Below are positions 1 through 64,000 of a stretch of 64,000 nt of DNA, piece by piece; position 1 is the stretch's first letter; every line of letters starts with the position of its first letter. This stretch comes from Agrobacterium fabrum str. C58 (GTDB lineage: Bacteria > Pseudomonadota > Alphaproteobacteria > Rhizobiales > Rhizobiaceae), in the NCBI RefSeq assembly GCF_000092025.1, contig NC_003062.2, positions 2,230,001 to 2,294,000 of the forward strand, given 5' to 3'. Made by a program: the position numbers and the translations under genes. The notes below the pieces were generated by a model. The model was not told where the DNA came from. It saw nothing but the letters and a program-made list of their open reading frames with translations, and did not search any database.

Positions 1-1149
1 CATTTCACCATTCTGCGCCCGCCGGAAAAACAGGATGGCACACCGATCAATGAATTGTCGCTGATCGCCTTCCCCACCCGTGAATTGTTCGTCGAGAAGA
101 TCAACGATTTCGATCTCATCATCTTCGACCGCTACCAGCATCGTGGCGTGCTGCCGATCCTTTATTACGATTACATCGCCCAATATGTCGAAAAGGGCGG
201 CGCGCTCTTGATCGCAGCCGGGCCGGAACATGCCGGTCAGGATTCGATCGCCATGACCCCGCTCGCCTCCGTGCTTCCGGCTCAGCCGACGGGTCAGGTG
301 CATCAGGCCGCCTTCTATCCGCGCCTTTCGGAAGCGGGCAAGAAACACCCTGTCACCCGTGGGCTAGAAGGCTCGGGCAACGAGCCGCCGCAATGGGGCC
401 GCTGGTTCCGCACCATCAGCGTCGACCCGCCGCAAGGTCAGACCGTGATGCTGGGCGACGGGCAGGACCCGCTGCTGGTGCTGAACCGTCAGGGCGAAGG
501 CCGTGTCGCCATGCTGCTGTCGGATCAGGGCTGGCTCTGGGCGCGTGGCTTCGAAGGCGGCGGCCCACATGTGGCGCTTTACCGCCGCATCGCCCACTGG
601 CTGATGAAGGAACCCGAGCTTGAGGAAGAGGCGCTGACGGCGCGCGCCAATGGCCGAACCTTGCAGATCACCCGCCAGACCATTGGCGACGATCCCGGTC
701 AGGCAAGCGTGCGTTTCCCCTCCGGCAAGACCGAGAACATGGCCTTCACCACCACCGAGCCCGGTCTTTACAGGATCGAGCGCCGCATGGATGAAACGGG
801 GCTGTTCGAGATCAAAAATGGCGATTTCACCACCCTCGTCCATGTCGGCGCGGTGGATGCGCCGGAATTCAAGGCGATGATTTCAACGACGGAAACGCTG
901 AAACCGCTGGCCGACGCCACCAAGGGCAGCGTGCACCGCGTGGCCGATAATTCCGGCCGTATCGCCCTTCCCGATATATTGCCGGTCCGCGGTGACATCA
1001 GGGTTGCGGACGAGGACCGCATGCTGATACGCCTGACCGACGAGACGGTGCTGAAAGGCGTCAACACCCTGCCGCTGTTTGCCGGTTTTGCCGGGCTTGG
1101 CGCCCTGCTGCTTGCCTTCTCCGCACTCTGGTGGCGTGAGGGCCGGTAA
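1..1149 (+). CDS. C-terminal part of a conserved membrane-anchored protein with a GATase1-like region (5' truncated)
   Basis: The reading frame is open from base 1, so the start lies outside the window; 382 codons remain. The visible part begins in an alpha/beta region (a DLIIFDRYQ strand, then GGALLIAAGPEHAG) that resembles the class I glutamine-amidotransferase-like fold found in rhizobial membrane proteins encoded beside MoxR/DUF58/DUF4159 genes. I see no Cys nucleophile elbow, so enzymatic activity is unlikely. A single hydrophobic segment (about residues 355-378) followed by WWREGR ends the protein, which suggests a large periplasmic domain anchored at the C-terminus. Family membership is inferred from pattern; the function is unknown. 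Confidence 0.7.
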   Translation, partial: HFTILRPPEKQDGTPINELSLIAFPTRELFVEKINDFDLIIFDRYQHRGVLPILYYDYIAQYVEKGGALLIAAGPEHAGQDSIAMTPLASVLPAQPTGQVHQAAFYPRLSEAGKKHPVTRGLEGSGNEPPQWGRWFRTISVDPPQGQTVMLGDGQDPLLVLNRQGEGRVAMLLSDQGWLWARGFEGGGPHVALYRRIAHWLMKEPELEEEALTARANGRTLQITRQTIGDDPGQASVRFPSGKTENMAFTTTEPGLYRIERRMDETGLFEIKNGDFTTLVHVGAVDAPEFKAMISTTETLKPLADATKGSVHRVADNSGRIALPDILPVRGDIRVADEDRMLIRLTDETVLKGVNTLPLFAGFAGLGALLLAFSALWWREGR

Positions 1150-1160
1150 AGGTGCTTTAA

Positions 1161-1183
1161 CCCGGCGGCAGCGCCGGGCTTCT
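1161..1183 (+). terminator. hairpin after the first gene
   Basis: A perfect 7-bp stem (CCCGGCG / CGCCGGG) with a GCAG loop begins 12 bases after the stop codon and is followed by a pyrimidine-rich CTTCTCCGTCTC tract. The T-run is weak, so termination is plausible rather than certain. Confidence 0.45.
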
Positions 1184-1238
1184 CCGTCTCCGATTGAAAC
1201 CCAAATCGGGCGCCGTCCGGCGTCTGGAGAAGAACACC

Positions 1239-1652
1239 ATGAATTTCGTTTTGAGTGATGTCGCGGATGCGGAAGCAGAAAAGGCCATCCGCGATCCGTT
1301 AGTGGCCTATAATCTCGCCCGTTTCGGCGAAAGCGACAAACGCGACCTCAACATCACCATCCGCAACGACGACAATAGCGTCACAGGCGGTCTGGTTGGT
1401 CACACTGCACGCGGCTGGCTTTACGTGCAGCTTCTTTTCGTGCCGGAAGCCATGCGCGGTCAGGGGATTGCCCCGAAGCTGCTTGCAATGGCTGAGGAAG
1501 AAGCACGAAAGCGCGGCTGCATGGGCGCCTATATTGACACGATGAACCCGGATGCCCTGAGAACTTACGAGAGATACGGTTTCACGAAGATAGGTTCGCT
1601 CGGGCCGCTCTCAAGCGGCCAGTCGATCACATGGCTGGAGAAACGCTTCTGA
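1239..1652 (+). CDS. GNAT-family N-acetyltransferase
   Basis: This 137-residue protein has the acetyl-CoA binding motif A (FVPEAMRGQGIAPKLL, with RGQGIA at residues 73-78) and a C-terminal NPDALRTYERYGF segment, both typical of small GNAT acetyltransferases. The substrate cannot be read from the sequence. An in-frame TTG at 1194 would add 15 residues, but the ATG at 1239 follows a good GGAGAA ribosome site by 7 bases and is preferred. It stands alone, convergent with the MFS gene that ends 10 bases downstream on the other strand. Confidence 0.85.
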   Translation: MNFVLSDVADAEAEKAIRDPLVAYNLARFGESDKRDLNITIRNDDNSVTGGLVGHTARGWLYVQLLFVPEAMRGQGIAPKLLAMAEEEARKRGCMGAYIDTMNPDALRTYERYGFTKIGSLGPLSSGQSITWLEKRF

Positions 1653-1661
1653 TAGCGTATC

Positions 1662-2975
1662 TCAGGTCAGCGCCACCTGCCGTGTTTCCGCATTGATCAT
1701 GGTCGCCGCAATGGCGGCCAGCACCAGTAGCCCGGCAAAGATGCCAATCGCGACCCCAAAACCCTGCGCAATGGCATAACCAAGCAGTGACGGCGCCAGC
1801 AGGCCGCCGAGCCTTGCCATGGCACCCGCAGCGCCCATGCCGGTCGCCCGCGACTCCGTCGGGTAAAGTTCCGGCGTAAAGGCATAAAGCGCACCCCAGG
1901 TGCCGAGCAGCGCGAAGCTCATGATGAGAAGCGAGGCGGCAATCATCGCACCGGCAGAGGCGAGCGTGAAGAGCAGGCAGCCGAGCGCCGACAGCAGGCA
2001 GAAACCGATCAGCGTCGGCTTGCGACCCCACTTCTCGACGCCATAGGCAGCAATTGCATAACCGGGGATCTGCGCCAGCGCCACCAGCACCAGAAACCCG
2101 TAACCGCGCACGAAACCGAAACCGTCCCCTGCCAGTTTCGCCGGCATCCAGGTGAAGACGCCATAATAGGAAACGGAGACGAGAAACCAGATGGCGAGGA
2201 TCATCATGCTGCGCTGCCGGAGCGCCGGCGAAAATATCCCCTGCCCCTTGGTCACGTCAGGCTGGAAAAGCCCGGTTCCGGCATCGAGCGGTGCACGGCC
2301 GTTCACCACCAGCATGCGGTTGACGACGGCCTTGGCTTCTTCGGATCGCCCCGTGCGCAGCAGGTAGAGCGGCGATTCCGGCACCAGAAAGCGAAGCCCG
2401 AGACCAAGAACGGCCGGGAAAGCCGTCACCGCAAAAATATAGCGCCAGGCATCAGCCACGCCCGCAAGACTGGCACCCCAAGCCGCCAGTGCCACGATCA
2501 GTGTGCCAACCGCCCAGAAACCTTCCAGAAAAACCAGCCAGCGCCCGCGATTTTTGGCAGGCAGGAATTCGGCCATCATCGCATAATCCACCGGCAAAGT
2601 GCCGCCCACCGCAGCTCCGGTGAGAAAACGCAGGACGAGCAGAATGGTGAAATCGGGTGAAAATATCGAAAGCACGCCGAACAGCGCATCGCAGGCCACG
2701 GTGACGATCAGCACCCGGCGGCGCCCATAGCGGTCCGCCAACCGCCCGAAACCGGCAGCACCCAGCAACATGCCGAAAAAGAACGCCGTTCCGGTCTGCA
2801 GCGCCTGCGGCACTGTCAGGCCAAAGGTCGCGGCAATCGAGGCGGCTGTGAAGCCGACCGCCAGAACCTGCATGGCATCCGCCGCCCAGACGAGGCCGAA
2901 TATGCCCATCAGCCGCCGTTGATAGGCGCCCGCACCCGCGCGTTCCAGCGCATCGTTCATGGTGATTGCCGTCAT
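1662..2975 (-). CDS. MFS transporter, SV2/sugar-transporter-like subfamily
   Basis: This 437-residue protein has about 12 hydrophobic segments. The MFS signature GRLADRYGRRR lies at residues 77-87 between the second and third helices, with a matching EKWGRKPT motif in the second half and an ELYPTESRATGMG motif near helices 10/11, as in the sugar/SV2-like and NiaP-type branches. It should be an inner-membrane proton-coupled carrier for a small organic molecule. The substrate is not evident. It lies 89 bases downstream of a same-strand acetyltransferase gene. Confidence 0.85.
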   Translation of the reverse strand: MTAITMNDALERAGAGAYQRRLMGIFGLVWAADAMQVLAVGFTAASIAATFGLTVPQALQTGTAFFFGMLLGAAGFGRLADRYGRRRVLIVTVACDALFGVLSIFSPDFTILLVLRFLTGAAVGGTLPVDYAMMAEFLPAKNRGRWLVFLEGFWAVGTLIVALAAWGASLAGVADAWRYIFAVTAFPAVLGLGLRFLVPESPLYLLRTGRSEEAKAVVNRMLVVNGRAPLDAGTGLFQPDVTKGQGIFSPALRQRSMMILAIWFLVSVSYYGVFTWMPAKLAGDGFGFVRGYGFLVLVALAQIPGYAIAAYGVEKWGRKPTLIGFCLLSALGCLLFTLASAGAMIAASLLIMSFALLGTWGALYAFTPELYPTESRATGMGAAGAMARLGGLLAPSLLGYAIAQGFGVAIGIFAGLLVLAAIAATMINAETRQVALT

Positions 2976-3064
2976 ATGCTCGCCCCCGTGCCGAAATCGA
3001 CTTTCACTTGCTATCGTATAGGGGGAGGAAAAGAGAGAGAAAAAAGCCCTTTTAAAGAATTTCT

Positions 3065-3634
3065 TCAGCCGTAAACCCGAAGAGGCTCCTCAAAACTCTC
3101 ATCTTCCGCCGCAGCGGCAGGCATGGCGGCCTCGCATTTGCGCCAGCCGATCTTGCCCTTCAGCCGCTGGTGAACATCATCACCAACAGGCACCACCAGC
3201 ACCCGGTTCGGATCGACAGGCCCGGGAAAATCGAGCGCCGCATAAGCGACCTTTTCGAAACCGAGCGGCATATAATAGGGCGGATCACCAATCAGGATAA
3301 CGGCCTCGGAGCCCTTGCGCCTTGCAGCCGCAATGGCGATCCGGACGAGTTCGCGGCCAATGCCCATATTCTTGTGCGAGGGCCGCACCGCAAGCGGACC
3401 GAGCATATGGCCCTTCACCGCACCGGCCAGAACCGGCGTCATGCGCACCGAAGCGATGGTTTCGCCATCATCGGCGCAAACGAAGGACAGCGACCGGTCA
3501 TGCGGACCCTGCTCGCGGATGCGCGCCGCGGCACGGGTATGCCGGCCGGGACCAAATGCTTCTTCGTTGATGAGGTCGATGATGGCGTCGTGCGACGCGT
3601 CCTCGGTGAGGTAGACAAGATCGTGCTTGGACAT
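3065..3634 (-). CDS. GNAT-family N-acetyltransferase
   Basis: A 189-residue acetyltransferase: LGPLAVRPSHKNMGIGREL carries the motif A turn (KNMGIG), and YYMPLGFEK is the usual terminal strand. This domain organisation is common in predicted N-acetyltransferases of the YhbS type. The frame extends 12 codons upstream to a TTG at 3670, but the ATG at 3634 (MSKHDL) fits family length better, although its ribosome site is weak. The C-terminal 30 residues are Ala/Glu-rich and look disordered. Substrate unknown. Confidence 0.8.
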   Translation of the reverse strand: MSKHDLVYLTEDASHDAIIDLINEEAFGPGRHTRAAARIREQGPHDRSLSFVCADDGETIASVRMTPVLAGAVKGHMLGPLAVRPSHKNMGIGRELVRIAIAAARRKGSEAVILIGDPPYYMPLGFEKVAYAALDFPGPVDPNRVLVVPVGDDVHQRLKGKIGWRKCEAAMPAAAAEDESFEEPLRVYG

Positions 3635-3930
3635 GAAGAGACCGAAACTTCCAGAATGCGGATGCGACAATAGATGACGGCTGCGCCGGTGAGGGCGTTC
3701 AGGAGCGTCAGCGTCGTCGGAGCATCCGTTGTTCGATCATAGTCAGCAATTTCCTCAGATTTGTGAAAATCGCAATTATCAGGAAAATTCCCACCCGTCC
3801 AGAACAAATCTCGAGGCCATCCCATTCAGCCCGTGCAGGACCGGAAACGCATTGTTCAATGCCTTGCGGGTTCGCGGCGTCGCGCAAAGCAGGTAGGATT
3901 GCCGTCAAGGAAACAATCAAGGAGATCGTC

Positions 3931-4923
3931 ATGGGCATGCTGGTGGAAGGCGTATGGAAAGACGTCTGGTACGACACCAAGGAAACCAAGGGGCATTTCA
4001 AGCGTAGCGCCTCGCAATTCCGCAACTGGGTCACGGTGGATGGCGCAGTCGGCCCTTCCGGAGAGGGCGGCTTTGAGGCGGAGAAGGATCGTTACCACCT
4101 CTATGTCTCCTTCGCCTGCCCGTGGGCGCACCGCACGCTGATCTTCCGCAAGCTGAAAAAGCTGGAAGACCTGATCTCGGTCTCCGTGGTTGATCCGCTG
4201 ATGCTGGAAAACGGCTGGGAATTCAAGCCTGAAGGCGAGCGCACGCCGGGCGCGACGCAGGATCACCTCTTCGGCTCCTCCACGCTCTGGCAGGTCTACA
4301 CCAAGGCGGACCCCACCTATTCCGGACGCGTCACCGTGCCGGTCCTGTGGGACAAAAAGCGCGGCACCATCGTCTCCAATGAATCGGCGGAAATCATCCG
4401 CATGTTCAACGTCGCCTTCAACGATCTCACCGGATCGGACGCGGATTATTACCCCAAGGCGCTGCGCGCCGAAATCGATGCGCTGAACGACGTCATCTAC
4501 GACACCGTCAATAATGGCGTCTACAAGGCCGGTTTCGCCACCACGCAGGATGCCTATCAGCAAAATGCGGTGAAGGTGTTCGAAACGCTGGATATGCTGG
4601 AAGACCGCCTGAAGGACCGGCGCTTCCTATTCGGCTCAGAGCAGACGGAAGCGGACTGGCGCCTGTTCACCACGCTGGTCCGGTTCGACCCCGTCTATGT
4701 CGGCCATTTCAAATGCAATATCCGCCGCATCCACGACTATCCGCACCTGACCGGTTACCTGCGCGATCTTTACCAGACGCCAGGCGTGCCCGACACGGTC
4801 GACATGCGCCACATCAAGGAACATTATTACCGCAGCCACCGCACCATCAATCCGACCGGCATCGTGCCCATCGGCCCGGAACTGGACCTGACCATGGCCC
4901 ATGGCCGCGAGGCGCTCTCCTGA
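3931..4923 (+). CDS. glutathione S-transferase of the glutathionyl-hydroquinone reductase (Xi/ECM4-YqjG) type
   Basis: This 330-residue protein matches the Xi-class GSTs, which reduce glutathionyl-hydroquinones with glutathione. The diagnostic catalytic motif CPWAHR is at residues 63-68, preceded by a long N-terminal extension. SNESAEIIRMFN gives the glutathione gamma-Glu contact (ES motif), and the alpha-helical C-terminal domain includes DWRLFTTLVRFDPVYVGHFKCN. The start is fixed by AAGGAG eight bases before the ATG at 3931; an upstream in-frame extension to 3763 lacks family similarity. It probably detoxifies quinones in the cytoplasm. No operon partner is visible. Confidence 0.9.
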   Translation: MGMLVEGVWKDVWYDTKETKGHFKRSASQFRNWVTVDGAVGPSGEGGFEAEKDRYHLYVSFACPWAHRTLIFRKLKKLEDLISVSVVDPLMLENGWEFKPEGERTPGATQDHLFGSSTLWQVYTKADPTYSGRVTVPVLWDKKRGTIVSNESAEIIRMFNVAFNDLTGSDADYYPKALRAEIDALNDVIYDTVNNGVYKAGFATTQDAYQQNAVKVFETLDMLEDRLKDRRFLFGSEQTEADWRLFTTLVRFDPVYVGHFKCNIRRIHDYPHLTGYLRDLYQTPGVPDTVDMRHIKEHYYRSHRTINPTGIVPIGPELDLTMAHGREALS

Positions 4924-4940
4924 CGGAAAGCCGCCCGCCG

Positions 4941-5432
4941 CTACCAATAGTCGGCAATCGCCGCTTCGCCGGCAAGCTCGGCAAGGCGGCGGCGGGTCGC
5001 TGGCGTCAATCCCTCGGGCAGGGCTGAGAGTTCGAAAAAGCCGCTTTCGGTGATCTCATGATCCGGTTTTTTCGGCGTCGTCTGGGTGACCTGAAGCCGA
5101 TAGAGCGCCACATGATCGCGGTTGCTACCTTCCAGATTGAGGTAGACATGGACAAGCTCAGGGATCGAGGCAGCATCGAGATTGCCTTCCTCACGGATCT
5201 CCTTGTGCAGTGCCATCAGCAGGGTCTCGCCCCGCTCCACCCCGCCACCCGGAAGATACCAGCCGGGCAGATAGGTATGCCGCACCAGAAAGATCCTGCC
5301 CTTTTCATCGAAACAGGCCGCACGCACGCCAAGCGTGGCCCCGCGCGTGAGCAGGAAAACGAAATGCATAAAGCGGATGAAGACACGCCTGTGGAACGGA
5401 CGGGCCTTCTGCCCTGTTGTCTCGTCATTCAC
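4941..5432 (-). CDS. Nudix hydrolase family protein
   Basis: A Nudix box is readable at GGGVERGETLLMALHKEIR followed by EEGNL, giving the metal-binding glutamates (REEGN core). Two positions depart from the consensus: Lys replaces the Arg of REU, and Asn occupies the last Gly position. LVRHTYLPGWYLPGG upstream is a typical substrate-entry strand. The product would be about 163 residues from the GTG at 5432, which follows GGAGAA; an alternative GTG at 5474 adds 14 residues. Substrate unknown, probably a nucleoside diphosphate derivative. It converges on the GST gene with an 17-base gap. Confidence 0.8.
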   Translation of the reverse strand: MNDETTGQKARPFHRRVFIRFMHFVFLLTRGATLGVRAACFDEKGRIFLVRHTYLPGWYLPGGGVERGETLLMALHKEIREEGNLDAASIPELVHVYLNLEGSNRDHVALYRLQVTQTTPKKPDHEITESGFFELSALPEGLTPATRRRLAELAGEAAIADYW

Positions 5433-5498
5433 CCTGGTTTCTCCGCGCTGGCAGGCTTTTATTGGACGTGCCACATATCATAGGTTATCTCTGCCGCC

Positions 5499-6449
5499 AT
5501 GTTTAAACTTGCGCATATTTCAGACGTCCATTTAGGGCCACTGCCAAAGCTCACTTTCCGGGAACTTGCATCCAAGCGCATCACCGGTTTCGTCAACTGG
5601 CACCGCAACCGCCGCAAGCATCTCTTCACCGATACGCTGGAAAAACTGCTCGACGATCTCGAGACCAAATCACCGGATCATCTGGCTATTACCGGCGATC
5701 TCGTCAATCTTGCGACCGGCATCGAAATCCGCGCCGCCGCCGACTGGCTGGAGGAAGTGGGCGATCCCGAAAAAACCTCAGTCGTTCCCGGCAATCACGA
5801 CGCCTATGTCTCTGGCGCGCACGACAAGGCCATGCAGGCCTGGTATCCCTACGTGCGCGGTGATGGCGATCCTGCGGAATGGGACGATGACCGCAAGATT
5901 TTCCCCTACATGCGCGTACGCGGCCCGGTGGCGCTGATCGGCTGCTCGACCTCGATTGCGACGCCGCCCTTTTCTGCAACAGGATATTTCGGCAACCGGC
6001 AGGCGCGCGCCACGGCGGAACTTCTGAAAAAAGCTGGCGAGCAGGGACTGTTCCGGGTGGTGATGATCCATCATCCGCCGATCCGGGGTGCGGCTGCCGC
6101 CCATAAACGCATGTTCGGCATGCGCCGTTTTGCAGCCGCGCTCGGCGTCGGCGGCGCGGAACTCGTGCTGCATGGTCATACGCATTTGAATACGGTTTAT
6201 TGGCTGAATACGCATCACGGGGAGGACCACATCCCCGTCGTCGGCATTTCCTCCGCCAGCCAAGGTCCGGGCGGCGAGAAACCGCGGGCGGCCTATAATC
6301 TCTTCCACATTTCCGGTGGGCCGGGCACGTGGAACGTTGCCTGCGAGCGGCACAGCCTCAATGAGACGGGAACGGGTGTGGCGCTTGAGGATATCAGGGT
6401 GTTTTATGAGAATGGGCGGCCGCTGGGGTTTTCGCGGTTGGGGGAGTAG
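5499..6449 (+). CDS. calcineurin-like metallophosphoesterase
   Basis: All five metal-binding blocks of the family are present in order in this 316-residue protein: DVHLG (residues 9-13), GDLVN (66-70), GNHDAY (98-103), HHPP in the middle, and HGHTHLN near residue 225. This arrangement belongs to binuclear-metal phosphoesterases of the CpdA/Icc-like superfamily. The substrate (cyclic nucleotide, phospholipid or other phosphodiester) cannot be decided from sequence. No signal peptide is present, so it is cytosolic. The gene starts 66 bases from the divergent Nudix gene. Confidence 0.85.
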   Translation: MFKLAHISDVHLGPLPKLTFRELASKRITGFVNWHRNRRKHLFTDTLEKLLDDLETKSPDHLAITGDLVNLATGIEIRAAADWLEEVGDPEKTSVVPGNHDAYVSGAHDKAMQAWYPYVRGDGDPAEWDDDRKIFPYMRVRGPVALIGCSTSIATPPFSATGYFGNRQARATAELLKKAGEQGLFRVVMIHHPPIRGAAAAHKRMFGMRRFAAALGVGGAELVLHGHTHLNTVYWLNTHHGEDHIPVVGISSASQGPGGEKPRAAYNLFHISGGPGTWNVACERHSLNETGTGVALEDIRVFYENGRPLGFSRLGE

Positions 6450-6481
6450 AAGTCGGGCCGTGATGCCGGAGGCTGGGGTTC

Positions 6482-6637
6482 ACCCCCCTCTGCCCTGCCG
6501 GGCATCTCCCCCACAAGGAGGGAGATCAGCAAGGAGCGCCACCACCGCTTCATTCTCAAATGTAGAGATGGCCGAGACCTGACCGCGAGTCGATCTCCCC
6601 CCTTGTGGGGGAGATGCCCGGCAGGGCAGAGGGGGGT
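6482..6637. repeat. large intergenic palindrome with 46-bp arms
   Basis: The arms at 6482-6527 and 6592-6637 are inverted copies that match at 45 of 46 positions, separated by 64 bases. The arm text (CCCTCTGCCCTGCCGGGCATCT then CCCCCACAAGG) is of the rhizobial intergenic mosaic/palindromic repeat type recalled from Rhizobium and Agrobacterium genomes. It sits between the convergent ends of the phosphoesterase gene and leuA and could act as a bidirectional transcription stop through a long RNA hairpin. Confidence 0.85.
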
Positions 6638-6658
6638 AAACCCCACCCTTGAGGCTTC

Positions 6659-8368
6659 TTACTTCGCCCGCTCTTCCAACACCCGATTGGCCGCCGAAAC
6701 GATCGCCTCCAGCGACGCAGCCACAATATTCGTATTAACACCCGCCCCGAACAGCTTCCCGCCCGGATGCTCCATCTCGACATAGGCGATGGCCGATGCA
6801 TTGGAGCCGTGCTGCAGCGAATGTTCCGAATAATCATTCACCGACAGATCAACCCCGAGATAGACCGACAGCGCATTGATGAACCCGTCAATCGGACCGG
6901 TTCCCTTGCCCTCGATGCGCTTCACCTCGCCATTGTCGGTAATTTCGGCGGCGACGATGCGCACGCCCTTGAAATCGCCGGCCGGATAGGTGTGGTGATC
7001 CACGAACTTGATGCGGGCATTCGGCTGCGTCACGTAACGCTCGATAAAACGCTCATAGATGCGCTTGGCCGGCAGTTCAACACCCTCTTCATCGGTAATG
7101 CGCTGGATGTCCTCACGGAATTCCACCTGCAGGTTACGCGGCAGGTTGATGCCGTAATCCTGCTGCAGAATATAGGCGATGCCGCCCTTGCCGGACTGCG
7201 AATTGATGCGAATGATCGCCTCGTAGGAACGACCGACATCCTTCGGATCGATCGGCAGATAGGGTACTTCCCACACCGGGTGATTGGCGACCTTGATCGC
7301 CTTCATGCCCTTGTTGATCGCATCCTGATGCGAGCCGGAGAACGCCGTATAGACCAGTTCGCCGACATAGGGGTGGCGCTCGGGGATCGTCATCTCGTTG
7401 GAATATTCATAGACCGCCTTGATGCGCTCGATATCGCGGCAATCCAGTTCCGGATCCACGCCCTGCGTATACATGTTCAGCGCCAGCGTCACGACATCGA
7501 CATTGCCCGTGCGCTCGCCATTGCCGAACAGGGTGCCTTCGACGCGGTCTGCGCCGGCCATCAGAGCCAGTTCGGTCGCAGCGATGCCCGTGCCACGGTC
7601 ATTATGCGGATGCAGCGAGATGATGACGTTTTCGCGATTGTCGATGTTACGGCACATCCATTCGATCTGGTCGGCATAGATGTTCGGCGTCGCCATCTCA
7701 ACGGTGGAAGGCAGGTTCAGGATCAGCTTGTTATCCGCCGTCGGCTTCACCACCTCGACCACGGCGTTGCAGATTTCCAGCGCCACTTCCAGCTCGGTCC
7801 CGGTAAAGCTCTCAGGCGAATATTCGAAGCGGAAACCGCCGCCGGCCTTGGCCGCCATGTCGGTGATCATCTTGGCCGCATCGACGGCGATCTGCTTGAT
7901 GCCGTGCACATCCTTGCCGAACACCACGCGCCGCTGCAATTCCGAGGTGGAGTTGTAGAAATGGATAATCGGCTTATTGGCGCCTTCCAACGCTTCAAAC
8001 GTGCGGGTGATCAGTTCCGGGCGGCACTGCACCAGCACCTGCAGGGATACATCATCAGGCACATTGCCTTCTTCCACACACCAGCGGGCGAAATCGAAAT
8101 CCGTCTGCGAGGCGGAGGGGAAACCGATTTCGATTTCCTTGAAGCCCATTTCGAGCAGCAGCTTGAACATGCGGGCCTTGCGGTCGTGGCCCATGGGGTT
8201 GACCAGCGACTGGTTGCCGTCGCGCAGATCCACCGAACACCAGATCGGCGCCTTGTCGATGGTCTTGCCCGGCCATGTGCGGTCAGGAATGTTGATGGTC
8301 GGGTAAGGGCGATACTTCACGCTCGCGTCGGTCATGCCCTTGGAAATAGTGGTGATCTTGCCGTCCAT
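6659..8368 (-). CDS. leuA: 2-isopropylmalate synthase (LeuA, class 2 form)
   Basis: The 569-residue protein catalyses the first committed step of leucine synthesis, acetyl-CoA plus 2-oxoisovalerate. It contains the HMGL-like domain signature WCSVDLRDGNQSL near the N-terminus, SLHPHNDRGTGIAATELA with the metal-binding His pair, and a C-terminal allosteric LeuA dimer domain (GKGTGPIDGFINAL) that binds leucine. The start at 8368 follows AAGGAGG; a 14-codon extension to 8410 is unlikely. The 366-base upstream region holds a candidate leader peptide, hairpin and promoter, so feedback is probably both allosteric and by attenuation. Confidence 0.95.
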   Translation of the reverse strand: MDGKITTISKGMTDASVKYRPYPTINIPDRTWPGKTIDKAPIWCSVDLRDGNQSLVNPMGHDRKARMFKLLLEMGFKEIEIGFPSASQTDFDFARWCVEEGNVPDDVSLQVLVQCRPELITRTFEALEGANKPIIHFYNSTSELQRRVVFGKDVHGIKQIAVDAAKMITDMAAKAGGGFRFEYSPESFTGTELEVALEICNAVVEVVKPTADNKLILNLPSTVEMATPNIYADQIEWMCRNIDNRENVIISLHPHNDRGTGIAATELALMAGADRVEGTLFGNGERTGNVDVVTLALNMYTQGVDPELDCRDIERIKAVYEYSNEMTIPERHPYVGELVYTAFSGSHQDAINKGMKAIKVANHPVWEVPYLPIDPKDVGRSYEAIIRINSQSGKGGIAYILQQDYGINLPRNLQVEFREDIQRITDEEGVELPAKRIYERFIERYVTQPNARIKFVDHHTYPAGDFKGVRIVAAEITDNGEVKRIEGKGTGPIDGFINALSVYLGVDLSVNDYSEHSLQHGSNASAIAYVEMEHPGGKLFGAGVNTNIVAASLEAIVSAANRVLEERAK

Positions 8369-8465
8369 GTCGCGTCCTCCTTGCGCAGTCCGCGGGCGTC
8401 TTGATGCCATCGGCGGATGCGCGGCTCTTGAGAGCCTAAATCCAGTATAAAATGAGATTTCGAGA

Positions 8466-8512
8466 TGAGGAGCGTTTGCGCCAGCGGGCTTTCGGCCGCC
8501 GGGCGCTCCTCA
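8466..8512 (-). promoter_or_regulatory. candidate leuA attenuator hairpin
   Basis: A 9-bp perfect stem (8504-8512 with 8466-8474; TGAGGAGCG / CGCTCCTCA read on the minus strand) encloses a GC-rich 29-base loop that can form a further stem. The 5' arm overlaps the stop codon of the Leu-rich leader. The tract after the stem (TCTCGAAATCTCATTTTAT) is only moderately U-rich, so it is a weaker terminator than the trp attenuator elsewhere in this window. Confidence 0.45.
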
Positions 8513-8629
8513 CTGGACCCGGCAACCGCGTGTAAGGTCGAGGCTAAGAAGCGAGAGTGCACCGCACGGCGAGGCCTTCGCAGAAATCTGCGCGCTCATG
8601 CCGGAAATGGTTGCGATGCTGTTGCTCAT
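8510..8629 (-). CDS. candidate leucine leader peptide upstream of leuA (39 residues)
   Basis: An ATG-started frame of 40 codons encodes a peptide whose second half reads ALSLLSLDL, five Leu codons within eight, shortly before the TGA. It lies 141 bases upstream of leuA, and its stop codon is embedded in the 5' arm of a hairpin. A -10-like TATACA ends 7 bases before the ATG, so the transcript may start at or next to the AUG, as described for the leaderless trpL transcript of Sinorhizobium. No ribosome site is visible. An internal ATG at 8599 would give a 29-residue version. Function as an attenuator peptide is inference. Confidence 0.5.
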   Translation of the reverse strand: MSNSIATISGMSAQISAKASPCGALSLLSLDLTRGCRVQ

Positions 8630-8636
8630 GGCGACG

Positions 8637-8666
8637 TGTATAAACAGCGGCCGGCGGTCTGACAAG
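8637..8666 (-). promoter_or_regulatory. candidate leuA promoter
   Basis: On the minus strand CTTGTC (8661-8666) and TATACA (8637-8642) are separated by 18 bases, close to the alphaproteobacterial CTTGAC / CTATAT pattern. The predicted start is at or next to the leader ATG at 8629. Confidence 0.4.
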
Positions 8667-8734
8667 TGATCTTGTGAGGTGCAGGCTTATTTTCCCGCTC
8701 TGCCAGTCCCCACCATTTCAGTGTTCCATTCAGC

Positions 8735-9913
8735 CTAACCACGCTTCACAACCCGCTGCAACGCCATCATCAGCCCACCGCCGATCAGCCCCCAGAAGGC
8801 CCCGGAAACGCCGGCGAAAGAGAGGCCGGATGCCGTGATGAGGAAGGTGATTGCCGCCGCCTCGCGGGTATCCGGCTCCTTGAAGGCTGCCACGGCGGAG
8901 CCGGAAAAGGCGCCGACCAGCGCCAGACCCGCCACCGCCTGAATGAGGATGGGCGGCGCCAGCGCCACGAAGGCCGTGACGGCGCCCGCGAGCAGACCGG
9001 AGATGATATAGCCGACACCGGCGATGATAGCCGCCCAGTAGCGTCGTTTTGGATCGGGATGGGCATCCTCGCCGGCGCACATCGCGGCCGTGATTGCCGC
9101 GAGATTGACCGCATGGCCACCGAACGGCGCTGAAAGCAACGAGAAAAACCCGCTCGCGGCGAAAAGCGGTCCGGGCTGCGGATCGTAGTGGTTGACCTTC
9201 AGCACTGCGATGCCGGGGATATTCTGCGAGGCCATGGTGACGATGAAGAGCGGCAGCGCAATGGAGACGACGGCGTGCAGGCTGAAGGTGGGCGTCACCC
9301 ATTCCATCGGCGGCGTCAGCGATTGCGCCACGCTGTCGAGAGCGCCCGCGGGAATATCGACACCGAAGATCATCACCAGCACAAAGGCTGCAAGCGCCGC
9401 GGGCACAGCGAAAAGCCGCCTGAAAGCGCCCACCACGATCCAGGCGAGGATGATGGGCAGGCCAAGCGCCGGGTTGAAACCGATTGCCTTGATCGGCGCG
9501 TAACACAGGCCGATGATAACCCCGGAGAGCATGGCATTGGCAAGCGGCGCGGGAATGGAGGCAACGGCCCTTCCGAGCGGCCTGAACAGGCCGGCAATGA
9601 TGATCAGGATGGCGCAGACGACAAAGCCGCCGACGGCCGCCGGAAAACCACCCTCGATCACCCCCGTGGTTGCCAAGAGGGCGCCACCGGGCGTCGACCA
9701 GGCCATGCTGATGGGCATCCTTGTCGCAACGGACAGAATGATCGCACACAGGCCCATCGCCACCGAAAGCACCATCAGCCCCGATGCCGCCTGAAAATCC
9801 GTCGCACCGACAGCCTTCAGACCCTGCAATATGACGGCGAAAGAGCTGGCGAAGCCGACAAAGGCGGTCAGGCACCCCATGAACAGACTCTGGACGGAAA
9901 AATCTTTCAGCAT
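8735..9913 (-). CDS. benE: BenE-family benzoate/H+ symporter
   Basis: The 392-residue protein is almost entirely hydrophobic with about 12 membrane spans. It carries family features such as MPISMAWSTPGGALLATTG, the PAPLANAMLSGVIIGLCY region and GGHAVNLAAITAAMCAGEDAH, which belong to the BenE group of the nucleobase-cation-symporter superfamily. BenE imports benzoate with protons. No benzoate-degradation genes flank it here, so the true substrate could be another aromatic acid. It is divergent from the phytase-like gene with a 262-base gap in which I see no clear regulatory site. Confidence 0.85.
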   Translation of the reverse strand: MLKDFSVQSLFMGCLTAFVGFASSFAVILQGLKAVGATDFQAASGLMVLSVAMGLCAIILSVATRMPISMAWSTPGGALLATTGVIEGGFPAAVGGFVVCAILIIIAGLFRPLGRAVASIPAPLANAMLSGVIIGLCYAPIKAIGFNPALGLPIILAWIVVGAFRRLFAVPAALAAFVLVMIFGVDIPAGALDSVAQSLTPPMEWVTPTFSLHAVVSIALPLFIVTMASQNIPGIAVLKVNHYDPQPGPLFAASGFFSLLSAPFGGHAVNLAAITAAMCAGEDAHPDPKRRYWAAIIAGVGYIISGLLAGAVTAFVALAPPILIQAVAGLALVGAFSGSAVAAFKEPDTREAAAITFLITASGLSFAGVSGAFWGLIGGGLMMALQRVVKRG

Positions 9914-10175
9914 GATGCACTCTGCGGCCTGCTGCCCGTCCTAAGAACCGCAGCTGTCTGCAGGGCGACGGGCAGGAACGAAACTTGAAGCGTGACACGC
10001 GAATCCCAAGATGGCGACACGCTTTGGATGAAGCATGACTATATTCAGGATCAAAAAAGACAAGGCTTGGCAAGATGAGCCACCGGACTTCAGGTACGGC
10101 TGCGTGCAAAACGTCATCAAAGTTTAGCGGCGGCGCGCTAATCCTCCCGGCAACAGCCACAGAGGAACCCTCGCC

Positions 10176-11258
10176 ATGCTCCGCATCGTCACCATTGCCG
10201 CCTGCTGCTTCATGGCCATTCCGGCCGCCGCTCAGACCCTGCCGCCGCCGGCCCTTCTCGGCCAGATCGTCGTGCCTTCGGGTCTCTCCATCAATGGCGT
10301 CGCCTTCGGCGGCATTTCGGATCTGGCTTTTGACAACGAGACCGGTCGTTATTTCGCCATTTCCGATGATCGCGTGGAAAAAGGCCCGGCCCGTTATTAC
10401 GAGCTGGAACTGGGCCTGACGGAAGGGGTGGCGACGCTCAATATCGCCGCCATGCACGAATTGAAGGACGAGACAGGCGCAGCCTTTGCGCCCAAGGGCA
10501 TCGATGCGGAAGGCATCGCGCTCGACCGCAAGGACGGCAAGCTTTACTGGTCTTCCGAACGCGACCTGAAGAACCAGCCAGCACTTTATGTCTCCAATCT
10601 CGACGGCAGCAATGTCAAACGGCTGGAACTGCCAGACGCCTATCTCGTCGATGAGGCGAAGACCAAGGGCGTGCAGAACAATCTCGGCTTCGAAGGCCTG
10701 ACGGTTACCCCCGGCTGGCTGATCGCCGCGACGGAAAACGCCCTGACCCAGGACGGCCAGAAGGCAACACCGCAGGCCGGCAGCCCGGCCCGCATTCTTG
10801 TCATCGACACGGCAACACAAAAGCCTGTCGCCGAACATGTCTACGTCACCGAGGCGATCTCCAAGACGCCTACCGCCGCCGAGCCGAAATATAATGATAA
10901 CGGCCTCTCCGCCCTCACCGCCCTGCCGGATGGCCGCTTCGTGGCGGTTGAGCGCAATTTCGCGTCCGGCGTCGGCAATCATATCCGCTTTTTCATCGTC
11001 GACCTCGGCGGTGCGGAAAACATCCTCGGCAAGGACAAGATCGACGTGGCAAATGTGCGCGCCGTATCGAAGACGCCGTGGTTCGAAATCAACGAAGGCG
11101 ATTTCGGTCTCGACATCGACAATATTGAAAGCCTGGCCTTCGGCCCGGTGGTGGATGGCAAGCAGATTTTCGTCATCGCCTCGGACGATAATTTCAATCC
11201 AGGCAAGCAGTTCACCCAGTTTGTGGCCTTTGCCATTCCCGCTAATCTGGGTCAGTAA
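10176..11258 (+). CDS. secreted esterase-like/phytase-like beta-propeller protein
   Basis: The first 20 residues form a signal peptide ending AAAQ. The rest (360 residues in all) matches the 'esterase-like activity of phytase' family: FGGISDLAFDNETGRYFAISD near residues 43-64, FAPKGIDAEGIAL, LGFEGLTVTPGW, and DIDNIESLAFGP toward the end. These repeated 'G-x-E-(G/A)-hydrophobic' blades fit a beta-propeller. It should be periplasmic or exported; the natural substrate is unknown and the 'esterase' label is a family name rather than a demonstrated reaction. Start supported by AGAGGAA upstream. Confidence 0.8.
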   Translation: MLRIVTIAACCFMAIPAAAQTLPPPALLGQIVVPSGLSINGVAFGGISDLAFDNETGRYFAISDDRVEKGPARYYELELGLTEGVATLNIAAMHELKDETGAAFAPKGIDAEGIALDRKDGKLYWSSERDLKNQPALYVSNLDGSNVKRLELPDAYLVDEAKTKGVQNNLGFEGLTVTPGWLIAATENALTQDGQKATPQAGSPARILVIDTATQKPVAEHVYVTEAISKTPTAAEPKYNDNGLSALTALPDGRFVAVERNFASGVGNHIRFFIVDLGGAENILGKDKIDVANVRAVSKTPWFEINEGDFGLDIDNIESLAFGPVVDGKQIFVIASDDNFNPGKQFTQFVAFAIPANLGQ

Positions 11259-11330
11259 AGTCGCTCAAGGCAGACTGCCGGCGCGGAACTTTCACCGGGC
11301 CGGCATCACAAACCGCGGTGAGATGCAGGC

Positions 11331-11975
11331 TCACCAGCGCAGCAGGCGTGAACCGGCAAAAGCGCCTATCACGCCGGTCAGGAGAATACCGAGCGAGTAC
11401 CAGATCAGCACAAAAGCCATGCCGTTTTCGGTGCAGAACCACGAATAGACCCAGGCCCCCGCCGCACCGGCCGCAAGGCCGGCGGCAAAACCCGCAAGCG
11501 TGGGATCGGCGGGAGCCGAATGCCTGAGAACCGCAAAATTTGCCAGAAACAGGGGCAGTGCGAAAGCAACGATAAGGAACGGGCAGTGCAGCGCCGATGA
11601 TCCGAGAATGAGAGTGCGATAGGTGCCCGGCAGGGCAAATCCAAGCTGGACCAGCGCGATCACCGCCATGGCGACAAAAATCACGGCAAGCCAGGCGAAC
11701 AGGCCGCCTCTGTCGCCATCCGGCCGCGCAAGACGCATGACGGCCAGAAATGCCGTCAGGGCGAGCAGGGCATTATAGGCGGATTTGACCCAGAAACCGG
11801 GTTCGGTCATCGCATCGCTCATATCCCTGCGTAGCCCCAGAATCAGGAACATCAACAGGAGCGAGAGGCCGAGTGCCGGCAAGGCTGCGCGCGCCAGCCT
11901 GCGCTCCAGCGCAGAAGCGGGGACGGGTTTCAGATCACCCGCCAGTTTTTCGATGATGTCTTCCGTCTTCCTCAT
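11331..11975 (-). CDS. nrsF: NrsF-family (DUF1109) membrane anti-sigma factor
   Basis: This 214-residue protein has a short cytoplasmic N-terminus and about six membrane helices. Two cysteines, Cys131 (ALHCPFL) and Cys181 (WFCTENGMAF), occupy the positions described in Caulobacter NrsF, where a conserved Cys pair is needed for metal/oxidant sensing by its partner sigma factor. The terminal motif CTENGMAFVLIWYSLG is characteristic of DUF1109. The gene overlaps the ECF sigma gene by 4 bases, so they are translationally coupled. By family analogy it holds the sigma factor at the membrane until stress. Confidence 0.88.
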   Translation of the reverse strand: MRKTEDIIEKLAGDLKPVPASALERRLARAALPALGLSLLLMFLILGLRRDMSDAMTEPGFWVKSAYNALLALTAFLAVMRLARPDGDRGGLFAWLAVIFVAMAVIALVQLGFALPGTYRTLILGSSALHCPFLIVAFALPLFLANFAVLRHSAPADPTLAGFAAGLAAGAAGAWVYSWFCTENGMAFVLIWYSLGILLTGVIGAFAGSRLLRW

Positions 11976-12526
11976 ATGTCCCCCCGCAACTTTGCCGCCA
12001 GGACTTTCAGCGTTCTGTGAATGCCGACCCTCGCCGCAAGCTCGGTCTGGCCGGATTTCTCTGCCGCTTCGGCGATCGACTGGCCTTCGAGCTTCACCCT
12101 TCGGATGAGGTCGCGCTGCCGCTCGGGCAATTCATTGAGCAGCCGCTCCACATCCATGCGGGCCGTGACCGCGTCGACGGACGACTCCGCTTCCAGTGTT
12201 TCATCGAGTTCGACTTCCGAAAACATGCGCCTCCCCCTGCCCCTGTAGTGATCGATGAGCTTGTAGCGCGCTATCGAGAAGAACCACGCCGTAAACGGTC
12301 GCGCACGGTCATAGGTCTCCCGCTTGGCGTGAAGCGACAACAGGGTTTCCTGCACAAGATCTTCCACATCGGCTCGAGCCGCATCGGCCATGCGCCGACC
12401 GTAATAGGCGACCAGCAGTCGCCTCAAGGCGTGGAGCAAATGCCTGTAGGAGGCTTCGTCCCCATCAAGGGAACGCAGCATCAGCATTTTCAGTGTTTCT
12501 TCCGAGGGGCTGCCAGTCATCGTCAC
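11972..12526 (-). CDS. ECF RNA polymerase sigma factor, SigF-like, partner of NrsF
   Basis: The 184-residue protein has sigma region 2 (ADVEDLVQETLLSLHAKR, then RPFTAWFFSIARYKLIDHYR) and region 4 (LPERQRDLIRRVKLEGQS, IAEAAEKSGQTELAARVGIH). Region 1 and 3 are absent, as in ECF sigmas, and the DUF1109 gene directly downstream identifies the SigF/NrsF class. The frame opens with GTG at 12526 and ATG at 12520; an internal ATG at 12487 (MLMLRSLDGD) is also possible. The promoter-like TGTAAC-N17-CGAA just upstream suggests autoregulation and leaves only a few bases of 5' UTR if the first starts are used. Confidence 0.9.
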   Translation of the reverse strand: MTMTGSPSEETLKMLMLRSLDGDEASYRHLLHALRRLLVAYYGRRMADAARADVEDLVQETLLSLHAKRETYDRARPFTAWFFSIARYKLIDHYRGRGRRMFSEVELDETLEAESSVDAVTARMDVERLLNELPERQRDLIRRVKLEGQSIAEAAEKSGQTELAARVGIHRTLKVLAAKLRGDI

Positions 12527-12536
12527 TATCGGGTTA

Positions 12537-12563
12537 TTCGCAAATCGGCAGGGTATTGTTACA
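12537..12563 (-). promoter_or_regulatory. putative ECF-sigma promoter of the sigF-nrsF operon
   Basis: Read on the minus strand, TGTAAC (12558-12563) and CGAA (12537-12540) are separated by exactly 17 bases. This resembles the GTAACC-N16/17-CGAA type recalled for Caulobacter SigF, and an identical arrangement faces the divergent gene. Confidence 0.65.
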
Positions 12564-12615
12564 TAGTGGCTTTAAAAAAATCTCGCCCGAACTTGTCGTC
12601 ACAAACGCGTGAAGA

Positions 12616-12642
12616 TGTAACGACCGGCTGGTCGCATCCGAA
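12616..12642 (+). promoter_or_regulatory. putative ECF-sigma promoter of the MXKDX gene
   Basis: TGTAAC (12616-12621) and CGAA (12639-12642) are separated by 17 bases, the same sequence and spacing as the divergent promoter at 12537-12563. It lies 65 bases before the ATG of the MXKDX gene. Confidence 0.65.
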
Positions 12643-12706
12643 TGGACAATCGTGAACCCCCGGCGCAATGCCGGCGGACACGCAACGACATCCAGAGGAG
12701 ACCTTC

Positions 12707-12964
12707 ATGACCCGCATCTTTACCGCCATTGCCACCGCCTCCCTCTTTTCCGTTCTGTCCTTTGCAGGCATCGCCCATGCCGACAGCATGAAAACCGATA
12801 CGATGAAGAAGGATACCATGCATAGTGACATGATGAAGGCGGAGACGATGAAGAAAGACGGCATGTCCATGACCAGCAAAAAAGACTGCATGCACAAGGC
12901 CGGCATGCAAAAGGACAAGATGAAAAAGGCCGACATGATGAAGGCCTGCGACACGATGAAATAA
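12707..12964 (+). CDS. pentapeptide MXKDX-repeat protein, secreted, Met/Lys-rich
   Basis: An 85-residue protein: a signal peptide of about 25 residues (ending GIAHA) is followed by pentads MKTDT, MKKDT, MHSDM, MKAET, MKKDG and degenerate copies to the end, the pattern named MXKDX. The mature part is full of Met and Lys with two His and two Cys, which suggests a periplasmic metal chelator or buffer, although the family has no proven function to my knowledge. ATG at 12707 follows GAGGAG; the frame extends 13 codons upstream without a ribosome site. It is divergent from the sigma/anti-sigma pair and shares its promoter type. Confidence 0.85.
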   Translation: MTRIFTAIATASLFSVLSFAGIAHADSMKTDTMKKDTMHSDMMKAETMKKDGMSMTSKKDCMHKAGMQKDKMKKADMMKACDTMK

Positions 12965-13012
12965 GCGCGCAGCCCGGCTGACCAGCGGCGAAACACACCC
13001 GCCGGCCTGAAC

Positions 13013-13050
13013 GCAAAAAGCCCGCGCCGGTTCTCACCGATGCGGGCTTT
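13013..13050 (-). terminator. rho-independent terminator of clpP
   Basis: Minus-strand stem AAAGCCCGC / GCGGGCTTT (13042-13050 with 13018-13026) ends in TTTTT, 21 bases after the clpP stop. Confidence 0.75.
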
Positions 13051-13070
13051 CTCAACTGAAAATCGGAAAC

Positions 13071-13652
13071 TCAGAGTTCCGACTGGCTTTCGACGATCTT
13101 GCCGACGAGGCCATAATCCTTGGCGTCATCAGCGCTCAGCCAGTAATCGCGATCGATATCCTTGGCGATCTTTTCTTCGGTCTGGCCGGTGGCCTTGGAG
13201 AAGATCTTGATCAGGCGCTGGTTCATCTTGATGATTTCGCGGGCCTGGATTTCGATGTCGGATGCCATGCCGCGCGTACCGCCGGAGGGTTGGTGCAGCA
13301 GGAAGCGGGTATTTGGCAGGCAAAGGCGACGTTCCTTCGGCACCGAAACATAGATCAGCGCGCCGGCGGAAGCGACCCAGCCCGTGCCGATGATATAGAC
13401 CTTCGGCTTGATGAACTTGATCATGTCATGGATGGAATCACCCGATTCCACGTGACCGCCCGGCGAATTGACGTAAACGCGAATGTCGTCGTCGCTGGCG
13501 GCGGCAAGGGCCACGAGCTGCGTGCAGACCTTCTGCGCCAGTTCCTGCGTGATGCCACCATAGATGAAGATCGAACGCGACTTGAAAAGATTCGCTTCCG
13601 TTTCCTTGCCGATCGGCAGTTCCTTGCTCTTGTCGTCTTCGTCTTCGTTCAT
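13071..13652 (-). CDS. clpP: ATP-dependent Clp protease proteolytic subunit (ClpP paralogue)
   Basis: The 193-residue protein carries the full serine-protease triad in family order: Ser95 in GWVASAGAL, His120 in LLHQPSGG and Asp169 in DIDRDYW. These are offset by three from the E. coli ClpP numbering. The active-site Ser context (VASAG instead of AASMG) and the acidic N-terminus mark it as one of the extra rhizobial ClpP paralogues rather than the main ClpP beside clpX; neither tig nor clpX is nearby. ATG 13652 follows GGAGAG; ATG 13676 is an alternative. It works in the cytoplasm with Clp ATPases. Confidence 0.9.
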
Positions 13653-13886
13653 CAACGGCTCTCCAGCGTAATTCATGCATGCCCTTCGGACATAGTGCGA
13701 CTTGTTACGTAAGGCAATGAGAGAAAAAGGCAAGGTTTGCCCGCCAACAATAAACACCACCACCGGCAGATGACGCATGGACAGCCTCTTGGCCTTCGAG
13801 ATATCGTCCCGTGTCTCATTGCCGCGCCGCCCGTGGCGGGAAGCCCAAGATCCCGCTGTGAACGGCAACAATTTCAAGAGGGAATC

Positions 13887-14477
13887 ATGTTGAAAAGACT
13901 AAGCCTCGCCGCCGCCGCACTCGGCCTCACCACCCTGCCCGCGTTTGCCCATCTGAACCCGGAAGAACACGGCTCCTTCATGGCTGGTGTTTCCCACCCC
14001 TTCTTCGGTGCGGACCATATTCTGGCGATGGTGGCCGTCGGTATCTGGGCCTCGCAGATCGCCTCTGCCCGCAACGACCGCAAGGCGCTGTGGATCGTGC
14101 CCGCCGCCTTCGTCGGCACCATGGCCGTCGGCTTCCTGATGGCGGTTTACGGCGTCGAACTTCCCTTCGTCGAACCCGCCATTCTCGCCTCGGTCATCGG
14201 CCTTGGCCTGCTGGTGGCCATGGCGGCAAGGCTCCCCACGGCAGCAGCGGCGGCCGTCGTTGGTGCTTTCGCCCTTTTTCACGGCCATGCCCATGGCGGT
14301 GAACTCGGTAGCGCGGGTGCCCTGCAATTCGGTATCGGCTTCATGATTGCCACCGCCATCCTGCATCTTGCCGGCATCGCGCTCGGTCTCGGCATCGCCC
14401 GTTTCGGCTCGGCCGCAAGCCGCACCGTCGGCGCGCTGACGGCGATTGCGGGCCTCTCGCTTGCCTTTGGCGGTTGA
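13887..14477 (+). CDS. hupE: HupE/UreJ-family membrane protein
   Basis: A cleavable signal (ending AFAH) precedes the family signature [19 protein letters not shown], with its metal-binding H-P-x3-D-H motif at residues 41-48 or so, and the later [13 protein letters not shown]is cluster. About six membrane helices fill the 196 residues. Relatives import nickel (hydrogenase or urease systems) or cobalt. Neither urease nor hydrogenase genes are adjacent, and I found no B12 box upstream, so the metal is undetermined. The ATG at 13887 follows AAGAGGGA. Confidence 0.87.
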
Positions 14478-14577
14478 GGATCATTACCGAAATTTAAAAT
14501 TTGGACCGCTTTGAAAAGCCTGAATTGTGGCCTACCTCCTTATCGTGGATTTACGCTTCACGGTAAGGAGGCAGCAT

Positions 14578-15324
14578 ATGTCACCGGAAGAAAGCCAGCT
14601 TCTCAAGGGGCTGTTCGACAGGACCAAAACCGCATCCGCCACCCCGCGTGACCGCGAGGCGGAAACATTGATCGCAGACGCCGTGCGCGATCAGCCCGCA
14701 GCTCCCTATTATCTCGCCCAGGCGGTGATCGTTCAGGAAAAGGGTCTGGAAGCGGCAGCCGCCCATATCAAACAGCTCGAAGACCGCATCCATGCGCTGG
14801 AAAGCGGTGGCAGCGCCCCGCAGGCGGCGGCGCAGGGCGGTTTCCTCAGTTCCATCTTCGGCACCGGCCAGCCGCAGCCGCCCGCACCTGCACCAGCCCC
14901 GGCGGCTGCACCAGGCTCCTGGCGTAACGATACCGCCGGCCAGACTGCCGGCCCTTGGGGCGCACCTGCCGCTCAGCAATCAGCCGGGCCCTGGAGCCAG
15001 CAACCCGCCGCCGTCGGACGTTCGGGTGGCGGCTTTTTGCAGGGCGCGCTCGGCACCGCCGCAGGTGTCGCCGGCGGCATGCTGCTTGCCAATTCGCTGA
15101 GCGGCATTTTCGGCAGCCACATGTCGTCGCTTGGCCTTGGCTCGCCCTTCGGCGGCGGCAATGTTGCTGGTAACGCACCCGTCGAGGAAACCGTCATCAA
15201 CAACTATTACGGTGACAGCGCCAACCCGCAGGATAACAACGATGACGATATCCAGCAGGCCGATTACGACGATAGCGCCGACGACATGGATTCCGATTCA
15301 GGCGACGACGGTTCGTTCGCCTGA
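14578..15324 (+). CDS. DUF2076 protein
   Basis: The 248-residue protein starts with MSPEESQLLKGLFDRTK and continues with DRDAETLI-like and AAPYYLAQAVIVQE segments, the DUF2076 N-terminal helical domain. A Pro/Ala/Gln-rich linker (about residues 85-145), a Gly-rich segment with FLQGALGTAAGVAGGMLLA, and a very acidic Asp-rich tail (DDSADDMDSDSGDD) follow. The ATG at 14578 has an ideal AAGGAGG. The family is widespread and often described as a periplasmic ligand-binding sensor protein, but no signal peptide is evident here, so localisation is unclear. Confidence 0.8.
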   Translation: MSPEESQLLKGLFDRTKTASATPRDREAETLIADAVRDQPAAPYYLAQAVIVQEKGLEAAAAHIKQLEDRIHALESGGSAPQAAAQGGFLSSIFGTGQPQPPAPAPAPAAAPGSWRNDTAGQTAGPWGAPAAQQSAGPWSQQPAAVGRSGGGFLQGALGTAAGVAGGMLLANSLSGIFGSHMSSLGLGSPFGGGNVAGNAPVEETVINNYYGDSANPQDNNDDDIQQADYDDSADDMDSDSGDDGSFA

Positions 15325-15349
15325 GCCTGCAATCGCCTGAAAAGCCGGA

Positions 15350-15814
15350 TCAGCCGCGACCCCGATACGGTGCAACGCCCTGATCCGGCAGCCATACGCC
15401 TTCGGGGGCGGCTCCCGTCTGCCAGAACACGTCGATCGGAATGCCGCCGCGCGGATACCAGTAGGCGCCGATGCGCAGCCATTTCGGCTGCAGCAGCTCC
15501 ACCAGCCGCTTGGCAATATAGACCGAGCAGTCCTCGTGGAATGCGCCATGATTGCGGAAAGACTGCAGAAACAGCTTCAGCGACTTCGATTCCACCAGAA
15601 AATCGCCCGGAATATAGTCGATGACGATATGGGCGAAATCCGGCTGGCCGGTCATTGGGCACAGCGAGGTGAATTCGGGCGCGGTGAAGCGCACGACATA
15701 ATCGGTGCCAGCATTGCCGTTTGGCACTTTTTCGAGAACAGCCTTTTCCGGGCTCTCTGGCGTATCAACCTTCGTGCCCAGCTGCGACAGGCCGGAAACA
15801 TCCGTCACGGACAT
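15350..15814 (-). CDS. queF: NADPH-dependent preQ0 reductase QueF
   Basis: The 154-residue protein is the short (type I) QueF, which reduces 7-cyano-7-deazaguanine to preQ1 in queuosine synthesis. The catalytic Cys52 and Asp59 are in [13 protein letters not shown], and the family motif [20 protein letters not shown] follows. ATG 15814 comes after AGGAG; the 17-codon upstream extension is unlikely. No other queuosine gene is in the window, and no preQ1 riboswitch-like sequence was seen in the short upstream region. Confidence 0.93.
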
Positions 15815-15861
15815 GCAAAACTCCTGATTATTCAAAACCGGATCATTGCGACCCGGACTGT

Positions 15862-16764
15862 TCAAACGATGACTTTGACGCCATGCGCCTTTTCGCCCTC
15901 AGGCTCGACGTGAATGGCAAGGCTGGCGCCCGGTATGACGTCCCTTATGGCATCTTCAAGGCGGTCGCAAATATCATGCGCCTCCTGCACCGTCATGCTG
16001 GCGGGAACGACCACATGGAAATCGATGAAGGCGGCCGAACCGGCGCGGCGGGTTCTCAGATCATGCACGCCGATGACGCCACCTGAATTTTCGGCGATCG
16101 CCTTCTTGATCGCCTCGTCCTCTTCCGGCTCCACCGCCCGGTCCATCAACCCGCCAAGCGAATGAATAATGACCTTGGAACCCTGGAACAGGATGTTGAT
16201 GGCGACCAGTATGGCAAGCAGCGGATCGAGAATGGCGTAACCCGTCATCAGCGCCAGAACGAGGCCGACAAGAACGCCGACCGAGGTCACGACGTCAGAC
16301 ATAATATGGTGACCGTCAGCCGCAAGCGCGGGTGAAGAATGTTTTTTACCAACACGGATCAGGATCGTCGCCCACACCGCGTTGATCACGCCGGCCATGG
16401 CGTTGATGGCCAGACCGAGGGCCGGTGCTTCCGGCAGCCTCGGATTGAAAAGAGCACCCCAGGCCTCCTGCACGATCAGAAGCGCAGCGACGACGATCAG
16501 CACGCCTTCCACGACAGCGGAAATATACTCCGCCTTGTGGTGGCCGAACTGGTGGTCGTCATCGGCCGGCTTCTGCGCGTAACGAATGACGAAATAGGCG
16601 ATGAAGGCTGCGACCACATTGACCGTCGATTCCAGACCATCGGACAGGAGTGCTACCGAGCCCGTGACCCACCAGGCCACGAGCTTGAGACCGAGTACAC
16701 CGAAAGAAAGCGGGATGCCCCAGAATGCGAGCTTCCTGACCAGCGCATTGCCTTCATTGTTCAT
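15862..16764 (-). CDS. cation diffusion facilitator (CDF) family transporter
   Basis: Six membrane helices and the CDF signature region are present: [19 protein letters not shown] contains the first D-x3-(D) metal site and [16 protein letters not shown] the HxxxD site of helix 5. A C-terminal cytoplasmic domain ([26 protein letters not shown]) binds regulatory metal. This 300-residue protein should export a divalent cation such as Zn, Fe or Mn from the cytoplasm. Start chosen at ATG 16764 (MNNEGN); a longer frame to 16818 has no ribosome site. It lies 47 bases upstream of queF on the same strand. Confidence 0.9.
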
Positions 16765-16810
16765 TTTCTGCCCCCGTGCGGATGCGAACGAATTGCATGA
16801 TCGATTGCCA

Positions 16811-16854
16811 AAACGCACGAACCGCGCGCACGGGGTGGCCGTGCGCGCGGTTCG
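16811..16854 (-). terminator. strong hairpin downstream of the VOC gene
   Basis: A perfect 16-bp inverted repeat (16818-16833 and 16839-16854) with a 5-base loop is followed, on the minus strand, by TGCGTTTTGG. It lies 65 bases beyond the stop of the VOC gene and just before the CDF gene, isolating the two units. Confidence 0.7.
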
Positions 16855-16919
16855 CTATTGGCTTTTCTATCGTTCAAACCGCAGGCGAGGTCAAGAGCCG
16901 GACGGTGAAGGCCCGAACC

Positions 16920-17321
16920 TCAATCCCCGTCTTTTTGCTCGCAGAAACGGATACGGTTGCCGAACGGATCAATGACTTCCATGACATCGCCCCAGGGCAG
17001 TTCTTCAACGCCCGGATTGAGGAAGCGATATTTTTTGCCGACCAGTTCCTTCTGAAAGGCGTGAACGCCCCGCATGGTCACGAAGATGTTGGAACCCGGT
17101 GTCGCATCACCGTGATGGCCGCTGAGGTGAAGCCCCATTCCGGCCCGCGAAACCTGCATGTAGAGCGGGAAGTTTTCACCAAAACGATGTTCCCAGTCGA
17201 CCTCGAAACCGAGAAAATCGACATAAAACTCCCTCGCCTTGGCCTCGTCGAAAATTCTGACGATCGGGAATATCCGCTCGAAGCCGATTTCCCCAAAGGT
17301 TTGCGTTTCGGCATCGACCAC
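16920..17321 (-). CDS. glyoxalase/VOC-superfamily protein
   Basis: This 133-residue protein has the two beta-alpha-beta-beta-beta modules of the vicinal-oxygen-chelate fold: FPIVRIFDEAKAREFYVDFL in the first, and GDVMEVIDPFGNRIRFCEQ as the usual last strand with a candidate metal-ligand Glu. It resembles bleomycin-resistance/glyoxalase-like proteins. The substrate is unknown. It lies between the livJ-type terminator and its own strong hairpin, so it is probably a single-gene unit. Confidence 0.8.
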   Translation of the reverse strand: MVDAETQTFGEIGFERIFPIVRIFDEAKAREFYVDFLGFEVDWEHRFGENFPLYMQVSRAGMGLHLSGHHGDATPGSNIFVTMRGVHAFQKELVGKKYRFLNPGVEELPWGDVMEVIDPFGNRIRFCEQKDGD

Positions 17322-17344
17322 GCTGCCCTACCTCTTTTCAGACC

Positions 17345-17380
17345 GTAAAATGAAACCGGCCGCAACAGGTGCGGCCGGTT
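17345..17380 (-). terminator. terminator of the LivJ-type gene
   Basis: A perfect 10-bp stem (AACCGGCCGC / GCGGCCGGTT, 17354-17363 and 17371-17380) lies 9 bases after the stop and is followed on the minus strand by TCATTTTAC. Confidence 0.7.
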
Positions 17381-17388
17381 CGATCAGC

Positions 17389-18495
17389 TTATTCGGCTGC
17401 GACGATCTTGCCGTCCTGCCACTTGAAGAGCGAGAAGGCCTGCGAGGTCAGGTCGCCATTGTCACCATAGGTGACCTTGCCGATTGCGGTCGGGAAAGCC
17501 TCGCCGCTTTTCAGAACCTTGGCGACCGCCTCGGAATCCTTGGCGCTGCCGGCCTTTTCGATACCGGCCTTCAAGACTTCGACGGCGGCATAGGCGTTGA
17601 GCGTGAAGGCTTCAGCCGGAATGTTGGCGGCCTTCAGGGCTTCGGCAGCGGCCTTGGAATCATCGTTCTTCAGGGCGTCGGAAGCGTTGGTGAAGATCGT
17701 GCCTTCGCCGGCCTTCGCGCCGATGTTCCAGAATTCGCTGTTCGACAGGCCATCACCGCCGATGACGGCAGCCTTGGAGCCGATATCCTTCAGCTGGCGA
17801 ACCAGAAGACCAGCTTCCGGATGGTAACCGCCGAAATAGACGATGTCCGCATTGTCGGACTTCAGGCGGGCCGTCAGCGCGCCGAGATCCTTTTCGCCAG
17901 GTGTCAGCGCATCGTAGAGAACTTCGGTAACGCCGCCGGCATTCAGCGTCGCCTTGAAGGAATCGGCAAGACCCTTACCGTAAGCGCCCTTGTCGTGAAT
18001 GATGGCGATCTTCTTGCCCTTGAGGTTGGCGAGAACGTATTTCGCCGCAACCTCGGCCTGCTGGTCATCACGACCGCAGGTGCGGAAAACGTTGGAAAGA
18101 CCGCGATTGGTCAGTCCCGGCGCGGTCGCCGTCGGCGTGACCATCAGGACGCCGTTTTCGGCGAAGACATCCGATGCCGGAATGGCAACGCCCGATGTCA
18201 CCGGACCGACGACGAAATGAATGCCTTCGGCAACCAGCTGGTTGGCCGCGGAAACGCCCTGCTTGGGCTCGCCGCCATCGTCAGCGAGCTTCAGCACGAC
18301 CTGTTCGCCGAGGATGCCGCCCTTTTTATTGATTTCACTGACTGCCGTCTGGGCGCCATTCTTGACCTGGTCGCCATAGGCAGCAACGGGGCCGGTGAGC
18401 GGCGCAATCAGGCCGATGACGATTTCGGCATGGGCAAGGGGTGCGAATGCGAAGGACGCTGCGAGCGTCACGCTGGTCAATGTCTTCAGTTTCAT
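17389..18495 (-). CDS. branched-chain amino acid ABC transporter periplasmic binding protein (LivJ/BraC type)
   Basis: A 368-residue periplasmic binding protein: signal peptide ending APLAHA, then [22 protein letters not shown] and [18 protein letters not shown], the standard first-domain motifs of type I amino-acid binding proteins. It should deliver branched-chain or related amino acids to a LivHMGF-like complex, but no permease or ATPase genes flank it, so the partner is encoded elsewhere. The ATG at 18495 follows AAGGAG. It is one of many such receptors in rhizobia; the exact ligand is not evident. Confidence 0.9.
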
Positions 18496-18781
18496 CCTGG
18501 TGTCTCCTTAAAAAGGGGTCGCGGACCCGGTGAGCGCCATGGGCGCCGACCGAATGAAACTATCGGACGCCTCCCGGCGAAAACTCGTTCCATGTTTGAA
18601 TTCCGAGCCTTCCTTTCAACTCATACGGAAGGTTTGATGATTTATGCAAGTCACCTTTGCTGGATAAGCTCTATTAGCGTTAAATCCTTCGCCAGACTGG
18701 CCGGGACCGTCCCCTTCTGAACGGGCAAATCGGCCTTGCCTAAATGCTTGGCGTTTGGCCGCCGCTGGAGGATAATACGCC

Positions 18782-19957
18782 ATGATCGCAGCAGATGAAG
18801 AGTTTCTGACGGGCCTTCCCGTCTTCCGGCATTTTGAAGACGTGGCAGACCCGGCGCTTTACCGCGCCCTGCCGCCGGGTTGGGGGCTGGCCATTGCCGA
18901 TATCGTTGATTCGACCGCGGCAATCGGCACCGGCCGATACAAGGCCGTAAACATGGCAGGTGCCGCGGTCATATCAGGCGTATCGAACAGCTTGGGCCGT
19001 CATGACCTGCCCTTCGTTTTCGGTGGCGATGGCGCCGCCGTTGCCGTGCCGCCCCATGGCCTGCCGGTTGCACGCACCGCCCTTTCGAATGTGCAGCGCT
19101 GGGTGAAGGACGATCTCGACCTTGCGATGCGTGTGGCGCTGGTTCCCGTCGAGGATATTCGCAAGAACGGTTTCGATATTCGCGTCGCCCGCTTTCAGGC
19201 AAGCGAGGATGTTTCCTACGCCATGTTTTCGGGCGGCGGCAACAGCTGGGCGGAAACGCGGATGAAGGAAGGGCAATATGCCCTGCCCGTAGCCGAAGCA
19301 GGCGAGCGGCCGGACCTCACGGGACTTTCCTGTCGCTGGAACCCCATTCCCACAAACCACGGCAAGGTGGTGTCGATCATCGCCGTGCCGGGCCCCTCGC
19401 GGGACATGTCGGCCTTTCGACAACTGGTCATCGATCTCGTCGATCTCGCAGAGCAGGATGCAAGACACGGTCACCCTGTCCCCGAAGATGGGCCGAAACT
19501 CGGTTTCGTGCGTGAGGGTCTTGGCCTCGAGGCCCGTGCCGGCGCTGCCTATCACGATGTCTGGGGAAAGACGCGCCGTTCGCTTCGTATTCTCGGCGAA
19601 AACCTGCTTGTCAATTTCCTCGGTGTAACTGGACTATCGCTCGGACGGTTCAGCGCCGCGCATTACCGGCGTTCGGTCGCCAGCAACACCGATTTCAGGA
19701 AATTCGACGACGGCCTGAAAATGACTGTCGATATCGATATTACACGGCTCGAAAAAATCCGCTCAAGGCTGGAAGCGGGCCGCCTCTCGGGGAGCTGTTA
19801 TTATGGCCTGCACGAGCAGGATGCCGCATTGATGACCTGTATCGTGCCCTCTCCGCTTTCGAAGGATCACATGCATTTCGTCGATGGCGCCGATGGCGGC
19901 TATGCCGCTGCGGCAAGCCGCCTCAAGGCGCAGATGCAGGCCGCGGCGGCGAACTGA
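18782..19957 (+). CDS. DUF3095 protein with class III nucleotidyl-cyclase-like motifs
   Basis: The 391-residue protein belongs to DUF3095. Near the N-terminus GLAIADIVDSTAAIG (Asp40) and FVFGGDGAAVAV (Asp83) reproduce the two metal-binding aspartate motifs of class III adenylate/guanylate cyclases (D-I-x-x-S/T and G-D-G) at the expected spacing of about 43 residues, and AMRVALVPVEDI resembles the following cyclase strand. No membrane segment or sensor domain is seen. The cyclase relationship is my inference from motif order; the purine-specifying residues cannot be assigned by eye. Single gene, divergent from the LivJ-type gene across 286 bases. Confidence 0.75.
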   Translation: MIAADEEFLTGLPVFRHFEDVADPALYRALPPGWGLAIADIVDSTAAIGTGRYKAVNMAGAAVISGVSNSLGRHDLPFVFGGDGAAVAVPPHGLPVARTALSNVQRWVKDDLDLAMRVALVPVEDIRKNGFDIRVARFQASEDVSYAMFSGGGNSWAETRMKEGQYALPVAEAGERPDLTGLSCRWNPIPTNHGKVVSIIAVPGPSRDMSAFRQLVIDLVDLAEQDARHGHPVPEDGPKLGFVREGLGLEARAGAAYHDVWGKTRRSLRILGENLLVNFLGVTGLSLGRFSAAHYRRSVASNTDFRKFDDGLKMTVDIDITRLEKIRSRLEAGRLSGSCYYGLHEQDAALMTCIVPSPLSKDHMHFVDGADGGYAAAASRLKAQMQAAAAN

Positions 19958-20009
19958 AAACACCTCAATGCCCCACCAAGACGCTTACGCAGGAAAAAGG
20001 CCGCTTCAA

Positions 20010-20036
20010 CAAAAAAAACCGGCGTCACGCGCCGGT
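20010..20036 (-). terminator. terminator of the NolR-like gene
   Basis: A 7-bp stem (ACCGGCG / CGCCGGT, 20018-20024 and 20030-20036) with a 5-base loop is followed on the minus strand by eight T residues. Confidence 0.85.
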
Positions 20037-20076
20037 CTTAATTCACTCATCTTGCCTGGGCTTGCATCGGCCAACG

Positions 20077-20397
20077 TTAAGCCGCTGTTTTGCTGCTCTT
20101 CTGCGCCTGGCAGTAGATGTCCTCAAGTGAAGCGAGGATCTTCTTCACGGATTCGGAGTTGCTGGAATAATAGATGGTCTGCGCATCCCGTCGTGTCTTC
20201 ACCAGTCGCTGGGCACGCAATTTCGACAAATGCTGCGAAAGAGCAGACTGACTGAGACCAACCTGTGAAGCGAGAACACCAACAGGCACTTCCGTATCCA
20301 CCAGCGTGCACAAGATCATCAGGCGCTTAGGGTTCGCCATCGCTGAGAGCAAGTCTGCAGCCGCGATGCTATGTTCCGACAGAGATTGATTATCCAT
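20077..20397 (-). CDS. nolR: ArsR-family regulator, NolR-like
   Basis: A 106-residue winged-helix protein. LLSAMANPKRLMIL, VGLSQSALSQHLSKLRAQ (recognition helix) and TRRDAQTIYYSS closely follow, from memory, the NolR repressor of Sinorhizobium and Rhizobium, which controls nodulation and growth-related genes. The metal-binding ELCVCD motif of ArsR/SmtB sensors is absent. ATG 20397 follows AGGAG; ATG 20436 would add 13 residues. It ends with a strong terminator, and the 500-base AT-rich gap lies upstream. In an Agrobacterium context the role is likely general gene control and not nodulation. Confidence 0.8.
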   Translation of the reverse strand: MDNQSLSEHSIAAADLLSAMANPKRLMILCTLVDTEVPVGVLASQVGLSQSALSQHLSKLRAQRLVKTRRDAQTIYYSSNSESVKKILASLEDIYCQAQKSSKTAA

Positions 20398-20939
20398 ACG
20401 CTCAAGTCTCCTGATGACAGTCGGAGAGACGGTCATGGTGGCTATTATAGGTGTTCTAAAGGTGTTTTTATAATTCGGTCGATACGTTGTATATACCTAA
20501 ATCTTGCTTATATCGCGCCCCTTCCAAAGACTATTCTTGACCGATTATTGAGTTAATAAATTGCGCTTAATTTTTTGGCGTTTCGCCTGATTTTATGAAA
20601 AGTGTAATAAAAATATGTATTAGAAATAGTATTTATAAGAAATAAAAGATTAAAACTTAGACGCCTCTATCTCAAGGCTTGACGCCGGATTTTGGCGCTT
20701 CAATCTATTACCACCTTAAATTTAATAGTGAACCAAAGAATCTAGATTAACATTGCGCAATTTTTGCCAAATTTGCAATATGATTTTTATACGTAATTAT
20801 TTTAATGCATAACTTGTGATATTAAAAAATATTCTTTGCCAGCGTGGGAAGGTATGCTTGTGCTGCACGGACTTTGCCCGAAAAGAAAAAGGACCTCCAT
20901 TGAGGAAGCCCTTTGCTCTTGTTCAAAATAGGCGAATCA
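20398..20939. other. AT-rich intergenic region between the NolR-like gene and choV
   Basis: This stretch of about 540 bases is far richer in A and T than its neighbours (long runs such as TTAATTTTTTGG and AATAAAAATATG). It holds the promoter side of the NolR-like gene at the left and the choV terminator at the right. I see no open frame with a ribosome site; a weak hairpin around GACGCCGGATTTTGGCGC is at about 20689. A small RNA gene is possible but not shown. Confidence 0.5.
20881..20915 (-). terminator. probable terminator of the choXWV operon
   Basis: On the minus strand GGGCTTCCTC and GAGG-TCC form an imperfect hairpin, followed by a run of T residues (CCTTTTTCTTTTC), about 25 bases past the choV stop. 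Confidence 0.6.
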
Positions 20940-21986
20940 CTATTTCTTGCGGTGTCGCGTCAGCCCCGCCACGACTTCATCCGCCGAAATCGTGCCTATG
21001 ATCGCGCCGTTGTCAACGACGCCGATCGCACCTGCGTGCTTTGACAGCGCATCGAGAATATCGATCAGCGGCGACGAAGGAAGGGCGGTGGCGGCAACAG
21101 TCAACCGGCCGCTCCTCTCGTCCACGCCCCTCTTCATCACATCAGCGGCAGTCAGCATGGAAATCGGATTCATGTTCTGCACGAAATCCGCGACATAGGG
21201 CGTTGCCGGCTGCCTGACGATCTGCTGCGGGGTTCCGCACTGGATGATGTGCCCACCTTCCATCATGGCGATGCGGTTGCCGATGCGGAAGGCCTCATCG
21301 AGATCATGGCTGACGAAGAGAATGGTTTTCTTCAACCGGCTCTGGAATTCGAGGAGTTCGTCCTGAAGGCGGCTTCTGATGAGGGGATCGAGCGCCGAGA
21401 ACGGCTCGTCCATCAAAAGAATGGGTGCGCCGGTGGCGAAGGCCCGGGCCAGGCCCACACGCTGCTGCATGCCGCCGGAAAGCTCTCCCACCTTACGGTC
21501 AGCCCAGGCGGAAAGGTTTACCAGTTCAAGCTGTTCGGCCACCATGCGTTTGCGCTCGGCTTCCGGCACGCCTGACAGTTCGAGCCCGAAGCCGACATTG
21601 TCGGCAACGTTGCGCCAGGGCAGCAGGCCAAATTGCTGGAAGACCATGGAAACCGTGTGCATGCGCAGATCGCGCAGCGCTTTCGCCGGACAACGATAGG
21701 GATCGACATAACCGGACTTGGTCTTCACGCTGACACTGCCGCGCACGACGGGCGCAAGCCCGTTGACGGCCCTGACCAGGGTCGACTTGCCAGAACCGGA
21801 AAGCCCCATCAGCACAAGGATCTCGCCTTCGCTGACAGAGAGCGAGGCATTGGCGACACCCAGCACCAGCCCGGTCTGCGCATTGATCTCGTCGCGCGTA
21901 CTGCCCTTGTCTATCAGCGCCAGCGCCGCGTCCGGCCGGTCGCCGAAGACGATATCGACATTTCCGAAGATAATGGCGTCACTCAT
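20940..21986 (-). CDS. choV: choline ABC transporter ATP-binding protein ChoV
   Basis: The 348-residue ATPase has Walker A (GLSGSGKST, residues 61-69), the ABC signature LSGGMQQRVGLARA, Walker B ILLMDEP and the H-loop SHD. A C-terminal CBS-like region (DVMKRGVDERSG to AIGVVDNGAIIGTISADEVV) is typical of ProV/ChoV-type quaternary-amine transporters. The start codon overlaps the choW stop by 4 bases, so the two are coupled. It energises choline uptake; imported choline can serve as carbon source or as precursor of glycine betaine and phosphatidylcholine. Confidence 0.92.
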   Translation of the reverse strand: MSDAIIFGNVDIVFGDRPDAALALIDKGSTRDEINAQTGLVLGVANASLSVSEGEILVLMGLSGSGKSTLVRAVNGLAPVVRGSVSVKTKSGYVDPYRCPAKALRDLRMHTVSMVFQQFGLLPWRNVADNVGFGLELSGVPEAERKRMVAEQLELVNLSAWADRKVGELSGGMQQRVGLARAFATGAPILLMDEPFSALDPLIRSRLQDELLEFQSRLKKTILFVSHDLDEAFRIGNRIAMMEGGHIIQCGTPQQIVRQPATPYVADFVQNMNPISMLTAADVMKRGVDERSGRLTVAATALPSSPLIDILDALSKHAGAIGVVDNGAIIGTISADEVVAGLTRHRKK

Positions 21987-22834
21987 AGATCATCCTCCGT
22001 ACCGGGAAGGCGGAAAAGCCTGTCGAGAACGATCGCCAATATGACGATGCAAAGCCCTGCTTCGAAACCCATGGCGATGTTGACCGTGTTCAAGGCGCGC
22101 ACAACAGGCACGCCGAGACCATTGGCACCCACCAGGGCGGAAATGACCACCATCGATAGCGACAGCATGATCGTCTGGGTGAGACCGGCCATGATCTGCG
22201 GCGCGGCAAATGGAAGTTCGACCTTGCGCAGCACCTGCGATGGCGTTGCGCCGAAGGCGACGGCCGCCTCCACCAGCGCCGGCGGCGTCGAGACGATGCC
22301 GAGGCGCGTCAGCCGGACGGGAGCGGGAATGGCGAAGATGACGGTTGCGATCAGCCCCGGAACCATGCCGAGGCCGAACAGCACCAGCGCGGGAATGAGA
22401 TAAACGAAGGTGGGAATGGTCTGCATCAGATCGAGCGCCGGGCGCATGCCGGCATAGATCCACTTGCGCCGTGCCGCCAATATGCCGAGCGGTATGCCGA
22501 TGATCATGCACACGGCGCTGGCGGCGATGACCAGGGCCAGCGTCTCAGTCGTCGCTTTCCAGTAGCCGAGATTGATGATGAGCAACAGACCGAGTGCGGT
22601 GAAGATCGGCATGCCGGCCGAGCGGCGCGTCCAGGCCGAAAGCGCCGTCACGATCGCGACGATGATCAGCGGATGCGGCGCCTGCAGCACGTAGAGCAGG
22701 GCGTTGATGACGCTTTGGAAAATGAAAGAGAGCCAATCGAAGAAAAAAGCGAGATTGCCGGTCAGCCAGTCAATGGCCTCCTTGGCATATCGGCCGATAG
22801 GCAGGCGGTTTTCAGGAGCGCTGAGCCATTCCAC
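21983..22834 (-). CDS. choW: choline ABC transporter permease ChoW
   Basis: The permease has about six helices and the binding-protein-dependent transport motif between the last loops (ALVEAAVAFGATPSQVLRKVELP). The GTG at 22834 (first residues VEWLSAPENRLPIG) gives 283 residues, close to the length I recall for Sinorhizobium ChoW; the open frame continues 60 codons further upstream without similarity. It ends inside the start of choV and is 290 bases downstream of choX. Together the three genes match the rhizobial choXWV order. Confidence 0.88.
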   Translation of the reverse strand: MEWLSAPENRLPIGRYAKEAIDWLTGNLAFFFDWLSFIFQSVINALLYVLQAPHPLIIVAIVTALSAWTRRSAGMPIFTALGLLLIINLGYWKATTETLALVIAASAVCMIIGIPLGILAARRKWIYAGMRPALDLMQTIPTFVYLIPALVLFGLGMVPGLIATVIFAIPAPVRLTRLGIVSTPPALVEAAVAFGATPSQVLRKVELPFAAPQIMAGLTQTIMLSLSMVVISALVGANGLGVPVVRALNTVNIAMGFEAGLCIVILAIVLDRLFRLPGTEDDL

Positions 22835-23124
22835 GGTAAGAAAAGACCTTTCGTGAATGAGAGCAATTCCGGCAAAAATGCAGAGCGGTTTTGCGTCCGG
22901 AATTGCGCAGACAACAAAGAAGCGGAGCTTTTTCAGTGATCTATTGTCACCGGAATTGCTCCAATACAGAAGCGACGGCCGGCATCGTCTTTGCCGGGCG
23001 CGGTGCAGATCCATGGCCTTCGATGCGAGAAAAATTCGCGGGCAAGGTCATGCATGGGCATCGTATTTCCCACTGCATCCGACCTGCCGCGCAGGCCGGG
23101 TGCAGTCATGCATCGTCTTGTGGC

Positions 23125-24078
23125 CTAAAGGCCGAGAGCCTTTTTAACGGCAGGCAGGGCGTCCGCGCTGCCATCCTTTGTCTTGACGTTGGCGAACCAG
23201 GGCTCGATCGCCGCCGGATTGGCCTTCAGCCAGGCGGTTGCGGCCGCCTCGCCCTCAAGACCGTCATTCAGGATCTTGCCCATGATCTCGTTTTCCATCG
23301 GCAGGGAAAACTGCAGGTTCTTAAGAAACGCGCCGACATTCGGGCATTCTTCGACATATCCCTTGCGGACATTGGTGTAGATCGTCGCACCGCCGAAATT
23401 GGGGCCGAAGACCTCGTCGCCGCCGGTCAGGTAGGTCAGCTTGAAATTCGCATTCATCGGATGCGGCTCCCAGCCGAGGAAGACGATCGGCTCGCCGGAT
23501 TTCTCGGCGCGGGCCACCTGGGAAAGCATGCCCTGCTCGGAGGATTCCACCACCTCGAAGGACTTCAGTCCGAAACTGTCCTTTGCCACCATGTCGAGAA
23601 TCAGGCGATTGCCGTCATTGCCGGGCTCGATGCCGTAAATCTTGCCGCCGAGTTCACTGCTATGTGCGGCAATGTCCTTGAAATCCTTGATGCCGAGTTC
23701 GGCACCCTTGGCATTGGTCGCCAGCGTATATTTCGCGCCGGTCAGGTTTTCCCTGAGCGTTTCCACCGATTTGTCGTCGCGGTAGGGCGCTATGTCACCT
23801 TCCATGGTCGGCATCCAGTTGCCGAGGAAGACGTCGATGTCCTTGTTTTTCAAGGACGTATAGGTGACGGGTACGGAGAGAAGCTTGACGTCTGTTTCGT
23901 AGCCAAGGCTTTTCAGAAGCACGGTGGCGGTCGCCGTCGTGGCGGTGATGTCGGTCCAGCCGACATCAGAAAAACGCACCGTGCCACAACTTGCCGGTTC
24001 GGCGGCAACGGCCGCGCTGAACGTCATGGAGGAGATTGCCGCGGCGAGCGCCAGACAGCGACTTCTATTTGCAAACAT
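23125..24078 (-). CDS. choX: choline-binding periplasmic protein ChoX
   Basis: A 317-residue protein with a signal peptide (ending AAVAAE). Three Trp-containing motifs, FSDVGWTDITA, FLGNWMPTME and FLGWEPHPM, match the aromatic box that binds the quaternary ammonium group of choline in ChoX/ProX-type proteins. It heads the choX-choW-choV unit and should confer high-affinity choline binding in the periplasm. ATG 24078 follows AGGGAG. The frame is open for another 290 codons upstream, but that part has no coding character. Confidence 0.92.
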   Translation of the reverse strand: MFANRSRCLALAAAISSMTFSAAVAAEPASCGTVRFSDVGWTDITATTATATVLLKSLGYETDVKLLSVPVTYTSLKNKDIDVFLGNWMPTMEGDIAPYRDDKSVETLRENLTGAKYTLATNAKGAELGIKDFKDIAAHSSELGGKIYGIEPGNDGNRLILDMVAKDSFGLKSFEVVESSEQGMLSQVARAEKSGEPIVFLGWEPHPMNANFKLTYLTGGDEVFGPNFGGATIYTNVRKGYVEECPNVGAFLKNLQFSLPMENEIMGKILNDGLEGEAAATAWLKANPAAIEPWFANVKTKDGSADALPAVKKALGL

Positions 24079-24405
24079 TGTTTGCTCCCTGTTTTTTCGT
24101 TCCCTTGCCATTATCAATATCTTCCGGCCACAATCAACTCGCGTGCATTTGCGTGCTTTGGACCCCCGTTTGCGACAAAATCGTGAAAATCGCCGCCTTT
24201 TCGCAAACCCGATTCGCTGAAACGGCAGCGTGCGGAAATCTGTGTTTTTCCCTCGATGGCACTTTTCAACCCGCTTTTCCGCGGTCAAAACACGCGGCAT
24301 ATGGCATCGGTGCAAACGGGAATCGCTTTCGTGGGACGCGATGTCCGCAAATAGGTTGAAGCATTGCGAAGCGTCCGCAGACGCGAGGCGCTCCGGGAGT
24401 GGATC
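24079..24405. other. divergent intergenic region, choX and tdk
   Basis: These 327 bases hold the divergent promoters of choX and tdk. I see no open frame with a ribosome site, no strong hairpin and no clear palindromic operator. Confidence 0.4.
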
Positions 24406-24987
24406 ATGGCAAAACTCTATTTCAATTATTCGACGATGAATGCCGGCAAATCGACCATGTTGTTGCAGGCGTCCTATAATTATCAGGAACGCGGCATGCG
24501 CACTCTGATCTTCACGGCCGCCTTTGACGATCGGGCCGGCGTTGGCCGCGTTGCCTCGCGTATCGGCCTGTCCTCCGAAGCCCGGACCTTCGATGAAAAT
24601 ACCGACCTGTTCGCCGAGGTAGCGGCATTGCACGCGCAGGCACCTGTCGCCTGCGTCTTCGTCGATGAAGCCAATTTCCTCTCCGAGCACCATGTCTGGC
24701 AACTTGCCAACATTGCCGACCGGCTGAACATTCCGGTCATGACCTATGGCCTGCGGACGGATTTCCAGGGCAAGCTCTTCCCGGCCTCGAAGGAACTGCT
24801 CGCCATTGCCGACGAGCTTCGCGAAATCCGCACCATCTGCCATTGCGGCCGCAAGGCGACGATGGTGGCCCGCTTCGACAGCGAAGGAAAGGTCGTGACC
24901 GAAGGCGCCCAGATCGAAGTTGGCGGCAACGGGAAATACGTTTCCTTCTGCCGCCGCCACTGGGTGGAAACATTTAACTGCAGTTGA
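24406..24987 (+). CDS. tdk: thymidine kinase
   Basis: The 193-residue protein is a type II thymidine kinase (ATP + thymidine to dTMP, salvage). It has the P-loop MNAGKSTMLL at residues 11-20, the Walker B CVFVDEANFL, the lasso/zinc region ICHCGRKATM, and the C-terminal FCRRHW. The zinc ligand set reads as Cys, Cys, Cys and His instead of four Cys. ATG at 24406 follows GGGAG. It is unrelated to the choline genes and appears to be a single-gene unit. Confidence 0.93.
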   Translation: MAKLYFNYSTMNAGKSTMLLQASYNYQERGMRTLIFTAAFDDRAGVGRVASRIGLSSEARTFDENTDLFAEVAALHAQAPVACVFVDEANFLSEHHVWQLANIADRLNIPVMTYGLRTDFQGKLFPASKELLAIADELREIRTICHCGRKATMVARFDSEGKVVTEGAQIEVGGNGKYVSFCRRHWVETFNCS

Positions 24988-25010
24988 CCCGCTGCGTCCG
25001 GTTGCCGCAT

Positions 25011-25024
25011 TTGATTTTTCGCAA
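25011..25024 (+). promoter_or_regulatory. possible FNR/FnrN-type box upstream of the pseudoazurin gene
   Basis: TTGAT-TTTT-CGCAA matches the anaerobox TTGAT-N4-ATCAA at 8 of 10 positions and lies 77 bases before the ATG. The right half is imperfect, so this is a candidate only. Confidence 0.35.
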
Positions 25025-25100
25025 AGATGGCCTGTCCGCTCCTGCGCTAAGACGACGGGGACACATTCGCGTGGATGTGCTTTCTCTCAGGAGCAGAATT

Positions 25101-25553
25101 ATGCTGAACAGAACTGCCAAATTCGCCGGCCTCGCCATCGTCGCCGCTCTTTGCGCTTTTCCCGCCTTGTCCGCCGAAATCGAAGTGAAGATGCTCAACA
25201 AGGGCAGCGACGGTCAGGCGATGGTCTTTGAACCTGCAACCGTCAAGGCCGCCGTCGGCGACGTCATCACTTTCGTGCCGGTCGACAAGGGCCATGATGC
25301 GGCAGCCGTGAAGGACATGATCCCCGAGGGTGTTGCAGAGTTCAAGGGCAAGATGAACGAAGCGGTGAAGATCACGGTCGAGAAGGAAGGTGCTTATGTC
25401 GTCAAATGCACCCCGCATCTCGGCATGGGCATGATCGCGCTCGTCGTTGTCGGCGATGCGACACCCGCCAATCTGGACGTCGTCAAGAACGGCAAACTGC
25501 CGAAAAAGGCACGCGACCGGCTGAACGAGGAGATCGCCAAGCTCGGCCTCTAA
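25101..25553 (+). CDS. pseudoazurin (periplasmic blue copper electron carrier)
   Basis: A 150-residue precursor with a signal peptide ending ALSAE. The type 1 copper ligands are readable: His in DKGHDAAAV, then Cys, His and Met in KCTPHLGMGM at the exact pseudoazurin spacing (C, +3 H, +8 M). Pseudoazurins pass electrons to nitrite and nitrous oxide reductases during denitrification. No reductase genes are adjacent. The ATG at 25101 follows CAGGAG. The imperfect FNR-like box upstream would fit low-oxygen expression. Confidence 0.9.
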   Translation: MLNRTAKFAGLAIVAALCAFPALSAEIEVKMLNKGSDGQAMVFEPATVKAAVGDVITFVPVDKGHDAAAVKDMIPEGVAEFKGKMNEAVKITVEKEGAYVVKCTPHLGMGMIALVVVGDATPANLDVVKNGKLPKKARDRLNEEIAKLGL

Positions 25554-25791
25554 CCTCATATCGCCTCGGTCCCGCACCGGCCTCGTTGATCCGGCATCAT
25601 CGAAATGCCGCAACGGCCGGCGCGGACCGCAGGTTGAGAAAAGTTTCGCAATCATGTTGTATCCCGGTTGACCGGGACATATCTGGAAGACAGTAAATGG
25701 CCGCGGTTGACAGGGAACGCCAAAGGCACCCTGCCGAACCGCGGATTTTTCTTGCCGCATCCGGCCCACGGGCAGAGGAGACGATGACGAC

Positions 25792-26949
25792 ATGATAGAC
25801 CGGATCACCGCTTTGATTCAGGCAGGTTTCAGCGCTATCGGCAAGGCTGCCGGTCTTCTCGTCGCATGGCTTTTATGGCCCTTCATGGCCGCGCATGGCT
25901 GGTACAGCGGCCGCAACTGGCTCATCAAGGGCCCAATTGCTCTGATCGCCATCCTGCTGGCCGGTTTCTACGGATATTTCGTCTGGCAAACCCAGGTCTG
26001 GACGAATTTCGATCCGGATTACATTTCCCGCTACAAACTTGCCGAACGCACCGTGCCCCCCGGACAGGAATTGCCGGCCGTAACTCCGGCTGCTGCCGCC
26101 GGCGCAACCGGTGTTGCAGCAAACACCTCCGCACCCGTGTGCCAGCGCTCGGCCATCGTGGATGCTGCCGTCGACCTTACCGACTTCAACGTCAACCAGA
26201 ATGCATGGATTTCCTCCATGCTGCTCTATCGCCTCGGCCTCTTTGGTATGGACTGGGACAGCACACCGTTTCTCGATAACAAGGCCTCGTTCCAGCGCGG
26301 CGTGAACCAGGCTGTGCGCCGCACCTCGGTGGAGCTGGTAGATACGCTCGGCCGCGTGCGCGGCACCTCGGGTATCAATAACAATCTCCAGGAAGCGCGT
26401 GGCAACATGCAGTTCAGCGAATATTCCTGGTATTTCGGCCTCGATCCCTTCGGCCCGAAGACGCCGACCCCCAGCTATTACCGCGCCGCAATCCGCAGCT
26501 TCCAGGCCTTCAACGGCGAACTCACCGCCTGCAAAGCCGTCTTCGATACCCGCGCCGACAACCTGATCCAGTTCATCGACCGTATCGCAGGCGATATCGG
26601 TTCCACGTCTGCAATTCTGCGCGAACGTTCGGAAAACTATAATGGCGGCTGGTTCGACACGCGTGCCGATGACCGCTTCTGGTTCGCCTATGGCCAGCTT
26701 TATGGTTATTACGGCGTGCTTTCCGCCGCCGGATCCGACTTTGCGCAGGTCATCCGCGAACGCAACCTGACCAACCTCTGGAACGACACGCTGTCGCAGA
26801 CCCGCGCGGCGCTGCGCATCCAGCCGGCCATCATTTCCAACGGCGAGGAAAGCGGCTGGCTCATGCCGTCGCACCTCGCCACCATGGGATTTTATGTTCT
26901 GCGGGTGCGCTCGAACCTCGTCGAGCTTCGCTCGGTTCTCGACCGTTGA
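25792..26949 (+). CDS. DUF2333 membrane-anchored protein
   Basis: The 385-residue protein has one N-terminal membrane helix (about residues 46-66, KGPIALIAILLAGFYGYFVW) and a large, probably periplasmic domain. Segments such as VDLTDFNVNQNAWISSMLLYRLGLFG, NLQEARGNMQFSEYSWYFG and ARADDRFWFAYGQLYGYYG-like text place it in DUF2333, a conserved proteobacterial family of unknown function. Its neighbours (pseudoazurin upstream, a convergent LuxR regulator downstream) give no hint of role. Confidence 0.85.
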   Translation: MIDRITALIQAGFSAIGKAAGLLVAWLLWPFMAAHGWYSGRNWLIKGPIALIAILLAGFYGYFVWQTQVWTNFDPDYISRYKLAERTVPPGQELPAVTPAAAAGATGVAANTSAPVCQRSAIVDAAVDLTDFNVNQNAWISSMLLYRLGLFGMDWDSTPFLDNKASFQRGVNQAVRRTSVELVDTLGRVRGTSGINNNLQEARGNMQFSEYSWYFGLDPFGPKTPTPSYYRAAIRSFQAFNGELTACKAVFDTRADNLIQFIDRIAGDIGSTSAILRERSENYNGGWFDTRADDRFWFAYGQLYGYYGVLSAAGSDFAQVIRERNLTNLWNDTLSQTRAALRIQPAIISNGEESGWLMPSHLATMGFYVLRVRSNLVELRSVLDR

Positions 26950-26978
26950 TAAGGAGGCCGGCCCGCTGTCCGGCCGGC

Positions 26979-27695
26979 TTACTCTATCAGCCGCAGACGG
27001 ATGGTCTTCGCCACCAGCTGTGTGCGGTTGACGCAATCGAGCTTGCGCATGGCGTTGTTCATGTAGGTATTGACCGTGTGCTCCGAGATGGAGAGAAGCT
27101 CGGCGATCTCCACCGAGGTCTTCCCCTGCGCCGTCCAGCGCACCACATCGAGCTCCCGCTTCGTCAAAGGCGACGGCCCTTTCGAAGCGACGCGGCAAAG
27201 GCGGTCATAGGTTTCCAGCGCATGCAGCGCGATCATGCAAAGTTCGTTCAGAGATGCCTGCGGCAGGGTATCGCGGTCGCCTGCGAAATTCATCAGATGC
27301 CGGTTTCCGGACATGCCATTCACCGGCACCATGAGACCGGACGTAATGCCCATGCTGCCCACCGAGTTCACCGCATCCACCAGCGATCCGCAGGCCATCT
27401 CCGGGTCTTCCAGCGACCAATATTGCGGCATCATCGATGAGGCGCCACGCTTGATGACCGGACAGTCCCCAAGCGCACCATCCTTGGTCATCGCATTCAC
27501 GACCCAGACCGGCAGGCTGCTTTCAACAACCAACGGCAAAGCAAAGGCGTTCTGTCCACCTGGTAACCTCAGGAGGGTCACATGGGCATAACCAAACGCA
27601 TGCATGACCTCCTGCAGCGCCTCCAGCCATTGGGATTTGTCGGCGGCGGCCGACAGATCCCGGCATAGTCTGGCCTGACGCTCCGTCTTCACCAT
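26979..27695 (-). CDS. LuxR-family regulator with an autoinducer-binding-like domain
   Basis: A 238-residue protein. The C-terminal GerE/LuxR helix-turn-helix is clear (LTKRELDVVRWTAQGKTSVE, then SEHTVNTYMNNAMRKL). The N-terminal 160 residues resemble the acyl-homoserine-lactone-binding domain in length and layout, but the hallmark Asp-Pro reads DCP and the canonical Trp/Tyr set is not obvious, so true AHL binding is doubtful. No luxI-type synthase lies nearby, making it an orphan (solo). A GC-rich hairpin at 26957-26978 may end this gene and DUF2333. Confidence 0.85.
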   Translation of the reverse strand: MVKTERQARLCRDLSAAADKSQWLEALQEVMHAFGYAHVTLLRLPGGQNAFALPLVVESSLPVWVVNAMTKDGALGDCPVIKRGASSMMPQYWSLEDPEMACGSLVDAVNSVGSMGITSGLMVPVNGMSGNRHLMNFAGDRDTLPQASLNELCMIALHALETYDRLCRVASKGPSPLTKRELDVVRWTAQGKTSVEIAELLSISEHTVNTYMNNAMRKLDCVNRTQLVAKTIRLRLIE

Positions 27696-27788
27696 TCACG
27701 CACCGCCGCCATACCGGGCTGGCCGGAGCAAAAAACACGCAAGCGGGTCAAACGGGGGGCGACCTTCATAACAAGCGGACCAACTGAC

Positions 27789-28310
27789 CTAAAGCACCTG
27801 TTTTTCAGACTTGTCCTTCGGCTTGGCCATCAGTTTTTCCAGAAAACCGAGCATGACCGCCGAAACGACAAAAGCCAGATGGATGATGGTGAACCACATC
27901 AACTGGCTGTCCGTATATTGACTGGCGTTGAGGAATATCTGCAGCAGATGGATCGACGAAATCGCCACGATCGATGACGCGACCTTGATCTTCAGGCTGC
28001 CCGAATCGAGCTTGCCGAGAAACGAAACCTCGTCATCCGCCTCATCGAAGCGGCTGACGAAATTCTCGTAGCCGGAGATCATCACCATGACGATCAGGCT
28101 GGCCACCAGCGCCGCATCGATCAGGCCGAGCATGGCAAGGATCATGTCCGATTCATCGTAGATGAAAACATTCTTCGCAACTTTGAGGAATTTCAGCGCG
28201 AAGGAGAAGGCATAAACCGCCAGTGCCGCGACGAGCCCGAGATAAAAGACGACGAGCAGCCAGCGGCTGGAGAGAATGATCCGCTCGACGAGCAGTTCAA
28301 GAGACTTCAT
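27789..28310 (-). CDS. YqhA-family (UPF0114) membrane protein
   Basis: The 173-residue protein has three or four membrane helices and follows the YqhA/TIGR00645 layout: ERIILSSRWLLVVFYLGL at the N-terminus, IDAALVASLIVMVMISGYEN in the middle and SSIVAISSIHLLQIFLN near the end. These are conserved inner-membrane proteins of unknown function. It is divergent from the heme receptor, with the 356-base regulatory region between them. Confidence 0.85.
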   Translation of the reverse strand: MKSLELLVERIILSSRWLLVVFYLGLVAALAVYAFSFALKFLKVAKNVFIYDESDMILAMLGLIDAALVASLIVMVMISGYENFVSRFDEADDEVSFLGKLDSGSLKIKVASSIVAISSIHLLQIFLNASQYTDSQLMWFTIIHLAFVVSAVMLGFLEKLMAKPKDKSEKQVL

Positions 28311-28504
28311 TTCCGTATCCGATTAATAATCTGTTTTGTATGGGGCACGTTTTTCTTTCGCCATGTAAACTGGCAGCGAATATCCTAGCAAGCGCCAATG
28401 TCGGGACTTTGACCACACTGCGGCCTTTTCGGCCCCGATCCGCCATTTTGGCCACGGCCTGACAACCGTAATATTTTTGCAACATACCCTTACGCTTTAA
28501 AACA

Positions 28505-28519
28505 TGATTCAAAAAGTCA
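28505..28519 (+). promoter_or_regulatory. iron-responsive (IRO/RirA-type) box upstream of the heme receptor
   Basis: TGA-TTCAAAAAG-TCA is an exact TGA-N9-TCA motif, the pattern described for the rhizobial iron regulator RirA. A TATAAT at 28522-28527 lies just downstream, so binding would overlap the promoter and block transcription when iron is plentiful. Confidence 0.6.
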
Positions 28520-28600
28520 TATATAATATGTTGACAGTGATCGTCATGTTTTTTAGTCCTCGCCTATCGGCTTGCCCGTAACACATCAGACCATGTCCAG

Positions 28601-28632
28601 CCGCGCTTGAGCGCGGCGCGTTTTTGCGCGCC
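28601..28632 (+). promoter_or_regulatory. two mutually exclusive hairpins in the heme-receptor 5' UTR
   Basis: CCGCGC-TTGA-GCGCGG (28601-28616) and GGCGCG-TTTTTG-CGCGCC (28615-28632) share bases 28615-28616. The first is followed by CGCGTTTTT, so it resembles a short intrinsic terminator; the second would disrupt it. The ATG is 35 bases downstream. Confidence 0.4.
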
Positions 28633-28666
28633 GTGGCTTCTTTGCGCGCATATCCGGGGGTATTTA

Positions 28667-30907
28667 ATGTCCATCTCGCGCACACATTCCGCGCTGCTTT
28701 TGTGCACTGCCATTTCTCTTCTTCCCCTTGCCGGGCCTGCGCGAGCGCAGGATGCCGCTTCGCAGGAAAACGGCACGACCACGCTCGAAAAGATCGTGGT
28801 GAAAGGCAAACGCGTCAAAAGCGCCAACGCCGCAGCAGATACGCCGCTGGCAAGCCAGACGACGGCAGAGGACATCCGCAAGAAGGACATTGGCAGCATA
28901 AAGGATCTCGGAAACACCACCGAACCGGGCGTCGACTATGTGGATTCCAAGCCGGGTCGTCCGGGCGGATTGTTCATTCGAGGCCTCGGCGGCGCCCGTG
29001 TCGTGACGCTGATCGACAATATTCCCGTTCCCTATTTCAACAATTTCGCCCGTCAGGGCCAGGCCACGACCACCCTTAGCGACACGAGTTCGAGCTTTGA
29101 TTTCTCATCGCTTTCGTCTGTAGACGTGGTGCGCGGCGCCGATTCCAGCCGCATCGGCTCGGGCGCACTCGGTGGCGCGCTGGTGCTGCGCACGCTCGAG
29201 CCGGAAGACCTGATCGGCGAAGGCAAGGATTGGGGTGGCGTCGCCAAAACCAGCTATGACAGCGAAGACCGAAGCGTCGGCGGATCGCTCGCCGTCGCCA
29301 AGAAGATCGAGAACACCTCGGTCCTGTTCCAGGGCTCCTATAAGCGCGGCAATGAGACGGACAACAGGGGCACGGCGGATATCTACGGAACGCGCCGCAC
29401 CAAGCCCAACCCTGCCGACACCTATGAAAGCAACCTGATGTTCAAGATCCGCCAGGATCTGGAAGGTGGCCACCGCATCGGCCTGACGGCCGAGCGTTAT
29501 TCGCTCAGAAACCGCAGCGACATGAAGACGCTGCAAGGCGTCAGCGTCTCGGGTTCGACCTACCGTATCGGCGACTACCGGGGTTATGAGGATACCGAGC
29601 GCGACCGTGTATCGCTCGATTACGAATACGAGGCTCCCTCGACCGATGGCGTGATCGATGCCGCTAATCTCTCGCTTTACTGGACACGTCTGTCCAAGGA
29701 ATCCGGCGCCGGCGACCGCCTGACCAACAATTCGCTCTACATCCGCGAAGACAGCATGCGCAACAGCGCATTCGGCATCGTCGGCGGCCTCGAATCCGGT
29801 TTCGAGCTTGGCGGCGTGCAGCATACGGTCCGTTTCGGCGGCAACGCCATGACGACCGATTTCAGCCAGGAGCTTTTCGCCAACACGGCCGGAGTGACGT
29901 CGTCATCGCAGTCGGACATGCCTGATGTGAGCGGCAAGAGCCTCGGCCTTTATCTCGATGACGAGATCGCCTTCGGCAACGGTTTCCGCCTGACCCCCGG
30001 CCTGCGCTTCGATTCCTACGATTACGATCCTGACGGTTCCGTATCCAGCAACAGCGGTTACCGAACCTTCGGCCTGCCGAGCGGCAATAGCGGCTCGCGC
30101 TTCTCGCCGAAACTGCTTGCAACCTATGACGTCACGCCGGAACTGCAGCTCTTCGCACAGTGGTCGATGGCCTATCGCGCCCCCACGATCAACGAACTGT
30201 ATCTGAACTTCTCGAACATCAGCTCCGGTTACGCCGTTGTCGGCAACTCCGCCCTCAATCCCGAGACCAGCAATGGTTTCGAAATCGGCGCGAACTATGC
30301 ATCCGGCGACCTGACGGGGAGCCTGACGCTGTTCCACAACAAATACAAGGACTTCATCGAGCAATATACCACCTCGACGACACTGTTCCCCGGCTTCGGC
30401 GGCAGGGGCAATGGCTCGCTCTTCACCTATCGCAACCGTAACAATGTCGAAATCTCCGGTGTCGAAGCCAAGGTCCGCAAGGAACTGGCGAATGGCTTCT
30501 TCGCGCATGCTTCGCTGGCTTATGCCTATGGCAAGGATACCGACACCAACGAGTTCATCCGCACGGTGGCGCCGTTCAAGTCGATCCTTGGCGTCGGCTA
30601 CGCACAGGAGGTCTGGGGCACGGAACTGACCGGCGTCTTCTCATCCGGCATGCGGGACGACGGGGTGGCCAGCACTTTCGATGCCCCCGGCTACGGCGTC
30701 TTCAACCTGACCGGCTGGTGGGAGCCGGAACAGACCAAGGGTCTGCGCATCCAGGCGGGTGTCTACAACCTGTTCGACAGGAAATACTGGAATGGGGTCG
30801 GCGTCCGCGACGTGAACCCGAATTCTGTCAGCACCGTCAACCAGCCGGTCGATTTCTACACGGAAGCGGGCCGCACCTTCAAAATCTCCCTCACCCAGAA
30901 GTTCTAA
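28667..30907 (+). CDS. hmuR: TonB-dependent outer-membrane heme/hemoglobin receptor
   Basis: A 746-residue precursor with a signal peptide (ending PARAQ), a TonB box/plug domain (LEKIVVKGKRV, then the plug SSVDVVRGADSSRIGSGALGG) and a 22-strand barrel ending in a terminal Phe (FKISLTQKF). The barrel has YRAPTINELYLNF and NSALNPETSNGFEIG where heme receptors have FRAP and NPNL motifs, so it fits the hemoglobin/transferrin/lactoferrin receptor family (HmuR/ShmR in rhizobia). It imports heme iron with TonB energy. The upstream IRO box supports iron repression. No hmuSTUV or hmuP gene is adjacent. Confidence 0.88.
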   Translation: MSISRTHSALLLCTAISLLPLAGPARAQDAASQENGTTTLEKIVVKGKRVKSANAAADTPLASQTTAEDIRKKDIGSIKDLGNTTEPGVDYVDSKPGRPGGLFIRGLGGARVVTLIDNIPVPYFNNFARQGQATTTLSDTSSSFDFSSLSSVDVVRGADSSRIGSGALGGALVLRTLEPEDLIGEGKDWGGVAKTSYDSEDRSVGGSLAVAKKIENTSVLFQGSYKRGNETDNRGTADIYGTRRTKPNPADTYESNLMFKIRQDLEGGHRIGLTAERYSLRNRSDMKTLQGVSVSGSTYRIGDYRGYEDTERDRVSLDYEYEAPSTDGVIDAANLSLYWTRLSKESGAGDRLTNNSLYIREDSMRNSAFGIVGGLESGFELGGVQHTVRFGGNAMTTDFSQELFANTAGVTSSSQSDMPDVSGKSLGLYLDDEIAFGNGFRLTPGLRFDSYDYDPDGSVSSNSGYRTFGLPSGNSGSRFSPKLLATYDVTPELQLFAQWSMAYRAPTINELYLNFSNISSGYAVVGNSALNPETSNGFEIGANYASGDLTGSLTLFHNKYKDFIEQYTTSTTLFPGFGGRGNGSLFTYRNRNNVEISGVEAKVRKELANGFFAHASLAYAYGKDTDTNEFIRTVAPFKSILGVGYAQEVWGTELTGVFSSGMRDDGVASTFDAPGYGVFNLTGWWEPEQTKGLRIQAGVYNLFDRKYWNGVGVRDVNPNSVSTVNQPVDFYTEAGRTFKISLTQKF

Positions 30908-30932
30908 ATCCGGGCAAAAAATCATCTCCAGT

Positions 30933-30958
30933 GGGCGGCCCCAGGGTCGCCCTTTTTT
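30933..30958 (+). terminator. terminator of the heme-receptor gene
   Basis: An 8-bp stem (30933-30940 with 30945-30952, one G-T pair) and a run of six T residues begin 26 bases after the stop codon. Confidence 0.85.
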
Positions 30959-30959
30959 G

Positions 30960-31862
30960 TCAGCGGCAATAGAGATAGCCGCCTTTTCGCTCCAGCACGT
31001 CGAGATGCAGGTGATCCTGATGGGTGGCGTCGCTGCCGGGCGAGAGAACCGTTCGGAAAAACAGGCAGGCGGCAGCGGTGATGGTGCGCTGGAAGGCACC
31101 TTCCGGCGTCCCGTCCTCACCGCGCGGTTTCATCACCAGCGGTTCGCCCTTGTCGAAAGCGATCGTGGAAATATCCACCGCATTGCCCTTGGCATGCTCG
31201 GAAATCTTGCCCGTTTCGGCACTGTTGCGGTTGCGGCAGATGTAGGTCGAGGCGTTGGCAATGGCCGTCACCTTTTTCTCCGGCATCGCAAGCGCCGCCG
31301 CCGGCAGCATCATCTCCTTGGTCCAGCGGGAAAGGGCAAGCGCGGTTTCGCAGCGCATGATGCCTGATGGTTCGAGCTTGATGCCGGGCAGAACTACGGA
31401 AAGCTCGACAGGCGCTTCGATGCCACAGCCCTGCTCCTCGTCGCGGATGGGCTCAAGCTTTTTGAACTCCGCGCCAATCTCCTTCAATGCGCCAAGGCAG
31501 GCCTGAAGTGCCGCGGGGTCTTCCGGCTTTACCGGTTCTCGCGGCATCTCGGGTTTTGCCGCCTCGTCAGCCGGTTTTTGCTGTTCCGCGCCGTCCTTGC
31601 CCTCGCCTTCCATTTTAGGATCATCAGAACCTTTCTCAGCGGGTGGCTTTTCAGCATCCGGTTTCTGCTCGTCCGGAACCTGGGGCTTCGGGGCCGGTTT
31701 CGGCGCTTCAACCGGGGTCTGTTGCTTTTCCTCCGCCGGCTTTTCTGGGGTGGAGGATTGCCCCTCGCCCGGTTTGGGCTGCGGCACCGGCACCTGCGAC
31801 GGCGGTTCGGAAGCGGAAATCAAGGCGAGGCTGGCTACCAGAAGACACAGGCGATGAAGCAT
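30960..31862 (-). CDS. extensin-like protein with a peptidase M15-like C-terminal domain
   Basis: The 300-residue protein has a hydrophobic N-terminal signal, a long Pro/Glu/Lys-rich low-complexity stretch (about residues 20-110) and a C-terminal extensin-like domain. In the latter, SEHAKGNAVDIS and THQDHLHLDV reproduce the His/Asp/His metal sites of the peptidase M15/VanY fold, so it may act on peptidoglycan in the periplasm. Several Cys (ACLGAL, GCGIEAP, YICRN, ACLFFR, YCR) may form disulfides. Convergent with the heme receptor. Confidence 0.85.
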   Translation of the reverse strand: MLHRLCLLVASLALISASEPPSQVPVPQPKPGEGQSSTPEKPAEEKQQTPVEAPKPAPKPQVPDEQKPDAEKPPAEKGSDDPKMEGEGKDGAEQQKPADEAAKPEMPREPVKPEDPAALQACLGALKEIGAEFKKLEPIRDEEQGCGIEAPVELSVVLPGIKLEPSGIMRCETALALSRWTKEMMLPAAALAMPEKKVTAIANASTYICRNRNSAETGKISEHAKGNAVDISTIAFDKGEPLVMKPRGEDGTPEGAFQRTITAAACLFFRTVLSPGSDATHQDHLHLDVLERKGGYLYCR

Positions 31863-31942
31863 TATACGGGGTACTCCTGACCGTTTCGGCAGGAGGGCAA
31901 CGCCTTAGCGACAGGTAAGGTTCATTCCCTCACCGAAATCCG

Positions 31943-31971
31943 CTTGCCAAGGCGGATCGTGCACGCTAACA
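31943..31971 (+). promoter_or_regulatory. promoter of the trp leader
   Basis: CTTGCC (31943-31948) and CTAACA (31966-31971) are 17 bases apart. Eight bases separate the -10 from the trpL ATG, which fits transcription starting at the AUG itself, as described for trpL of Sinorhizobium meliloti. Confidence 0.6.
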
Positions 31972-31979
31972 ATTTTCCC

Positions 31980-32039
31980 ATGAATATCGTGTCTAAGAAC
32001 ATTGCTAACTGGTGGTGGAGCAGCTTTTTGCGGCCTTGA
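31980..32039 (+). CDS. trpL: tryptophan leader peptide
   Basis: A 19-residue peptide with three consecutive Trp codons (NIANWWWSSF), located 105 bases before trpE(G). Ribosome stalling at the Trp codons under tryptophan shortage prevents the downstream terminator from forming. No ribosome site precedes the ATG, consistent with a leaderless start. In Sinorhizobium the attenuated transcript is a trans-acting small RNA (rnTrpL), and the peptide has also been given a regulatory role; the same may hold here. Confidence 0.9.
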   Translation: MNIVSKNIANWWWSSFLRP

Positions 32040-32064
32040 CCAGTCATGTCTTCAGACAAAGTCC

Positions 32065-32096
32065 AAGCCGCCCGAATTTTCAGGCGGCTTTTTTGT
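32065..32096 (+). terminator. trp attenuator terminator
   Basis: A perfect 8-bp stem (AAGCCGCC / GGCGGCTT, 32065-32072 and 32083-32090) is followed by TTTTTTG and lies between trpL and trpE(G). Confidence 0.9.
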
Positions 32097-32144
32097 TATT
32101 ATGCCGCCTGTCATCGGGCCTGAACAACAGGAAGTACGAGAGAA

Positions 32145-34334
32145 ATGGTAACGATCATTCAGGATGACGGAGCGGAGACCTACGAGACGAAAGGCGGCAT
32201 CCAGGTCAGCCGAAAGCGCCGGCCCACCGATTATGCCAACGCCATCGATAATTACATCGAAAAGCTTGATTCCCATCGCGGCGCGGTTTTTTCGTCCAAC
32301 TATGAATATCCGGGCCGTTACACCCGCTGGGATACGGCCATCGTCGATCCGCCGCTCGGCATTTCCTGTTTTGGCCGCAAGATGTGGATCGAAGCCTATA
32401 ATGGCCGCGGCGAAGTGCTGCTCGATTTCATTACGGAAAAGCTGAAGGCGACACCCGATCTCACCCTCGGCGCTTCCTCGACCCGCCGGCTCGATCTTAC
32501 CGTCAACGAACCGGACCGTGTCTTCACCGAAGAAGAACGCTCGAAAATCCCGACGGTCTTCACCGCTCTCAGAGCCATCGTCGACCTCTTCTATTCGAGC
32601 GCGGATTCGGCCATCGGCCTGTTCGGTGCCTTCGGTTACGATCTCGCCTTCCAGTTCGACGCGATCAAGCTTTCGCTGGCGCGTCCGGAAGACCAGCGTG
32701 ACATGGTGCTGTTTCTGCCCGATGAAATCCTCGTCGTTGATCACTATTCCGCCAAGGCCTGGATCGACCGTTACGATTTCGAGAAGGACGGCATGACGAC
32801 GGACGGCAAATCCTCCGACATTACCCCCGATCCCTTCAAGACCACCGATACCATCCCGCCCAAGGGCGATCACCGTCCCGGCGAATATTCCGAGCTTGTG
32901 GTGAAGGCCAAGGAAAGCTTCCGCCGCGGCGACCTGTTCGAGGTCGTTCCCGGCCAGAAATTCATGGAGCGTTGCGAAAGCAATCCGTCGGCGATTTCCC
33001 GCCGCCTGAAGGCGATCAACCCGTCGCCCTATTCCTTCTTCATCAATCTCGGCGATCAGGAATATCTGGTCGGCGCCTCGCCGGAAATGTTCGTGCGCGT
33101 CTCCGGCCGTCGCATCGAGACCTGCCCGATATCAGGCACCATCAAGCGCGGCGACGATCCGATTGCCGACAGCGAGCAGATTTTGAAACTGCTCAACTCG
33201 AAAAAGGACGAATCCGAACTGACCATGTGCTCGGACGTGGACCGCAACGACAAGAGCCGCGTCTGCGAGCCGGGTTCGGTGAAGGTCATTGGCCGCCGCC
33301 AGATCGAGATGTATTCACGCCTCATCCACACCGTCGATCACATCGAAGGCCGCCTGCGCGACGATATGGACGCCTTTGACGGTTTCCTCAGCCACGCCTG
33401 GGCCGTCACCGTCACCGGTGCACCAAAGCTGTGGGCCATGCGCTTCATCGAAGGTCATGAAAAGAGCCCGCGCGCCTGGTATGGCGGTGCGATCGGCATG
33501 GTCGGCTTCAACGGCGACATGAATACCGGCCTGACGCTGCGCACCATCCGGATCAAGGACGGTATTGCCGAAGTGCGCGCCGGCGCGACCCTGCTCAATG
33601 ATTCCAACCCGCAGGAAGAAGAAGCCGAAACCGAACTGAAGGCCTCCGCCATGATATCAGCCATTCGTGACGCAAAAGGCACCAACTCTGCCGCCACCAA
33701 GCGTGATGCCGCCAAAGTCGGCACCGGCGTCAAGATCCTGCTCGTCGACCACGAAGACAGCTTCGTGCACACGCTGGCGAATTATTTCCGCCAGACGGGC
33801 GCGACGGTCTCGACCGTCAGATCACCGGTCGCAGCCGACGTGTTCGATCGCTTCCAGCCGGACCTCGTTGTCCTGTCGCCCGGACCCGGCAGCCCGACGG
33901 ATTTCGACTGCAAGGCAACGATCAAGGCCGCCCGCGCCCGCGATCTGCCGATCTTCGGCGTTTGCCTCGGTCTGCAGGCATTGGCAGAAGCCTATGGCGG
34001 CGAGCTGCGCCAGCTTGCTGTGCCCATGCACGGCAAGCCTTCGCGCATCCGCGTGCTGGAACCCGGCCTCGTCTTCTCCGGTCTCGGCAAGGAAGTCACG
34101 GTCGGTCGTTACCATTCGATCTTCGCCGATCCCGCCACCCTGCCGCGTGATTTCATCATCACCGCAGAAAGCGAGGACGGCACGATCATGGGCATCGAAC
34201 ACGCCAAGGAACCGGTGGCCGCCGTTCAGTTCCACCCGGAATCGATCATGACGCTCGGACAGGACGCGGGCATGCGGATGATCGAGAATGTCGTGGTGCA
34301 TCTGACCCGCAAGGCGAAGACCAAGGCCGCGTGA
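32145..34334 (+). CDS. trpE: fused anthranilate synthase TrpE(G)
   Basis: The 729-residue protein joins the aminase TrpE (residues 1 to about 520) and the glutamine amidotransferase TrpG, the fusion typical of Rhizobiaceae. TrpE features include [31 protein letters not shown] and [19 protein letters not shown]. TrpG shows [18 protein letters not shown], the nucleophile elbow GVCLGLQAL, and QFHPESIMT with catalytic His-Glu. It converts chorismate and glutamine to anthranilate. The trpL attenuator controls it. Confidence 0.97.
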
Positions 34335-34843
34335 TGGCGCTCGATGACACGGTTACCATTAAGCCTATCCGGGCGGAGCACGTTGAAAGCTTTCATCGTG
34401 CTCTCGATGCAGTGTCGCGTGAGCGGAAATATCTGAGCTTTCTGGAGGCGCCACCGCTCGAAGCGGTGCGCGCCTTCGTTCTCGACATGATCGAAAACGA
34501 CCATCCGCAATTCGTGGCGATTGCGGATGGCGACGTGATCGGCTGGTGCGATATTCGCCGCCAGGACAGAGCGACCCGCGCCCATTGCGGCACGCTCGGC
34601 ATGGGCATCCTGCCTGCCTATCGTAACAAGGGACTGGGCGCGCGGCTGATGCGGCGGACACTCGATGCCGCCCACGAATTCGGGCTGCATCGCATTGAAC
34701 TGAGCGTGCACGCGGACAACGCCAGAGCCATTGCGCTTTATGAAAAGATCGGCTTTGCGCATGAGGGCCGGGCCCGCGATGCCGTTTCGATCGACGGGCA
34801 CTATATCGACAGTCTGAACATGGCGATCATCTTCGGCAACTAA
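34334..34843 (+). CDS. GNAT-family N-acetyltransferase coupled to trpE(G)
   Basis: A 169-residue acetyltransferase: GMGILPAYRNKGLGARLMRR holds the acetyl-CoA loop and DNARAIALYEKIGFAHEGRARD the last strands, similar to the RimI/YhbS group. The ATG at 34334 overlaps the trpE(G) TGA by one base, so it is co-transcribed and probably translated by re-initiation under the same Trp attenuation. The substrate is unknown. Its end overlaps the convergent HD-GYP gene by 4 bases. Confidence 0.85.
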   Translation: MALDDTVTIKPIRAEHVESFHRALDAVSRERKYLSFLEAPPLEAVRAFVLDMIENDHPQFVAIADGDVIGWCDIRRQDRATRAHCGTLGMGILPAYRNKGLGARLMRRTLDAAHEFGLHRIELSVHADNARAIALYEKIGFAHEGRARDAVSIDGHYIDSLNMAIIFGN

Positions 34844-35787
34844 ACTCTTGGGAGCGAAGCCGAAATACAGAGCGCGAACTTCTTCAGAAGCTGTATGTCG
34901 AAATGTCCGTCCCGGCGCAGCATCCAGGTCAGCGCGTCATTCGCCGTCCAGGGCTTCTTGTAAGGCCTGACCGAGGTGACGGCATCATAGACATCACAAA
35001 TCGCGGCAATGCGCGCATGAAGGCTGATCTCGCCGCCGGCACGACCGCTGGGATAACCGCCGCCATCGATCCGCTCGTGATGATTGAAGCAGACATCGAG
35101 GACCATGTCAGGCATCTGCCCGTCACGCGACAGGATATCCCGCCCGAATGCGGGGTGGAGATTGATGATTTCGCGCTCCTCGATGGAGAGCCCCTCCGTC
35201 TTGTTCAGAATGGATGACGGTATTTCGACCTTGCCGATATCGTGAAGCAAGCCGCTGACGCCGAGCAGGTTGACTGTTTCCTTGTTCAGCCCGAGATAAT
35301 TGCCGAAGAGGATCATCAGACCGCTGACGGAAACCGAATGCACGAAGGTCGTTTCATCCTTCGATTTCAGGCGGGTGACGCCGATGAAGACGGCCGGGTT
35401 GGCCTGAATGGCGTCGGAAATCTTTCCCGCCGCCGCCGTCATGCCCTGGAAGGAAACACAGCCGCCGCCTTCGGCAACCGAAAATGTCTCGGCGATCACA
35501 TCCGCGGCCGAACGCACCGCCTGAGTGACCGCTGTTACCATCGATGGAGACGGATCCGTCTGCGATACGCCGGCACTGCCCGGGCCCTGGCTGGCGCCGA
35601 CATCGCTGCCCTTGGCAGTATTGATGACGATGCTCTCTGCCCCACTTTTTTTCAGCTGCTGCACAACCTCCTCGCGCTGCAAAAGAAAACGGTACTTCTG
35701 TGTAATTTTATGGTTCGAAAACGTCCCCTCGACCGCTTCGATAAACATGCCCACAGCCAATTGCTGGGTTGAAATTCGTTTCAACAT
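34840..35787 (-). CDS. HD-GYP-domain protein, probable cyclic-di-GMP phosphodiesterase
   Basis: The 315-residue protein starts with a DUF3391-like region (MLKRISTQQLAVGMFIEAVEG) and has an HD-GYP domain: LLHDIGKVEIP, INLHPAFGRDIL and the defining NHHERIDGGGYPSG. All metal-binding His/Asp of the HD core and the GYP triplet are present, so hydrolysis of cyclic di-GMP is expected; this would influence motility and attachment. The C-terminus is slightly shorter than usual. Single gene, no receiver domain. Confidence 0.88.
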   Translation of the reverse strand: MLKRISTQQLAVGMFIEAVEGTFSNHKITQKYRFLLQREEVVQQLKKSGAESIVINTAKGSDVGASQGPGSAGVSQTDPSPSMVTAVTQAVRSAADVIAETFSVAEGGGCVSFQGMTAAAGKISDAIQANPAVFIGVTRLKSKDETTFVHSVSVSGLMILFGNYLGLNKETVNLLGVSGLLHDIGKVEIPSSILNKTEGLSIEEREIINLHPAFGRDILSRDGQMPDMVLDVCFNHHERIDGGGYPSGRAGGEISLHARIAAICDVYDAVTSVRPYKKPWTANDALTWMLRRDGHFDIQLLKKFALCISASLPRV

Positions 35788-36027
35788 CTGACTCTTTCAA
35801 TTTCCTTCCCGGATGTTACGGTCGAACCGAAATTTGCAAGAGCCCGGCGTAACCGCTCCCCTCGAAGCACAGAGTTCACGCCCTCCCGGCGATGCTTCAA
35901 TATGCAACACTAGAAATAAGATAGCACGAATATGAAAATTTTTTACTATAGCTATATTTAAAAACCACGAAAACGCGAAGAAATAGGCTGAAAACAACCC
36001 AAGAATGCAAATGAAAGAAAATATCGC

Positions 36028-37755
36028 ATGGCAATAATACCAGGAGTCGAACAGAAGCCCATGAGTTCCAATTTAGAATCACGCATCGATCAGGGTACCG
36101 GCCGTGAACCGGCAGATATGGTTCTGAAGGGCGGGCGTTTTTTCGATCTTGTCACCGGGGAACTTGTTGCTTCGGACATTGCTATTTGCGGCGATACTGT
36201 CGTTGGCACATGTGGAGACTACAAGGGTCGGCATGAAATCGATATTTCCGGAAAAATCGTCGTTCCCGGCTTCATCGATACACATCTCCATATCGAATCC
36301 TCGCTCGTTACACCGCATGAATTCGACCGCTGCGTTCTGCCCTATGGTGTCACCACCGCCATCTGTGACCCGCACGAGATTGCCAATGTGCTGGGCGCGG
36401 AAGGGCTTCAGTTCTTCCTCGACAGCGCCATGGAAACCATCATGGACATCCGCGTGCAGCTCTCCTCCTGCGTGCCCGCCACCCATCTGGAAACATCAGG
36501 CGCCGATCTACCGATCGAAAAGCTGCTGCCGTTCCGAAATCATCCGAAGGTCATCGGGCTTGCCGAATTCATGAATTTCCCGGGTGTCATCCACAAGGAC
36601 CCGGTGTGCATGGCAAAGCTGGAGGCCTTTCAGGGCCAGCATATCGATGGTCACGCACCGCTTCTGTCGGGAGCGGCGCTCAACGGTTATCTCGCCGCCG
36701 GCATCCGTACCGAACATGAATGCACGAGCGCCGCTGAGGCGCTGGAGAAAATCCGTAAGGGCATGCATATTCTGGTACGCGAAGGTTCGGTCTCGAAGGA
36801 CCTGCATGCGCTGATGCCTATCATCACCGAACGCCTGTCACCCTATCTGGCGCTCTGCACCGATGATCGCAATCCGCTCGATATCGCCGAACAGGGCCAT
36901 CTGGACTATATGATCCGCACGGCGATCGCCAGCGGCGTGGAACCGCTCGCCATCTATCGAGCCGCCTCGATTTCCGCTGCTAAAGCCTTCGGTCTTCGTG
37001 ATCGCGGTCTTGTCGCCCCCGGCTGGCGCGCCGATCTCGTGGTCATCGACACCCTGCAGAACTGTAAGGCGAGCATGGTGCTTTCCGGCGGCCGCCTGGT
37101 CGATGACGCCCTGTTTGCCACCCGCAAACCGGTGGCACCCGTCGGTCTCGACAGCGTCAAGGCCAGACCGGTGCTTGCCTCCCATTTCGGTGTGCCGGTC
37201 ACGGAGGGCGAAACCCCAGTCATGGGCGTGCTTCCCGGCAAGATCATCACCGAACATCGCCGCTACAAGCTGCCGACGGATGGCAACCAGACCACCGTCG
37301 ATCTCGAAAACGACATCATCAAGGTTGCCGTCATCGAACGTCATGGCAAGAACGGCAATCATGCCAATGGTTTCGTCCAGGGCTTCGGACTGAAAAAGGG
37401 CGCCATCGCCTCCACCGTCGGCCATGACAGCCATAATATCTGCGTCGTCGGCGTGAGCGAAGACGACATGGCGCTGGCCGCCAACCGGCTCGGAGACATC
37501 AAGGGTGGTTTCGTGGTGGTGGAAGACGGCCGGGTGACGGGCGAAATCGCGCTCCCCGTCGCCGGGCTTATGAGCCTCGAACCTTACGAGACGGTACGCG
37601 ACACGCTGCACACCCTGCGCAAGGCCGCCTACGCACTCGGCACCACGCTGGAAGAACCCTTCCTGCAGGTCGCCTTCCTGCCGCTGCCCGTCATTCCGCA
37701 TTTGAAGATTTCGGATATGGGTATGGTGGATGTGGATCGGTTTGCGCTGATTTGA
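36028..37755 (+). CDS. ade: adenine deaminase
   Basis: A 575-residue amidohydrolase. [19 protein letters not shown] contains the HxH metal site and the adenine-deaminase-specific IES motif. [37 protein letters not shown] and [10 protein letters not shown] follow, as does the C-terminal SHDSHNI-type motif ([11 protein letters not shown]). It deaminates adenine to hypoxanthine, which can feed the xanthine dehydrogenase encoded at 55-60 kb. The first ATG (36028) and a second at 36061 are both possible; neither has an ideal ribosome site. The 240-base upstream gap is AT-rich with no clear operator. Confidence 0.93.
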
Positions 37756-37794
37756 TTGCGCAGCGTATATCGCCGCACGCGGCGGAGACGTCTA

Positions 37795-37841
37795 GAGCAT
37801 TTCGAGGAAAGTGGATCCCGGTCTTCCGGCCGAAAATGCTC
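37795..37841. repeat. small rhizobial intergenic inverted repeat
   Basis: GAGCATTTCG and CGAAAATGCTC flank a central AAGTGGATCCCGGTCTTCC. This 'GAGCATTT...AAAATGCTC' element is common between genes in Rhizobiales, as far as I recall. It lies 39 bases after the ade stop. Confidence 0.6.
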
Positions 37842-37871
37842 CAACCGTCTTCGCAGGCGCGGGGAGCGGCC

Positions 37872-38423
37872 TCAAGCCTTCGTTTCAGCGGGCCAGGTTA
37901 CATAGTAATATTTGCCCGCCACCCTGCCGAAATAGGCATTGCCGCCTGTCGCCTTGTCGACATAGCTGCCGTTACCATCCCGCGAAAGCGCACCGTCGTC
38001 GCTGCGTTTCAGCTGGGCATTGAGGAAATCGACCCAGTTGGTCTTGGGGATCTCCGTGGCCGCTGTCGCCTTGGCGTTTTTCTGGCCAGGATCCCAGGCG
38101 CCGACCGATTTTCCCTGCGTCGGGTCCGAAACCTTCAGACGCCCGCGCTGCAGAGCGTCCATCATGGACCGTGCACGCAGATATTGAGCCGGGTCGTCAC
38201 CTGCCGTCGAAAGCTTGGCTTTCAAATTCTGCATGAAGACAGACGAGGTGAGATAATCGCTTGAAGACGTCTTCGACGTCTGTGTCGTGGACGATACACG
38301 CGCCGACGATTGCCCGGAAAGCAGGACGTCCCTGATCGAAGGGACGGCAGCCTGAGCTTTGCCACGAGAGGTTCCCGAATTGCCAGCGCCGAACTGGCCG
38401 AAATTCTTGATTGAAACGGACAT
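37872..38423 (-). CDS. conserved rhizobial hypothetical protein
   Basis: I do not recognise this 183-residue protein. From the ATG at 38423 it has a Ser/Thr/Gln-rich, probably disordered N-terminal half (SGQSSARVSSTTQTSKTSS), a helical middle (YLRARSMMDALQRGRLKV) and a C-terminal part with repeated aromatic residues (GNAYFGRVAGKYYYVTWP). There is no signal peptide or membrane segment. The 216 bases upstream are strongly AT-rich, unlike the gene, and contain no other frame. Confidence 0.6.
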   Translation of the reverse strand: MSVSIKNFGQFGAGNSGTSRGKAQAAVPSIRDVLLSGQSSARVSSTTQTSKTSSSDYLTSSVFMQNLKAKLSTAGDDPAQYLRARSMMDALQRGRLKVSDPTQGKSVGAWDPGQKNAKATAATEIPKTNWVDFLNAQLKRSDDGALSRDGNGSYVDKATGGNAYFGRVAGKYYYVTWPAETKA

Positions 38424-38639
38424 GAGACAATCCCTGCCAAGCCCTGAGGCCGCGAATGAAAAACTCTTAATGCCCCAATGCTTACACAGTAAAACTTGCG
38501 CTAAGCTCGCCAAATATTGGCTTAAAATAAAAATGACGAAAAATTCCAAATATTAAATAGAATAATTGAGCAAATAATATTAATAAATAAAAATATAAAC
38601 ATATTAATATTTAAAAATAGATGGCTATAAATCTATATT

Positions 38640-39107
38640 TCACTGTTCCGGCTCGTCATTCAAGCGCAGCATCTTGCGGAAATAAACCACCCGTTCCGTT
38701 TCCTCAAACCCAAGCGCCGCATGCATGCGATGGGAATCGGTGTTTGAAATATCGGCATCGGAGGCAAGCTCGCTCACGCCCTGGCTGATTGCCCAGCGGG
38801 TCACCTCCTCCACCATGAGGGCGGCAACGCCGCGTTTGCGAAACGCCTGCTCGACATAGATTCCCTCGAGAAAAGCCACGGGCGACGTATCGCAGCCGTT
38901 GACATAGTCCCGCCGCAGGCTGACCTCGGCAAAACCAATGGCCACTCCGGCTGGATCACGGACAATAAATCCAGCCCCGGTTTCGCCGACGTCCTGCAAC
39001 TCCTCCCTATGTTCGGCGGGCGTGGTATCCGGCCACAGGCGATGCCGCAAAAGGCACCATGCATCAGGGTAGTCGGCGGCGTTTCCGATGACAAATTGTC
39101 CGCTCAT
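38640..39107 (-). CDS. AAC(6')-like aminoglycoside N-acetyltransferase homologue
   Basis: The 155-residue GNAT protein follows the AAC(6')-Iz/Iy pattern almost motif for motif: CLLRHRLWPDTTP, SLRRDYVNGCDTSPVAFLEGI, ELASDADISNTDSH and LGFEETERVVYFRK. Such enzymes acetylate the 6'-amino group of aminoglycosides, although chromosomal versions often have another natural substrate. ATG 39107 overlaps the alpha-glucosidase stop (ATGA), so it is the second gene of that operon. Resistance should not be assumed from sequence alone. Confidence 0.78.
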   Translation of the reverse strand: MSGQFVIGNAADYPDAWCLLRHRLWPDTTPAEHREELQDVGETGAGFIVRDPAGVAIGFAEVSLRRDYVNGCDTSPVAFLEGIYVEQAFRKRGVAALMVEEVTRWAISQGVSELASDADISNTDSHRMHAALGFEETERVVYFRKMLRLNDEPEQ

Positions 39108-40768
39108 GCAACGATCCCGCAAAATACATCCAGCCCCTCGAGCTTCACGATGCCAGCATCATAGAGCGGCGCAAAACCCGGCATCTGCAGGATATCCGTA
39201 ACACTCATGGCCTTTGGCACGGGAAATTCCACCGGCTCACGGGTCAGGTTGAAAACGAACAGCAGTTTTTCATCACCCCTCTGCCGGGTGAAGGCCAGCA
39301 CATCGAGATTGGTCTTGATGAAATGCATGTCGCCGTCGCGCAGCGCACCATGGGTTTTGCGGAAGGACAGGACGGCCCGATAATGGTTGAGAACCGAATC
39401 CGGCTTGCGCTCCTGCGCATCCACGGCCTGCATGGCATGCACGTAGGGCACCGGCAGCCAAGGCTTTTCGGCAGTTGAGAACCCGGCATTCGGCTTGCCC
39501 GTTTCCCACACCATCGGTGTGCGGCATCCGTCGCGCCCCTTGAAGGCGGGCCAGAAACGAATGCCATAGGGATCACGCAGATCCTCGAAGGCAAGTTCGG
39601 CCTCTGTCAGCCCCAGCTCCTCGCCCTGATAGAGACATATGGAGCCACGCAGGCTGGCGAGAACACAGATGGCGAGTTTCGCAACGCGCGTCTGCTCCTC
39701 GGGGCCTTCGGAAAACCGGCTGAGATGGCGCACCACATCATGGTTGGAAAAGGCCCAGCACACCCAGCCATCCGTCACCACCTTGCCGAATGTCTCGACC
39801 GAGCCGCGCAGGTGTTTTGCACTGAAATCCGGTCCCAGCAGATCGAATGTGTAACACATGTTGAGTTTGTCATTGCCGGATGTATAGGCCGCGACCGTTT
39901 TCAGGGAGCGAGCCCCATCCCCCACCTCACCCACCGTGGCGCGGCCCTCATAGTCGTCGAGCAGCGCACGAAAGCGCTTGAGGAAAGCCACGTTTTCCGG
40001 CCGTGTCTTGTCGTAGAGATGGTCCTGCATGCCATAGGGATTGACGTCGGACGCATCGAGGCCAAAACTTTCGTCGTCAACAAGCGGCGGGTTGTCGCGC
40101 AAAAGCTTGTCATGGAAATAGTGGTTGACGGTATCGAGCCGAAAACCGTCCACGCCACGATCGAGCCAGAAACGCACGGTTTCCAGCACCGCATCCTGAA
40201 CCTCGGGATTGTGGAAATTCAGGTCCGGCTGCGAGGCGAGGAAGCTGTGCATATAATATTGCTTCCGCACCCCGTCCCACTCCCAGGCCGGCCCGCCGAA
40301 CACGGAAAGCCAGTTGGTGGGTGCCGTGCCATCCGGTTTGGGATTGGCCCAGACATACCAGTCCGCCTTGCTGTTGATACGGCTCGCGCGGCTGTCCACG
40401 AACCACGGATGTTTGTCAGACGTATGCGAAATCACCTGATCGATGATGACTTTCAGCCCCAGCCGGTGCGCCTCGGCCATCAGGGCGTCGAAATCGGCGA
40501 GCGTGCCGAACATTGGATCGACATTGCAATAATCGGAAACGTCATAACCCATATCGGCCATGGGCGAGGTGAAGAAGGGTGAGAGCCAGATGGCATCGAC
40601 ACCGAGTGAGGCGATATAGGGCAGACGTTTCGTCACCCCGGCCAGATCGCCATATCCGTCGCCGGTCGTATCCTGAAACGAGCGCGGATAGACCTGATAG
40701 ATCACCGCTCCTTTCCACCAGTCCGATTGCGCTTGAGGTTTGTGGACCGGGGCATGGGGTAGCGTCAT
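39104..40768 (-). CDS. aglA: alpha-glucosidase, GH13 family (AglA-type)
   Basis: The 554-residue enzyme opens with WWKGAVIYQVYPRSFQD, the standard oligo-1,6/alpha-glucosidase start. The nucleophile Asp is in VDGFRLDTVNHYFHD, the acid Glu in TVGEVGDG and the transition-state Asp in FSNHDVVRH; QVISHTSDKHPWF is conserved region I. It hydrolyses alpha-glucosides such as sucrose or trehalulose-like disaccharides in the cytoplasm; AglA of rhizobia is the closest match I recall. The start at 40768 follows AGGAG. The usual aglEFGK transporter genes are not adjacent. Confidence 0.9.
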   Translation of the reverse strand: MTLPHAPVHKPQAQSDWWKGAVIYQVYPRSFQDTTGDGYGDLAGVTKRLPYIASLGVDAIWLSPFFTSPMADMGYDVSDYCNVDPMFGTLADFDALMAEAHRLGLKVIIDQVISHTSDKHPWFVDSRASRINSKADWYVWANPKPDGTAPTNWLSVFGGPAWEWDGVRKQYYMHSFLASQPDLNFHNPEVQDAVLETVRFWLDRGVDGFRLDTVNHYFHDKLLRDNPPLVDDESFGLDASDVNPYGMQDHLYDKTRPENVAFLKRFRALLDDYEGRATVGEVGDGARSLKTVAAYTSGNDKLNMCYTFDLLGPDFSAKHLRGSVETFGKVVTDGWVCWAFSNHDVVRHLSRFSEGPEEQTRVAKLAICVLASLRGSICLYQGEELGLTEAELAFEDLRDPYGIRFWPAFKGRDGCRTPMVWETGKPNAGFSTAEKPWLPVPYVHAMQAVDAQERKPDSVLNHYRAVLSFRKTHGALRDGDMHFIKTNLDVLAFTRQRGDEKLLFVFNLTREPVEFPVPKAMSVTDILQMPGFAPLYDAGIVKLEGLDVFCGIVA

Positions 40769-40924
40769 CGGCGATCTCCTGAGGGTGTCACGCCGGGAGA
40801 ATATAAAGCCCTTGCGCCCGCGTAAACCGGAACTTCGCACATGCACAAACGAGCCACATCGCCCTTGTCAGCGGCGCGCACTCGTCGTAAGCCGCATGGC
40901 TGGAAAAAACGGGAGGATGACGGC

Positions 40925-41845
40925 GTGGGCGGACGGTTTTTGTCGATTGGCGAATGCATGGTGGAACTGTCGCAGGCCGGCAACGGGCTGCTGCGCAAGG
41001 GTTTCGCCGGGGATACGTTCAATGCCGCCTGGTATGCCCGCGCCTGCCTGCCGCAGGACTGGTCCGTCGATTATTTTACAGCGCTCGGTGATGATCCGCT
41101 GTCGGAAGACATGCTGGCCTTCATCGCGGAAGCCGGCATCGGCACCGAAAAAATCCGCCGTATCAAGGGGGGCACACCCGGCCTCTACCTCATCAACCTG
41201 AAAGACGGCGAACGCACCTTCAGCTACTGGCGCAACGCCGCCGCCGCAAGACAGCTGGCCGCCGACGCAGATCACCTGCGCAAGACGGTCGAAAGCGCCG
41301 ATGTAGTCTATTTCTCCGGCATCACGCTCGCCATTCTCGCCTCCGCCCATGATGTCGATACATTTCTGGCCGAACTGCGCCGCGCCCGGGCTGCCGGCAA
41401 GCTGGTGGTCTTCGACCCCAATATCCGCCCGCGCCTCTGGGCCGACAGGGATGTAATGCTGGAGACGATCTCCAATGGTGCCCGCGCCGCAACGCTGGTC
41501 ATGCCAAGCTTCGATGACGAAGCCAGCCATTTCGGCGATGTCTCCGTGGAAGCGACCATCGCCCGCTACCGTTCGCTCGGCGTTGAAAACATCGTCGTGA
41601 AGGACGGCGCCAAGGGCGCAACGCTTGATTTCGGCGGCAGCCGCAGCCACGCCCCGGCGGAAAAAGCCGTGGATGTGGTGGACACGACGAGCGCCGGCGA
41701 CAGCTTCAACGGTGCCTTCCTTGCCCGTTACGTCACCGGAAGTTCTCCGGAAGAGGCGGCCACCTTCGCGGCAAGGGCGGCGGCAACCGTCATCGGCCAT
41801 CATGGCGCGCTGATCAGCCCCGAGCTGCTTCCGCTGGTGGGATAA
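40925..41845 (+). CDS. kdgK: 2-keto-3-deoxygluconate kinase-like PfkB-family sugar kinase
   Basis: The 306-residue kinase has FLSIGECMVELSQ at the N-terminus, FAGDTFNAAWYA (substrate-binding GDxFN motif), VVFDPNIRPRLW and the catalytic DTTSAGDSFNGAF with the Asp base. These features are typical of KdgK, which phosphorylates 2-keto-3-deoxygluconate in hexuronate and Entner-Doudoroff routes. The GTG at 40925 follows GGGAGG; an upstream ATG at 40841 lacks a ribosome site. Divergent from the alpha-glucosidase. Confidence 0.85.
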   Translation: MGGRFLSIGECMVELSQAGNGLLRKGFAGDTFNAAWYARACLPQDWSVDYFTALGDDPLSEDMLAFIAEAGIGTEKIRRIKGGTPGLYLINLKDGERTFSYWRNAAAARQLAADADHLRKTVESADVVYFSGITLAILASAHDVDTFLAELRRARAAGKLVVFDPNIRPRLWADRDVMLETISNGARAATLVMPSFDDEASHFGDVSVEATIARYRSLGVENIVVKDGAKGATLDFGGSRSHAPAEKAVDVVDTTSAGDSFNGAFLARYVTGSSPEEAATFAARAAATVIGHHGALISPELLPLVG

Positions 41846-41895
41846 GGCTCGCCACACTGGGCGAACGTGGATTTTCGCATGCAGCCGCCTCGGCT

Positions 41896-42015
41896 TCCCT
41901 CATTCCTGTGCTTGTCACAGGAATCCAGCCGACGCGCGTCTGCGCGGCGAGAAGTGCCCTTTCAGCCCAAGGACTTGGGCTGGCTGGATCCCTGTGACAA
42001 GCACAGGGATGAGGA
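41896..42015. repeat. 120-bp palindromic intergenic element, copy 1
   Basis: Inverted arms of about 35 bp (41896-41930 and 41982-42015) with a few mismatches surround an inner hairpin (CAGCCCAA / TTGGGCTG). A second, nearly identical 120-bp copy in the same orientation lies at 56473-56592. It falls between kdgK and the agt-like gene. Confidence 0.85.
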
Positions 42016-42083
42016 CAGGAGGCAGCGCCACGGACAATAGCAAAATTTTGAGCGCAAACCACGATTCCCCACCGTCACAGACC

Positions 42084-42101
42084 CTGACATGATCCTGTAA
42101 C
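42084..42101 (+). promoter_or_regulatory. Pho box upstream of the agt-like glycosyltransferase
   Basis: CTGACAT-GATC-CTGTAAC is a two-half-site PHO box (CTGTCAT-N4-CTGTCAT type, 11-base period), and a preceding CCGTCAC at 42072-42078 gives a partial third unit. A CATATA -10 at 42112-42117 lies at the spacing used for PhoB activation. Confidence 0.65.
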
Positions 42102-42176
42102 AAGCGCGCCGCATATACGGGCAGAAGCCGGGCAATGGGGATTCGCCCGAGCGCAGATGAGCAGGATCAGTGTTTC

Positions 42177-43226
42177 ATGACGAGAATCACGATTGTCACA
42201 GATGCCTGGCACCCGCAGGTCAACGGCGTGGTTCGCTCGATCGAAAACACCAATACCGAACTGGCGCGACTGGGCGTGGATGTGCGCATGGTCACGCCGC
42301 AGAGTTTTTACAGCATCCCCTGCCCCACCTATCCGGAAATCCGCCTGTCGGTCGCCGGTTATCGCCGCGTGGCGGTAGAGATTGAAAAAAGCCAGCCCTC
42401 CTTCGTGCACATAGCCACGGAAGGGCCGCTGGGCTTCATGGCCCGGCGCTGGTGCGTGAAGAACCATATGCGGTTTTCCACCAGCTATCACACCCGCTTT
42501 CCCGAATATGTCGCGGCACGTTTCCCTGTTCCGGAAAGCTGGCTTTATGCTTTCGTGCGCTGGTTCCACAATGGCGGCAACACCTGCATGGTGGCTACCC
42601 CGAGCCTCGAGACCGAACTGGAAGCGCGCGGCGTTCGCAACCTCAAGCGCTGGAGCCGCGGCATCGACGCGGAGCTTTTCCATCCCCGCACGAAAACAAA
42701 GCTGCCCTTCGACCTGCCGAGACCGATCTTCATGACGGTGGGCCGGGTGGCGGTGGAAAAGAACCTGCCGGAATTCCTGGACCTCGATCTGCCGGGATCG
42801 AAGATCGTCATCGGCGACGGCCCCGCCCGCTATGAATTGCAGGAAAAATACCCTGATGTTCTGTTCACCGGCATCAAGACCGGTGAGGAGCTGGCCGATG
42901 CCTATGCCCAGGCCGATGTCTTCGTTTTCCCGTCGAAGACCGACACATTCGGCAACACCATTCTGGAAGCGCTGGCCAGCGGAGTGCCCGTGGCCGCCTT
43001 CCCCGTCACCGGGCCGATCGACATTCTCGGCGGCAACCCCGCCGCCGGCGCACTGGACAATAACCTGCGCGATGCCTGTCTGGCAGCGCTTCACTGCTCA
43101 CCACAGGCAGCGCTTGCGCTTTCCAAAAGCTACAGCTGGGAAAAGGCCTCGCGGCAATTCCTTGACAACGTCATCCACGCAGCCGGAAAATCGCTGCCGC
43201 TTCTGTCGCGCTCGCGGCTTGCATGA
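42177..43226 (+). CDS. agt: GT4-family glycolipid glycosyltransferase (agt-like; glucosyl/glucuronosyl diacylglycerol synthase)
   Basis: The 349-residue enzyme has the GT4 N-terminal pattern VTDAWHPQVNGVVRSIENT and the donor-binding end SKTDTFGNTILEALASG, where the EX7E motif reads DX7E. It matches, from memory, the A. tumefaciens glycosyltransferase Agt (atu2297), which makes monoglucosyl- and glucuronosyl-diacylglycerol from UDP-sugars when phosphate is scarce. The Pho box 75 bases upstream supports that role: glycolipids replace phospholipids in the membrane. ATG at 42177; an upstream ATG at 42135 is unlikely. Confidence 0.85.
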   Translation: MTRITIVTDAWHPQVNGVVRSIENTNTELARLGVDVRMVTPQSFYSIPCPTYPEIRLSVAGYRRVAVEIEKSQPSFVHIATEGPLGFMARRWCVKNHMRFSTSYHTRFPEYVAARFPVPESWLYAFVRWFHNGGNTCMVATPSLETELEARGVRNLKRWSRGIDAELFHPRTKTKLPFDLPRPIFMTVGRVAVEKNLPEFLDLDLPGSKIVIGDGPARYELQEKYPDVLFTGIKTGEELADAYAQADVFVFPSKTDTFGNTILEALASGVPVAAFPVTGPIDILGGNPAAGALDNNLRDACLAALHCSPQAALALSKSYSWEKASRQFLDNVIHAAGKSLPLLSRSRLA

Positions 43227-43417
43227 GGCAATCCCCGAGATTTGTGCGGGAATGAGTAGACGAAAGGGTGCGGGAGTGTCACAAGGCGATCAGGACGCGA
43301 CTGCCGTTATCTCTAGAACGGGGTCGGGCTGCTGATTGACGTCAGGCGGTTGCCGCGAGATTACGCTGGCCGTCCTTTTTCCGGATGATAGCCCGAAACA
43401 GCCCTTGAGATGCCGCT

Positions 43418-44029
43418 TCAGGATAGAGGAAGAAGCTCTTTCTGCTGGGCCGCGCTCCATTGGTTGATCTTCTCGACAATGTCCTTTGGCGCCATCGACA
43501 AGGCACTGCTGGGTATCACGGCGACCGTCCCATGGAAAACCAGCACCAGACTATCCGGCGGCGTGATGGCGAGATGATAACGCGCCCAGCTCAGTTGCAC
43601 GGTGTCCAGTCTTGTGACCTGCTTGTAGCCCTCAGGTCCTATCTCGACCTGTATTTGAGGCGAATACATCCGCTCATGGGCGATATTCCAATGTGCAAGG
43701 GCCTCGTAATAGGATTTCATCTCCCTTCTCGAGCCCCGCAAGATAATGAACCAGACGGCGAGGGCCACAAACGGTGCGGGGGCAAACACCCAATAACCAA
43801 CCACCGGCCAGACGCCCGGAAACCACGGCAGGCTTAAGGAATAGACGAAACCGGCAGCCAGTCCTGCAAACAAGGATAGATGCGCCCTTGCCGAGGCAAA
43901 ACGGCGCTTCCAGGACTTGTCGAAAATCATGCTGTAATTTTCATACGCCTGATGCTGATAGCCGTGGACATAGGCGGGAACTTGTTTCGGGTCTGGTGTG
44001 AAGCTTATTGAAATGGTGTCATCAGCCAT
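43418..44029 (-). CDS. YcxB-like membrane protein
   Basis: A 203-residue protein with two adjacent membrane helices (about residues 50-96) and a C-terminal domain (VTRLDTVQLSWARYHLAIT, LVLVFHGTVAVIPSSALS) that matches the YcxB-like/PH-like C-terminal domain of membrane proteins of unknown function. The N-terminal 45 residues are soluble. The gene stands alone between a 191-base gap and the DUF2026 gene. Confidence 0.75.
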   Translation of the reverse strand: MADDTISISFTPDPKQVPAYVHGYQHQAYENYSMIFDKSWKRRFASARAHLSLFAGLAAGFVYSLSLPWFPGVWPVVGYWVFAPAPFVALAVWFIILRGSRREMKSYYEALAHWNIAHERMYSPQIQVEIGPEGYKQVTRLDTVQLSWARYHLAITPPDSLVLVFHGTVAVIPSSALSMAPKDIVEKINQWSAAQQKELLPLS

Positions 44030-44150
44030 CTGAGCACGTCAATCCCGTCCCTGTTGAAGCCCGATCTTTGTAACAGCCATTTCCCCTTTAAATCAAAAGG
44101 CCTTTGCTGCCCAAACTGTCGAGATCGACATCGTCCGGTGAAATCTGCGC

Positions 44151-44759
44151 TCACCAGGCTCCAGTCAGCATCTCACCCGTCAGCGGCACGGTTCGCGCCT
44201 TGCCGTCCCGGTCGGTTACTGAAAGTGATGCCGCCATCTGCTTGGGGGATTTGCGGAACCAGTTGGCGGCAACGCTCGCCATATCGCCGATCATTGCCTG
44301 TTTGTGCCAGTCGGCAAAACGTCTGGCCGTGGCTTCCGGCTCGGAACGATAGAAGAAATCGCCGGATTGGCCGAGATCATTGATGGATGCCGCCATGGCC
44401 GACAGCGGCCGCTGAAACATCTTTGCCGGCACCGCAAGCGCATCGGTGCCTTCAGAAAAGGCGGGCGCCATGAAATCGATAGCCCATCCGTCGGCCTCGA
44501 CCCAGCAATGGAAATTCTCACCCGCACCCGTCACATAACCGTCTTCGCGATGATCTGCGAACAAGAGAACCGTTCCGCCGAGATTATAGGCGGCAAGCCC
44601 ACCCTTCGGCACCGCCTTCACCTTGTAGTGCTGCTGCAGAATGAAGGCGCCGAAGGTGCTGAAATACATGGAGGCCGAGGCGGGATCGGCGTTCTGGCTG
44701 ATGAGCAGGCTGTTGATGACGCGGTAAATCCTGAAATAGTCGGTCTGCTTGATCAACAT
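44151..44759 (-). CDS. DUF2026 protein
   Basis: This 202-residue protein matches DUF2026: QTDYFRIYRVINSLLISQNA, YFSTFGAFILQQHYKVKA and NFHCWVEADGWAIDFMAPAF. The latter two Cys/His/Asp-containing blocks resemble a transglutaminase-like or NlpC-like catalytic arrangement (H-C-W-V-E and W-A-I-D), but I cannot confirm it. Function is unknown. The same-strand YcxB-like gene follows after 121 bases. Confidence 0.75.
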   Translation of the reverse strand: MLIKQTDYFRIYRVINSLLISQNADPASASMYFSTFGAFILQQHYKVKAVPKGGLAAYNLGGTVLLFADHREDGYVTGAGENFHCWVEADGWAIDFMAPAFSEGTDALAVPAKMFQRPLSAMAASINDLGQSGDFFYRSEPEATARRFADWHKQAMIGDMASVAANWFRKSPKQMAASLSVTDRDGKARTVPLTGEMLTGAW

Positions 44760-44800
44760 GGTCTTTTACTCTTCAAAAACAAGTCGTTGGGCGAGCGTCC

Positions 44801-44931
44801 GCCGCTTGTTTCTTCTGCCCGAGGGGGAGAAGTCCGCGGCAACAGGATGAGGGGGCGATGGTTAAGATATAAGGAGAGGTTGCCCTCTCATCTGACCCTT
44901 CGGGCCATCTTCTCCCCGCCGGGGAGAAGAA
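44801..44931. repeat. intergenic palindromic repeat region with CTTCTCCCC/GGGGAGAAG arms
   Basis: The stretch starts GCCGCTTGTTTCTTC and ends with the palindrome CTTCTCCCC-GCC-GGGGAGAAG. A related but shorter copy of the first half plus palindrome is at 51859-51899. These arms are typical of rhizobial intergenic palindromes. The element separates the DUF2026 promoter from the end of der. Confidence 0.7.
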
Positions 44932-44967
44932 AATGCCACATCGTCGTGCCTCAAAACCGCAGGCCGA

Positions 44968-46398
44968 TCACCGCCGCTTCTTCGCCTTGCTCTCGAACGG
45001 ATTGTCCGAGCCACGATAATGCACGCGGATCGGTACGCCTGGCATGTCGAAATCCTTGCGCAGGCCGTTGACGAGATAACGCGTATAGCTCTCCGGAATG
45101 GCTTCCGGACGGGTGCAGGAAATCATGAAGGCCGGCGGGCGGGCCTTGACCTGCGTCATGTATTTCAGCTTCAGGCGTCGGCCGGAAACGGCTGGCGGCG
45201 GATGCTGCGTGGTCTGCGCATCCAGCCAGCGGTTGAGCTTGGCGGTCGAGATGCGGCGGTTCCAGGTCTTGTCCGTATCGATGATGCTCTGCATCAGCCG
45301 GTCGAGGCCATAACCCGTTTGGCCGGACATTGGCACGGCACGGATGCCACGCGCCTGCGGCAAGAGACGCTCGGTCTTTTCGCGCAGATCGGCCAGATAG
45401 GCCTGCGGGTCTTCCACGAGATCCCACTTGTTGAAGGCGAGCACGGCGGCGCGGCCTTCGCGAATGACGAGATCGACCAGCTGCAGATCCTGCTTTTCGA
45501 ATGGGATGGTGCTGTCGAAAACGATGACGACGGTTTCCGCAAAACGGATGGAGCGCAGCGAATCCGCGACCGAGAGCTTTTCCAGCTTTTCCGTCACCTT
45601 GGCCTTGCGGCGCATGCCGGCCGTATCGAACATCTTGATGGTGCGGCCGCGCCAGTCCCATTCGACCGAAATGCTGTCACGGGTAATGCCGGCTTCCGGG
45701 CCGGTCAGCAGCCGGTCTTCGCCGAGGAAACGGTTGATGAGCGTCGACTTGCCCGCATTCGGCCGGCCGATGATGGCGACGCGCAGCGGCTTGGTCTCGT
45801 CATAGACGGGCTCTTCGTCTTCTTCTTCCTCGCTGCCGGGCTCAGTGCGCGGAAGCACAATATCCGTTTCCGCCTCATCCACATCAGGCGGGAACGCCAT
45901 GTCTTCGCCGATCGCCTCGACAATGGCGTCGCGCAGGTCGATCATGCCCTGACCATGTTCGGCTGAAACCGGGCAAGGCTCGCCAAGACCGAGGGTAAAG
46001 GCGTCATAAAAACCGGCATCGGAACCGCGCGCTTCTGACTTGTTGGCCACCAGCACCACCGGCTTGCCGCGACGGCGCAACATTTCGCCCAGCGTCTCGT
46101 CGGCGGGCGTCAGTCCGGCCTTGGCGTCGATGACAAACAACGTCACATCGGCTTCATCGATCGCCGCTTCCGTCTGCGCCCACATACGGCCCTGAAGCGT
46201 TTCCGGCCCGGATTGCTCCAGACCGGCGGTATCGATGATGGTGAAGCGCAGGTCTATGAGCTTGGCATCGCCGGGGCGGCGGTCGCGGGTCACGCCCGGT
46301 GTGTCGTCCACCAGCGCCAGCTTCTTTCCGACCAGACGGTTGAAAAGCGTGGACTTGCCGACATTGGGGCGCCCGACTATGGCGACGGTGAAGCTCAT
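44968..46398 (-). CDS. der: ribosome-associated GTPase Der (EngA)
   Basis: The 476-residue protein has two tandem GTPase domains: G1 motifs [10 protein letters not shown] (residues 8-17) and [10 protein letters not shown] (about 212), NKSE and NKWD G4 motifs, and a C-terminal KH-like domain ([20 protein letters not shown] then RVHYRG). A very acidic linker ([12 protein letters not shown]) joins the domains, as in other rhizobia. Der is required for maturation of the 50S ribosomal subunit. It lies 133 bases after the YfgM-like gene. Confidence 0.97.
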
Positions 46399-46423
46399 TG
46401 TTGTGTGTTCCTTAGAGCAAGTC

Positions 46424-46450
46424 TGCCCAAAACGTTACCTGTTTTGGGCA
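46424..46450. repeat. short perfect inverted repeat upstream of der
   Basis: TGCCCAAAAC (46424-46433) and GTTTTGGGCA (46441-46450) are perfect 10-bp arms with a 7-base loop, in a sequence starting AGAGCAAGTC that resembles common rhizobial intergenic elements. It lies in the 133 bases between the TPR gene and der. Confidence 0.6.
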
Positions 46451-46531
46451 AAAGACATGCGTAAAATAATGAGTTGGATCGCTTTGGCAATGCAAAGAAA
46501 TGCCGGGGCGATCTGGATGGGAGAAGCGGCT

Positions 46532-47203
46532 TTAAGCAGCTTTGCCCGAAGCGGTAATGTTGTCGAGCATGATCTGCGCGCGGTTCGTTACGTTGCGCGG
46601 GGCCTGCGTGTCGCTCATGATCTGCTCGAACCATTGTTTGGCCTTGGCGAAATCGCCGGCCTTGTAGGCGGCGAGACCCAGAGCCTCGCGGGCCGACGCC
46701 CGCATGGTCTGGCCGTCAGTGCTGAGCGGCTCGGCAAGTGCAACCACCTGATCATAGGTGCCGTTGTCGACGAGCAACCAGGCGGCGCGCACCCTGGCGG
46801 TGTCGCGGAAGACCTGCGGTGCGGAGGTATCGTTGCCGATGGCGGTGAAGGCGGCGATGGCGCCGGCCGCATCGCCCTTCTGCGACAGCAGCGTGGCGGA
46901 GCGGAACTTCGCAAGCACTGGATAATTGCCATGACCCGTGGTTTCGAGATCGGCAAAGGCCTTCAGCGCATCGTCGGTCTTGTTTTCGGAAGCGAGCTTC
47001 AGCGCAGCCAGGAACTGGTCGCCGGAGTTGGAAGCGCGGCTGGTGTTCCAGTATTCGTAGATGCCCGCGCCTGCAGCACCGACAACCACGAGAATGGCGG
47101 CGCCCACGACCACGATACCGTACCGGCCCCAGAAGCGCGACAGCTGCTCGGAGCGGATCTGCTCGTTCACTTCGCGGATAAAGGTATCATTTTCGTTTGC
47201 CAT
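46532..47203 (-). CDS. YfgM-like membrane-anchored tetratricopeptide protein
   Basis: The 223-residue protein has a cytoplasmic N-terminus (NENDTFIREVNEQIRSEQLS), one membrane helix (about residues 27-49) and a TPR domain (AALKLASENKTDDALKAFAD, ALGLAAYKAGDFAKAKQWFE). This is the layout of YfgM, a partner of the Sec translocon and periplasmic chaperones, and in many proteobacteria yfgM lies next to der, as here. ATG at 47203; the 27-codon upstream extension is not family-like. Confidence 0.88.
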   Translation of the reverse strand: MANENDTFIREVNEQIRSEQLSRFWGRYGIVVVGAAILVVVGAAGAGIYEYWNTSRASNSGDQFLAALKLASENKTDDALKAFADLETTGHGNYPVLAKFRSATLLSQKGDAAGAIAAFTAIGNDTSAPQVFRDTARVRAAWLLVDNGTYDQVVALAEPLSTDGQTMRASAREALGLAAYKAGDFAKAKQWFEQIMSDTQAPRNVTNRAQIMLDNITASGKAA

Positions 47204-47358
47204 CAAATTCTCCGTTACCCGCGCGGAGATCGTTGCCGATCCATCCGTCCGCGGACATACCAAGCCGCTTACCCGGGTCGGCAAAAGTCAGGCCGACCGG
47301 GTCATGGTCGGCCTTCTAGCCTATTTTGCCTGATATGTAAGGGGGAAACGTCGATTTC

Positions 47359-47943
47359 CTACATCGCGATGGGCTGAACGCCGATCAACCATTCGTGCAG
47401 TTTCAGGATGAAAGCGCCCCACAGAACGATGCCGCCGACGATGGCCACCAGATCATAGCGGCTTGAAACGAAGTCGCGGACCACTTTTTCACCCGCGCGC
47501 TCGCGGCGCTTCAGCGAAATCCGCATCACCACGCCCCAGGCGAGGAACGATGCAAAGAGCAGGATCGAGGACGTCTCGCCATTGGCGAGAAGATGCGCGA
47601 GCGCCCAGATCTTGACCGAAAGAATGAGCGGATGTTTCGTCTTCGTGGCGATGTGGCCAGCCGGGATGAGGCTGGCGATGAGACAGATCATCGCCGGCAG
47701 CATCAGGGTCACAGCGATATGGCTCATAAAGACCGGCGGATTCCAGAGCATGCCGGTCTCCTGCCGGGCTTCACCGAAGGCATAGATGACAAGGCCGAGC
47801 GTGATGAGGCTGACGAGGGAATAAACGCCCTTGAAAGGCCCCTCACCCATCGCCGCGATCATACGGGCGCGAAATTGCGGTGCGACCACCTTCAAAAGGT
47901 GGGTCAGCAGGAACAAGGCAAGACAGAGTACGAGAAAAAGCAT
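47359..47943 (-). CDS. nnrU: NnrU-family integral membrane protein
   Basis: A 194-residue protein with about six hydrophobic segments and the NnrU pattern HLLKVVAPQFRARMIAAMGE, NPPVFMSHIAVTLMLPAM and HIATKTKHPLILSVKIWALAHLLANG. NnrU proteins are linked to nitric-oxide/denitrification regulation in Rhodobacter and relatives, but also occur as general isoprenoid-biosynthesis-associated membrane proteins. No nor or nir genes are nearby. Confidence 0.87.
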   Translation of the reverse strand: MLFLVLCLALFLLTHLLKVVAPQFRARMIAAMGEGPFKGVYSLVSLITLGLVIYAFGEARQETGMLWNPPVFMSHIAVTLMLPAMICLIASLIPAGHIATKTKHPLILSVKIWALAHLLANGETSSILLFASFLAWGVVMRISLKRRERAGEKVVRDFVSSRYDLVAIVGGIVLWGAFILKLHEWLIGVQPIAM

Positions 47944-48093
47944 GGAACACGGTCCCCCGATGGAACGAATGCGGCCCGATCACCGCGGTTAAGAACAGGA
48001 ATTAGGCTGAAAGCCATGAAAACGCCAGCCACTTCAAAGCTTCGCCTTATTCCACCCGCAAAAGGCCACGGTGTTTCATATGACGGATAACTG

Positions 48094-49077
48094 ATGTTTC
48101 GCCCCTTTGCCGCTTTTTCTCTGTCGCTTCTCGCCGCCCTTCCTGCACTTGCGCAGGAGGCGCAGAAGCCGAAGCAGTTGGTCATCGTCTCCTTCGACGG
48201 TGCGGGCGACAATACGCTGTGGGAAAGAAGCCGGGCGACGGGCAAGCAGGTCGGCGCGCATTTCACCTATTTTCTCGCCTGCACGCTGGTGATGGACCGC
48301 AAGACCAGCGCCAAGACCTATCAGGGACCGGGCCAGAAGGCCGGCCGCTCCAATGTCGGCTTCGGGCAGTCACAGGAAGAGGTGGAAACGAGGCTGAGAA
48401 ACATCTGGGCCGCCTATCGTGAAGGCCACGAGATCGGCAACCATACCTGCGGCCATTTCGATGGCGGGCAGTGGACCGCCGAACAATGGGATGGCGAATT
48501 CACCACCTTCACCAGTACCCTGGAAAATGCCTGGCAGATGATCGGCAAGAAGGGCGAGGAGCCCGAAGGCTGGCGCGATATGGTCAAGAAGATCAATGGT
48601 TTCCGCGCCCCCTATCTGTCGCAGGGCCCGGCGCTAACTGCCGCGCAGAAGAAGCACGGCTTCGTTTATGACGCCACCAGCATCACCAAGGGGCCGGAAT
48701 GGCCGGTGGAGCGCGAAGGCATCCAGCATTTCGGCCTGCCGCTCATTCCAGAGGGGCCCGGCAACCGCCCGATCATCGCCATGGACTACAATCTCTTCAT
48801 CCGCCACTCCATCGGCATCGAAACGCCTGACCGTGCCGGGGAATTTGAGGAGCGCGCCTATACGGCCTTCCGCAATGCATTCGACAGGCAATATAATGGC
48901 GAGCGCATTCCGTTGCAGATGGGCTTTCACTTCGTGAAGATGAATGGCGGCGCTTATTGGAATGCCTATGAGCGGCTGCTGCGCGAAGTCTGCCAGAAAG
49001 AGGATGTGGCCTGCGTCAGCTATGCCGAGGCGATGCCGATGATCGAGGCGCGCAGGAAGCAGAAGACGGAGGGTTAA
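48094..49077 (+). CDS. secreted polysaccharide deacetylase
   Basis: The 327-residue precursor has a signal peptide (ending PALAQE) and a NodB-homology domain: HEIGNHTCGHF provides the metal-binding H-x3-H (with the Thr/Ser in between) and GFRAPYLSQGPAL the catalytic-loop R-A-P-Y. The first motif is SFDGAGDN where TFDD is usual, so the general base is altered and activity may differ from standard chitooligosaccharide or peptidoglycan deacetylases. It ends at a bidirectional terminator shared with bacA. Confidence 0.82.
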   Translation: MFRPFAAFSLSLLAALPALAQEAQKPKQLVIVSFDGAGDNTLWERSRATGKQVGAHFTYFLACTLVMDRKTSAKTYQGPGQKAGRSNVGFGQSQEEVETRLRNIWAAYREGHEIGNHTCGHFDGGQWTAEQWDGEFTTFTSTLENAWQMIGKKGEEPEGWRDMVKKINGFRAPYLSQGPALTAAQKKHGFVYDATSITKGPEWPVEREGIQHFGLPLIPEGPGNRPIIAMDYNLFIRHSIGIETPDRAGEFEERAYTAFRNAFDRQYNGERIPLQMGFHFVKMNGGAYWNAYERLLREVCQKEDVACVSYAEAMPMIEARRKQKTEG

Positions 49078-49092
49078 GGCCCCCGTTTCACG

Positions 49093-49120
49093 AAAAAGGC
49101 GGCCGATTGGCCGCCTTTTT
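49093..49120. terminator. bidirectional terminator between the deacetylase gene and bacA
   Basis: AAAAAGGCGGCC-GATT-GGCCGCCTTTTT is a perfect palindrome with A and T runs on both sides, placed between the two convergent genes. Confidence 0.9.
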
Positions 49121-49127
49121 ATATGTT

Positions 49128-50396
49128 TTAGGGCTTATTTGCCGCCAGTTCACCAGCTTCCGCTTCCCGTTGCAGATAGCGCTCGTCGATATCCGGCAGG
49201 GGCTTGTCGTCGATCGCGGCTTCAAAGGCCACCAAACGCTTATGAATGGACAGCAGTTCGATGATCGTCGTCCAGGAATTGACCAGATACTGAAACGAAT
49301 TGCTGACTTGACCGAAGGCCGTGGCGATCTGCTGGTAGATACCGTAGGTGATCTTGCCTGCCACGATGGTTGGAACAAGCATTAAAAGCAGGAACACCGC
49401 ATCGGCCTGAATGTAGAAATACCGGGCGACGTTGAAATAGAGATAGTGCCAATACATGCGGAAATAGTTTTTCCGCACATTGGAATACAGTTCCTTGACT
49501 GTCGGGGGCTGGGCGCGGTCTGCGTGGTCCTCGCCATAGACCAGTTCTTTACGATAGGCAGCTTCCACACGTTGATTGCGGAAGTTCAAACCGGGCAGCT
49601 TGATGCCGACTGTCGCCAGGAGCACCGTGCCGAATATGGACCAGACGATCGCCAACCAGAACAGCGCATGCGGCACTTCACCGATGATCGGCAATTCGGA
49701 GACGTAGGACGACAGCGCAAACAGGATCGGCAGGAAAACGACGAGTGTCATGACCGAATTGATCAGGGTGATGCCCAATGCCTCCAGCGTGGAGGAGAAC
49801 CGCATCGTATCTTCCTGAACACGCTGGGAAGCACCTTCGATATGGCGCAGCTTTTCCCATTTGGACATGTAGAAGTCGTTCATCGCGGTTCGCCAGCGGA
49901 AGATATAATGGCTGGTGAAGAAATCCGTCAGGATCGAAACCGCCATGCTGAGAAAGGCGATCTTAGCGAAGACGATCTGGAGGCTATAGAAATCCCAGAC
50001 TTCGATACCCGGTTGTTTGGAAAGGGCATTTTGCAGAAGGTCACCGAAAGGCCGCCGGAAATTATTGATAACGACGGAAATCTGAACGCCGAAATAGGTC
50101 ACCGCGATAATCAGCAGCGATCCCCAGATGGACCAGAGCTTCCAGGGGTGATCCTTGGCGATGACGGTCCAGACGACGCCGAACAACGCCAGGCACGATG
50201 CTAGATAGCCGTAAAAGAACAGATTTGCGGGAACCAGAAAATAACTGAGATCGTAGGGTTCCTGTTCAGGCATCACGTAGCCCCAGGACGCCCCTACCCT
50301 TTCAACTATGAAATACCAGGCAAGAATAGCGAAGAAGGCCCAAACGATGGCGGAGGTAAAGAACAATTTCGGCTTGGGAAAGAAGGAATGAAACAC
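49128..50396 (-). CDS. bacA: BacA/SbmA-family peptide antibiotic transporter
   Basis: The 422-residue protein has seven or eight membrane helices and the family text MFHSFFPKPKLFFTSAIVW, FRWRTAMNDFYMSKWEKL and EGASQRVQEDTMRFSSTLE. BacA/SbmA proteins import proline-rich and other antimicrobial peptides in a proton-dependent way; in Sinorhizobium BacA is essential for bacteroids and affects very-long-chain fatty acid lipid A. Here it probably serves envelope physiology and tolerance of host peptides. Single gene. Confidence 0.93.
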   Translation of the reverse strand: MFHSFFPKPKLFFTSAIVWAFFAILAWYFIVERVGASWGYVMPEQEPYDLSYFLVPANLFFYGYLASCLALFGVVWTVIAKDHPWKLWSIWGSLLIIAVTYFGVQISVVINNFRRPFGDLLQNALSKQPGIEVWDFYSLQIVFAKIAFLSMAVSILTDFFTSHYIFRWRTAMNDFYMSKWEKLRHIEGASQRVQEDTMRFSSTLEALGITLINSVMTLVVFLPILFALSSYVSELPIIGEVPHALFWLAIVWSIFGTVLLATVGIKLPGLNFRNQRVEAAYRKELVYGEDHADRAQPPTVKELYSNVRKNYFRMYWHYLYFNVARYFYIQADAVFLLLMLVPTIVAGKITYGIYQQIATAFGQVSNSFQYLVNSWTTIIELLSIHKRLVAFEAAIDDKPLPDIDERYLQREAEAGELAANKP

Positions 50397-50560
50397 GTTG
50401 TTGAACTCACGCGCGTTTGAAGTCAGCCATTATTGGCGAAGCACTAGATGGCCCGAACCTAGGGCAGAAATTTGTGCACAGCAACGATGAAGCGGCCACC
50501 TTAACAAGATGTAAGGCGCAAACGGTGGATCGATCCCCACAAAAAACGCGGATGGCGGGC

Positions 50561-51751
50561 CTAACGTCTCCCTTCCGCGGCAAGCACCGGCAGCATCAGG
50601 AGAATGCTGACGACCAGCACGGCGGAGGCGAGAATGCTGGGCGCGGTGAAACTGCCCGTCACCTCGGCAATCCAGCCGGCGGCAAGCGGCCCGACGATCT
50701 GGCCCGTGCCAAAGGCGGCCGTCATCAGCGCAAAGGCACGACGCGGGCTCGGCCCGGCAAATTCCCTGCCGAGCTGCAGCCCATAGGCGGTGATGACCAT
50801 GAAGGTCAGCCCGAGAAGCAGGCCGCCGGCCAGAACGCCGGCCACGGGCGGCAGCATCACAGAGGCAAAGACGCCAACGGCCTCGACCGCAAGAACGATC
50901 ACGAAAGCCCGCTTCAGCCTCTGTGACTTCAACACCGGTTTCCAGAGGAAAAGCGAAGCGGCAGCGGCGCAGCCGGTGATGAACCAGGCGAGGAATTCCA
51001 CGAAAGCGCCGGCCGCCGCCATGCGGGCAATCGCCACGATGAAGGTGGCAGTGATGACGTATCCGAAGCCGAACAGCCCATAGGCCAGCGTCGTCAGGAA
51101 CAGCGGTCGCGTCCAGGCGAGCGGCGGCTCCGCCGCTGAAGACGCATGCCGCGGCGGGCCGGCGGGAAGCACCCGGAAGACGAGAAGAAATGCGACGAAG
51201 GAAAAGACGGCACCGGCGATCCACTCCTCCCTCCACGACGAACCGCCGCCATCAAAGACGACGCCGATCAGATAGACCGCCAGCGAGGAAATCGCGATAC
51301 CGGCACCGACACCGCCATAATGCAGCGCCTGCACACTGTCCCTGCCGGCTTTTGCGGCATGGCCGATGACGATCTGCGAGGTGAAGATCATGGTCATCGC
51401 ACTGGCGACACCCGCCAGAAACCGGATGACGGTGAAAGCCGCAACCGAGTTGAACGCGGCCATGGCAAGCAGCAGCGCGGCGGTGGAAAACAGGCCACAA
51501 AGCGCAACCAGCCGCTCCCGCCCCGACCCCCAGGAAGAGGCGGCGAGAATCGCGCCTGCGAGATAACCGGCGAAATTTCCAGCCGCGACAATTCCCGCAT
51601 CCCCCGCCGAGAGCGGCACATCCGCCATCATGCCGGGCAGGATGGGGGTAAAGGAAAAACGGCCGAAACCCATAGCGGAGGCCATCATCAAAGCGCCTGC
51701 AAAACCGAGCGCGGTCAGATGTCTGGTGGAAAGTGGCTTGTCGATGCTCAT
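50561..51751 (-). CDS. YbfB/YjiJ-family MFS transporter
   Basis: The 396-residue protein has about twelve helices. GFGRFSFTPILPGMM near the N-terminus and AGNFAGYLAGAILA are the YbfB/YjiJ (PF06779) hallmarks, and ITAYGLQLGREFAG with FGTGQIVGPLAAGWIAE lies in the second half. Substrates of this group are not known; some are thought to be small-molecule exporters. It stands alone between bacA and map. Confidence 0.85.
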   Translation of the reverse strand: MSIDKPLSTRHLTALGFAGALMMASAMGFGRFSFTPILPGMMADVPLSAGDAGIVAAGNFAGYLAGAILAASSWGSGRERLVALCGLFSTAALLLAMAAFNSVAAFTVIRFLAGVASAMTMIFTSQIVIGHAAKAGRDSVQALHYGGVGAGIAISSLAVYLIGVVFDGGGSSWREEWIAGAVFSFVAFLLVFRVLPAGPPRHASSAAEPPLAWTRPLFLTTLAYGLFGFGYVITATFIVAIARMAAAGAFVEFLAWFITGCAAAASLFLWKPVLKSQRLKRAFVIVLAVEAVGVFASVMLPPVAGVLAGGLLLGLTFMVITAYGLQLGREFAGPSPRRAFALMTAAFGTGQIVGPLAAGWIAEVTGSFTAPSILASAVLVVSILLMLPVLAAEGRR

Positions 51752-51858
51752 GCGTGGCTTATCGCAACAGGGCGGATAGGCGACAAGCGAGTTATTTTGA
51801 TCGGCGTTATAAGCGGTCTTTATCGGTGACGCGGTGAGCGGCGATGCGTTCCTACGTC

Positions 51859-51899
51859 GCCGCTTGTTTCTTCTCCACGCCGGGGAGAAGAAAAATGCC
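51859..51899. repeat. partial copy of the CTTCTCCCC palindromic repeat
   Basis: GCCGCTTGTTTCTTC followed by an imperfect TTCTCC-ACGCC-GGGGAGAAG hairpin matches parts of the element at 44801-44931. It lies between map and the MFS gene. Confidence 0.65.
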
Positions 51900-51961
51900 G
51901 CAGCCGCTCACCTTATCTTAACGGCGAGCAAGCACCATCATTCTTCGCAAGAACGGATTTG

Positions 51962-52714
51962 TCACTCAACCAGCGTCAACACCAGCGGCCCGTTCTTCGT
52001 CGCCACCACCGTATGCTCATACTGCACGGTCGGCGCGCTCGGATCGCTGTAGAGCGTCCAAGGATCATCGTCGCCATCTTCAGCCCAATAGGCCCCTGTC
52101 GAAAGAAACGGCTCGACGGTGAACACCATGCCTTCCTGCATGATGCGGCGCTCATCCTTGTCCGGCCAGGTCGCCAACTCCTTCGGCTCCTCATGCAGCG
52201 AACGACCTATGCCGTGGCTCGCCAGATTGGTGATCAGCGTATAGCGGTTCTTTTTGGCAAAGGCGCCGATGGCATTGCCGATATCGGCGAAGGGCCGGCC
52301 GGTTTTTACCTGTTGCAGGCCGGTCCACATGGCGCGTTTGCCATCGCGGCACAGCCGCTCGATGTCCTTTTTGACAGGCGGCACGGCGAAGGACGAACCC
52401 GTGTCACCGAAAAAGCCGTTTTTCACCGCCGAGACATCGATATTGACGAGATCGCCTGCCTTGATGATGCGCGGGCCGGGAATGCCGTGGGCCACTTCCT
52501 CGTTGACGCTGATGCAGGTCGCGCCGGGAAATTTGTAGCAGAACTCCGGCGCGGATTGCGCGCCGTTATCCTCCAGCACCTTGCGGCCGATCGCATCCAG
52601 CTCGGCCGTGGTGATGCCGGGTTCCAGCGCGTCCGCCATGGTCTGCATGGCCACGGCGCAAAGACGGCCGATATCCTTCAGCAGATCAAGTTCTTCGTCG
52701 GTGGAAATAACCAT
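51962..52714 (-). CDS. map: type I methionine aminopeptidase
   Basis: The 250-residue enzyme removes N-terminal Met from new proteins. The five metal ligands are in NIDVSAVKNGFFGDTG (two Asp), SHGIGRSLHEEP (His), FTVEPFLS (Glu) and VQYEHTVVAT (Glu). The length and absence of an N-terminal zinc finger fit bacterial MAP type Ia. It may be a second map gene, since rhizobia often carry more than one. Confidence 0.95.
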   Translation of the reverse strand: MVISTDEELDLLKDIGRLCAVAMQTMADALEPGITTAELDAIGRKVLEDNGAQSAPEFCYKFPGATCISVNEEVAHGIPGPRIIKAGDLVNIDVSAVKNGFFGDTGSSFAVPPVKKDIERLCRDGKRAMWTGLQQVKTGRPFADIGNAIGAFAKKNRYTLITNLASHGIGRSLHEEPKELATWPDKDERRIMQEGMVFTVEPFLSTGAYWAEDGDDDPWTLYSDPSAPTVQYEHTVVATKNGPLVLTLVE

Positions 52715-52768
52715 GTCTCTGTCCGTCGTTCTGTCTGGCGGGTCTGAAAACGCCCGCCTTGGTAATCA

Positions 52769-53830
52769 TCAGGCCGTGGCTTTCACCGGATCGGCGCTCC
52801 CCGTCAATTCTTTTCTGACAAGAGGGGCGACTTTCGTACCATAAAGCTCGATGCCGCGCATGATCTGATCATGCGGCATCAGGCCGATGGCCATCTGCAG
52901 CAGGAAACGATCATTCTTGAAGACGCCATGTGCCTTGATGATCTTTTCCGCCACCAGTTCCGGCTCGCCGAGAAAGAGATTGCCCTCCGGCCCGCGCGCC
53001 GCATCGAAATGCGCACGGTTCGTCGGTCCCCAGCCGCGCTCGCGGCCGATGCGGTTCATCACCTCCGCCTGCGGGCCGTAAAACTGGTCGGCAGCCTTGT
53101 CGGTCGTATCGGCGATGAAGCCGTGCACATTGATGCTGGTGCGCAGCTTGGTTTTTTCCTGCCCTGCCCGGCGCGCGGCTTCATGGTAGAGATCGAACAA
53201 CGGTGCAAAACGGCGGTATTCACCGCCAATGATGGCAAGCGCCACCGGCAGGCCCATGGCGCCGGCCCGCGCCACCGATTGCGGTGTGCCGCCGACCGCG
53301 ATCCAGACCGGCAGACGTTCCTGCAAGGGCCGTGGATAAACGCCGCGCCCGTTGATGGCAGGATGTTTGGTGCCGGACCAGGTGACGACTTCCTGTTCGC
53401 GCAGCGCCAGCAGCAGATCCAGCTTTTCAGCGAAGAGCACGTCGTAATCTTCGAGATCGTAACCGAACAGCGGGTAGGATTCGATGAAGGAGCCGCGCCC
53501 GGCCATGATTTCGGCGCGACCGTTCGACAGAAGATCGACGGTCGAAAATTGCTGGAACACCCGCACCGGGTCATCTGAACTCAACACCGAGACGGCGCTC
53601 GTCAGCCGAATGTTCTTCGTCTTAACCGCTGCAGCCGCAAGCACGGTGGAGGGCGAGGAGACGACATAGTCAGGGCGGTGATGTTCCCCAAGCCCGAAAA
53701 CATCGAGCCCGACCTGATCGGCGAGTTCGATTTCCTCGAGCAATTCCCGCAGCCGGCGCGCGCCTTCAGGCCCGCGGCCATCGGCGGGATTGGGATTGAC
53801 ATCCGCGAATGTGTAAAGACCGAGTTCCAT
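52769..53830 (-). CDS. LLM-class flavin-dependent oxidoreductase
   Basis: The 353-residue protein follows the bacterial luciferase-like TIM-barrel family: [20 protein letters not shown] near residues 37-56, [21 protein letters not shown], and [17 protein letters not shown]. Such enzymes use reduced FMN to oxidise small substrates; its alkanal-monooxygenase or F420-independent substrate is unknown. Located between map and the divergent bdhA. Confidence 0.85.
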
Positions 53831-54062
53831 AGATGATACCTCTATTTGCTTGCCTGAGAGATAGGCACGGAGGGCCCTTCACACAAACGCAAAATCTGGA
53901 AGCTTAGCTTCGAAAAAATGGATGGGCGCAGCCGGATTTACCACACCGCCCCCCTTCCCCGAAGTGGCGCCCGAAATCACGCCCGAAATCACGATTGCCA
54001 GCCCGCCCCCTTTGGGCATAACCTGCTTAAATATGTGCGAAGTAATGCAAAAAGGGGAAAGC

Positions 54063-54839
54063 ATGCATCGGACAGTTATCGTGACAGGCTCCACAAGCGG
54101 CATCGGCCTTGGCATTGCGCAAAGATTTGCGCGGGAGGGCGCCAATATCGTGCTGAACGGTTTTGGCGACGACGACGAGATCGAAAAACTGCGCCTTCTG
54201 CTGGAAGCCGAAAGCGGCGGGCGGGTGCTTTACCATCCCGCCGATATGACGAAACCGGACGAGATCGCCGATCTCATCCAGTCCTCACACGAAAAACTCG
54301 GCTCGGTGGATGTGCTCATCAACAATGCCGGTATTCAGCACATCGCGCCCATCGAGGAGTTCCCGACGGAAAAATGGGACTGGATCATCGCCATCAATCT
54401 GACCAGTTCTTTTCACACCATGCGTGCCGCGATACCGCTGATGAAAAAGGCAGGCAAAGGCCGCATCATCAACATTTCCTCAGCCCACGGCCTTGTCGCC
54501 TCGCCGTTCAAATCGGCCTATGTGGCGGCCAAACACGGCATCATGGGCTTGACGAAAACGGCAGCGCTCGAACTTGCGCAAACGGGCGTCACCGTCAACG
54601 CCATCTGTCCCGGTTACGTGCTGACGCCGCTGGTGGAAAAGCAGATACCGGAAATGGCCAAGGTGCGCGGCATCAGCGAAGCGGCGGTGAAGAACGACGT
54701 GATGCTGGAATTGCAGGCGACCAAACAATTCGTCACCGTCGATGACGTCGCCGCCGCTGCGATATTTCTGGCAAGCGACGCCGCAAGCAACATCACCGGC
54801 ACCCATATTTCCGTAGACGGCGGCTGGACGGCACAATAA
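54063..54839 (+). CDS. bdhA: D-3-hydroxybutyrate dehydrogenase
   Basis: A 258-residue short-chain dehydrogenase: nucleotide motif TGSTSGIGLG (residues 8-17), NNAG, catalytic Ser in ISSAHGLVASP and Tyr-x3-Lys in AYVAAKHG. The C-terminal CPGYVLTPLVEKQIP and DGGWTAQ end are typical of D-3-hydroxybutyrate dehydrogenase, which oxidises 3-hydroxybutyrate from poly-3-hydroxybutyrate breakdown. ATG 54063 follows AGGGGAAAG. In Sinorhizobium bdhA is the first gene of a mixed bdhA-xdhA2-xdhB2 operon; the same order occurs here with a 137-base gap. Confidence 0.93.
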   Translation: MHRTVIVTGSTSGIGLGIAQRFAREGANIVLNGFGDDDEIEKLRLLLEAESGGRVLYHPADMTKPDEIADLIQSSHEKLGSVDVLINNAGIQHIAPIEEFPTEKWDWIIAINLTSSFHTMRAAIPLMKKAGKGRIINISSAHGLVASPFKSAYVAAKHGIMGLTKTAALELAQTGVTVNAICPGYVLTPLVEKQIPEMAKVRGISEAAVKNDVMLELQATKQFVTVDDVAAAAIFLASDAASNITGTHISVDGGWTAQ

Positions 54840-54976
54840 TTGCCGGATTTTCTTTCCGCTATGGAAACAATGAATTGCCAAAACGGAAATCGATATACGC
54901 GCAAGGGCGTGCATAGATACACAGAGATAATCACAAGAAACCGGTTCGGCAGCCGGACAAAAAAGCAGGGCATTGC

Positions 54977-56446
54977 ATGAAAGACGCGATCAGCTTCATC
55001 CTCAACAGCGAAACCATTTCGCTGAAGGATTTCGGACCGACGGACACGCTTCTCGATTACCTCCGCATCAGCAAGCGGTTGACCGGGACGAAGGAAGGCT
55101 GTGCGGAAGGTGACTGCGGCGCCTGCACGGTGTTGGTCGGGCGACTGCTTGATGGTTCGCTGCGGTATGAAAGCGTCAATGCCTGCATCCGTTTTCTGGG
55201 CTCGCTGCACGGCACCCATATCGTCACGGTGGAGCATCTGGCCGTCCGCGACGGCGCGCTGCATCCCGTGCAGCAGGCCATGGTGGATTTCCACGGCTCG
55301 CAATGCGGTTTCTGTACGCCGGGTTTCATTATGTCGCTTTATGGCCTGTGGCTATCAAGCGAAACCCCCGGCCGCGCCGACATCGAAAAGGCGCTGCAAG
55401 GCAATCTCTGTCGATGCACGGGTTATGAGCCGATCGTGAGGGCCGCCGAAAAAATCGCCGCGGCCCGTCCGAGTGCGCTGTTCGACCCGCTGCAACGGGA
55501 CCGCACCGATATCATGGCAAAGCTCTGGGCGGTCCGCGAAAACGAGACGATCATCGTCACCCACGGCGAGGATCGCAGCATCATTCCGGCAACGCTTTCC
55601 GATTTGACCGAAATTTACGCCGCTGAACCGAAGGCCACCATCGTCGCCGGTTCCACCGATGTCGGCCTGTGGGTGACGAAGCAGATGCGGGCACTGAACC
55701 CTGTCATCTTCATCAATAATCTCGGGGATTTGCAGACGATCACCGTGGGTGAAGACGGCATCACGCTGGGCGCCGGTGTCACCTACAGCCAGGCCTTCAA
55801 GACCATCGCAGAGCACTTCCCGCCGCTTGCCCGACTGTTCGACCGGCTGGGCGGTGAGCAGGTGCGCAATATGGGAACGATTGGCGGCAACATCGCCAAT
55901 GGCTCGCCCATCGGCGACACGCCACCGGCGCTGATCGCGCTGGGCGCGACGCTCACCCTGCGCTCGTCTTCCGGAGGCCGCAGCCTGCCGCTGGAAAGCT
56001 ATTTCATCGACTACGGCAAACAGGACCGGCTGAGCGGCGAATTCGTCGAAAAACTCTTCATTCCGTTCCAGAAGCCGGAAAGCCGTTACGCCGTCTACAA
56101 GATTTCCAAGCGGCGCGACGAAGATATCTCCGCGCTCTGCGCCGCCTTCAATCTGACGTTAGATGCCGAAGGCACCGTCGAAGACATCCTCATCGCCTTC
56201 GGCGGCATGGCCGGCACGCCAAAACGGGCAACGCATCTGGAAGCGGCGCTTCTCGGGAAAGAGTGGTCGCAGGAAACGATCGACGCCGCGCGCGATGCGC
56301 TGGATGAGGATTTCACCCCGCTGACGGATTGGCGTGCAACCGCCGAATATCGCCAGTTGACGGCGAAGAACCTGCTGACACGATTCTTCCTGGAGACATC
56401 AGGGGAAAAGCAGGAACTCAGCCGTTTCTCGCTGGAGGAGGCGTGA
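54977..56446 (+). CDS. xdhA: xanthine dehydrogenase small subunit XdhA (Fe-S and FAD domains)
   Basis: The 489-residue subunit carries two [2Fe-2S] domains: Cys42, Cys47, Cys50 and Cys70 (KEGCAEGDCGAC, NACIRF) and Cys110, Cys113, Cys145 and Cys147 (GSQCGFCTPGF, QGNLCRCTGY). An FAD domain follows, with AGSTDVGLW and VRNMGTIGGNIANGSPIGD. Together with XdhB it oxidises hypoxanthine and xanthine to urate. The ATG follows a modest ribosome site (GCAGGGC), 137 bases after bdhA. Confidence 0.96.
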   Translation: MKDAISFILNSETISLKDFGPTDTLLDYLRISKRLTGTKEGCAEGDCGACTVLVGRLLDGSLRYESVNACIRFLGSLHGTHIVTVEHLAVRDGALHPVQQAMVDFHGSQCGFCTPGFIMSLYGLWLSSETPGRADIEKALQGNLCRCTGYEPIVRAAEKIAAARPSALFDPLQRDRTDIMAKLWAVRENETIIVTHGEDRSIIPATLSDLTEIYAAEPKATIVAGSTDVGLWVTKQMRALNPVIFINNLGDLQTITVGEDGITLGAGVTYSQAFKTIAEHFPPLARLFDRLGGEQVRNMGTIGGNIANGSPIGDTPPALIALGATLTLRSSSGGRSLPLESYFIDYGKQDRLSGEFVEKLFIPFQKPESRYAVYKISKRRDEDISALCAAFNLTLDAEGTVEDILIAFGGMAGTPKRATHLEAALLGKEWSQETIDAARDALDEDFTPLTDWRATAEYRQLTAKNLLTRFFLETSGEKQELSRFSLEEA

Positions 56447-56472
56447 TGATGGCGATGGCGAAACCCGCACCC

Positions 56473-56592
56473 TCCCTCATTCCTGTGCTTGTCACAGGAA
56501 TCCAGCCGACGCGCGTCTGCGCGGCCAAAGACTCTTTTCAGCCCAAAGACTTGGGCTGGCTGGATTCCTGTGACAAGCACAGGAATGAGGGA
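56473..56592. repeat. 120-bp palindromic intergenic element, copy 2
   Basis: The arms 56473-56507 and 56558-56592 are perfect 35-bp inverted repeats, with the same internal hairpin as copy 1 at 41896-42015. It sits in the 194-base gap between xdhA and xdhB, so the operon transcript would carry a very stable hairpin. Confidence 0.9.
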
Positions 56593-56640
56593 CTGTTATC
56601 GCTGTCATATGCCGTAATTCACCAAGAAGGAGCTTGAACC

Positions 56641-58980
56641 ATGGACACTACAAGCTTCGACAAGACCAAGACCGAAATCGACGGCCCGATGCACACGTCG
56701 CTCCGGCACGATTCCGCGCATAAGCATGTGACCGGCAGTGCCGAATATATCGATGACATTCCCGAACCCGCCGGCCTCGTCCACGGCGCACTCGGCCTTG
56801 CCGACCGTGCCCATGCTGAAATCGTTTCGATGGACCTCTCCGAAGTGGAAGCTACACCGGGCGTGCTGTGGGTGATGGTGGGCAAGGATGTGCCCGGCGA
56901 AAACGATGTCTCGTCCGGCGGTCGTCACGACGAGCCGCTGCTAGCCGAAACGAAGGTTGAATTCCACGGCCAGCCGATCTTTGCGGTGTTTGCCGAAACC
57001 CGCGATATCGCCAGAAAGGCCGCGCGCAAGGCAAAGATCACTTACAGAGACCTGCCGCATTTCACCGATATCGACACCGCGATTGAAAATGGCGGCGCGC
57101 TCGTCATCGATCCGATGACGCTGAAACGCGGCGATGCCAAGATTGAAATGGATGTCGCGCCCCGCCGCCTGACCGGCACGATGCGGATCGGCGGGCAGGA
57201 GCATTTTTATCTCGAAAGCCACATCGCCATGGCCGTGCCGGGTGAGGATGACGAGGTGACGCTGTGGAGCTCCACTCAGCATCCCAGCGAAATCCAGCAT
57301 ATCGTCAGCCACATTCTGCAGGTGCCGTCCAACGCCGTCACTGTACAGGTGCGCCGCATGGGCGGCGGCTTCGGCGGCAAGGAAACCCAGGGCAACCAGT
57401 TTGCAGCACTCTGCGCCATCGCCGCCAAGAAGCTGAACCGGGCCGTGAAAATCCGTCCCGACCGCGACGAGGACATGACGGCCACCGGCAAGCGCCATGA
57501 TTTCCGTGTCGATTACGAACTTGGTTTCGATGAGGAAGGCCGCATCCACGCTGTCGACGCCACCTATGCGGCACGCTGCGGTTTTTCCTCCGACCTGTCC
57601 GGCCCGGTGACGGACCGCGCGCTGTTCCATGCCGATTCCAGCTATTTCTATCCGCATGTGCACCTGACTTCGCGACCGCTGAAAACCCACACGGTCTCCA
57701 ACACCGCCTTTCGCGGCTTCGGTGGCCCGCAGGGCATGCTGGGGGCCGAACGGTTCATCGAGGAAATCGCCTATGCGGTCGGCAAGGACCCGCTCGATAT
57801 CCGCAAACTGAACTTTTACGGCGAGACCGGCTCGGGCCGCACCACGACGCCCTATCATCAGGAGGTCGAGGACAACATCATCGCCCGCGTCGTCGAGGAA
57901 CTTGAGACATCCAGCGACTATCGCGCCCGACGCGAGGCGATCATCGAATTCAACAGGACCAGCCCGATCATCCGCAAGGGCATCGCGCTCACTCCGGTGA
58001 AATTCGGCATCTCCTTCACCATGACCGCCTTCAACCAGGCGGGCGCGCTGGTGCATATCTACAATGACGGATCGATCCACCTGAACCACGGCGGCACTGA
58101 AATGGGCCAGGGCCTCTACACCAAGGTGGCGCAGGTGGTGGCCGATGCCTTCCAGGTGGATATCGGCCGGGTGAAGATAACGGCAACGACCACGGGCAAG
58201 GTGCCGAATACTTCGGCCACCGCCGCCTCATCCGGCACGGACCTGAACGGCATGGCCGCCTATGACGCCGCCCGTCAGATCCGCGAAAGGCTGGTGAAGT
58301 TCGCCGCTGAAAACTGGAATGTGCCGGAAGAAGAAGTGGTCTTCCTGCCGAACCGGGTGCGCATCGGACTTGAGGAAATCGCCTTCAACGATTTCATCAA
58401 GAAGGCATATTTCGCCCGCGTGCAGCTTTCCGCCGCCGGTTTTTACAAGACGCCGAAAATCCACTGGGACCGCGCCGCCGGCCGTGGCACGCCGTTTTAT
58501 TATTTCGCCTATGGCGCGGCCTGTTCGGAAGTGTCGATCGATACGCTGACCGGCGAATATATGATGGAACGCACCGATATCCTCCACGATGTCGGCAAGT
58601 CGCTGAACCCGGCCATCGACATCGGCCAGATCGAAGGCGCCTTCGTGCAGGGCATGGGCTGGCTGACGACGGAGGAATTATGGTGGGACGGCAAGGGGCG
58701 GCTGCGCACCCACGCGCCCTCCACCTACAAGATCCCGCTCGCCTCCGATCGGCCGAAGAGCTTCAACGTCAAGCTGGCGGAATGGGCGGAAAATGCGGAA
58801 CCCACCATCGGCCGCTCCAAGGCGGTCGGCGAACCGCCCTTCATGCTGGCGATCTCGGTTCTCGAAGCGCTCTCCATGGCGGTCGCCTCCGTCGCCGATT
58901 ACAAGGTCTGCCCGCGTCTCGATGCGCCGGCCACACCCGAACGGGTTTTGATGGCGGTGGAACGGTTGAAAAAGGTGTGA
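56641..58980 (+). CDS. xdhB: xanthine dehydrogenase large molybdopterin subunit XdhB
   Basis: The 779-residue subunit contains the molybdenum-cofactor motifs GGGFGGKETQGNQ (with the Gln that contacts the Mo ligand), the substrate-positioning Arg in NTAFRGFGGPQGM, and the catalytic base Glu in KAVGEPPFML near the C-terminus. It is the catalytic half of the heterotetramer with XdhA. The start at 56641 follows AAGGAG. The 194-base gap from xdhA holds the palindrome; the next gene, xdhC, begins 14 bases after its stop. Confidence 0.97.
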   Translation: MDTTSFDKTKTEIDGPMHTSLRHDSAHKHVTGSAEYIDDIPEPAGLVHGALGLADRAHAEIVSMDLSEVEATPGVLWVMVGKDVPGENDVSSGGRHDEPLLAETKVEFHGQPIFAVFAETRDIARKAARKAKITYRDLPHFTDIDTAIENGGALVIDPMTLKRGDAKIEMDVAPRRLTGTMRIGGQEHFYLESHIAMAVPGEDDEVTLWSSTQHPSEIQHIVSHILQVPSNAVTVQVRRMGGGFGGKETQGNQFAALCAIAAKKLNRAVKIRPDRDEDMTATGKRHDFRVDYELGFDEEGRIHAVDATYAARCGFSSDLSGPVTDRALFHADSSYFYPHVHLTSRPLKTHTVSNTAFRGFGGPQGMLGAERFIEEIAYAVGKDPLDIRKLNFYGETGSGRTTTPYHQEVEDNIIARVVEELETSSDYRARREAIIEFNRTSPIIRKGIALTPVKFGISFTMTAFNQAGALVHIYNDGSIHLNHGGTEMGQGLYTKVAQVVADAFQVDIGRVKITATTTGKVPNTSATAASSGTDLNGMAAYDAARQIRERLVKFAAENWNVPEEEVVFLPNRVRIGLEEIAFNDFIKKAYFARVQLSAAGFYKTPKIHWDRAAGRGTPFYYFAYGAACSEVSIDTLTGEYMMERTDILHDVGKSLNPAIDIGQIEGAFVQGMGWLTTEELWWDGKGRLRTHAPSTYKIPLASDRPKSFNVKLAEWAENAEPTIGRSKAVGEPPFMLAISVLEALSMAVASVADYKVCPRLDAPATPERVLMAVERLKKV

Positions 58981-58994
58981 GAGGGCCAGCGCCA

Positions 58995-59849
58995 ATGCCT
59001 GACACCTCCTTATCCACTTTCCTCGCCCGCCCCGCCCCCACAATCCTCGTGGAAATCGAGGCGGTGAAAGGCTCATCACCTCGTGAGGCTGGCACCTTCA
59101 TGCTGGTCAGCCAAGAAGCCCTCTGGGAAACCATCGGCGGCGGGCAATTCGAATATATGGCGATAGACCACGCTCGCGCCATGCTGCGCACAGGGGCTGC
59201 CGAAGACCGCATGGATATTCCGCTTGGGCCGGAAATCGGCCAATGCTGCGGCGGGCGGACCCTCATCCGCTTCCGGCTGATAACGGCGGAGATCGCGGCC
59301 ACTCTCGAGGCAAGGCTGAAGGGCGAAGCCGAACAACAACCAGCTGTGTTCATTTTCGGAGCAGGTCATGTCGGCAAGGCGCTGGCAGATGCCCTGTCGC
59401 TGTTACCGCTGACCCTGAAGGTGGTGGAAACACGTGAAAGCGAGTTGCGCGACATTCCGGCAGGCATCGCATCCATCCTCACGCCCATGCCGGAAGCGTT
59501 CGTTCAAAAAATCCCAGCAAATGGCGCGGCCATCATCGTCACCCACGACCATGCACTCGATTTCCTGATTGCAAAGGAGGCGCTCGCCCGCGACGATCTC
59601 GCTTATGTCGGGATGATCGGCTCGAAGACCAAACGCGCCACCTTCGCCCACTGGCTGGAACGGGAAGGAGAGCCGCCTTCCCGCCTTGCAAAGCTCACGC
59701 TGCCCATCGGCGGCACGGGCGTCAGGGACAAGCGTCCCGCCGTCATAGCGGCCCTTGTGGCAGCCGAGTTGCTGCAAGCATTTTCCGTTGCCGAAACCCG
59801 TCGCAGCGAAAATCGACACGACCATCCTCAAGGCCAAGATCGCGCCTGA
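58995..59849 (+). CDS. xdhC: XdhC, molybdenum-cofactor insertion/maturation chaperone
   Basis: The 284-residue protein has the N-terminal XdhC domain (VEAVKGSSPREAGTFMLVS, IGGGQFEY, GQCCGGRTLIRF with a Cys pair) and a Rossmann-like C-terminal domain (FIFGAGHVGKALADALSLLP, YVGMIGSKTKRATF, RLTLPIGGTGVRDKRP-like). XdhC binds and protects sulfurated molybdenum cofactor and passes it to XdhB. It ends with a basic tail that overlaps a short antisense gene by 107 bases. Confidence 0.93.
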   Translation: MPDTSLSTFLARPAPTILVEIEAVKGSSPREAGTFMLVSQEALWETIGGGQFEYMAIDHARAMLRTGAAEDRMDIPLGPEIGQCCGGRTLIRFRLITAEIAATLEARLKGEAEQQPAVFIFGAGHVGKALADALSLLPLTLKVVETRESELRDIPAGIASILTPMPEAFVQKIPANGAAIIVTHDHALDFLIAKEALARDDLAYVGMIGSKTKRATFAHWLEREGEPPSRLAKLTLPIGGTGVRDKRPAVIAALVAAELLQAFSVAETRRSENRHDHPQGQDRA

Positions 59850-59970
59850 GCCCGTCCGGCAGGCTTTCGTCCGCCAGATTGTCCGGTGCCAGGCTTTCCC
59901 GGGTAAATCGTTCCGCTGTTCGCAGACCCGCACGCAGGCGGGACCACGCGCGCAAAAGTGCTGTGCGCAT
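59743..59970 (-). CDS. short DUF1127-like protein, antisense overlap with xdhC
   Basis: A 75-residue frame from ATG 59970, with an ideal GGAG 6 bases upstream, encodes MRTALLRAWSRLRAGL followed by LPDGLRRDLGLEDGRVDF. That end resembles the DUF1127 pattern (L-x-D-x-L-x-D-x-G-h), although the match is loose. The last third lies antisense to the xdhC end. It is divergent from the LysR gene (117 bases apart). Its reality rests on the ribosome site and the recognisable C-terminal motif; I would treat it as probable but unproven. Confidence 0.5.
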   Translation of the reverse strand: MRTALLRAWSRLRAGLRTAERFTRESLAPDNLADESLPDGLRRDLGLEDGRVDFRCDGFRQRKMLAATRLPQGPL

Positions 59971-60086
59971 GTTCGTCTCCATTCAAAAATGTCAGAAGCT
60001 CAGTTGATGAATTGGGCTAAAAATGCTCTGGTTTCGGGAGAAAAACCAATGAAACCTTTGGCGACTAGCATAAAGAGAACTTATCC

Positions 60087-61016
60087 ATGAAGATGTCTCG
60101 CCAGTTCCCTCTGAATGCGCTGCGCGTCTTCGATGCCGCCGCCAGGCACCTGAGTTTCACCAAGGCGGGTGAAGAGCTGGGCATGACGCAGACCGCGGTG
60201 AGTTACCAGGTGAAGCTCTTGGAGGAGAATATCGGTGAGCCGCTCTTCATCCGCAAAGCGCGCCAGGTTCAGCTGACCGAGGCCGGGCAGAAACTGGCGC
60301 CTAAAGTGGCGGAAGCCTTCCACAGCCTGCGGGAGGCCGTCGACAATGTGCGCGACACATCCGACACCACCCTGACCATCCATTCCACCGCCACTTTCGC
60401 ATCGCGCTGGCTGTCGCGGCATCTCGGCGCTTTCCAGCTTGAACATCCCTCGATCGCGGTGCGGCTCGATACATCAAGCGCATTGATCGATTTTTCCCAG
60501 TCGGACTGCGATGTCGCCATTCGCTGGAGCCGCGACGATGGCAAGGGGCTGGCCTATCATCAATTGCTGCGCGGCGTTTATACGCCGATGCTGCATCCGA
60601 GCCTCGCCGAGAGCATCGGCGGATTGCACAGGCCGGAAGATCTGCTGCGCCTGCGCATCATCGATCCCGGCGACATATGGTGGAGCCAGTGGTTTCGTGA
60701 GGTGGGCGTCGAAAATCCGGGCCTTGACCGTTATCCACGCAGCCGCCTGAATGTGCAGGCCTTCGAAGCCGCCGCGGCAATCGCCAATCAGGGGGTGGCC
60801 ATGCTCACCCCGGAGCTTTATGCCGACGAGATCGCGCTCGGCCGCCTTTACCAGCCATTCGAGCACCTCAGCAGCGAAGGCAAGAACTACTGGCTGGTCT
60901 ATCCGGAAAACCGCAGGAACATTCGCAAGATAAAACTGTTTCGCGACTGGATATTGAAGCGCATAGAGGAAAGCCGGCCGCAGCAGCAGCCTCAATATCC
61001 CATATCAGGCGCATAA
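60087..61016 (+). CDS. LysR-family regulator, GcvA/TrpI-like
   Basis: The 309-residue protein has the LysR helix-turn-helix (FPLNALRVFDAAARHLSFTKAG-type start, then GMTQTAVSYQVKLLEE) and an effector domain. The N-terminal RVFDAAARHLSF motif places it near GcvA/TrpI/AmpR-type regulators. No target is certain; the adjacent xanthine dehydrogenase and urate oxidase genes are possible targets. Its 3' end overlaps the convergent small secreted protein gene by 25 bases. Confidence 0.9.
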   Translation: MKMSRQFPLNALRVFDAAARHLSFTKAGEELGMTQTAVSYQVKLLEENIGEPLFIRKARQVQLTEAGQKLAPKVAEAFHSLREAVDNVRDTSDTTLTIHSTATFASRWLSRHLGAFQLEHPSIAVRLDTSSALIDFSQSDCDVAIRWSRDDGKGLAYHQLLRGVYTPMLHPSLAESIGGLHRPEDLLRLRIIDPGDIWWSQWFREVGVENPGLDRYPRSRLNVQAFEAAAAIANQGVAMLTPELYADEIALGRLYQPFEHLSSEGKNYWLVYPENRRNIRKIKLFRDWILKRIEESRPQQQPQYPISGA

Positions 61017-61330
61017 AAGCAGCGCGGCGTATCCTCGTCCGGAAACAGACAGAGATGATATTCACCATCTTCGGACCGCCTTGCCTCGCTCTGCGACCAG
61101 CTGAAGACATGGCGCCGCGTCACCAGCCGATGATCGCCGGGCGCAAGCGAGACCTCGTAGCCATCGGGCGTGACACGAACGCTACGCGTCGGGATCATCT
61201 GGCAGTCGCCGGTTTCGGCATCGCCATTGCAACAATAGCTCTCATATTTGAACCCCTTGTGGGATTCATGGGCAGGCGCCGTGGCGCTGAACGCCAGAAG
61301 CAGAAAGAGGACCGTCAGAACAAGGCGCAT
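60992..61330 (-). CDS. small secreted Cys-containing hypothetical protein
   Basis: From ATG 61330 (MRLVLTVLFLLLAFSA, after GGAG at a 9-base spacing) the 112-residue protein has a clear signal peptide ending TAPAHE. The mature part has five Cys (YCCNGDAETGDC, YHLCLF, PRCFY) and a CC pair, suggesting disulfides in the periplasm. No family is recognised. It converges with the LysR gene by 25 bases of overlap. Confidence 0.7.
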   Translation of the reverse strand: MRLVLTVLFLLLAFSATAPAHESHKGFKYESYCCNGDAETGDCQMIPTRSVRVTPDGYEVSLAPGDHRLVTRRHVFSWSQSEARRSEDGEYHLCLFPDEDTPRCFYAPDMGY

Positions 61331-61680
61331 CGGCATGGTCTCCGTTGAAAACAACGGCGGCTGCCGGAAGGTCATTGCGTCCCTTTATTCAAAATTTCAC
61401 ACATAACCCGCACCCGGACACAACGGTACCGGGAACTGCAACACCTGCTCCCTGATCTGCCCCACCCCAGGGTTTGCAGCGCCCGCCTTCGGAATAACCG
61501 CCAGCGAAACATGTCATTGGGAGCCTTAAAGCCCCGCAGCCCTATATTTTAGCACATCGCCAGACTGCCAACAGGATAATAGCTGAGTCGCGTTAGCCAG
61601 CTAAGCACAAACTATGAGGCAGGAAGTGCGCATTACAACTTTACCGGGCCTACCGCAGTACCTTTGCAGCCCGAACCAGG
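61331..61680. other. intergenic region upstream of puuD
   Basis: About 350 bases of non-coding DNA. I see no frame with a ribosome site. The operator-like palindromes at 61681-61713 lie at its right edge. Confidence 0.4.
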
Positions 61681-61713
61681 TTGTGGACACAAGGCGATCG
61701 GATTGTGAACAAT
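61681..61713. promoter_or_regulatory. tandem operator-like palindromes upstream of puuD
   Basis: TTGTG-GA-CACAA (61681-61692) and ATTGT-GA-ACAAT (61702-61713) are each perfect 5-2-5 inverted repeats. Their centres are 21 bases apart, two helical turns, so they sit on the same DNA face, about 80 bases before the puuD ATG. The regulator is unknown. Confidence 0.55.
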
Positions 61714-61793
61714 CGCTTCCCCATCGCTGCTTTTCCCTTTCCTAACGGTCAAATTTCTCGCAAGGTGCGATGCACAAGGATCAGGGGAACCGC

Positions 61794-63052
61794 ATGTACG
61801 AATACGCCATTGCGTGGGAATGGATGGCCTTTGCCGTCCGCTGGCTCCACGTCATCACCGCCATCGCCTGGATCGGCTCATCCTTTTATTTCATCGCGCT
61901 CGATCTCGGGCTGGTCAAACGCCCGGATATGCCGCCAGGCGTCTATGGCGAGGAGTGGCAGGTGCATGGCGGCGGCTTTTACCACATCCAGAAATATCTG
62001 GTCGCTCCAGCCCGCATGCCCGAGCACCTGACATGGTTCAAATGGGAAAGCTATGTCACCTGGCTTTCCGGCTTCGCCATGCTCTGCATCGTTTATTACG
62101 GCGGCGCGGACCTTTTCCTCATCGACCATTCGGTGCTTGATCTCACCCAGTTCCAGGCCATCTGTCTGTCATTGGCCTCGCTCGCCATCGGCTGGCTGTT
62201 TTACGATTTCCTTTGCAAATCACCGCTCGGCAACAATACCTGGGGCCTGATGATCGTGCTCTATGTCGCGCTGGTGGCGATGGCATGGGGTTATACGCAG
62301 GTTTTCACCGGCCGCGCCGCCTTCCTGCATCTCGGCGCCTTCACCGCCACCATCATGTCGGCGAACGTATTCTTCATCATCATCCCCAACCAGAAGATCG
62401 TCGTGGCCGACCTGATCGCCGGGCGCACGCCCGACCCGAAATATGGCCGCATCGCCAAGCAGCGCTCATTGCACAACAACTACCTGACGCTGCCCGTCAT
62501 CTTCTTCATGCTGTCGAACCATTACCCGCTGGCCTTTGCGACGCAATTCAACTGGATCATCGCAGCGCTTGTCTTCCTGATGGGCGTCACCATCCGCCAC
62601 TGGTTCAACACAACCCATGCCCGCAAGGGCAAGCCGACATGGACCTGGCTTGCGACCGCCCTCATCTTCATCGTCATCATGTGGCTTTCCACCGTGCCGA
62701 AGGTGCTGACCGGGGAAGAGGAACAGAAGGCCGCCACTCTCTCCCCCATGCAGCAGCAATTCGTCAGCGACGCCCATTTCACCAAGGCCCGCGATGTGGT
62801 TCAGGGCCGCTGTTCCATGTGCCACGCGGCCGAGCCGGTGTGGGAAGGCGTGCCCTTCACGCCAAAATCCGTGAAGCTGGAAACCGATGAACAGATCGCC
62901 GCCCATGCGCGCGAAATCTATTTGCAAGCCGGCCGCAGCCATGCCATGCCTCCCGGCAACATCACCGCCATCACCCCGGATGAGCGCAAGGTGCTGACCG
63001 CCTGGTACGAAAGCGCGGTTTCCGGGGCCGGAAAAGCCGAAGGAAAGACTGA

Positions 63053-63056
<4 letters not shown>
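61794..63056 (+). CDS. puuD: PuuD membrane urate oxidase with C-terminal cytochrome c domain
   Basis: The 420-residue protein has about eight membrane helices in a DUF989 domain and a periplasmic cytochrome c domain with the heme motif CSMCH at residues 340-344 and a likely axial Met in HAMPPGN. It belongs to PuuD, recalled as a cytochrome c-dependent urate hydroxylase first characterised in Agrobacterium. It would convert urate to 5-hydroxyisourate without hydrogen peroxide. The ATG at 61794 follows AGGGGAA. The stop overlaps the guaD start by 4 bases. Confidence 0.94.

Positions 63057-64000
<944 letters not shown>

Follow-up and report, generated by a model that had tools for sequence, protein, structure and literature searches.

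The locus is part of a 64-kb window, the whole stretch of DNA that was analyzed, in a genome of 5.67 Mb, and its nearest named relatives are found in Agrobacterium-group strains. On the minus strand, an ECF sigma factor gene (11972..12520) is followed by an nrsF-like anti-sigma factor gene of 214 aa (11331..11975), the start of which overlaps the sigma stop by 4 bases. The sigma protein carries regions 2 and 4 only, as expected for an ECF sigma factor (Sigma70_r2, E 2.8e-13; r4_2, E 7.3e-8), and has ECF sigma factors of solved structure among its relatives. In a by-eye alignment, its ATG at 12520 is in line with the N-termini of relatives; an alternative GTG is present at 12526. The adjacent protein belongs to the NrsF family of anti-sigma factors (PF06532, E 2e-66), with a score of 136.1 bits that is below the NCBI NrsF equivalog cut-off of 300, and it carries Cys131 and Cys181, which are invariant in all 14 aligned NrsF proteins.

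Divergent from these two genes, on the plus strand, lies an MXKDX (MrpX/BcrX-like) gene of 85 aa (12707..12964), preceded by the ribosome site AGAGGAG at 12694-12700. This is the one MXKDX match in the genome. Its likeness to MrpX and BcrX is by way of the TIGR02953 family (E 1.5e-24, 85.8 bits, cut-off 41) and not by direct alignment, and in a Pfam search the protein matched no family. A signal peptide of 25 aa (identified by eye) is followed by an MxKDx-rich mature part of 60 aa with 14 Met, 15 Lys, 9 Asp, 1 Glu, 2 Cys, and 2 His. A predicted methionine-rich protein is thus encoded behind the divergent promoter of the sigma gene. Next after it, on the opposite strand and convergent, is clpP (PF00574, E 8e-67).

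The mature part consists of a variable-length tract of MxKDx-like units and an ungapped C-terminal stretch of about 27 residues. In an alignment of 31 rows, drawn from 50 sequences with the window included, the block from K58 to K85 (12878..12961, plus strand) is gap-free, and Cys61 and Cys81 are separated by 19 residues in every row. The first-pass annotation described the protein as a Met, His, Cys-rich repeat; this wording suits the N-terminal part of the mature protein, whereas the C-terminal end is this two-Cys block. Of the 59 MXKDX proteins extracted for the window and the named loci, 58 have both Cys residues in position (55 by pattern; L172, L173, and L192 on inspection by eye); the exception is the damaged L158, and L219 is outside the 59. 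Among MXKDX proteins from loci outside the family of the window, 20 of 25 are without Cys in the part that was counted. Some of these (L089, L096, L104, and L106) are long pentapeptide arrays without Cys, and tblastn gave no NrsF match within 1.5 kb of them.

The two divergent promoters and the extent of the regulon

TGTAAC-N17-CGAA was claimed in the first-pass annotation to precede both divergent genes, and both sites are indeed present. The sigma-nrsF promoter (12537..12563, minus strand) has its −35 element TGTAAC at 12558-12563 and its −10 element CGAA at 12537-12540, while the MXKDX promoter (12616..12642, plus strand) has TGTAAC at 12616-12621 and CGAA at 12639-12642, with a 17-base spacer in both. 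The sigma start codon at 12520 is just 16 bases downstream of CGAA, and the sigma leader must therefore be short. That such a pair rarely arises by chance is borne out by shuffling of the window: the mean number of TGTAAC-N15..19-CGAA sites was 0.19, and only two of 100 shuffles reached two sites anywhere. Moreover, the two real sites share one intergenic stretch in the correct orientation, unlike the shuffle counts, which were taken window-wide. The 64-kb window has no TGTAAC-N15..19-CGAA beyond these two.

The elements are conserved among relatives. From 30 loci, 20 of the window type were taken for a footprint alignment, leaving out loci without MXKDX and those of a divergent type; the start pattern missed L058, L063, and L072, and two of the rows had the same sequence, which reduced the set to 16 distinct Agrobacterium loci including this genome. 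In these, 18 of 20 element columns are invariant versus 81 of 176 other columns (Fisher p 2e-4). The sigma and the MXKDX promoter each have nine of 10 element columns invariant, compared with six of 17 and none of 17 spacer columns, respectively, and 75 of 142 columns are invariant in the intergenic region outside elements and spacers. The exceptions are L074, where the sigma −10 element is CGTA and not CGAA, and L060, where the MXKDX −35 element is CGTAAC. Parts of the block between the two −35 elements (12564..12615) are also near-invariant in the same 16 loci, an A-tract and a TCAC-N6-GTGA motif (AAAAAATCTCGCC and TCACAA-CGCGTGA); the two promoters do not explain them.

The identical N17 spacing holds for this strain but is not general. 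In congeners, the spacing is N16 in all 21 readable sigma promoters and N17 in 18 of 20 readable MXKDX promoters; the extra spacer base in the sigma promoter here is one T within a short T run. The named Agrobacterium loci, whose genomes are partly shared with the congener set, have N16 in 10 of 10 sigma promoters. The wider named sample comprises 67 loci (L166, at a contig end, was dropped) and gives 68 rows with the window; it was picked by two NrsF peptide patterns and favors near relatives. N16 is found in 45 of its 59 readable sigma promoters and N17 in 42 of 60 readable effector promoters. By the strict pattern, both sites are readable in 52 of the 67 named relatives; the pattern fails for the sigma site in eight of the 67 and for the MXKDX site in two of 59.

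The divergent site also follows its gene. In the named loci, it is present in 57 of 59 with MXKDX versus three of eight without. Of the 26 genus genomes with MXKDX, 23 have a readable divergent site, and it is absent in the three NrsF-positive genomes without MXKDX (G168, G170, and G171); in G154, G157, and G179, MXKDX is present and the strict pattern is found at neither gene. In a family sample read with a looser pattern that allows CGTA, the site is present in 21 of the 22 loci that carry a slot gene (a gene behind the divergent promoter) and in none of the five that do not. These counts omit L030 (contig end) and L034 (partial slot gene), and L047, with an unrelated-looking solute-binding gene in the slot, was placed among the five; if that gene is accepted as a slot gene, the counts become 21 of 23 and none of four.

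These data bear on whether the two sites are chance matches or belong to another regulator. Genome-wide, the motif shows no enrichment: YGTAA-N17/18-CGAA has 72 matches versus 190 for the reversed control and is thus rarer, a point in favor of chance. However, the conservation of the sites, their orientation, and their loss together with the gene speak strongly against this explanation, as do sites of this kind mapped experimentally in Brucella (PMC8315932) and Caulobacter (PMC3511200), and we regard it as extremely improbable. Since the elements are conserved and the divergent site tracks its gene, the prediction that the sigma factor controls both itself and the MXKDX gene, made already in the first-pass annotation, is well supported by footprinting, by the joint presence and loss of effector gene and promoter, and by the experiments made directly on the Brucella counterpart, discussed below.

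The genome has four exact TGTAAC-N17-CGAA sites, two of which are the pair described here. Nineteen further sites of the form YGTAAC-N16/17-CGAA include no convincing promoter. Sixteen of 17 lie inside mechanical ORFs of at least 120 aa, some of which may not be genes, and the seventeenth (C1:1420594) is upstream of an uncharacterized ORF; the site in L004 overlaps the probable start codon of a gene more than 2000 codons long, and that in L005 is antisense within a LysR-type gene. Three sites with TGTAA only, considered as further promoters, were no better. The pattern search for a wider regulon thus gives no support for more targets and suggests that the regulon is the sigma/nrsF/MXKDX locus. 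The earlier description of the module as self-contained fits this result, although expression data could still enlarge the regulon. A motif search with N18 also returned four identical 28-base copies (C1:60704, C1:2514639, C2:1045776, and C2:1308178; L001, L009, L013, and L015), which are probably part of a repeated element.

Related circuits and the linked reductase

The site upstream of sigma conforms to (T/C)GTAAC-N17-CGAA (or N16 in relatives), the published ECF16 consensus, and the same two genes occur in Brucella; the locus is therefore a module of a known kind, ECF16 sigma/NrsF/methionine-rich protein, where the ECF16 assignment derives from the NrsF linkage and the promoter. Its layout resembles that of BcrS/AbcS-bcrXQP in Brucella melitensis, which is described as having an ECF16 sigma factor, a two-Cys NrsF-family anti-sigma factor, a divergent MXKDX gene, and TGTAAC...CGAA before both units (PMC8315932). 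The same report gives the BcrS promoter as (T/C)GTAAC-N17-CGAA, with 5′-RACE on both divergent units, and describes a more than 16-fold drop in bcrXQP transcripts in the sigma mutant, induction of bcrXQP by HOCl, and lowered HOCl survival upon its deletion (PMC8315932). The Azospira suillum SigF/NrsF/MrpX/YedYZ system (Melnyk 2015), as other papers describe it, is likewise composed of a sigma/anti-sigma pair and a methionine-rich periplasmic peptide, and it serves in hypochlorite defense.

The first-pass annotation drew its analogy from Caulobacter SigF/NrsF. This system is related but not the closest, and the studied counterparts in Brucella and Azospira, with their link to hypochlorite and methionine oxidation, had been missed. 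Caulobacter crescentus SigF is reported to use GTAACC-N16-CGAA promoters, located before sigF and a neighboring operon, and its NrsF residues C131 and C181 were shown to matter (PMC3511200). Its targets comprise DUF2282/DUF692 operons plus an MsrPQ-type pair, with Cr, Cd, and Cu as inducers (PMC3511200, PMC8224329), and sigF was described as not strongly autoregulated under metal stress (PMC3511200). Within the Rhizobiaceae, Sinorhizobium meliloti RpoE7/EcfR7 is also an ECF16 sigma factor with a divergent target operon; that operon is SMb20527-SMb20530, likened in the paper to Caulobacter CC3254-CC3257, and no inducer is reported, RpoE7 and its target promoter giving no response to H2O2, Cd, or chromate (PMC6180224). 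The ECF16 pair EcfF/OsrA of Bradyrhizobium japonicum shares the two Cys (Cys129/Cys179) and autoregulation, with methionine sulfoxide (MetSO) reductases in its regulon, but it is described as responding to H2O2 with a wider regulon, and no MXKDX gene was found in the accessible part of that account (PMC3420878). The circuit studied here thus has a closer known counterpart than Caulobacter, and the instructive difference is the missing linked reductase.

In Brucella, bcrX is reported to be cotranscribed with msrQP-type genes (PMC8315932), and the methionine cycle of Azospira suillum uses YedYZ (Melnyk 2015). In contrast, the MXKDX gene of the window stands alone, with no linked cytochrome b and molybdenum oxidoreductase of the MetSO reductase type beside it. 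Of the 60 rows with MXKDX (window and named loci), 42 have a cytochrome b561 gene and a molybdenum oxidoreductase gene after it. The pair was found by tblastn with the pair of L119, its proteins match PF01292 and PF00174, and we equate it with the YedZY/BcrQP partners of the studied systems; MXKDX in L197 and L219 was read by eye and counted. The other 18 rows, the window included, are without the whole pair, although L209 retains part of one of the two genes. Where MXKDX is missing, the whole pair occurs in no row, and pieces are present in two of the eight rows concerned (L171 and L207). In the plasmid of Neorhizobium sp. SOG26 (L210), a Cys-rich DUF326 protein is encoded at 4258-4587, about 420 bases after MXKDX, at the place that the reductase pair takes in relatives.

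In a maximum-likelihood tree built from sigma and NrsF, the reductase pair changes state at least six times among the MXKDX-positive rows. The count gives no direction, the tree is midpoint rooted, and the long rows L219 and L192 are unsurely placed. The deepest-branching rows have the pair, which makes loss rather than gain the simpler reading. Six divergent congeners (G154, G157, G166, G167, G178, and G179) have MXKDX, a PF00174-type gene nearby, and a more distant NrsF with 45-47% identity.

A probable loss of the reductase raises the question of whether the remaining gene is a relic that has been drifting since. Three of the 29 NrsF-positive congeners are without MXKDX, and in Rhizobium nepotum (L158/G160) the frame looks damaged, with a match to residues 18-55 only and the first Cys missing, as decay would predict. 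Yet stop-free matches that span at least 79 of 84 residues were obtained for 25 of the 26 copies in congeners, and the promoter is under constraint in the 16 Agrobacterium loci. The Agrobacterium MXKDX proteins are under purifying selection: the median dN/dS of the mature part is 0.134 over 134 pairs from 17 distinct window-type genes, and no pair exceeds 1, which argues that the orphan gene is not decaying. Hence, a relic is disfavored, and we consider it very unlikely. A protein that is kept under selection without a linked enzyme provides a natural test of the need for dedicated recycling, since in the published model the oxidized methionine-rich protein is recycled by a dedicated YedYZ/BcrQP reductase.

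An unlinked candidate enzyme is encoded elsewhere in the genome. This genome has one clear PF00174 (MsrP-type) gene, 344 kb from the locus and with a PF01794 (MsrQ-type) neighbor, plus one marginal match; at least one PF00174 match is present in all 39 genomes of the genus. MsrPQ was considered as a co-regulated target and set aside, as no ECF16 site was found upstream: the 3.5-kb MsrPQ locus has no GTAAC-N15..19-CGAA, and the 900 bases before msrP have no forward GTAA-N14..21-CGA. TACGGT repeats lie upstream of msrP (L018, about 1050-1068) and may point to a separate MsrPQ regulator.

Proposed function of the MXKDX protein and the exchangeable slot

The genes, the promoter sequences, their conservation, and the missing linked reductase are direct observations. 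From these, we consider it probable that the locus works as an envelope-stress switch, in which an ECF16 sigma/NrsF pair regulates its own expression and has a single secreted methionine-rich protein, MXKDX, as its local output, an oxidant sink without a linked reductase. At rest, the membrane protein NrsF would hold the sigma factor; binding and release of sigma by NrsF have two-hybrid or mutant support in published work on Brucella, Bradyrhizobium, and Caulobacter. Periplasmic stress would modify NrsF at Cys131/Cys181, and perhaps at Met, and thereby release sigma; this Cys pair is reported to be important in Caulobacter and Bradyrhizobium and is aligned in Brucella. The freed sigma factor would then start transcription at both divergent promoters, that of its own operon and that of the MXKDX gene. 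By analogy with the relatives, from which sigma release, inducer, and scavenging are all inferred, the exported MXKDX protein would use its Met and Cys to take up reactive chlorine or another oxidant of methionine or thiols and spare envelope proteins. In the absence of a linked YedZY/BcrQP reductase, new synthesis would replace the oxidized protein, or the unlinked MsrPQ would reduce it. An oxidant sink is the most likely role by comparison with the HOCl work in Brucella and, second hand, in Azospira.

The signal need not be an oxidant, however, since Caulobacter SigF targets are reported to respond to Cr and Cd but not to the peroxides, paraquat, and diamide that were tested (PMC3511200), and to respond also to Cu (PMC8224329). 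The weak autoregulation of sigF under metal stress in that species and the silence of S. meliloti RpoE7 toward three stressors likewise speak against a simple oxidant switch. Moreover, the Cys pair of the MXKDX protein is superfluous for a pure methionine sink, which counts against a simple oxidant-sink reading. Copper is the main rival to an oxidant as the signal, and metal buffering gains in interest because of the bufferins found in the slot of relatives, the Cys block of MXKDX, and the Cu induction of Caulobacter SigF. The same switch may drive a bufferin-like periplasmic copper/thiol buffer, with Met, His, and the Cys pair binding Cu(I) or soft metals and with no need for a reductase.

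The slot content of relatives bears on this alternative. In 29 further family loci, those with the highest NrsF scores in the 52 genomes that were positive out of 151 searched, the sigma/NrsF/promoter layout drives a bufferin pair (DUF2282 and an MNIO enzyme) in 16, MXKDX with cytochrome in three, DUF1223 in two, and MsrA in one; the remaining seven have no whole bufferin, MXKDX, DUF1223, or MsrA gene in the slot. The bufferin combination of a DUF2282 precursor and a PF05114 enzyme was not found in the slot of the window locus. Besides the frequency of bufferins, a copper/thiol buffer is favored by the published Cu induction of the Caulobacter SigF regulon and the Cu sensitivity of the sigF mutant (PMC8224329), by the invariance of both MXKDX Cys in the 31-row alignment, by the 18 rows without the linked pair and the repeated changes on the tree, and by the Cys-rich DUF326 gene in L210. 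Nevertheless, a MetSO-reductase-type pair accompanies MXKDX in the majority of rows, and the HOCl phenotypes described for Brucella bcrXQP point to an oxidant; we therefore regard the copper/thiol buffer as rather unlikely and prefer the oxidant sink.

More tentatively, the two functions might be combined. ECF16/NrsF could be a plug-in switch that offers one promoter slot for interchangeable envelope protectants, with the MXKDX protein of the Rhizobiaceae as a two-part buffer and more than a methionine sink that YedZY recycles. Its Cys block would let it act alone (e.g., on Cu(I) or thiol oxidants), which would account for the repeated loss of the linked reductase. This is a possibility that we hold to be doubtful, albeit worth keeping in mind: an exchangeable slot brings together two stress responses, hypochlorite defense and copper-binding bufferins, with a single family of sensors. 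Published work already describes sigma and NrsF genes next to bufferin clusters (PMC12452194), and we found no MXKDX in the main text of that report. Within one literature collection, no title or abstract dealt with MXKDX without its reductase or with a swap of outputs.

The association between MXKDX and NrsF extends across genomes. In the genus, 26 of 39 genomes have MXKDX, in all cases beside NrsF; it is present in 26 of 29 NrsF-positive and in none of 10 NrsF-negative genomes (p 4.5e-7, uncorrected for kinship). In a sample of the order, 59 of 347 genomes have an MXKDX match, and in at least nine of those 59 (G000, G029, G047, G463, G402, G454, G443, G362, and G311) NrsF lies within about 3 kb. 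One locus (L122, in G128) has a sigma gene beside MXKDX that tblastn matches in two frames, with no adjacent NrsF match; the NrsF match of that genome is on another contig, together with bufferin genes (L052). Finally, G175 has a second, distant NrsF copy at C3:64123 (L082), with an unlinked PF00174 gene 13 kb away.
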